A DNA stretch of 26,209 nt, from IMG/VR virus record IMGVR_UViG_3300032333_000126, positions 1 through 26,209 of that record; one strand, written 5' to 3'. The DNA comes from a virus. The notes beneath the pieces were generated by a model, which was not told the DNA's origin, did no database searches, and worked only from the letters and a program-made list of their open reading frames with translations. The translations under genes were made by a program, and so were the position numbers. Numbering within the stretch: position 1 is the stretch's first letter; every line of letters begins with the position of its first letter. This document shows, one piece after another, positions 1-26,209 of this stretch.

Positions 1-129
1 CCCGGTATGCGCGTTGCGCAGCTTGTTATTGCTCCTGTAATACTTTGTAAGCCAGTGGTATTAAAGGAAGGTTCCTTGTTTGAGGAGACTGACCGTGGTG
101 CTGGTGGCTTTGGATCAACGGGGGTATAG
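1..129 (+). CDS. dut: dUTP diphosphatase, C-terminal fragment (5' end outside window)
   Basis: dUTPase hydrolyses dUTP to dUMP and pyrophosphate, which keeps uracil out of DNA and feeds thymidylate synthesis. Reading from base 1 in frame 1 gives 42 residues and a TAG stop. The piece carries two hallmarks of the trimeric dUTPase family: [10 protein letters not shown] near its start, matching the conserved motif IV (R-x-AQLVI), and [10 protein letters not shown] just before the end, matching the glycine-rich motif V that closes over the nucleotide. The start and motifs I-III lie upstream of the window. The stop directly abuts the next ATG at 130, suggesting one operon. It pairs functionally with thyX at 1945, which consumes the dUMP made here. 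The family call is secure despite the truncation. Confidence 0.93.
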
Positions 130-549
130 ATGGCATACTACAATAACGATGAGCTACAACCAGTACACGCAGCTGATGCGTGGAACCTTGACAGGTATCT
201 TTTTACTGCTGTGGCATATCTTGCTAGGGCTGGTAAAAAGCAGGGGTCCTCATACGAGGAAGATGTGCTTAAAGCACTATGGTTTCTTGCATATGCATTG
301 ACCAAGAATACAAGTTACTCTAAAACAGTTGTGCATGTGTGTAAAGGATTAATGCATGAAGATAAAGAAACAGAGGGAGATCAACTATCCGTGCATGTTT
401 GTGCTACGCATGACACCGGAGATGTTAGCCAATATCCAGTCGATAGTGTCGAAGAGGAACCAAAGCTGGTTCGTGAGAGAAGCAATAGCACATTACATTC
501 ACCATTTGCGGATCGTGTCACAGAATGGCTCAAAGGAGCCATAGAATAG
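130..549 (+). CDS. DUF3310-like small phage protein, ORF extends through an overlapping gene
   Basis: The N-terminal half (about residues 15-60) reads AWNLDRYLFTAVAYLARAGKK, then an acidic Glu-Glu-Asp and LKALWFLAYAL. This matches the pattern of DUF3310 / SaV-like phage proteins, in which W-x-L-D, a K-Y-x-x-R-A-G-K-like segment and a D-x-x-K-A-x-W-Y-L helix recur. Family members are small proteins next to phage nucleotide-metabolism genes, and their biochemical role is not settled to my knowledge. The start codon follows the dut stop with no gap. Residues after about 75 do not resemble the family and coincide with an RHH gene read in the +1 frame (356-544). The true product may therefore be functionally only the N-terminal part, or both frames may be used. 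The stop lies 7 bases before tRNA-Asn. Confidence 0.68.
   Translation: MAYYNNDELQPVHAADAWNLDRYLFTAVAYLARAGKKQGSSYEEDVLKALWFLAYALTKNTSYSKTVVHVCKGLMHEDKETEGDQLSVHVCATHDTGDVSQYPVDSVEEEPKLVRERSNSTLHSPFADRVTEWLKGAIE
356..544 (+). CDS. Small ribbon-helix-helix (Arc/MetJ-type) DNA-binding protein, overprinted
   Basis: This 62-residue protein has a convincing RHH layout. A short strand, MFVLRM, is followed by helix A (TPEMLANIQSIVSKRN) and, after a QSW turn, helix B (FVREAIAHYIHHL), the F-V-R-E-A-I-x-x-Y-I pattern typical of the fold. Basic residues cluster before the strand. RHH proteins dimerise and insert the paired strands into the major groove of short palindromes. The start is supported by AAAGGA at 343-348, 7 bases before the ATG. 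The whole gene lies inside the 3' half of the 130-549 ORF, read +1. Its target is unknown; the palindrome ATGTATTACATC at two nearby promoters is a plausible operator (inference). I am more confident in this frame than in the tail of the overlapping ORF. Confidence 0.72.
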   Translation: MKIKKQREINYPCMFVLRMTPEMLANIQSIVSKRNQSWFVREAIAHYIHHLRIVSQNGSKEP

Positions 550-556
550 TTTGTAA

Positions 557-628
557 TCCTACTTAGCTCAGCGGTAGAGCGTCCGGCTGTTAACCGGATG
601 GTCGTTGGTTCGATCCCAACAGTAGGAG
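557..628 (+). tRNA. tRNA-Asn(GTT)
   Basis: A complete cloverleaf of 72 nt. The acceptor stem TCCTACT/AGTAGGA has seven Watson-Crick pairs. The D stem is GCTC/GAGC. The anticodon stem is TCCGG/CCGGA with loop CTGTTAA, giving anticodon GTT at 589-591, which decodes AAC and AAU. The T stem is GTTGG/CCAAC with loop TTCGATC. The discriminator is G628. The bases that follow are TC, so CCA is not encoded and must be added by the host enzyme. The gene lies 7 bases after the 130-549 ORF and is probably co-transcribed with it. Confidence 0.96.
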
Positions 629-661
629 TCCCCCATGTATGTAAACGCACTGGGGATAGTG

Positions 662-710
662 CCACTCTACGGTCCTTACTCTTTCTGCCGTAGGGTGGTA
701 TTATATTTTT
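662..710 (+). terminator. Probable intrinsic terminator after tRNA-Asn
   Basis: CCACTCTACGG (662-672) pairs with CCGTAGGGTGG (688-698) over 11 bp, with one G-U pair and a 15-base loop. A U-rich run TATTATATTTTT follows at 699-710. The loop is large for a textbook terminator, so it could instead be a structured processing or leader element. Confidence 0.5.
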
Positions 711-727
711 GCCACCGAAAGGTGAGC
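711..727 (+). promoter_or_regulatory. GNRA-loop hairpin that would hide a Shine-Dalgarno sequence
   Basis: CACC-GAAA-GGTG (713-724) folds into a 4-bp stem capped by a GAAA tetraloop, extendable by the outer pairs G711-C727 and C712-G726 around a bulged A. The 3' arm, AGGTGA, is also the only ribosome-binding-like sequence for the small ORF starting at 733, 7 bases further on. If the hairpin forms, it would block initiation there. Function is inferred from the fold only. Confidence 0.35.
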
Positions 728-732
728 ATTGT

Positions 733-825
733 ATGAAAGCACAGAAACCTCCTCTTCTGTCCGACGTACTCAAACTCTGCAAAAAGAAAAGACCAGCCCT
801 GTCACGCTGGTCTTTTTTGTTATAA
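733..825 (+). CDS. Possible 30-residue leader ORF ending in a terminator
   Basis: A short ORF, starting MKAQKPPLLSDVLKLCKKK and ending WSFLL, follows AAAGGTGA at 719-725 with good spacing. Its last 13 codons are encoded by the terminator hairpin at 787-818, and its stop codon overlaps the -10 box of the nuclease promoter. Translation to the end would run ribosomes through the terminator, an arrangement reminiscent of attenuators. No family resemblance is visible. It may be a chance ORF; the ribosome site is the main support. Confidence 0.3.
   Translation: MKAQKPPLLSDVLKLCKKKRPALSRWSFLL
787..818 (+). terminator. Intrinsic terminator upstream of the nuclease gene
   Basis: GACCAGC (791-797) pairs with GCTGGTC (806-812). 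The stem is extended by AAAA (787-790) with TTTT (813-816) and ends in a run of six T (813-818). The A-run on the 5' side makes it potentially bidirectional. A promoter -10 box begins three bases after it. Confidence 0.85.
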
Positions 826-826
826 T
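799..826 (+). promoter_or_regulatory. Promoter of the nuclease operon, leaderless
   Basis: An extended -10, TGTTATAAT (818-826), contains a perfect TATAAT at 821-826. CTGTCA at 799-804 is a fair -35 (4 of 6 bases of TTGACA) at 16 bp spacing, and lies within the terminator loop. Transcription should start about 7 bases after the -10, which is the A of the ATG at 833, giving an mRNA with essentially no leader. No Shine-Dalgarno sequence precedes that ATG. Confidence 0.65.
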
Positions 827-832
827 CAACAC

Positions 833-1240
833 ATGTATGAATACGGAATCAAGTTTAAACGAGTCATTGATGGCGATACTTTTGTTTGTGATATCGATCT
901 TGGTTTTGGCATCTGGATGGTGGATCAGCATTGTAGGCTCCACGGAATTGATACGCCGGAGAAAACAACAGCGGAAGGACGGAAATGTGTCCTAGAAGCT
1001 AAGTTCTGGTTTGATGATGCTGCAGCTAGGCTTGAAAAATTTACAATCCAAGTAGAAGCTAAGGCAGACAAATATGGGCGCAGGTTAGTCACTGTGAGAA
1101 GCGATAAGGGGTATTGCACTCTTAATGAACAGTTAGTGCGTGACGGACTAGCAGTACCATATTCAGGCGGAAGCAAACAAATGGTTTCATCTAAGAGGAA
1201 AATAGTAAGTGCAATACCTATTATCACAAATGCAACTTGA
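833..1240 (+). CDS. Staphylococcal nuclease-like (SNase/TNase) protein
   Basis: This 135-residue protein has the thermonuclease signature in order: RVIDGDTF (residues 10-17), RLHGIDTPE (35-43) with the Arg, Asp and Glu that are catalytic or calcium-binding in the family, KYGRRLV (80-86) with the second catalytic Arg, and LNEQLVRDGLAVPYSGG (97-113). SNase enzymes cleave DNA or RNA phosphodiesters using calcium. Length is normal for the bare domain. There is no signal peptide, so it probably acts in the cytoplasm, for example in host DNA degradation or nucleotide salvage. The ATG lies at the predicted transcription start. It heads a three-gene operon with overlapping ends (SNase, 1209, HNH) that ends at the 1715 hairpin. 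Confidence 0.9.
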   Translation: MYEYGIKFKRVIDGDTFVCDIDLGFGIWMVDQHCRLHGIDTPEKTTAEGRKCVLEAKFWFDDAAARLEKFTIQVEAKADKYGRRLVTVRSDKGYCTLNEQLVRDGLAVPYSGGSKQMVSSKRKIVSAIPIITNAT

Positions 1241-1472
1241 GTCCGTACTCGTTGGAGTTATAATTTCCAGCGGAATTATGTTCATTCATCAAAAGATTAC
1301 TGACTATGGCAGTTATCTAAACTTCCGCAAATGGTGCAAAGAGCGCAACATATCCGATGATGAGTTAAACAAGAATAGTATCCCAAAGTATTACGCCATG
1401 TGGAGACTGTCTCAGTTAGATGGAATTGAGATTGTAGAGTGCAAGGACGACAAAGATGCCTTACGTAAATAA
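1209..1472 (+). CDS. Hypothetical one-helix membrane protein
   Basis: The product is 87 residues. A hydrophobic stretch, SVLVGVIISSGIMFI (about residues 12-26), looks like a single membrane anchor near the N-terminus, and is followed by a polar, charged tail with KWCKERNISDDELNK. The GTG at 1209 is chosen because AGAGG at 1194-1198 sits 10 bases upstream. An ATG at 1230 is the alternative and lacks a ribosome site. The gene overlaps the end of the nuclease gene by 32 bases and the start of the HNH gene by 17, so translational coupling is likely. I do not recognise the family. The topology would place the tail on one face of the inner membrane. Confidence 0.6.
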   Translation: MQYLLSQMQLESVLVGVIISSGIMFIHQKITDYGSYLNFRKWCKERNISDDELNKNSIPKYYAMWRLSQLDGIEIVECKDDKDALRK

Positions 1473-1713
1473 AGCTAGGCCATATAAAAAGGAATACGAG
1501 CAACAGAAGGCTCGTGGCGAACACCCGTTACGCATGGAACGGCAACGTGCTCGCAGAGCCATGGATGCTAAAGGTATTGACCGCACAGGTAAAGATATTG
1601 ACCACAAGAAGCCACTATCTAAAGGTGGGTCAAACTCTATGAGTAACCTGATTTTGAAAAGTCCATCTGCAAACCGATCATACAAACGCAATAGTGATCG
1701 ATCAGTCAAATAA
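1456..1713 (+). CDS. HNH endonuclease-like small protein
   Basis: This 85-residue protein begins with a basic MPYVNKARPYKKEYEQQKAR segment and a helix rich in Arg and Ala, followed by the HNH core: IDHKKPLSKGGSNSMSNL then SANRSYKR. The likely active-site residues are D49-H50, N64 and N73, fitting the D-H / N / N version of the fold. Such short phage HNH proteins nick or cut double-stranded DNA; some assist terminase, others act as free-standing nucleases. No zinc-binding CxxC pairs are present. AAGGA at 1443-1447 precedes the ATG by 8 bases. It is the last gene of the SNase operon, ending at a hairpin immediately after its stop. Confidence 0.85.
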   Translation: MPYVNKARPYKKEYEQQKARGEHPLRMERQRARRAMDAKGIDRTGKDIDHKKPLSKGGSNSMSNLILKSPSANRSYKRNSDRSVK

Positions 1714-1714
1714 A

Positions 1715-1740
1715 AAAGGCCCCTCTGTGTAGGGGCCTTT
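1715..1740. terminator. Intrinsic terminator (probably bidirectional) after the HNH gene
   Basis: AAAGGCCCCT (1715-1724) pairs perfectly with AGGGGCCTTT (1731-1740) around a 6-base loop. The plus strand has only a short T run. The minus strand would end in six T, so it is stronger in that direction, although no minus-strand gene is seen immediately to the right. Confidence 0.85.
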
Positions 1741-1820
1741 AGATTCGCTCGTCTCAACTGTCGCTATAGTGGCATGATGGGCGGACTTTTAAGATATCAT
1801 CGCGTTTCATTAGCAATATA

Positions 1821-1844
1821 CCATGTATTACATCATGGTACAAT
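1821..1844 (+). promoter_or_regulatory. Promoter with palindromic operator-like site upstream of tRNA-Leu/thyX
   Basis: ATGTATTACATC (1823-1834) contains the perfect 5+1+5 palindrome ATGTA-T-TACAT, nested in an outer inverted repeat CCATG/CATGG (1821-1825, 1834-1838). It is followed by an extended -10, TGGTACAAT (1836-1844), nine bases before the tRNA. No -35 consensus is visible. The same 12-mer occurs just upstream of the -10 box of the ssb promoter at 2828. Confidence 0.6.
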
Positions 1845-1853
1845 AGTCCGTTA

Positions 1854-1934
1854 GCCCCGGTGGTGGAACGGTAGACACGACAGACTTAAAATCTGTTACC
1901 GCAAGGTGTACGGGTTCGAGTCCCGTCTGGGGTA
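1854..1934 (+). tRNA. tRNA-Leu(TAA)
   Basis: An 81-nt class II tRNA. The acceptor GCCCCGG/CTGGGGT includes two G-U pairs. The anticodon stem is ACAGA/TCTGT with loop CTTAAAA, giving anticodon TAA at 1887-1889, which decodes UUA and UUG. A long variable arm, TACC-GCAA-GGTG, is typical of leucine tRNAs. The T stem is ACGGG/CCCGT with loop TTCGAGT. The discriminator is A1934, the expected leucine identity base. CCA is not encoded. The thyX ribosome-binding site starts at the next bases, so the two are almost certainly co-transcribed. Confidence 0.96.
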
Positions 1935-1944
1935 TGGAGGAAAG

Positions 1945-2598
1945 ATGGCAGCTACACTCAAGTATATTCAGCCCGACGCGGAAGAATTCATGATTCATTT
2001 GGCTCGGATTTCATCCGATAATGAGAATAACCCTGAATATGAAGGCCTTTTACGTTACTGTATGCGTGAGGGACACTGGTCTGTATTTGAAATGGTTGAT
2101 GTTGTTATGGAAATCTACACATCAAGGGCTATTTCAGCACAAATCTTGCGTCATAGGAGCTTCCATTTTCAGGAATTTAGCCAAAGGTATGCCGTCACGA
2201 GTAAGATTGAGTTAGATTTGCCAAAAATGAGGCGAAAAGGCAGTACCAATAGGCAAGGAAGTGTTGAATTTGAGGATCAAGAAACACAATTTCAAATGGA
2301 TAATAAAGCACTTGCTCCAATTCTGGTTGCTATACGAGCTTATGACGAGTTAGTAAAGTCTGGTGTTGCACTAGAGTCGGCAAGAATGGTGCTTCCATTG
2401 TGTGTTGGTACGCGTTTGTACATGAAGGGTACGGTTCGTGACTGGTTACACTACTGTCGTGTGAGAATGAGTCCTCATACACAGCAGGAACACCGTGAAA
2501 TTGCAGAAGATTGCTGGTATGTGTTAAGTGAAGTACTTCCAGTAACTACACAGGCTTTTAATAAGTATTGGATGGCAGAAGAAAAGAGCGCTAAGTAA
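1945..2598 (+). CDS. thyX: Flavin-dependent thymidylate synthase ThyX
   Basis: ThyX methylates dUMP to dTMP using methylene-tetrahydrofolate, FAD and NADPH, and leaves tetrahydrofolate rather than dihydrofolate. The 217-residue protein carries the family signature RHR-x7-S at residues 69-79 (RHRSFHFQEFSQRY), a preceding GHWSVFEMVD segment that matches the conserved H-x-S-x-x-E helix, and a C-terminal Q-Q-E-H-R-E-I helix that fits the folate/dUMP-binding region. Length is normal. The ATG at 1945 is chosen for GGAGG at 1936-1940; an earlier in-frame start at 1906 would fall inside the tRNA-Leu. It works with dUTPase, which supplies dUMP. The stop codon lies in the loop of the hairpin at 2584-2610. 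Confidence 0.96.
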   Translation: MAATLKYIQPDAEEFMIHLARISSDNENNPEYEGLLRYCMREGHWSVFEMVDVVMEIYTSRAISAQILRHRSFHFQEFSQRYAVTSKIELDLPKMRRKGSTNRQGSVEFEDQETQFQMDNKALAPILVAIRAYDELVKSGVALESARMVLPLCVGTRLYMKGTVRDWLHYCRVRMSPHTQQEHREIAEDCWYVLSEVLPVTTQAFNKYWMAEEKSAK

Positions 2599-2610
2599 AT
2601 TAGCGCTCTT
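2584..2610. terminator. Bidirectional terminator between thyX and a convergent gene
   Basis: AAGAGCGCTAA (2584-2594) pairs perfectly over 11 bp with TTAGCGCTCTT (2600-2610); the loop GTAAA holds most of the thyX stop codon. The minus-strand copy ends in TTTTC and the plus-strand copy is followed by GGTTTCAC. It sits exactly where thyX and the minus-strand gene converge. Confidence 0.85.
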
Positions 2611-2614
2611 GGTT

Positions 2615-2809
2615 TCACTGGTTTTTACGTTTAGCCAGTTCGTTTCCAATCATTCTCCAAATGCGCCGTAAGTCGTCATCGCTTAACTCTACTAATAATC
2701 GCTGCACTGCAACAACTGTTACATTTTTAGCAATGAATGTTTCCGAGAAGTCAATTTCAGGGATAGCATTCTTGCTAATTTTTTTTACTACTTGACTAAG
2801 CCAGCTCAT
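2615..2809 (-). CDS. Hypothetical 64-residue protein, the only minus-strand gene
   Basis: The product begins MSWLSQVVKKISKN and ends in a charged helix with DDDLRRIWRMIGNELAKRKNQ. It is amphipathic and mostly helical by composition, without cysteine, a membrane segment or a recognisable domain. The start at 2809 is chosen because GTGGAG lies 8 bases upstream on the minus strand; longer in-frame starts would run through the ssb promoter. It is transcribed divergently from ssb, with the palindrome at 2828-2839 in the shared promoter region, and converges on thyX with a common terminator. This arrangement (small gene opposite an operator) is common for regulators, but nothing in the protein shows DNA binding. 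Function unknown. Confidence 0.6.
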   Translation of the reverse strand: MSWLSQVVKKISKNAIPEIDFSETFIAKNVTVVAVQRLLVELSDDDLRRIWRMIGNELAKRKNQ

Positions 2810-2827
2810 ATCATTATCTCCACTCTT

Positions 2828-2848
2828 ATGTATTACATCTGATATAAT
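2828..2848 (+). promoter_or_regulatory. ssb promoter with palindromic operator-like site
   Basis: ATGTATTACATC (2828-2839), identical to the 12-mer at 1823, directly precedes an extended -10, TGATATAAT (2840-2848). The ATG of ssb at 2858 lies only about 3 bases after the expected transcription start and has no Shine-Dalgarno sequence, so the mRNA is leaderless or nearly so. The palindrome sits between the divergent ssb and 2809 starts and could control both. Confidence 0.62.
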
Positions 2849-2857
2849 CATCTTACC

Positions 2858-3247
2858 ATGATTAATCAATGTACTATTGTAGGACGGTTAGTTGCCGATC
2901 CTGAGTCTCGTCAGACACCTAGCGGTAAGTCTTTGTGTAACATTCGTGTAGCTGTGGACCGCAAAGGACGCGAAAAAGAAACAGATTTCTTTAGTTGCAC
3001 TGCATTCGGACAACAAGGTGATGCACTTGCGGAATATGCACAAAAAGGTCGCTTGATTGGTATTGTAGGTAAGATTCAACTTGAACAGTTCGTCAATAAA
3101 GAAGGCGCTAAACAACAGACTGTCAAGATTATCGTTGATAATTGGCAGTTACTCGATTCACGAAAAGAACAAGAATCAATACCAAATCCAAAGCCAGCTG
3201 GTCAATTAAAAGTAGATGACATAGATGACCCATTCGCAGATGATTAA
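2858..3247 (+). CDS. ssb: Single-stranded DNA-binding protein
   Basis: SSB coats single-stranded DNA during replication and recombination. The 129-residue protein opens with MINQCTIVGRLVADPESR, continues with a strand holding CNIRVAVDR, then TDFFSCTAFGQQGDALAEYAQKG and GIVGKIQLEQF, all in the order of the bacterial-type OB fold (about residues 1-105). A short linker leads to an acidic C-terminus, DDIDDPFADD, which resembles the DDDIPF tip that recruits partner proteins, although the aromatic residue is not at the very end. It is shorter than typical host SSB because the linker is short. It is transcribed from its own promoter, with a strong terminator just after the stop. Confidence 0.95.
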   Translation: MINQCTIVGRLVADPESRQTPSGKSLCNIRVAVDRKGREKETDFFSCTAFGQQGDALAEYAQKGRLIGIVGKIQLEQFVNKEGAKQQTVKIIVDNWQLLDSRKEQESIPNPKPAGQLKVDDIDDPFADD

Positions 3248-3253
3248 TGAATT

Positions 3254-3279
3254 AAGTCCGCTATATGCGGACTTTTTTT
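3254..3279 (+). terminator. Intrinsic terminator after ssb
   Basis: AAGTCCGC (3254-3261) pairs perfectly with GCGGACTT (3267-3274) around the loop TATAT, ending in seven T (3273-3279). It separates the replication genes from the late operon. Confidence 0.92.
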
Positions 3280-3282
3280 ATG

Positions 3283-3288
3283 TATAAT
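3283..3288 (+). promoter_or_regulatory. -10 box of the promoter for the structural gene operon
   Basis: A perfect TATAAT at 3283-3288 lies 15 bases before the first ATG of the late block, right after the ssb terminator, with AGGTG at 3294-3298 as ribosome site. No good -35 is visible upstream, since that position is the terminator stem. It is the only recognisable promoter before some 22.9 kb of closely packed plus-strand genes, so it may be the main late promoter and may need an activator (inference). Confidence 0.6.
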
Positions 3289-3303
3289 GCACTAGGTGAA
3301 TAA

Positions 3304-3555
3304 ATGGGAGTTGTCAAAAAATATCAAAATCCATCCGGTGGCTTAAACGCCGCTGGACGTGCGCATTTTAAACGCACGACTGGAGCTAATTTAAAACCTC
3401 CAGCACCAAATCCGAAAACAAAGGCAGACGCAGGACGTCGTGCCTCTTTTTGTGCCCGTATGTCTGGCATGAAGGCTAAAAACACTTCATCTAAGACTGC
3501 AAATGACCCTAATAGCCGGATCAATAAATCCTTGAGAGCGTGGAACTGTAAATGA
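3304..3555 (+). CDS. Small conserved phage protein (DUF6321-like)
   Basis: This 83-residue, very basic protein has GGLNAAGRAHFKRTTGANLK, a proline-rich stretch, then RRASFCARMSGM and a C-terminal DPNSRINKSLRAWNC. The same blocks (GGLN-x-A-G-R, SFCARMSGM, SRINKALR-x-WNC) are familiar to me from small proteins of marine and other environmental phages, grouped, I believe, as DUF6321. Their function is not known. The cysteines in SFCARM and AWNC could bind metal or form a disulphide. It is the first gene of the late operon, behind the promoter at 3283. Confidence in the gene is high and in the family name moderate. Confidence 0.78.
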   Translation: MGVVKKYQNPSGGLNAAGRAHFKRTTGANLKPPAPNPKTKADAGRRASFCARMSGMKAKNTSSKTANDPNSRINKSLRAWNCK

Positions 3556-3563
3556 GGAAAACA

Positions 3564-3749
3564 ATGTCCCAGATGATGGGAATGAAGACAGGTGCTCATA
3601 AAGGTATGAGTAAGTCCATGGAAAAAATGGAAAAGCGTGAGTACGGCAAAAAGGGATTGTCACCAAAAGCATACGCTAAGCACGAAACTGCTGAGTATGG
3701 AAAGGGCAAGAAATGCCCTAAATGCGGAAAGGTCAACTGTACATGTTGA
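3564..3749 (+). CDS. Small Lys/Met-rich protein with C-terminal zinc ribbon
   Basis: A protein of about 61 residues with many Lys and Met (MSQMMGMKTGAHKG, EKMEKREYGKKG), ending in CPKCGKVNCTC. Four cysteines arranged C-x2-C-x4-C-x-C suggest a small zinc-binding knuckle. The ATG at 3564 has GAGGA 5 bases upstream. An earlier ATG at 3552, overlapping the previous stop as ATGA, would add 4 residues but has a poor ribosome site. The composition suggests nucleic-acid or protein binding, but no family is recognised. It lies second in the late operon, before the block of putative virion-internal proteins. Confidence 0.7.
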   Translation: MSQMMGMKTGAHKGMSKSMEKMEKREYGKKGLSPKAYAKHETAEYGKGKKCPKCGKVNCTC

Positions 3750-3769
3750 TAGGAAGGTAGTAGTACGTT

Positions 3770-4141
3770 ATGCCTCAGAATTTAGACAATCGTAACCCAG
3801 TCCCGAAATACAATAGTAGAGCTTCATTTGATGCATATGCAAAAAAGAATAATGGGAAGCAAAAGGGTGGTTCATTTGTACATCCCGGAACACAAGATTT
3901 AGGTTCATGGAGTGGACAAGTGGATCGCGAACGAGGAGGAGATGGGCGATTATCAGATAGTCGCACACAAACACGCCACATGGCAGAAGATGCTATAACA
4001 ATGCGAGAGATGATGGGTAGTCGTAAAAAAACAATTATTAGGGGCACCCCATCCAAGAATACTAAACTTGGAGGAGCAGGAGCTGGAATGGCAGCTCTGC
4101 TTGGAATGAAGCTCTTAGGCAATAGAGGAAGAGGTAGATAA
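3770..4141 (+). CDS. Hypothetical protein with hydrophobic-RGRGR C-terminal tag (copy 1)
   Basis: The 123-residue protein is polar and basic (MPQNLDNRNPVPKYNSR at the N-terminus, then HPGTQDLGSWSGQ and a Met/Arg-rich stretch). It switches near residue 100 to a Gly-Ala run and ends MAALLGMKLLGNRGRGR. This ending closely resembles that of 4637-5047 and, more loosely, of 5052-6317 and 7325-11503. It looks like a short amphipathic or membrane-active helix with a basic tail. The AGGAAGG ribosome site precedes the ATG by about 12 bases. The last codons contain AGAGG, which can serve as the ribosome site for 4144. Possible role: internal virion or assembly protein (inference from position and shared tag). 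Confidence 0.65.
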   Translation: MPQNLDNRNPVPKYNSRASFDAYAKKNNGKQKGGSFVHPGTQDLGSWSGQVDRERGGDGRLSDSRTQTRHMAEDAITMREMMGSRKKTIIRGTPSKNTKLGGAGAGMAALLGMKLLGNRGRGR

Positions 4142-4143
4142 TT

Positions 4144-4629
4144 ATGCCCCGTAAACGTGATGTAGGTATGGCTGGTTCGTCTGATTACGCAACAGAGTAT
4201 TACACAACTGATGCGCAGGGCAATCCAGTTCGCAATGCTCGTACAATGCGACTTCAAGGTATGGATCCTGTAAAGCGAATCAAGGATTCTCAACGTCAAG
4301 AAGAGCGCATGGAAATGATGATGGATAACGGTGTCCTGCCAAGTAAGCGGGACCGCACTCGTGCCATTGCAGTTGGCGCATCAATGAATGAGCGTCGCGG
4401 ATACTATAGTGAAGGTAAGTTTCAAGACGCGATTAAACGCGCTGATAATAAGCGTCAAGATATTGCAATTGATCGTGGCGAGAGACAGAACGACATTATT
4501 GCACAACAGGCTCGACAGCGTTATGCTCGCCAACAAGTTGGAAAAAATGATTTTGCAGCATCACCAAATGCGCGAACCACTCCAACATTATCTAAACGCA
4601 TACAGGCAGCAAATAAAAAGAAAAAGTAG
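4144..4629 (+). CDS. Hypothetical basic coiled protein with internal MNERR motif
   Basis: A 161-residue protein of strongly charged, Gln/Arg-rich, probably helical sequence (KRIKDSQRQEERMEMMMDNG; IAQQARQRYARQQ), ending in four lysines. Around residue 81 a small hydrophobic-Gly patch runs into an Asn-Glu-Arg-Arg motif (AIAVGASMNERRG). The same patch, with 17 identical bases, recurs in the 6320-7321 protein (GAGAMNERRKR). It starts two bases after the previous stop, and GAGG upstream lies inside the codons for the preceding RGRGR tail. No known domain is recognised. It belongs to the block of putative internal virion proteins by position and composition. Confidence 0.65.
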   Translation: MPRKRDVGMAGSSDYATEYYTTDAQGNPVRNARTMRLQGMDPVKRIKDSQRQEERMEMMMDNGVLPSKRDRTRAIAVGASMNERRGYYSEGKFQDAIKRADNKRQDIAIDRGERQNDIIAQQARQRYARQQVGKNDFAASPNARTTPTLSKRIQAANKKKK

Positions 4630-4636
4630 GTAGACA

Positions 4637-5047
4637 ATGCCTCAAGAGCGCGATTACCCGTTATTTATGACGCCTACTGGTGCGCCAGCTAATAGCCACT
4701 TACCGACGCAAGCTGCAGTTGATAAGTGGCATTCTGCTGGATTAAAGTATCCTCAACCAGAACCGGGCGAAAGTCAGTACTTCTACGTACAGAGATTAGC
4801 TCGTGAATTAAGGGCTGCTAAAGCACAAAACCCTGATACGTTTAAAAGTCGTTTGGCTCCACAACCTACAAAGTCTAAGATTACTGCTAAGCCACAAGCA
4901 ACCCCAAAAGCAAAGTCTGCTGGCTTTACAGTGCCCCATAAAGAAGCGGCTCGTACAGGACGATACAACGTTAAGTCATTAGCTAGTGGATCAATGGCTG
5001 TTTTACTTGGCATGAAACCACTAGCCGATCGAGGTCGTGGGCGGTAA
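4637..5047 (+). CDS. Hypothetical protein with hydrophobic-RGRGR C-terminal tag (copy 2)
   Basis: A 136-residue protein beginning MPQERDYPLFMTPTGAP, with a central helical segment QYFYVQRLARELRAAKAQN, then a flexible Pro/Lys/Ala linker. It ends MAVLLGMKPLADRGRGR, matching the last 17 residues of 3770-4141 at 12 positions. The two endings use different codons at many positions, so this is not a recent DNA duplication but a maintained peptide feature. The N-terminal MPQ is also shared with 3770 and 11503. No known family is recognised. It probably works with its neighbours in the virion or in assembly (inference). Confidence 0.66.
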   Translation: MPQERDYPLFMTPTGAPANSHLPTQAAVDKWHSAGLKYPQPEPGESQYFYVQRLARELRAAKAQNPDTFKSRLAPQPTKSKITAKPQATPKAKSAGFTVPHKEAARTGRYNVKSLASGSMAVLLGMKPLADRGRGR

Positions 5048-5051
5048 TTAA

Positions 5052-6317
5052 ATGCAAGATGAGCAAACAGGGAATTGGCTTGATTTTTATCTTAAGATGC
5101 GAGCAGGATTAAATACGTCTGATCGCCGCAAGCTTGATAAAGAGTTTTTTGGATCAAACAGCCAAAAGCCACGTGTCACCAATACGTTGCAGACATTGCA
5201 ATTCAACAACAAACTATTAGGTCAATATAATAAACCGCTTTATGAGCTAATAGGTGATCCCAACACATATAGGAGTACATTGTATCCAAATGATGACTTA
5301 CCGAGTTTAATGCCAGAGTTGTTTTATGCTGGTAGATCAACATCATCAGACATCGATATTGATCAACATAATCGCGCAAAATCACTTATTACTAATGATT
5401 TACCAAGATATGTACATCCTCGTGATCGAGAAAATATGGAAAACATTGCTAATCCGGAATATGTTGCACGATATCCAAGATTATCCGAACACTTAATACA
5501 ACGTTTAGCGAAAGATAAATTAAATTACGAGACTGACGACCCAGAAGACAAATTAAGAAAATCAGTAATGGATGATAATCCAGCCGTAAGGCAAACTGTG
5601 GCGGATCTTAATTTTGAAGAAAAGTGGAAGAGACTACCACAAGAAGTTCGTAACGTGCTAAGTATGCGAAATAACTTATATAACGAACTTACTCCGGAAA
5701 CAAAAGATCTTATAAATCCACCAAAACAACCAGCTCCACCATTTAAACCACAGCGAGTTGACTGGGAAGAATCACGAACAAAAAATCTTGAAACAACGCC
5801 TGAAGCACAAGCTGCACTAGTACAACGCATACAACAGTTACAAGGTGGACAATTACCTATTGATTTGCAAGCTGGTATGGTTGAGCCATCTGTGGCTGGT
5901 GATTTGTTACAAAGAAGTGCAGTAAATAATCAGAATATTGCTGTAGTAAAAGAACGTATGGCTGCACGTAAAGAGGCTGTACCTTGGCTTGGTAGATTAC
6001 TGGCCCCTGAGTCTTCTACAGGAATGATAATGGATCCACGGTTAAGCCTTCCGGGATTTACAGAAGATAACAGAATACGTCCTAGGTTAGGAAGAAAAGA
6101 TCCAGTAGTCCGACAGATAGAGGATCAAAACAAGATTGTAAAACGTGGAACAACTCCATCAAAGAAAGAAACTGCTGCGCAAAAGAAACGTGCACTAGTT
6201 GACTTGGCATTCCTAGAGGAGTCAATTAAGAGTAAGCGTGGTGGTAATGTTGGAACATGGTTAATGAGTTTGCTTGGCGCAAACGAGTTGGCCAAAGAAA
6301 GGTCAAAAGGTAGATAA
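5052..6317 (+). CDS. Hypothetical 421-residue protein with C-terminal tag (copy 3)
   Basis: A polar, mostly helical-looking protein. It begins MQDEQTGNWLDFYLKMRAG, has acidic and amide-rich stretches through the middle, a proline-rich segment near residues 222-237 (PPKQPAPPFKP) and a basic region near the end (KKETAAQKKRALVDLAF). It closes with LMSLLGANELAKERSKGR, nearly the same as the end of the 1392-residue protein (LMSLIGYNEIAKERGKGR). No enzyme motif, signal peptide or long membrane segment is visible. The gene starts four bases after the previous stop, and AAAGG in its last codons lies 15-20 bases upstream of the next gene. Likely a structural or ejection-type protein by context; function unknown. 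Confidence 0.66.
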   Translation: MQDEQTGNWLDFYLKMRAGLNTSDRRKLDKEFFGSNSQKPRVTNTLQTLQFNNKLLGQYNKPLYELIGDPNTYRSTLYPNDDLPSLMPELFYAGRSTSSDIDIDQHNRAKSLITNDLPRYVHPRDRENMENIANPEYVARYPRLSEHLIQRLAKDKLNYETDDPEDKLRKSVMDDNPAVRQTVADLNFEEKWKRLPQEVRNVLSMRNNLYNELTPETKDLINPPKQPAPPFKPQRVDWEESRTKNLETTPEAQAALVQRIQQLQGGQLPIDLQAGMVEPSVAGDLLQRSAVNNQNIAVVKERMAARKEAVPWLGRLLAPESSTGMIMDPRLSLPGFTEDNRIRPRLGRKDPVVRQIEDQNKIVKRGTTPSKKETAAQKKRALVDLAFLEESIKSKRGGNVGTWLMSLLGANELAKERSKGR

Positions 6318-6319
6318 CT

Positions 6320-7321
6320 ATGGCTGGTGAAATTGATAAACAAAAAATGACTAACGCTAAACGCGCAAATACTCGTGAAGTAAATGCTGGTAAGCGACAA
6401 GCTACACCACCTTCTAAACAAGAACCGGGAAAACGTTATGTTCCTAAAGGTATTTTAACGGACCCAACTACTGGCAGAGGTGATCACAGGATCAACAATA
6501 TTACCGGAGAGATAATTAAAGAAGATGTAATGCGACGACGTGCCGAAACAAGTCGTCGAGATGCAGCCACTGGAGTTGGTCATAGAATCATTTCGCCGTC
6601 TGATCTAGCACGTGAAAGTATGGGCAGGTTACCAGCTGCGCAACAACAAATGGGGCGACGTGCTGCTGGCTATACCAAAGGACAAGACGTTAAAGCTGCT
6701 AAGCCACAACTAGATAAAAATAAACCATACAGTCGTACCGCCAGTGGAGAGGTTGTAGGTAAAGATGGAAAGATTAGCACGCCAGCTGGAAATGCTACTC
6801 GAAAGGCAGCGGGTGATCAAGGGTCGCGAGGAAGAGCTGCTGTACGACGTATACAGCAAGCTGGTGCTAGACCAACAGATGCATTTGCTGCAGAATTAGC
6901 AAATCGTCGAAAATCTGCTAATAATCAGGTCGAACTAGCAAATAGTCGTGCTGTCAGTGCGCGACTTGCAGCACAAGCAAAGTATGGTCGAGATGCTATG
7001 CAATCAAGGCGAGATGCCAATGCATCCACAGCCGCAGCTGCAGCTAAACGCCCATCACAGAGCGCATTGGCTGTAGCAAGGGCAAAGTCTGCAGTAAACA
7101 ACGCTGCTGGAGCAGTGAAGTCTGGTGCTCGCGGAAAAGTTATTCCATTTGGAGTAGGCACTATTATTGGTGCAGGAGCAATGAATGAGCGTCGCAAGCG
7201 AGACGTAAACAGTGCTGGTATGCGAGGATTTAATGCTGGTAAAGTAGCAGGAAGACAAACAACTAGTACTGGCTCAAAAGCTCCAATTGTACGTCCAAAG
7301 GGTCAATCACGAGGTAAGTAA
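6320..7321 (+). CDS. Highly basic Ala/Arg/Lys-rich protein, histone-like in composition
   Basis: A 333-residue protein with many Lys, Arg and Ala and few hydrophobic residues. Examples are NAKRANTREVNAGKRQ near the start, MGRRAAGYTKGQDVKAAKPQ, and a long Ala/Arg helix region around residues 185-265 ending in AAAAAKRPSQSALAVARAKS. Near residue 275 a hydrophobic Gly patch (VIPFGVGTIIGAGA) runs into MNERRKR, sharing 17 identical bases with 4144-4629. It ends in RGK, a short version of the basic endings nearby. Such composition suits nucleic-acid binding, for example an internal head protein bound to packaged DNA, but no fold is recognised. Start and stop abut both neighbours within 3 bases. Confidence 0.65.
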   Translation: MAGEIDKQKMTNAKRANTREVNAGKRQATPPSKQEPGKRYVPKGILTDPTTGRGDHRINNITGEIIKEDVMRRRAETSRRDAATGVGHRIISPSDLARESMGRLPAAQQQMGRRAAGYTKGQDVKAAKPQLDKNKPYSRTASGEVVGKDGKISTPAGNATRKAAGDQGSRGRAAVRRIQQAGARPTDAFAAELANRRKSANNQVELANSRAVSARLAAQAKYGRDAMQSRRDANASTAAAAAKRPSQSALAVARAKSAVNNAAGAVKSGARGKVIPFGVGTIIGAGAMNERRKRDVNSAGMRGFNAGKVAGRQTTSTGSKAPIVRPKGQSRGK

Positions 7322-7324
7322 ACC

Positions 7325-10300
7325 ATGGCATCTGCGTTAATGAATATGATGGTTGATGAAGAGAAAAAGACGGGTAACGCAGGACAACCTGCAACTCCGG
7401 GTGCTCCACAAGCATCTGGTCAACCAAGTACACCGCAGATGCCACCACCTACACCTAATGTTGGAACACCAGCTCAAGTAGAGAATGGTGGAGTTGGAGC
7501 ACAACCTCAATCACAGGCTCCTGCTGGACCAGATCCACTAAGTTTATTAGCTCTTGGACAGGGTCCTATTGCTCCTTCCCGCGCACCACAGGCGCGTCGT
7601 GGAGTACAACGACGTGGTGCTGCTCCAACACCAGCACCAACGCCAGCTCCAGCTCCAGCTCCAGCTCCAGTTGAGCAGACACCAACGTATGTTGATCCGT
7701 CAATTGAAGAAGGATTTGTTCGTGATGATCCAACGCGTAAGCCAGTACGTGGACAAGCTACACCCGGTTTAAATACTCCTGTTATTGGTGCGGATGCAGC
7801 GTATAACGCTCAGACACAACAGATTGAACAGCAATTTAATACTGGGGCAATTACATCGCAAGAGCGTGATCGACAGTTAGGTGCATTACAGCAAAATAAG
7901 GATGCCGCATCTGGTTTACCAAGTGCAAATAAAGTTATATCGACGGGTCTTCCCGGAGACACATTATCTGACACCGACAGGCTTTATTTGGCATTTGACC
8001 CTATTGCAAATGCGTATGACCCAGAGCGTCAATCTGATGCTCAGATGGGTTTTAATATCGACATTAGTGACCGCATCTTAAAGCAAGTGCAATCGCCCAC
8101 TGCGTCAATTAACCCGGCAATGGCGATCAGGAATGTATATAAAGAATACTCGCGAAAAATTGCTGCACTAGAGGCACAGAAGGCAGCCATCCTGCGCGGT
8201 GATACATCAGAAATATTAAAGGTAATGCCAGACATTGCACCAGACGGATTTATGGCGCAAATGTTACAAGAATTTCCGGGTGCCAATATCCATCAAACAA
8301 TGGCTAGGGCACAGAACGAAACTGGGTGGCAAGCAGATTCAGAACGAGTTAATCAGTACGCTACGGATGCAGTTGCCAGCATTGATCAACAGATAGCTGA
8401 AATACAAGATAGTGATGGATATCGTGCTTTATCAAATGTAAACGACATGATGGGCACAGTAACAGGTGCGCGTGGACAGCAATTAGCAAAATCACTTATT
8501 GGTTATTCGTTATATCTGCAAAATCCAGATTCCCAGCAAGGACGAGAAGCTCGCAATTATGCGCTCGCTGCACGTATGGCAGGAGCAAAGGGTGTTCCAT
8601 TTACAGAAAGTGCGGTTCGTTTTGAGGACATGGTCTCAAAAGTACCGGGACTTGAACGTATATTTACCCGTGGAGACATCAAAGGCATCTTCACTGATAT
8701 CCAGCGCACAGCTAGGCAGGAAACATATGTTGAGCAATTAATCGGTGCTTCTGGGTCTAGTATGTTGCGCCAAGGTAGCACTGGCCAGAAGTTAAGCCCT
8801 GCCCGTAAAGGTGAACAAGGTCTTATTTCTGCATTCCTTGACCCAGTTATTAATCCAGTTGATGGTGCACCAAGACCATTATGGGCATCCGGCCTTGTCC
8901 GTAATATATCTAGAATTGTTCCTATTATTGACCCAAATTTTGAACAAATAATGAACGCAGCTGATGGCAGAGCAAAACAAGTAATGCTTACCAATGCTGC
9001 TGCAGGATATCAAGTTAAATCAAATTTGGAGCAGTTGTTTAAATTTGACTACTCTGATAATCCAGATCAGTTTGCAATTGACTCGGTAAATGTCACAGAA
9101 GCATTAAAAGCAGGTGATCCAATTGCTGCAGCAAAAACACTTGCACCATACTCAAGTACTGATCAATTAATGCAGTTGTTCGGTGAAGACGTTGTTACGC
9201 AAAACAACATTGTTGGTGCAAAACCATCCTCATTATTGCCTTACGATTTGACAAAGGCTACTGGGTTTGCTGGTGCTAGAAAAGCGCGATTAGAAGCTTA
9301 TCGCGCCCGTATGGAAGGTCAAGCACGTGGTCAACAACGTATACAAGGAACCAACTTTAAAATTACATCTGGTAAATCTGTAATAGCAGCACTTGGTGCA
9401 GCGTATGGAGTGCCAGCTCCACTGCTAGGATTTAATGCAAATAACGACGATATACGAAATGCATACAGCACATTTTCAGGTGGATTAAACGAAGAATCAG
9501 CTACTCAACAAAGAGGGATGATTGCTTCCGATCTTGAGTCTATGTTGCGTCCAGCGATGAATGACAAAGGTGAATATATAACGGATCAAGTTTGGAGTGA
9601 TAGTGTAGAAGCAATTGACGCAGCCGTATGGCAACTTGAAAATAATATTCAAACAGGAGTTGTTGCATCTGATCGCATCGAAAGTGCCAAGTTTTTATTA
9701 GGTGAGTTAAAGACAGCCCGTGACAATGTACGCGCAGATCTAGAAACTGGAATTGAAATTGGTGGTGAGCGAGGATACTTGTTTGGCCAGACTGGCGGTA
9801 AGGTCGATTACAGTAAGCCTATTAGAGCTGCATCGGGAACAGGACGAACTGCACAAGCTGTTGATATGTTACAAGCATGGGTAAGTAATACACCCGGCGT
9901 TGATGTCAATCGATATTTTAAGACAAACGCTACTACAGGAGGGCGTGGTTCAGCATCACGTGTCGTTGGATATGCCGTCACAGAAGATGGAACACCAATT
10001 ACGACTAAGCCAGTACGTGCAACTAGTGCATCTGACGTTGTGCGTGTTCCTGTTTACAGGCGAGTTGGCAGCGATTACGAACCAGTATTAAATGCTGCTG
10101 GCCAACAGGCGTATCAGATACAGCCACAGGATCTTACAGTTGAAATATCATCTAAGATATTAGGTAGTTCTAATAAGGATCAAACAACTGTTGGTGTTGA
10201 CAAAAATTATGTGCGAATGCAAATCAATGATTTGAAATCACACATCGAGAAAATTATTTACGGCACTGATACGGAAGCACAGCGAGAATTTAGTCGCATC

Positions 10301-11503
10301 TCTGGATTAGATGTTTATGACACCATGCGTGTCAATGGACAAATGGCGGATGTTCTCCGAGGGGGGAAAATAAATACAGCTGAGTTTACATCTTACTTGC
10401 AAAATTTAAACAAATATCAAGGACAACAGCTCATTGGGTTCTTAAATACATATGGCGAGAATCTAGCGTTGGCCCCAGATGCAAGAGTTAGATGGGCAAT
10501 GAATGCATCTAGCACACGGGGCAAAGCGACAGATATTGCTGATCGCGTAGCAGATACTATCGAACGAGAAGCTAAGGGTGAGCGTCGCTCTTACGGAAAA
10601 TGGCAACTAAGCACTGGATGGCAGAGTTTAACGGCAACTGCAAAAAAGGTTGTCTACGATTTAGACATGAATATGTCATATGATGCAGAAGGTGGTCCTG
10701 ATGCACGTGCTGCTCAAGTAGAACGTATTGTAAAGGCTGTTCTCGAATCACATCCATATGCACGAGATGGGCAAGATGGAGCATCTATGATGATGCGCGA
10801 ACAGTTGAGGCAGTATGCAGGTGCGTTGTATGACGATGATGCAGAAGCAAGAATCAGGGTTCACAAAGATACACAATCTTTAATTGATCAACAGGCTAAC
10901 CAAGAGGCAGAGTCATATGCTGACGAGGATGTTGCCACAGCAATCCGCAGTAAGAGGATTAATACTGTTAAGCCTCAAGCTGCGCCAAATGTTAGTAATG
11001 AGGAAAAACTACGTATAGCGTCTGAAGCATTCCAAGCGAAAAGCGCACAGAATAGACGGCAGCAGATGAGAGCCGTAACACTATTCTTTCCTAAACTGGG
11101 ATGGATTACTGCACAGGGCAATCAAGATATGCTCGATGTCTGGAAGGACATTGATTTATCTAAGGTGCCTTCACAACAGGCAATTGAAACTCTTGAAGCT
11201 ACGTCAAAGTCGTATAAGCCTGCACGCAGAGAAGAAATTAAGCAGGCGATGGAGAAGTCAAATAAAACGGGAGCCGTAAGAATAGTTAAAAGTGGAGAAA
11301 AAGTTAACTTGCGACGCCCTCCTGTTACTCCACCACCAGCTCCTGAACCTGTCAAAACTAGAGTAACCACACAATTACCTCGCACAGGAGTTCAGATGCC
11401 AAAGGTTAACACTCTTGGCAAGGGTGTTAAAAATGCTGGTCTTGGATTGATGAGTCTGATTGGTTATAACGAAATTGCAAAAGAACGAGGAAAGGGACGA
11501 TAA
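7325..11503 (+). CDS. Giant 1392-residue putative internal virion / ejection protein (tag copy 4)
   Basis: The largest gene in the window. Residues 15-140 are low-complexity Pro/Ala/Gln sequence, including an Ala-Pro repeat run. From about 150 the sequence becomes a long, mostly helical, soluble region with evenly spread charged and amide residues. No polymerase, lysozyme, transglycosylase or protease motif is apparent. The C-terminus returns to Pro-rich sequence (PPVTPPPAPEPVK) and ends LMSLIGYNEIAKERGKGR, the tag shared with 5052-6317. Size, position in the late operon and lack of a tape-measure gene elsewhere suggest a large protein ejected with DNA, as in other short-tailed phages (inference). 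GAGGAAAGGG in its last codons is the ribosome site for 11503. Confidence 0.7.
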   Translation: MASALMNMMVDEEKKTGNAGQPATPGAPQASGQPSTPQMPPPTPNVGTPAQVENGGVGAQPQSQAPAGPDPLSLLALGQGPIAPSRAPQARRGVQRRGAAPTPAPTPAPAPAPAPVEQTPTYVDPSIEEGFVRDDPTRKPVRGQATPGLNTPVIGADAAYNAQTQQIEQQFNTGAITSQERDRQLGALQQNKDAASGLPSANKVISTGLPGDTLSDTDRLYLAFDPIANAYDPERQSDAQMGFNIDISDRILKQVQSPTASINPAMAIRNVYKEYSRKIAALEAQKAAILRGDTSEILKVMPDIAPDGFMAQMLQEFPGANIHQTMARAQNETGWQADSERVNQYATDAVASIDQQIAEIQDSDGYRALSNVNDMMGTVTGARGQQLAKSLIGYSLYLQNPDSQQGREARNYALAARMAGAKGVPFTESAVRFEDMVSKVPGLERIFTRGDIKGIFTDIQRTARQETYVEQLIGASGSSMLRQGSTGQKLSPARKGEQGLISAFLDPVINPVDGAPRPLWASGLVRNISRIVPIIDPNFEQIMNAADGRAKQVMLTNAAAGYQVKSNLEQLFKFDYSDNPDQFAIDSVNVTEALKAGDPIAAAKTLAPYSSTDQLMQLFGEDVVTQNNIVGAKPSSLLPYDLTKATGFAGARKARLEAYRARMEGQARGQQRIQGTNFKITSGKSVIAALGAAYGVPAPLLGFNANNDDIRNAYSTFSGGLNEESATQQRGMIASDLESMLRPAMNDKGEYITDQVWSDSVEAIDAAVWQLENNIQTGVVASDRIESAKFLLGELKTARDNVRADLETGIEIGGERGYLFGQTGGKVDYSKPIRAASGTGRTAQAVDMLQAWVSNTPGVDVNRYFKTNATTGGRGSASRVVGYAVTEDGTPITTKPVRATSASDVVRVPVYRRVGSDYEPVLNAAGQQAYQIQPQDLTVEISSKILGSSNKDQTTVGVDKNYVRMQINDLKSHIEKIIYGTDTEAQREFSRISGLDVYDTMRVNGQMADVLRGGKINTAEFTSYLQNLNKYQGQQLIGFLNTYGENLALAPDARVRWAMNASSTRGKATDIADRVADTIEREAKGERRSYGKWQLSTGWQSLTATAKKVVYDLDMNMSYDAEGGPDARAAQVERIVKAVLESHPYARDGQDGASMMMREQLRQYAGALYDDDAEARIRVHKDTQSLIDQQANQEAESYADEDVATAIRSKRINTVKPQAAPNVSNEEKLRIASEAFQAKSAQNRRQQMRAVTLFFPKLGWITAQGNQDMLDVWKDIDLSKVPSQQAIETLEATSKSYKPARREEIKQAMEKSNKTGAVRIVKSGEKVNLRRPPVTPPPAPEPVKTRVTTQLPRTGVQMPKVNTLGKGVKNAGLGLMSLIGYNEIAKERGKGR
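7645..7668 (+). repeat. Four tandem copies of AGCTCC coding for an Ala-Pro run
   Basis: AGCTCC is repeated four times without change (7645-7668), flanked by degenerate Ala-Pro/Thr-Pro codons from about 7621. It encodes a stiff Ala-Pro linker in the N-terminal part of the 1392-residue protein. Perfect 6-bp repeats could vary in number between strains. Confidence 0.85.
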
Positions 11504-12459
11504 TGCCACAAGATTACATAAACAATGTATTTGGTACATATCAAGAACCAAAGCGAACTACTCGTCCTCCGATTCAGGCACTAGGTGCGCATATACCACC
11601 TAGTATGACAGGCGCTAATCCATTTTTTGCTGTGCCAGTAATGTCTGCTGCGCAAGGTCAACTTGCTAAAGGTGGAAAGGTTAGCAGGGGGGCTGGACGT
11701 GTACTAGGCGAAGGCCAGATGTACTATGATTCTGCAGTTCAGTTATTGCGATTACTTGATTCTGATATTCCAGAGTCAGAACGCGCAAACGCATTAGCTA
11801 TGATTGGAACTCCATTAGGTGTCAATATGGCTAAAGACCTAGCAATGGCAAGAGCATCGAAGGGAAAGCCACAGACAGCTGCTGCACTTAACACTGCTAC
11901 TGACTTTGGTAACATCCCCGTAGGATCTGAATTATCTAAGTTATTAACTATGCCATTAGGGAAAGACAATCCCAGCATAGCTCAAGTAATTCATCAACTC
12001 GGTCAAGTCATACCGGGCATGCCAACTCATCAAAACTTAATTGAATTAGCTGCAAAGCATAATGTAGCAAGGCAACCATGGGTAAAAAAATTAAAAACTG
12101 GATTAGAGTACTCAACTGAAAACGTAGGTGATGTGTTAGATGAAGACGAAATGATGCTACAGTTAGCGCGGTTATCTGACAATAAAAATGCGCCAGTGTC
12201 AAACGCGCTTGGTAAATACGCACCGTCAAATAACAGTAAAACAGCAAAAACTAATGCTCAATTTTTAAATGACATTGGTAAATTAATGAAATTAAAATAC
12301 AACATTGTAAATGCCGTAGGTCCAAAACTGGAACAATTTGCAACAAATCCTTCCGGAACTATAGCTTCTGCTACTAAACCAACTGGAAAGCCTATACGAC
12401 CAACGCCAATAGGCATGGGTAAACTTCCAACAGCGTCAGAATTGAGAATGCAAAGATAG
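11503..12459 (+). CDS. Hypothetical 318-residue structural-block protein
   Basis: It begins MPQDYINNVFGTYQEPKR, the MPQ start seen in two other proteins of this block. The ATG overlaps the final A of the previous stop codon. Residues 75-130 are helical (YDSAVQLLRLLDSDIPESER; ANALAMIG), the middle has LTMPLGKDNPSIAQVIHQLG, and residues 200-230 include an acidic DVLDEDEMMLQLARL. The C-terminal 50 residues are Pro/Thr/Lys rich and end ELRMQR, so it lacks the RGRGR tag. No known domain is recognised. Position between the giant protein and the small terminase gene, with translational coupling on both sides (TAATG and TAGTG), implies production with virion proteins. Confidence 0.68.
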   Translation: MPQDYINNVFGTYQEPKRTTRPPIQALGAHIPPSMTGANPFFAVPVMSAAQGQLAKGGKVSRGAGRVLGEGQMYYDSAVQLLRLLDSDIPESERANALAMIGTPLGVNMAKDLAMARASKGKPQTAAALNTATDFGNIPVGSELSKLLTMPLGKDNPSIAQVIHQLGQVIPGMPTHQNLIELAAKHNVARQPWVKKLKTGLEYSTENVGDVLDEDEMMLQLARLSDNKNAPVSNALGKYAPSNNSKTAKTNAQFLNDIGKLMKLKYNIVNAVGPKLEQFATNPSGTIASATKPTGKPIRPTPIGMGKLPTASELRMQR

Positions 12460-13190
12460 TGGAAACAGAAGACCGCGTCAAACTGCTTGGTAAAGCTAAA
12501 GTAAAACTTTGTTCGTCAAAGAATATGCATGGTGAGTTATGCAACAACATAGCTGTGAAAGGAAGAGATTACTGTAAATACCATGGCGGTAAGGCATTAG
12601 CTGGACCAGATAATCCTGCGTTTAAAACTGGATTATGGTCAAAGCAACGTCGTAGATTTTCTAGTGTTGCTCCAAAGTTATTGTCACGTATAGATGAATT
12701 GCGGGAAGACCCTGACTTATTCAGTCTTAAGGACGACGCAGCATATTTAACTGCATTGATGGATGTTCGCGCTGAAGCTGCAAGTAATGGAATTTCACTA
12801 GAGCATTATGAATCTATAAGAGATCAAATGAGCGTGTGTAACGCGACATTGAACACAGATGAGTTTAAGCCAGCGTTTAAAGAATTAGGACGCATGATCA
12901 ATGAAGGTATTGATGTGTATCGTGCAAGCCAAGATGTTGTTCAGTTAATTGAAAAACGTACTGACATCGTGGAGGCAGAAGCACGTATGATGCACACGAA
13001 AGCCTACACATTGGAAGTCGATCAGGCATATAGTTTTGCAATGCAAATCCTAAAGATTGTCAAGGGTGCTGTTCGAGATGCAAATGAATTAACTGCTATC
13101 AAATCTGGTTTTGCCAAACTACTCAAGCAGTATCAAGAAGAAGATATACAGGACGCGGAAATAATAGATGAAGACAGTAGCGAGCAGTAG
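12459..13190 (+). CDS. Putative terminase small subunit with zinc finger (HGG type)
   Basis: This 243-residue protein has an N-terminal zinc-binding pattern: C18, C28, then DYCKYHGG (C39, H42). It is followed by GPDNPAFKTGLW, a block common in phage proteins encoded directly before the large terminase. The rest is helical (RIDELREDPDLFSLKDDAAYL; MQILKIVKGAVRDANELT) and ends in an acidic DAEIIDEDSSEQ. Small subunits bind phage DNA ends and regulate the large subunit's ATPase during packaging. GTG at 12459 is the start, overlapping the previous TAG by one base. It overlaps TerL by 23 bases. The role rests on position plus the Cys-His HGG block; a helix-turn-helix is not obvious. Confidence 0.7.
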   Translation: METEDRVKLLGKAKVKLCSSKNMHGELCNNIAVKGRDYCKYHGGKALAGPDNPAFKTGLWSKQRRRFSSVAPKLLSRIDELREDPDLFSLKDDAAYLTALMDVRAEAASNGISLEHYESIRDQMSVCNATLNTDEFKPAFKELGRMINEGIDVYRASQDVVQLIEKRTDIVEAEARMMHTKAYTLEVDQAYSFAMQILKIVKGAVRDANELTAIKSGFAKLLKQYQEEDIQDAEIIDEDSSEQ

Positions 13191-14910
13191 AGCCACACCG
13201 CGAGCTTTCAAAAAGTTTGTGCGACCAACAAAGCCACTTACAGTAGCATTACTAGAAGCACTGTCAGAGGAATTAGATACTGCTATTGAGATGGGTGATT
13301 ATGACAGTGGCTTGGCAACTGCTCTTCCCGGATACGATTTAAACTACGAGGATTGGCTACGTGTATATGCTCCGCATGCAGCGTCATCTACATTAGCAGA
13401 GCATCATCACCGGGCTTGGCAGTGGGCTGAGGCCATAGAGCCTCACAAGTTCTGTTCATCACTTATTGAATGTTGGTTTCGCGGTGGTGGTAAATCAACT
13501 ACGATGGAACTTATCGTAAGTAGATTAGCAGTTAAAGCGACTCGCAGATTTGCTGTGTACGTGTGTGCGACGCAAGACATGGCTGATAGGCACGTTCAAG
13601 ATATTGCTACAGCAATGGAGCGGTGTGGCATTGAGCGAGCCGTGAATAAGTATGGATTTTCTAAGGGATGGAGTGCTAGTAAATTACGCACAGCAAATGG
13701 TTTTAATATCCTTGCCTTTGGTCTTGACACTGGCGCTCGTGGTGTTAAGTTGGATCACCTGCGACCTGACATGATTATATTGGACGACATTGATGAGCTT
13801 GACGACTCGGTGAATGCGGTAGATAAAAAGATACGCACAATAACACAAACCATTCTCCCGGCAAAAAGCACTGACTGTGCAGTTGTGTTTGTGCAGAACA
13901 GGATTCACGCCAACTCGGTTATGTCACAGGTGCTAAGTGGTGAACTAGACATGCTGCAAGATCGCATACAGTCACCTATTGTTCCCGCAGTACAGGATTT
14001 AGAGTACACGACCTACGAGCGAGAAGATGGTCGTCTTGGATACAGGATTACTGGCGGAACACCGACGTGGCATCACAAAACAATAGAAGTATGCCAGCAC
14101 GAAATTGACACATATGGTCTCTTGTCATTCTTGAGAGAATGCCAGCACGAAGTTGGTGTTGGTGGATTATTCTTTCCTGACTTTAGGGAGTATAGTTCCG
14201 ATGGAAAGCCATGGCATGTTGTTGATCACGTAGAGATAGAACCATGGTGGCGTATTTGGGCAAGTCATGACTTTGGCACTGGAGCACCTGCTTGCTTCCT
14301 TCTGTACGCAAGTGATGACAGAGAAAATGTTTACGTCATTGGTGAAATGTACGAGGCCGGACTGGTCAGCAGTAAACAAGCAGATAAGTGTTTGGAATTA
14401 CTTGAATCAAAAAAACTAGCGTCTCCAGTAAACATTAAAATGCGAGACGGACAATGGAACACAAAACTAGAAGCTTTAGCGTTTGACTGGGCAAATACTT
14501 TCCCACCAATGAAGCCTGAAGAACGCATTGGTGAATATCCTGTAGAGGTATGGTGGGAAAAGGGTTTACCAGCCGTTCGGGCAGTAAAAGATAGAAAAGC
14601 TGGTTGGAGACGCGTGAAAGAATGGTTAGATTCTACGGATGTTGTTAACGGTGTACCTAAGCCAAAACTGCAAATTGTCCGTGGTGCATGTCCTAACTTA
14701 ATCAAGCAATTGAGCAATACGATGGCTCACCCACGTGACCCTGAAGACATTGACAGTGGGACAAAGAACGACCACGCCATTGATAGTTTTAGGTACGGCG
14801 TAATGTGGCGCGAGTATCCTGTTAAATGTCCCGAACTAGCAGATAAAATGCCATCGGCGGAAAAACATATTCCTACATGGATGAAGCAGAAAGATAATAA
14901 GTGGTTATGA
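13168..14910 (+). CDS. Terminase large subunit (packaging ATPase/nuclease)
   Basis: TerL pumps DNA into the prohead and cuts it. The 580-residue protein has the expected two parts. The ATPase has a Walker A FRGGGKST at residues 104-111, a segment AVYVCATQDMAD after it, and a Walker B MIILDD at 202-207, with FVQNRIHANS (241-250) in the position of the coupling motif. The RNase H-like nuclease has candidate metal ligands D368 (ASHDFG), D440 (AFDWA) and D535 or D539 (NDHAIDSFRYG). Length is usual for the family. It overlaps the small-subunit gene by 23 bases, so coupled translation is likely; the upstream GGAA is a modest ribosome site. The small gene at 14907 overlaps its stop as ATGA. Confidence 0.95.
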   Translation: MKTVASSRATPRAFKKFVRPTKPLTVALLEALSEELDTAIEMGDYDSGLATALPGYDLNYEDWLRVYAPHAASSTLAEHHHRAWQWAEAIEPHKFCSSLIECWFRGGGKSTTMELIVSRLAVKATRRFAVYVCATQDMADRHVQDIATAMERCGIERAVNKYGFSKGWSASKLRTANGFNILAFGLDTGARGVKLDHLRPDMIILDDIDELDDSVNAVDKKIRTITQTILPAKSTDCAVVFVQNRIHANSVMSQVLSGELDMLQDRIQSPIVPAVQDLEYTTYEREDGRLGYRITGGTPTWHHKTIEVCQHEIDTYGLLSFLRECQHEVGVGGLFFPDFREYSSDGKPWHVVDHVEIEPWWRIWASHDFGTGAPACFLLYASDDRENVYVIGEMYEAGLVSSKQADKCLELLESKKLASPVNIKMRDGQWNTKLEALAFDWANTFPPMKPEERIGEYPVEVWWEKGLPAVRAVKDRKAGWRRVKEWLDSTDVVNGVPKPKLQIVRGACPNLIKQLSNTMAHPRDPEDIDSGTKNDHAIDSFRYGVMWREYPVKCPELADKMPSAEKHIPTWMKQKDNKWL

Positions 14911-15059
14911 TGGTTTTGCTAAGTGTGTGCGCTATTATTTGCACGATATGTTTGATTCTGCAGTCCATATTGTTTTACGGGCTGGTAAATCATTTACGGC
15001 AGATAAAAGAGGAACGATTATTAGTACAGACAATCGTTTCAAATGAAAGGTGGATTTGA
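14907..15059 (+). CDS. Hypothetical 50-residue single-helix membrane protein
   Basis: A short ORF fills the gap between terL and portal. ATG at 14907 overlaps the terL stop as ATGA, and its TGA ends three bases before the portal ATG. The product begins MMVLLSVCAIICTICLIL and continues with a hydrophobic stretch to about residue 27 (LFYGLV), then a charged tail RQIKEERLLVQTIVSNERW. This is one clear N-terminal membrane helix with a basic/acidic cytoplasmic-type tail. No strong Shine-Dalgarno sequence is visible, so translation probably depends on terL. The size and topology resemble spanin-like, holin-like or other tiny phage membrane proteins, but there is no specific family match. The perfect fit between neighbours is good evidence that it is a real gene. 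Confidence 0.62.
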   Translation: MMVLLSVCAIICTICLILQSILFYGLVNHLRQIKEERLLVQTIVSNERWI

Positions 15060-15061
15060 AA

Positions 15062-17338
15062 ATGTCTATAGATATTAATAACTTGATGCAGTCTGCTATG
15101 TCTAAGACATTAATGAATAAGCAGCCAAAAGTGTCCGCTTTTGCAAAACCAAATTCAAATGGAACACAAGGGAGTTTTCCGTTAACCGACAACAAATTGG
15201 AAAACCCTAACAATTTAAAGCTTGATCTTAATGCAAAAGATTGGCGAGTAATCCCAAAAGATCAGCCTGAAGAAGCCAAAAAAATAACCGCGTTTATTAA
15301 AGAGCAGTTTGATTTATCTTATAGGGCGCGTCAAGAAATGGAACTAGAGTGGGTTATGTCCACTGCATTTTTTGAGGGCCGTCAATGGTTTCGTATCAAT
15401 AGTCAAGCTCGTAACCTTGAGAGCTTGATGCACGAGAAAGAACCAAACAGATATTTGACTGTAAATAAAATGCGCCCCTTGATTGACGGTGTAGTAGGTA
15501 AATTAACGCAATGTGCGCCAGATTCAAGTGCTGTACCAATTAGTAATAACCCAGTTGATTTAATGGCTGCCGATGAGGCCAACTATATTGTTAATCACTA
15601 TAACCGAAAGTTTGATCGCGAGACACAAACAAAAGAACGTGTTCGATGGGCTTGCGTTAGCGGTACATCATTTTTAAAAATATTCTGGGATGCAAGCAGA
15701 GAACAAGTTGTCCCACAGATGGATGCTACTGGCTCCGAAATCATTGGTCATACGTCAATGAAAGTAGGGGATATTGTAGAGCAGATTCTTCCTGCGTTTG
15801 ATGTTTACTTTGATCCAATGGCTAAGAGGGATGATGACATCCGTTGGTTGATTCACGCAATGGTCAAACCATTATCATGGTTTATTGACAAGTATGGCGA
15901 TCAAGGAAAGTTAGTAAAACCTGACGGTCAAACAGGTGCAAACGCGGGTTATGTCGATACGTATCTTGATGGAACTAATGGAAATGGTCGCGGATGGGTT
16001 CCTCCATCTCCAAGTAATTTAGGTAATCAAGATACTAAAAAACAAGCTGCTGTTGTTTACGAATACTGGGAAAAACCATCGGCTCTGTATCCGTCTGGTC
16101 GCTATATCGTAAGCACAAACAGTTGTTTGTTGTACGGAGGACCGTGGCCATATGAGAAAAAGGATGCGTTCCCATTTATTCCTTTGCGCTGGCAACCGCG
16201 TAGTGGAACACCATACGGCTATAGCTTGGGATGGGATCTATGCTCATTACAATTAACGTATAACCGAATTTACTCTAGACTCGTAGAACAATTTGAAAAT
16301 CAAAAAGACTACGTTCTAGCAGAAAATTTAAGTGGTATAGGCGCGGATGCTTACGATAATTCGAGTGACAGTATTGATGACAACAATCGAATTTACCGTC
16401 GTATCAACTACAAGCGCGGTAGTCATCCACCACAAATACAGAGAGCACCCGGCATTGGATCAGATCTGTTCCCATTATTGCAGATGATTGAAAAAGACAT
16501 GATGGATGTAGCTGGTCTACACGACGTCAGTCAGGGACAGGCAAGTGCTGGAACACCAGCTGAGTCAGTGCGTTTATTGCAACGCAGTGACAACACACAA
16601 CATAGTTTTATCCGAGCCGACATTGAGATTAGTGCATCTAAAATTAAAGAGTGGGAAGTGTCTTTAATTCAGCAGTTTGCTATTGTTCCATTTGTTGGAA
16701 ATATACAAGGCAAGATGTTGCCACAGGATCAAATTCGACAAGGCGTAATGCGATTTGATGCATTGCGTAGTGGTGGGCAATATCGCATTGTCTATATTCC
16801 CGGATCATCAATGGATGATAGCCCTGACCAAAAGTTGCAAAAACTTGCTGCGTTACGACAGATGGGAGTATTTGGAGACCCTATGGATCCAAGTACCAAC
16901 AGGCTATTTATTGAACTTGCAAATATCCCGCATGCATCTCGCATCTACGAGCACTTAGATCAGCAAGCTCAAAAGATGGAGATGATGCAACAGCAACAGG
17001 CAGCAATGATGCAACAGCAAGCTGCTATGGAAGCACAGGCTAAACAGGAACAGTTTAATCCAGAGGTTGAGCAGATGAAGGTTCAGCTGGAAGTGCAAAA
17101 ACAACAGGCCATTATTCAAGCTAAGCTTGAGGCCGATATATCTCTTGCAGCTGCTAAGGCTGGTATTGATGCTCAACAAAACGAAGAGTATGCAATGACC
17201 GAAATAGGTAAGTCTCAAGCAATGGCTCCTGAAGGACCAATGCCAGTACAACAACCTACTCAACAGCCAATGATGCAGCAGCAATCGATGTTGCCACAAT
17301 CGGGTGGGCAGCAGCCAGCAAACACTGGCATGTTTTAA
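15062..17338 (+). CDS. Portal protein (P22-type, podovirus)
   Basis: The portal forms the ring at the capsid vertex through which DNA enters and leaves. The 758-residue protein has features of the P22-like portal group: an N-terminal helix region with YRARQEMELEWVMSTAFFEGRQW, then YLTVNKMRPLIDGVVGKL, DVYFDPMAKRDDDIRWLIHAM, a central IPLRWQPRSGTPYGYSLGWD and VAGLHDVSQGQASAGTPAESVR. A long C-terminal Gln/Met-rich coiled region (about residues 635-720) is comparable to the barrel of P22 gp1. The ATG at 15062 is preferred because AAAGGTGGA lies 8 bases upstream; a GTG at 15050 overlaps that site. It follows terL and precedes scaffold and capsid, the usual order. Confidence 0.88.
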   Translation: MSIDINNLMQSAMSKTLMNKQPKVSAFAKPNSNGTQGSFPLTDNKLENPNNLKLDLNAKDWRVIPKDQPEEAKKITAFIKEQFDLSYRARQEMELEWVMSTAFFEGRQWFRINSQARNLESLMHEKEPNRYLTVNKMRPLIDGVVGKLTQCAPDSSAVPISNNPVDLMAADEANYIVNHYNRKFDRETQTKERVRWACVSGTSFLKIFWDASREQVVPQMDATGSEIIGHTSMKVGDIVEQILPAFDVYFDPMAKRDDDIRWLIHAMVKPLSWFIDKYGDQGKLVKPDGQTGANAGYVDTYLDGTNGNGRGWVPPSPSNLGNQDTKKQAAVVYEYWEKPSALYPSGRYIVSTNSCLLYGGPWPYEKKDAFPFIPLRWQPRSGTPYGYSLGWDLCSLQLTYNRIYSRLVEQFENQKDYVLAENLSGIGADAYDNSSDSIDDNNRIYRRINYKRGSHPPQIQRAPGIGSDLFPLLQMIEKDMMDVAGLHDVSQGQASAGTPAESVRLLQRSDNTQHSFIRADIEISASKIKEWEVSLIQQFAIVPFVGNIQGKMLPQDQIRQGVMRFDALRSGGQYRIVYIPGSSMDDSPDQKLQKLAALRQMGVFGDPMDPSTNRLFIELANIPHASRIYEHLDQQAQKMEMMQQQQAAMMQQQAAMEAQAKQEQFNPEVEQMKVQLEVQKQQAIIQAKLEADISLAAAKAGIDAQQNEEYAMTEIGKSQAMAPEGPMPVQQPTQQPMMQQQSMLPQSGGQQPANTGMF

Positions 17339-17359
17339 TAAAGTAAAGGTATATTAGAA

Positions 17360-18211
17360 ATGTCCGAAGAGATGGTGACACGAACCGCTGATTCGCCAGC
17401 AGCGGCAACGGGCAATGTTGGTGGTGCGATGTTAGATTTCGTTAGGGAAAGCGCCGGTCCCAGCGAAAGTGGAAATGAGGCGTTAACAACCTCCACAGAC
17501 TCTAGTTCGCAATCATCAGATATTGGGTTTGATCAAAATTCGTTACAAGAGCGAGTAAAACAGAGACTTCTTGAAAACGTGGCTCCGGAAAAAACTCCCG
17601 GAAATGTGCCATATGAACGTTTTAAAGAAGTTAATGATGAAGCAAAACAGCTAAGAGCTGCGCAGGAAGCGTACTCTAAATGGGCTGATGTGATTCGGCA
17701 GTTTGAAGATAGCGGGTATCAATCTGCAGCTGATGTGCAAAAAGCTTATGCTGAGCAACAACAGCAATATCAGGAAAACCAAATACGCGAGCGATGGAGT
17801 CAAGAAGTTCAGCAGAACTATATGGATCCAGAACTAGCTCGCGTACAAGCCGAATCTGAAATTCAACGAATGCGTTATGACCAAGTAGTTGGTCAGATGA
17901 ATTCTTATATGGTTGCACAGCAACGCCAGCAAGCATTTGAGCAATATCCATATGCATCTAGAGCACAGGATATTGTAGATAACCTAATTGGTCAGGGAGT
18001 ATCACCGCTAGATGCTGCTGCTGCTGTACACCGTCAGGTGTCAGGTCTTGTTGAATCGCTAGTACCAGAATTAATGAATATGGTTACTACACAACAGGGC
18101 ACACCAACACCAATTGGTGGTGGAGACTCAGCTAACGCTACTGTCCCACCGCCACGCAATTCACAACAAACTGGATTCGGTGGAATCACTAGATTACTAG
18201 GGATCCGGTAG
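17360..18211 (+). CDS. Putative scaffolding protein
   Basis: This 283-residue protein lies directly between portal and capsid. The N-terminal 80 residues are disordered in composition (Ala, Ser, Thr, Gly), followed by NVPYERFKEVNDEAKQL, a phrase common in phage scaffold-like proteins. A Gln/Glu-rich helical section (KAYAEQQQQYQENQIRERW; VQQNYMDPELARVQAESEIQ) comes next, then a small C-terminal tail. Scaffolds guide coat assembly and leave before maturation. Position, length, acidic/amide-rich coiled composition and absence of an enzymatic motif agree with that role. AAAGG lies 10 bases upstream of the ATG. No prohead protease motif is visible here or nearby. Confidence 0.72.
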   Translation: MSEEMVTRTADSPAAATGNVGGAMLDFVRESAGPSESGNEALTTSTDSSSQSSDIGFDQNSLQERVKQRLLENVAPEKTPGNVPYERFKEVNDEAKQLRAAQEAYSKWADVIRQFEDSGYQSAADVQKAYAEQQQQYQENQIRERWSQEVQQNYMDPELARVQAESEIQRMRYDQVVGQMNSYMVAQQRQQAFEQYPYASRAQDIVDNLIGQGVSPLDAAAAVHRQVSGLVESLVPELMNMVTTQQGTPTPIGGGDSANATVPPPRNSQQTGFGGITRLLGIR

Positions 18212-18220
18212 GAGAAATAA

Positions 18221-19234
18221 ATGGCTATCGATTTCAACGGTGCTTTAACACTCGCAGATCAAGCTGTCCTTTCTAATGATCCTCTTGTAAAAGAGATCAC
18301 CATGTCTTTGCACCAGACGTGGAACGCAATCAAGGACATCCCTTTTTACACATCGCCTTCCTTACGGCAGGTTGGAGTTCGTTACACTAACGAACCCGGC
18401 ACTATCCCGACTCCGACGTGGTCAACCATCAACGGTGAACCAAACGCAGTCAAGGGCAAGCCAAAGTCGTACGAAGAGCAGATGTATCTCATCCGTAATA
18501 AGATTACGGTTGACTCTCGTTTGCTTGATCAGCCAAACAACATCATTGATCCTGTAGAAGCACAGATTAAGATTTTTATGGAGGGTTTTGCGTACGATTT
18601 TAATGACAAGTTCATTAATAACGATCCGACATCGGCAACAGCTGGCAATAGCCCAGACTGTTTCCCCGGTATTCGCTATCGTCTTGAGAACCGTGCGCAA
18701 TTCGATATCCCAACAGACTGTTTAATTGCACCAGCTTCTACAGCAGCTTCCTTAAACGTTGCAGGAACGTTTAACATGACTGTTGGAAACGGTACGCTTT
18801 CTGCAATGCAGGAACTGTTTGATAACCTTAATGCTCCTGACGGATCCGGCATTGTTCTGTATATGAACGAAGAAACAAAGCGACGCTTTGAATCTGTCAT
18901 CCGCATGCTTGGAGCAGGTACTGGTTTTGAAACACAACGTGATGCATTTGATCGCGGTGTTGAGTCTTACAAGAACGCAAAGATTCGTACGGTAGGACGC
19001 AAGACTGATGGTTTAACACCAGTCATTACTGCACCTGCTGGATTTAACGATATCTACGCGGTTCGTTATGGTACTGGATATGTACAGGGATGGCAGTCTG
19101 GTCCATTTAAGCCTGAATACCTAGGCAAGTCTAAGGAAAACGGAATTATGCATAATGTTCTGTTTGACTGGGGCATGGGTCTTTGGATGCCTAACGTACG
19201 TTCACTTGCACGTTTACGGTTAGCAACCAGTTAA
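18221..19234 (+). CDS. Putative major capsid protein
   Basis: A 337-residue protein following the scaffold, with a strong AGGAG ribosome site. Its sequence is evenly mixed alpha/beta without low complexity. It contains TYTNEPGT-like and YEEQMYLIRNKITVDSRLL segments, a DKFINNDP turn, the GIRYRLENRAQFDIPTD strand region and a C-terminal MHNVLFDWGMGLWMPNVRSLARLR that fits the final strand of phage coat proteins. Coat subunits of this size are usual for HK97-fold podoviruses. I infer the role from context, length and high-expression signals; the fold itself cannot be read directly. The alternative would be a minor head protein, but no other gene in the window is a better coat candidate. Confidence 0.82.
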   Translation: MAIDFNGALTLADQAVLSNDPLVKEITMSLHQTWNAIKDIPFYTSPSLRQVGVRYTNEPGTIPTPTWSTINGEPNAVKGKPKSYEEQMYLIRNKITVDSRLLDQPNNIIDPVEAQIKIFMEGFAYDFNDKFINNDPTSATAGNSPDCFPGIRYRLENRAQFDIPTDCLIAPASTAASLNVAGTFNMTVGNGTLSAMQELFDNLNAPDGSGIVLYMNEETKRRFESVIRMLGAGTGFETQRDAFDRGVESYKNAKIRTVGRKTDGLTPVITAPAGFNDIYAVRYGTGYVQGWQSGPFKPEYLGKSKENGIMHNVLFDWGMGLWMPNVRSLARLRLATS

Positions 19235-19245
19235 GGAGAATTACA

Positions 19246-20058
19246 ATGCGAGATCGTCTTTTATCTTTTTCGTGGCCTACACAGACTGCTGGTTCCGGTC
19301 AGTTTGGCGTAACAGCACCAAGTGCGAATGGCGTTACTACTTTAAGTCACGCCAGTGCAACGGGTTCACCTGCTGCTATTACAACTGAGTTGAATTACGG
19401 TGGACTGCTTGTCAACCCAATCCCAGCTACATATCTTGGCGCACCAATCGTACTTGATAACGATAACAGTGGGACTGTTGATGCAAATGATTACGTCCGT
19501 GGACAAATCTTAAACCCACTCTATGTAACTCTTGCTGTTCAAACAACTGCTATTGCAATTGATGACACGTTGCAGATTGAGGTTCATGGGTCAAACACCC
19601 AGTCCTTTTCACTGCCGGTTGCGACTGGCAATGCAGCGACAGTACAAGCAAGCACAATCTGGACTCCTCCGGTAGCGTTCGTGCAAACGTTAGCAGTAAC
19701 TAATGCACAGGTTAACGTAGTGTCTCCTAATGGTGGTTTAGTGCAGGTTAACGATAGCGTTAAATTTACTACGACTGTTACTGGATTTACAGCTGGTACT
19801 GTTTATTACGTTGTTAGTGTTGTTGGAAACAACATTCAGTTATCTGCTACGCGTGGTGGTGCAGCAATTACACCAACTGCAACCGGAACTAGTGTTGTAA
19901 CATTTGTACGTGACGTAAATAGCGCACTTATTTCTGTTCCAGTGCAATCTTATGCTAAGTTCATTAAGGTTCGTGCTGTTTCTGGCACGTTACGAACTGG
20001 TGGATTAGTTGCTGTTGGACGCTGTGCGTTCCAGACTGGTCGAGAAGGTACGATCTAA
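19246..20058 (+). CDS. Putative capsid decoration/cement-like protein with Ig-like insertion
   Basis: This 270-residue, beta-rich protein comes right after the capsid gene behind AAGGAG. The N-terminal part is Gly/Ser/Thr-rich; then LYVTLAVQTTAIAIDDTLQIEVHG and, near the end, SVPVQSYAKFIKVRAVSGTLRTGGLVAVGR suggest one beta-sandwich. Between them, at about residues 148-225, lies a separate unit with VNDSVKFTTTVTGFTAGTVYYVVSVVGNNIQLSA cut here by position: V-N-D-S-V-K-F-T-T, then TAGTVYYVV and NNIQLSATRGG. It resembles the short Ig-like repeats often inserted in phage surface proteins. Cement proteins of this kind stabilise the head and bind outer surfaces. The role is inferred from position and composition. 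Confidence 0.6.
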   Translation: MRDRLLSFSWPTQTAGSGQFGVTAPSANGVTTLSHASATGSPAAITTELNYGGLLVNPIPATYLGAPIVLDNDNSGTVDANDYVRGQILNPLYVTLAVQTTAIAIDDTLQIEVHGSNTQSFSLPVATGNAATVQASTIWTPPVAFVQTLAVTNAQVNVVSPNGGLVQVNDSVKFTTTVTGFTAGTVYYVVSVVGNNIQLSATRGGAAITPTATGTSVVTFVRDVNSALISVPVQSYAKFIKVRAVSGTLRTGGLVAVGRCAFQTGREGTI

Positions 20059-20060
20059 TT

Positions 20061-20708
20061 ATGAATCTAGGTCAAATTAAACGTAATGTTAGGATGCTAG
20101 GTAGAAATTACTTTGGCACTGATGCAGATCGTGATCCATTTGGCCTAGATTATTTAATTATTGAACAAGCCAATCAGATAGCTCGTCAAACGGACTGTCT
20201 GGTTGGCCGTCGGTATTTAGATCTTACGATTGACGTAAATGACTACTGTGCTCCCGATATTTACAGAATTAAAGTAGTTAAAGTTTTAGATACATTAGGT
20301 GAATATCAAAAAGTTAGAGTATTTGATTACAGTGACCAGTATATTGATTACTGGCGGAACTTACCTAGTGACACACGACCTGAAATAGTCGTTTTTCGTG
20401 GCATGAATAACATTAGTGTTTATCCAGCTGTAAATGCTACGCTTACTAATGGGCTTTTAATTGAAGGCTACGCTCAACCGGGCGACAATTGGCAATACAC
20501 AACAACAGGCACTGCGTTGCCTAACACAGATTCTACTGAATGCCCATTACCCGATGTTGCTCATGACTGCCTTGTTTACGCAGTCTTACAAGCACGTTCT
20601 ATGCAGATGGCTGACATGAATGGATATCAGATATTCAAAGCTGAATATCTAGACCGATTAGCAATGGTCGATAATTTCGCAAGTACGTACGCACGGAGAG
20701 CAAAGTAA
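20061..20708 (+). CDS. Head-tail adaptor-like protein, copy A
   Basis: A 215-residue protein beginning MNLGQIKRNVRMLGRNYFG. Its layout is an N-terminal helix, a beta segment with RRYLDLTIDVNDYCAPDIYRI, a strand NNISVYPAVNATLTNGLLI, then PLPDVAHDCLVYAVLQARSM and a last helix IFKAEYLDRLAMVDNF. This arrangement (N-terminal helix, central strands with an N-I-x-x-Y/F-P turn, C-terminal helices) suits the adaptor proteins that join portal to tail in short-tailed phages. The next gene, 20708, has the same order of elements, suggesting an ancient duplication. Two bases separate it from 19246 and its stop overlaps the next start. No enzyme motif. Confidence 0.62.
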   Translation: MNLGQIKRNVRMLGRNYFGTDADRDPFGLDYLIIEQANQIARQTDCLVGRRYLDLTIDVNDYCAPDIYRIKVVKVLDTLGEYQKVRVFDYSDQYIDYWRNLPSDTRPEIVVFRGMNNISVYPAVNATLTNGLLIEGYAQPGDNWQYTTTGTALPNTDSTECPLPDVAHDCLVYAVLQARSMQMADMNGYQIFKAEYLDRLAMVDNFASTYARRAK

Positions 20709-21412
20709 TGGCTAAGGGATTTGATGATCTCAGAGACGAAACACTGCGTTTACTCAATGAGTCAGACGATAGTGTCATAGCTGAATTACCTAGTGGAACT
20801 GGAAGTGCTCCTGCGCTTACTAATAACAACGGCATTTTGCAGTATTTAAATGAAGCTGCTTTTGATTTATGTCGCACTTGCGTATATCTTCCGACAACAT
20901 TAAGTGTGCCAACACACACTGGAAGAACTTACGACTTTAGTGCATCCGCTTTAACTTGCCCAATTACAATTCACATCAACGGGACAACTATTCCACTTAC
21001 CCGATGCGGGGAAAATGAATTGCGGTCATACGATCTTAACTACACTATTACGGCTGGTGAACCAACGTACTGGTACGAAGCTGGCTATAACAATATTGGT
21101 TTCTATTCTGTACCATCTACTGCAATTTCATTTATAGCTCGCGGTGCGGGATTACCCACGGCTATTACTGAAGGTTCTGGAACATTCTCATTTTTAAGTG
21201 ATGACTTGTTATTGCAAGCACTACCTGCATATGCTGCTCGTAAGATTGCACTTAAAAACTATGACGATCCATCGCTTGTTGGTCGTACATTCTGGGGTGA
21301 TTGGTATGATCAGGTCCGCATGCAATTGTGGATGCGGTTAGACCCATCATATAAAGGACCCAACGGAATCTTCAGTGTTCCTCCAGTTATGACTGCTGGA
21401 GGCAAACAGTGA
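20708..21412 (+). CDS. Head-tail adaptor-like protein, copy B
   Basis: A 234-residue protein beginning MAKGFDDLRDETLRLLNES. It has an early helix with YLNEAAFDLCRTCVYL, a beta-rich middle (YDFSASALTCPITIHINGTTI), an NNIGFYSVPSTAISFIARG segment comparable to NNISVYPAVNATL in the preceding gene, then LSDDLLLQALPAYAARKIAL and the C-terminal helix RTFWGDWYDQVRMQLW. The matching order of elements suggests both proteins share the adaptor fold and act at the neck. The ATG overlaps the upstream stop by one base. It ends in GTGA, shared with the start of the 21409 gene. No specific family assigned. Confidence 0.6.
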   Translation: MAKGFDDLRDETLRLLNESDDSVIAELPSGTGSAPALTNNNGILQYLNEAAFDLCRTCVYLPTTLSVPTHTGRTYDFSASALTCPITIHINGTTIPLTRCGENELRSYDLNYTITAGEPTYWYEAGYNNIGFYSVPSTAISFIARGAGLPTAITEGSGTFSFLSDDLLLQALPAYAARKIALKNYDDPSLVGRTFWGDWYDQVRMQLWMRLDPSYKGPNGIFSVPPVMTAGGKQ

Positions 21413-21705
21413 CAATCGCTTGGGGCAGATTAGTCTTAGTTGCACTAGCTGCATTTACGGCTAGTGCTGCTCCAGAGTTTGACGCTTCTTGGAAGACTCA
21501 ACATATTCCTGATAATGCCACTTTTGGCACGGTGACTCGCGCTCTGCTTTTATGTAGCGTCGAAGGCTTACGTGCTGGTATACCTGCAATGGCAACTGCG
21601 TTGATTGCTTTCTTTATGAGGCAAGACAGCAATCTGCCCGTGTTCTCCACGAGATTACCGGAGGTTACCAAGATCAGTGAAACGACGAGGCATATCGATG
21701 GATAA
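21409..21705 (+). CDS. Small two-helix membrane protein, possible lysis factor
   Basis: A 98-residue protein with two hydrophobic stretches: LVLVALAAFTASAA (about residues 8-21) and a second one including IPAMATALIAFFM (about 58-70), separated by a polar loop EFDASWKTQHIPDNATFG. The tail is polar. GTG at 21409 overlaps the previous TGA as GTGA. The first stretch could also be a cleavable signal peptide, with TASAA-PEF resembling a signal peptidase site. Directly next to a holin-like gene, it may be a holin partner, an antiholin or a periplasmic factor. No family is recognised, and the membrane topology is a guess from hydrophobicity. Confidence 0.55.
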   Translation: MTIAWGRLVLVALAAFTASAAPEFDASWKTQHIPDNATFGTVTRALLLCSVEGLRAGIPAMATALIAFFMRQDSNLPVFSTRLPEVTKISETTRHIDG

Positions 21706-21982
21706 ATTGCAGATTGATCTGAACACTTTACTTGCTGGTTTTATTGGTGCAGTCATTGGTACAGACTGGAACAAAATTAAAACTGTCATGCAAGGTCTTA
21801 TAACTGTGTTGTCAGGCACTGCATCAGCAATATACTTGACACCTCTAGTTGCTAAGCAACTTGGGTGGGAGCAGCCCCATCAGATGATTGGGCTTTCTTT
21901 TTTACTTGGTACATTAGGATTACGAACAGTTCAGGCTTTTAACATCCTAATTGAAGGCGCACTTAAAAAGGTGAGCCAATGA
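21698..21982 (+). CDS. Holin-like membrane protein
   Basis: A 94-residue protein with three hydrophobic segments: LLAGFIGAVIG (about residues 10-20), VMQGLITVLSGTASAIYLTPLV (about 32-53, interrupted here by position) and IGLSFLLGTLGLRTVQAF (about 63-80). The middle segment contains the small-residue AIYLTP turn and the last a Gly-rich helix, giving a layout like LydA-type phage holins. Holins permeabilise the inner membrane at the time of lysis. The start at 21698 is chosen for ACGAGG at 21685-21690; a longer in-frame start at 21677 lacks such a site. It overlaps the previous gene by 8 bases. No endolysin gene is visible in the window, so lysis genes may be split. Confidence 0.62.
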   Translation: MDKLQIDLNTLLAGFIGAVIGTDWNKIKTVMQGLITVLSGTASAIYLTPLVAKQLGWEQPHQMIGLSFLLGTLGLRTVQAFNILIEGALKKVSQ

Positions 21983-22239
21983 CATACTCAGAATCAGCAC
22001 AAATATTTCACGCAGATATGATGGCAGATGGTCGATTGATTATTTGGTGGAACGAATCTGAATCACTTGTTTTTGAGAGTGAGCAAGCATTTTTAGATTA
22101 TTGCGCATCATTAACACCGCAAATAAAACTATTACTTAGAACACTTTTGCTTTTAGATTATTCAGAGCAAAGAATTGATGGCAAGACTGCATCTTTATCA
22201 ATTAGCGACCCTGACAATATTTGGGTAGTAGCAACATGA
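21979..22239 (+). CDS. Hypothetical 86-residue protein
   Basis: A small soluble protein beginning MTYSESAQIFHADMMADG, with a beta-like IIWWNESESLVF, a helix FLDYCASLTPQIKLLLRTLLLLDYSEQR split over two parts, and a last strand ASLSISDPDNIWVV. The leucine run (about residues 50-60) is amphipathic rather than a membrane anchor. The start overlaps the previous stop as ATGA, and its own stop overlaps the next start in the same way, so it is coupled on both sides. No known family is recognised. It sits between the holin-like gene and the first tail-type protein and could be a chaperone or a minor tail component. Confidence 0.6.
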   Translation: MTYSESAQIFHADMMADGRLIIWWNESESLVFESEQAFLDYCASLTPQIKLLLRTLLLLDYSEQRIDGKTASLSISDPDNIWVVAT

Positions 22240-23339
22240 TTATAAATACAGTTAGCCGATACGGCACAGGATTTGTCCCAGCATTTGGCTATACCCAATG
22301 GACATTTAATGCTACAAGTCAGTACATAGTCAATGTTTATACAGCCGAGGAAGACATGACTATTACACAACTCGGTATGTGTGTAAGTAGTTCTTCTGGT
22401 ACACCACCTGTACGTATTGCAATGTGGCAATATGTCAAAGGTCAATCGCTACCCGCAAATCCTCTTACAACAAAGACCTATACGGATCCAAACTCAATTA
22501 GTGTTACAGCTGGTATTAGTACTCCAACATTTATATGGTGGAACCTCACTACTCCGCAAAACGTAACAAGAGGAAATACAGTTGCTATAGGTCTTGAGAC
22601 CTACGGCACTTGGAGCGGTGGCCTAAGTCTGGTGCAGACTCAAGATCAAAGTAAGCGTGATTACACTTTAATGTCTGGTCAACCATTTGCCAGAACGTGG
22701 ACTCAAGATGCGTCTCCTTTTAGATTTGGAGTAGCATCCACAACCAAAACATATGGCTACCCAGTTCAAGGACAAAGCGTTGTAAATATTGGTAGTTTTA
22801 GTACAAATCAGTTAGCTGGAGTAGCGTTTACAGTACCAACATCTATGGGTGGAACGTGTTCGTTACAGGGTGTACTACTGCCAATTCAAGCTAACCCTAA
22901 CTTTATAACCGCGTCATTACGGCTTTACAATGCCACGTCTTACCCACCGACTTTAATAACATCTAGAGTAATAGCAGATGGCGGTGCGCCATCTTTTACT
23001 AATGCAATGTATACAAATAATGGTCAGGTATACATTCCGTTTAACACACCTCAATTACTTACAACCGGTGTTAAATATGTAGTTGGAATACAAAGCAGTG
23101 GGGATGCTTTAAACCTACCCAAGTTTACTTATAACCGAGCGCAAGACGCTAACTGTTTAAGTGACATACCTACATTTGGTGTTGAGGCCGATATAACAGC
23201 CAACACATGGACTGAATCAGGTACGTTTAGATATGTTATAAATCTTGATATTACTGACTTCAGTCCAGCAACCATACCGAATCCACCTAGCACGTTAGCG
23301 ACAACTTCTCGGTATACAATAAACGCAGGTATTAACTAA
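22236..23339 (+). CDS. Beta-rich tail/receptor-binding-type protein, copy A
   Basis: A 367-residue protein of beta-sandwich character, rich in Thr, Ser, Asn and Gly. Two halves have a similar order of segments: an N-terminal domain (TITQLGMCVSSSSG; VRIAMWQYV; VTRGNTVAIGLETYG) and a C-terminal domain (FTVPTSMGGTCSLQGVLLP; ASLRLYNATSYPP; LLTTGVKYVVGIQSSG). The pattern hydrophobic strand, L/V-R-L-Y, then T-x-G-x-x-Y-V-V-G resembles carbohydrate-binding-like sandwiches found in phage adhesins. The ATG at 22236 (ATGA with the upstream stop) is chosen over a TTG at 22221. A protein with the same layout is encoded at 24529. It probably contacts the host surface (inference). Confidence 0.62.
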   Translation: MIINTVSRYGTGFVPAFGYTQWTFNATSQYIVNVYTAEEDMTITQLGMCVSSSSGTPPVRIAMWQYVKGQSLPANPLTTKTYTDPNSISVTAGISTPTFIWWNLTTPQNVTRGNTVAIGLETYGTWSGGLSLVQTQDQSKRDYTLMSGQPFARTWTQDASPFRFGVASTTKTYGYPVQGQSVVNIGSFSTNQLAGVAFTVPTSMGGTCSLQGVLLPIQANPNFITASLRLYNATSYPPTLITSRVIADGGAPSFTNAMYTNNGQVYIPFNTPQLLTTGVKYVVGIQSSGDALNLPKFTYNRAQDANCLSDIPTFGVEADITANTWTESGTFRYVINLDITDFSPATIPNPPSTLATTSRYTINAGIN

Positions 23340-24529
23340 TGTTTCAATTTACACAGAACGAAACTAATGGCTTACGCAGGCGTATATTTTTTTATGCAGC
23401 TGCTGCAGCTGATGGATACACTCCAGTCACAACTGGTTTAAGTGTTTCAACGCTAGTTCAAGTTACTAAGAATGGTGTTACACCAGCAATAACTGTATTA
23501 AATCCAGCGTTTACGCACATTAGCAATGGACTGTGGTTTCACGAACTTACGCAAGCATTACTGGATACAGTCGGCATAATAACTGTCACGATTTCAGATG
23601 CAGTCATGCGACCAGTTCAAGCAGTTGGTTATGTTTATTCAGGTGATCCTCTCACATCTTCTACTGCTCCAACAGTCAGTGATATCTGGTCGCACACAAC
23701 TCGCACTTTAACGGCTGGTGCTATTACATCTGCAACATTTGGTAACTCTGCAATCAACTTGCGGTTAGCAAATGACCCAATTGCATCTAGCGCACGGTTT
23801 ACTACATACGATTCGTTTAGTGGATATCCATTGCTATCGCAGTCGGCACAGCATCAGGTGTCTATTACTGGTTCGCATCATGCAGCTGCGGATGTACACG
23901 AGTTCCAGCCAAACGTTATTACCAATACTGCAACTGACACATCGTTTATTGACGAACTGGTAGATGCAGTATGGGATGAACTTCTTTCTACTCACTCTAT
24001 ATCCGGATCAGCAGGAAGAATATTACGTGATCTAGCTTCTGTTTACACTGGAGTTACAGGTCTTGTAACTAATGCAGTTGTTGCTACATTTAATTCGTTT
24101 AGCACAAACTTAACGGCTAGTAATGAAACATACGACGAACAGACAATTGTATTTACTACAGGGAACTGTACCGGTCAATCTGTTCCAGTTACAGAATATT
24201 TACAAACGAACGGATTTATAACAACAGAGGACCCATTAACATCGGAACCTCAACCGGGTGATGCCTTTTCAATTATTCCTATCCACGTGCATAAACGAAC
24301 GCAGATTGCTGACGCATTACTTAATAGGTTACTGGATAGTTCAGGGTCTAGTAATGATGTAGTAAATGAACGGACTGTTCGATCTGCATTACGGGCTATG
24401 CGCAACAGAGTAATTGTTAGTGACGGAAATATATCGGTTTATAAGGAAGATGATGAAACTGCTGCATGGGAGGGAACATTAAGCAATACTGCTAACGTAA
24501 CAGTAAATCCTGATGGCGGTAATGCATAA
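23339..24529 (+). CDS. Tail fibre/appendage-type protein with phage surface modules
   Basis: A 396-residue protein. The N-terminal ~100 residues (ETNGLRRRIFFYAAAAADGY; VQVTKNGVTPAITVL; GLWFHELTQALLDTVG) form a small beta domain that also appears, in diverged form, at the start of the next-but-one gene (25634). The central FIDELVDAVWDELLSTHS, followed by ISGSAGRIL, is a recurrent phage motif (aVWde...GSaG) of appendage proteins. The C-terminal part has TVRSALRAMRNRVIVSDG, then VYKEDDETAAWEG, also a recurrent phage module. Such proteins attach fibres or bind receptors. The ATG overlaps the preceding stop by one base, as does its stop with 24529. The recognition is by motif memory, not by search. 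Confidence 0.68.
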   Translation: MFQFTQNETNGLRRRIFFYAAAAADGYTPVTTGLSVSTLVQVTKNGVTPAITVLNPAFTHISNGLWFHELTQALLDTVGIITVTISDAVMRPVQAVGYVYSGDPLTSSTAPTVSDIWSHTTRTLTAGAITSATFGNSAINLRLANDPIASSARFTTYDSFSGYPLLSQSAQHQVSITGSHHAAADVHEFQPNVITNTATDTSFIDELVDAVWDELLSTHSISGSAGRILRDLASVYTGVTGLVTNAVVATFNSFSTNLTASNETYDEQTIVFTTGNCTGQSVPVTEYLQTNGFITTEDPLTSEPQPGDAFSIIPIHVHKRTQIADALLNRLLDSSGSSNDVVNERTVRSALRAMRNRVIVSDGNISVYKEDDETAAWEGTLSNTANVTVNPDGGNA

Positions 24530-25641
24530 TGGCAAAGTTCAATACATTCTTCCCATTTGGGCCATCAGACTATACATACGCTCTGAGGACTATTCAGACT
24601 GCTAGTGGTACATCTGGATTTACATACGTATTTATTTGTCCAGCTGATTTTGCTAATGGAGCAAGTTTTAGGATTGCCATTCAATGCGCTAATAACACTA
24701 ATAACGGTGGTGAAAATGTCTCAGCAAGACTGTATGCCATATCTGTTCAAGCTGGTGTAGGTGTATGGAATAGTGCAGCACCGCTTTCAGGCACTGCAAA
24801 TATTGACAACGACGTTGGCACAATGCCTCCCGGTGAAATTGTTCAATTTACAATGACGCTTACTTCCGCATTAACCAAAGGTGAGCGATATGCAGTACGT
24901 ATCTTTCCGGGTACCACATTTGGAGCAGGTTGTGGTTTTAATGCTGCATATGCTACTAACACGGCGTATTCACAGAACGCTGATGAATATGGCGTAAACG
25001 GAGTAACTCCAGCAGCTGGTTATCCAAATATATCAATTGGTTCTTCTACTGTCTGGTATTCCAATAAGTGTAGTCGTGCAACACCACAGACAACTACTGC
25101 GACATCTGCCGCAACGTCACAAACAGGATTTAGATTTAGTCTACCTACAGGTTTCAATTACACTTTAAATGAGATAGTTATCAAGGGCTTGCGTTTAAGT
25201 GCAGCAGCGCAAACTACAGGTACATATACTGGACGTATTTTAGATGCTGCTGGAACAACGACTGTGGGATCTAGTCCGTCATATGGACATGGACTTCAAC
25301 GCGTTGGTACACAAACTGTTACTAACTATAGTTTTAACTTTACGACTAATCCGACATTAACTGGTGGTACTACGTACTTTTTTGTAGTTGAAAACGCATT
25401 TGAAAAAACGCTTCAATATTTCCACATACAGAACACGACAGATAGTTCTCAAACATTTAATGGCGAGATACTATCGCTGGATGTAGTTAGTAGAAACGGA
25501 ACATCTGGAGCGTTCCTATCATTCTCGACTGCAAGTTATCAGGCACTTCCATTTGCGCAAATTGATGCAACACCTGTGGCTGGAGCTACTGGAGGTGGAA
25601 TGGTAGTACATCCGGGAATGAAGGGTGGGATAAATGGCTAA
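24529..25641 (+). CDS. Beta-rich tail/receptor-binding-type protein, copy B
   Basis: A 370-residue Gly/Thr/Ser-rich protein with the same two-domain layout as 22236-23339: an N-terminal sandwich (FRIAIQCANNTNNGGENVSA; VQFTMTLTSALTKGERYAVRI) and a C-terminal one (FRFSLPTGFNYTLNEIVI; TGTYTGRILDAAG; TNPTLTGGTTYFFVVEN). The T-x-G-x-x-Y-x-V/F-V turn is shared by both proteins. It ends in a glycine-rich GGGMVVHPGMKGGING tail. The start overlaps the end of 23339 and its stop overlaps the next start by 8 bases. The role is probably adhesion or tail decoration, inferred from composition, position and the paralogue. Sequence identity between copies is low, so the duplication is old. Confidence 0.62.
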   Translation: MAKFNTFFPFGPSDYTYALRTIQTASGTSGFTYVFICPADFANGASFRIAIQCANNTNNGGENVSARLYAISVQAGVGVWNSAAPLSGTANIDNDVGTMPPGEIVQFTMTLTSALTKGERYAVRIFPGTTFGAGCGFNAAYATNTAYSQNADEYGVNGVTPAAGYPNISIGSSTVWYSNKCSRATPQTTTATSAATSQTGFRFSLPTGFNYTLNEIVIKGLRLSAAAQTTGTYTGRILDAAGTTTVGSSPSYGHGLQRVGTQTVTNYSFNFTTNPTLTGGTTYFFVVENAFEKTLQYFHIQNTTDSSQTFNGEILSLDVVSRNGTSGAFLSFSTASYQALPFAQIDATPVAGATGGGMVVHPGMKGGING

Positions 25642-26209
25642 ACAATTAGTACAGATCAACAATACTAGCCGTACAGAGTATGTGTTTATCCAAAACTCAT
25701 CTGTATCTACTGGTGCAGGACTAACTGGGTTAGTGTTTAACTCTGCTGGTCTTACGGCTGACTATTGTGTTGAGCGAGGCGCAAGAGTAAACATCCCATT
25801 GGTCACACAGACAGCTACTGGTGCATATTCATCTGGTGGATTTGTTGCTGTTGACGGCACCAACATGCCGGGGCTATATAGATTTGACATACCTAATGCT
25901 GTGTTTGCAACAGCTGGTACAGATAAAGCTATTGTTATGCTTAAAGGTGCTACTAACATGGCTCCTGTTTTACTTGAGTATCAGATTGTAGCATTTAACC
26001 CTGATGATGCAGTGCGTCTTGGCTTAACTGCTATGCCTAACGTAGCGCAGGGTACTACTGGATCGCTACCTACTGGCAACGCAACCGGTGCAGTTACTGT
26101 TGTAACTAACAACGATAAGACTGGTTACTCACTTACGCAAGCGTTTCCAACAAACTTCTCGACATTAGCTATTACTGCTGGTGGTGCTACTACTGTTGGT
26201 ACAAACAAC
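25634..26209 (+). CDS. Tail/appendage protein, 3' end outside the window
   Basis: An open frame from ATG 25634 runs 192 codons to the window edge with no stop. The ATG is preceded by GGGTGGGA and overlaps the end of the previous gene by 8 bases. The N-terminal ~125 residues contain GLTGLVFNSAGLTADYCVE, VTQTATGAYSSGGFVAVDG, MPGLYRFDIPNAVF, IVMLKGATNMAPVLLEYQI and DDAVRLGLTAMPN. This ordered set is familiar from appendage proteins of marine and other environmental phages. After it begins a Gly/Thr-rich region with VAQGTTGSLPTGN. The protein probably continues into further fibre or adhesin repeats to the right. It shares its opening domain type with 23339-24529. Confidence 0.8.
   Translation, partial: MAKQLVQINNTSRTEYVFIQNSSVSTGAGLTGLVFNSAGLTADYCVERGARVNIPLVTQTATGAYSSGGFVAVDGTNMPGLYRFDIPNAVFATAGTDKAIVMLKGATNMAPVLLEYQIVAFNPDDAVRLGLTAMPNVAQGTTGSLPTGNATGAVTVVTNNDKTGYSLTQAFPTNFSTLAITAGGATTVGTNN

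Follow-up and report, generated by a model that had tools for sequence, protein, structure and literature searches.

To our knowledge, only a few phages offer a detailed picture of how internal and ejection proteins are selected for the capsid, and we know of no obvious signal shared by the ejection proteins of P22. Several short peptides that bring proteins into a shell have been described. In phage T4, the capsid-targeting sequence (CTS) found on the internal proteins and on Alt directs otherwise unrelated proteins into the forming head (PMC3012670, PMC5694885). It is N-terminal, 10–20 residues long, and cleaved by the prohead protease. Encapsulins are neither phages nor assembled with a scaffold. 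One encapsulin cargo-loading peptide binds within a hydrophobic pocket on the luminal side of an HK97-type shell (PMC7355545). This peptide is short, C-terminal, and carried by unrelated cargoes encoded close to the shell gene.

Another example is the scaffold of phage P22. Its hook binds the N-arm of the coat through R293 and K296, which contact acidic residues there (PMC12005531), and P22 capsids have been loaded with cargo fused to the C-terminal part of the scaffold (PMC9962691). The P22 scaffold, gp8, ends in KAKLKGIR, a basic coat-binding element, whereas the ejection proteins gp7, gp16, and gp20 lack this ending. Finally, a terminal peptide of the P1 protein DarB is sufficient to load this capsid-injected protein (PMC9024508); that signal is N-terminal, and the other Dar proteins show no consensus for it. 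In the literature, searched as open-access PMC text, no description was found of a C-terminal tag common to a scaffold and its cargo.

The locus described here lies in a 26.2-kb virus record, called the window below. The tagged proteins with their tags, and the terminase, portal, scaffold, and capsid genes, all lie on its plus strand. Its terminase, portal, putative scaffold, and major capsid genes are found at 13.2–19.2 kb: the terminase large subunit (13168..14910; phrog_38), a P22-like portal protein (15050..17338; PF16510, phrog_156), a helical putative scaffold protein of 283 residues situated between the portal and major capsid genes (17360..18211), and the major capsid protein (18221..19234; phrog_212, E = 2.3e-26). 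Before the terminase is a cluster of genes, four of which encode proteins with a common C-terminal tag.

Like the T4 CTS, the tag is one short peptide common to several unrelated proteins of one phage, for which an internal location is inferred. Unlike the CTS, it is C-terminal in every case, hydrophobic-basic, phage-specific, and scaffold-like. A scan of 20 window proteins picked up no recognisable protease, and nothing seen spoke for or against cleavage of the tag. The likeness to encapsulins is that the tag is a short C-terminal peptide on unrelated proteins encoded close to the shell gene. However, the shell here belongs to a phage capsid, as the terminase, P22-like portal, and major head families indicate, rather than to an encapsulin nanocompartment, and the tag joins a core common to the scaffold with a phage-specific basic half. 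The putative scaffold ends in ...TRLLGIR, similar to P22 gp8, but here natural proteins share the scaffold-like ending. The tag thus resembles known capsid-loading peptides yet belongs to no compared class, since it is not N-terminal and its shell is a phage capsid.

Inspection by eye showed no such shared ending in the cultured phages HTVC103P, RHph_N3_13, CRP-235, Rowa, and Shocker, which have distant terminase, portal, or capsid similarity, nor in the model phages T7 and P22. As a separate observation, an untagged 333-aa protein of the window (6320–7321) ends in TGSKAPIVRPKGQSRGK, the T7 (L152) internal protein gp14 ends in STTKAPIVAAKGTKTGR, and gp15 has KRAPIVAATKAR near its end. They may be due to chance or may represent a further short motif at the C-termini of internal proteins.

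Tagged Proteins of the Window

A sequence-only reading of this DNA had claimed that proteins of 123, 136, 421, and 1392 residues share an ending, and each ending is present exactly at its coordinates. The 123-aa protein (3770..4141), which has no database family, ends in MAALLGMKLLGNRGRGR (4088..4138). Its body is 85% identical to L092_115, a protein of a related phage that has another tag. The 136-aa protein (4637..5047) ends in MAVLLGMKPLADRGRGR (4994..5044), and its family was found, tagged, in all eight phages compared. The 421-aa protein (5052..6317) ends in LMSLLGANELAKERSKGR (6261..6314); its homologues L094_419 and L096_408 are tagged as well. Three other proteins of the same cluster, of 161, 333, and 318 residues, lack the tag ending.

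The fourth protein is a giant of 1392 residues (7325..11503), likely an internal or ejection protein. Its tag, LMSLIGYNEIAKERGKGR (11447..11500), is borne by a C-terminal tether (residues 1315–1392; 11267..11500) that is predicted to be disordered, with an AlphaFold2 pLDDT of about 30–50 over model residues 836–913. The giant has no Pfam, PHROG, or PDB match and no recognised homology to a known ejection protein of the T7/P22 cluster. A fold search with Foldseek gave a best E of 0.26 in the PDB, and in BFVD only a relative from an uncultured phage. The protein evolves fast: in phages with capsid proteins of about 85–90% identity, its own identity is down to 25–33%, and its length varies from 1353 to 2109 residues across relatives. 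We infer that the tagged proteins are virion proteins.

To compare endings, the last 25 residues of 29 window proteins were aligned locally in all pairs, with 20,000 composition-matched shuffles as the null. The top-scoring pairs were 1392/421 (80) and 136/123 (66), against a shuffle maximum of 51. Scores across these pairs were 41, 37, 34, and 29 (p = 0.0005 to 0.03). Because the cross-pair scores are weaker, the tags are best described as one loose motif that comes in two close pairs, not as four equal copies.

The bodies of the four proteins had been called unrelated, which is borne out by blastp (best E = 0.1). Simple duplication of the tagged genes is thereby ruled out. Likewise, the codons were said to differ, and only 18 of 62 agree at identical aligned residues, compared with 19.0 expected from codon usage. 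Codon sharing is thus near random, which argues that selection acts mostly on the tag peptide.

Phage-Specific Tags in Relatives

With the capsid protein as query, 80 IMG/VR loci of 62–99% identity were collected, and the regions around and upstream of the terminase were taken in for 36 phages. In each of the eight phages compared from the window's subgroup, the giant has its ending in common with one to four smaller proteins of unrelated sequence, and this ending differs between phages. For instance, the tags of L094 end in ...GSAMSGKKR, ...GSAMGTKKR, ...GSAMGNKKR, ...GTAMQGRKR, and ...GSAMGGMKR, and those of L096 in ...GAMSKKNR, ...SAMSNKNR, ...GVMTGRNR, and ...GAMSERNR. L097 has three copies of ...QGKR, and L092 has ...AIANRRAGK, ...AIAARRANK, and ...ITQRRGGQ.

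The similarity between giant and small-protein tags peaks within genomes. In an exact permutation over all 8! assignments, a test that is exact although the sample of eight phages is small, the diagonal scored 361, and the permutations averaged 231 (p = 5e-5). This concertedness persists without the last 6 residues (p = 4e-4) or the last 8 (p = 0.002). A control segment of 36 residues just upstream (−60 to −24) showed none (p = 0.65). Among about 240 ORFs outside the pre-terminase cluster in six phages, no convincing tag was seen, apart from one chance motif match. In the phages so surveyed, the tags occur only within the cluster that precedes the terminase.

What is surprising is this concerted, lineage-specific change in unrelated proteins, which calls for an identifiable receptor.

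Modularity and Copying

The tag behaves as a module. The 85% identity between the window's 123-aa protein and the 115-aa protein of L092 extends over 91 residues and is followed by different tags, each matching its own phage. At the tag boundary, nucleotide identity between the two genes falls from about 0.9 to 0.48. The 421-aa family is tagged in all three phages where it was found, just as the 136-aa family is in all eight. L094 and L096 are close relatives, with 145- and 130-aa proteins that are 93% identical. The penultimate tag residue is K in all five tags of L094 and N in all four of L096, where the N codon is AAC in two genes and AAT in two.

Concerted endings might also arise if gene ends were copied within a genome, by gene conversion or shuffling of 3' modules, with little selection on the peptide. 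The drop in nucleotide identity at the tag boundary between phages fits such copying, and some pairs share more codons than expected: L099 115/129 (16/20, 8.1 expected), L096 1414/408 (10/12, 4.2 expected), and L097 140/127 (9/13, 4.7 expected). Codon agreement between tags overall, however, is 146 of 356 compared with 125 expected, and in the window it does not exceed expectation. Synonymous sites of most tags are saturated while the peptides are still alike, which argues that selection holds the peptides. Copying in place of peptide selection is therefore decidedly improbable, and recent DNA copying as the full cause of the likeness is ruled out by the near-expected codon agreement. Given the excess in some pairs, gene-to-gene copying may still be the route by which a new tag spreads.

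Translation Signals at Gene Ends

In about 20 of 26 tagged genes, a Shine-Dalgarno-like sequence of the next gene falls within the tag codons, and AGR arginine codons are 5-fold enriched in the tails (31:16 vs 665:1799, p = 4e-8). The tag could then be a by-product of translation signals, in which a purine-rich gene end serves the next gene and happens to be read as a K/R/G-rich tail. Tags whose next gene has its Shine-Dalgarno sequence elsewhere are equally basic, however (+2.7 vs +2.4), so this duty tunes the tail codons but does not create the tag. A signal at the codon level is also unable to produce the hydrophobic part, the window tags differ in codons, and the concertedness persists when the final 6 or 8 residues are left out. 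As an origin of the tag, this explanation is highly improbable. The signal is real as a codon-level overlay and insufficient as a full explanation.

Two further observations concern these junctions. The start MPQ (ATGCCACAA) is common among cluster proteins, as at 3770, 4637, and 11503 in the window and in the clusters of L094 and L099. In L099, a repeated AAAAGGAGATAGATATGCCACAA links the KRR-stop of one gene to the start of the next. Because this repeat spans the stop/start junctions, gene ends and starts have a translation-initiation module in common.

Hydropathy of the Tag

Each tag consists of a segment of about 12 hydrophobic or small residues followed by a basic tail. Such a C-terminus might enter or join the host membrane at ejection, in the manner of tripartite sorting tags. 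The hydrophobic-then-basic order agrees with this, and some giants of distant relatives come near transmembrane hydropathy (1.52 in L115, 1.38 in L121). In the eight phages, though, the best 19-residue Kyte-Doolittle mean is at most 1.07 in all 26 tags. A transmembrane anchor was rejected because of this low hydropathy and because about 12 hydrophobic residues are too short for a transmembrane helix; by the same Kyte-Doolittle measure, the tags lack the transmembrane-length hydrophobic helix that LPXTG, PEP-CTERM, and similar sorting tags require. Moreover, a generic anchor needs no concerted peptide identity, and the tag core is scaffold-like. A membrane-active tail is thus quite improbable, and insertion of the tag into a membrane is unlikely.

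Likeness to the Putative Scaffold

The scaffold was assigned by position and helicity only, as no family model names the gene. Its C-terminal peptide in the window, GGITRLLGIR (18179..18208), has a core similar to the tag core. Where the corresponding gene, lying before that of the major capsid protein, could be seen, it ends in [LIFV]-[ST]-x-[LM]-[LM]-G-I in nearly all of the 80 relatives, mostly continued by a basic residue, R or K. A long helix and a P/Q/N-rich linker precede this peptide.

The tag core of the small proteins matches the conserved scaffold C-terminus (SxLLGI followed by R). A PSSM built from putative scaffold C-termini only (xSRLLGIR) was used to score other proteins. At 14 bits or more, all eight matches were C-terminal; four were residual scaffold copies, and the rest were cargo. 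At 8 bits or more, 30 of 80 matches were C-terminal, compared with 8.3% of positions expected. Among the cargo matches are a giant of 1746 residues (ITQLLGI, 21.9 bits) and small proteins from L115, L096, L097, and L102. Cargo tags are thus similar in sequence to the scaffold end of their own family by a profile that contains scaffolds alone. The match is strong for small proteins of L094 and L096–L099 and for the giants of L004 and L008. It is moderate for the window's four tags, which score 2.5, 5.0, 1.5, and 0.0 bits and rank in the top 0.06–0.4% of internal windows. Giants' tags mostly score below those of small proteins. A regular expression for the core, chosen post hoc, is 14-fold denser within 20 residues of C-termini, and 28 of its 46 C-terminal clusters belong to proteins other than scaffolds.

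Changes in the phage-specific tail are not mirrored by the scaffold end, whose sequence remains conserved. They are not obviously mirrored by the coat either, which is about 85–90% identical among these phages. Hence the coat alone does not explain the concertedness. No L/M co-variation of scaffold and cargo cores was evident by eye across lineages, which fits a conserved shared site without proving one. An AlphaFold2 model of a scaffold-coat read-through had a pLDDT of 49.6, too poor for usable docking.

Beyond the window's subgroup, most lineages have at least one small basic protein with a shorter scaffold-like ending. Examples are MSKLMGVKR, ISKMLGVRK, ITKALGIKK, and MSNLMGMKK (L101, L110, L111, L115, L117, L122, L127, and L103–L105).

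A Putative Procapsid-Loading Peptide

The sequence-only reading had proposed a targeting, procapsid-recruitment, or membrane-insertion tag. A common targeting tag is strongly supported by its C-terminal position, its concerted change in each phage, its modularity, and its restriction to genes before the terminase. Procapsid recruitment is the best supported of the options, since the tag core is similar to the C-terminal end of the putative scaffold. Membrane insertion and the comparison with tripartite sorting tags are unsupported.

The reading preferred here, which we hold about equally likely to be right or wrong, is that the tag, at the end of a flexible tether, serves as a C-terminal procapsid-loading peptide and in part mimics the end by which the scaffold would bind the coat. 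It draws on the position of the tag at the end of a tether, its hydrophobic-basic composition, its scaffold-like core, and its confinement to the pre-terminase cluster. The hydrophobic core would dock in a pocket on the inner coat face, or on the coat-scaffold lattice, that is also used by the scaffold peptide, and the basic tail would supply electrostatic contacts. The tethered cargo, comprising the giant and small basic proteins, would thereby be enclosed during assembly and later stay with the DNA or be ejected. The phage-specific half of the tag would fit a partner that differs between phages; alternately, the tags might bind each other in a common internal core. Docking and loading are established in P22 and encapsulins, and are proposed here by analogy.

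Mutual binding could also be the whole function of the tag. In this model, a homotypic helical or glycine-zipper segment gathers the giant and the small proteins into an internal core (ejection) complex. All tags of one phage would then have to stay compatible, so that concerted change would be explained without any change of receptor, and several tags do look G/A-rich. On the other hand, the likeness of the core to the scaffold C-terminus is left unexplained, the window's giant and mid-sized tags form a pair separate from the small tags, and the model of the giant shows no confident fold for the tag. We consider this model unlikely.

If loading is the function, the tags may further constitute a lineage-specific code. 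Here cargo tags would change together to match the procapsid receptor of their lineage, with a core borrowed from the scaffold, a proposal that is tentative and somewhat doubtful. If true, it would keep the cargo of a phage out of the capsids of a co-infecting relative, and it would provide a natural set of orthogonal capsid-loading peptides.

A C-terminal tag recognisable in sequence means that likely capsid cargo of uncultured phages can be listed. Since the tag is linear, recruitment is testable by a single reporter fusion. Capsid engineering could also draw on the relatives as a natural series of cargo tags, each with its matching shell.

Other Features of the Window

The gene in the small-terminase position (12459–13190) encodes an N-terminus rich in Cys and His (CSSKNMHGELCNNIAVKGRDYCKYHGG) and has a weak PHROG match to small terminase (E = 0.02). 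Upstream of the tagged genes, an 83-aa protein (3304–3555) with the ending SRINKSLRAWNCK matches the C-terminal end of phrog_4689, 727, 3477, and 10346. These families differ widely in length, so the protein resembles a C-terminal domain that moves between phage proteins. Pelagibacter phage HTVC103P also encodes a protein that ends in this way.
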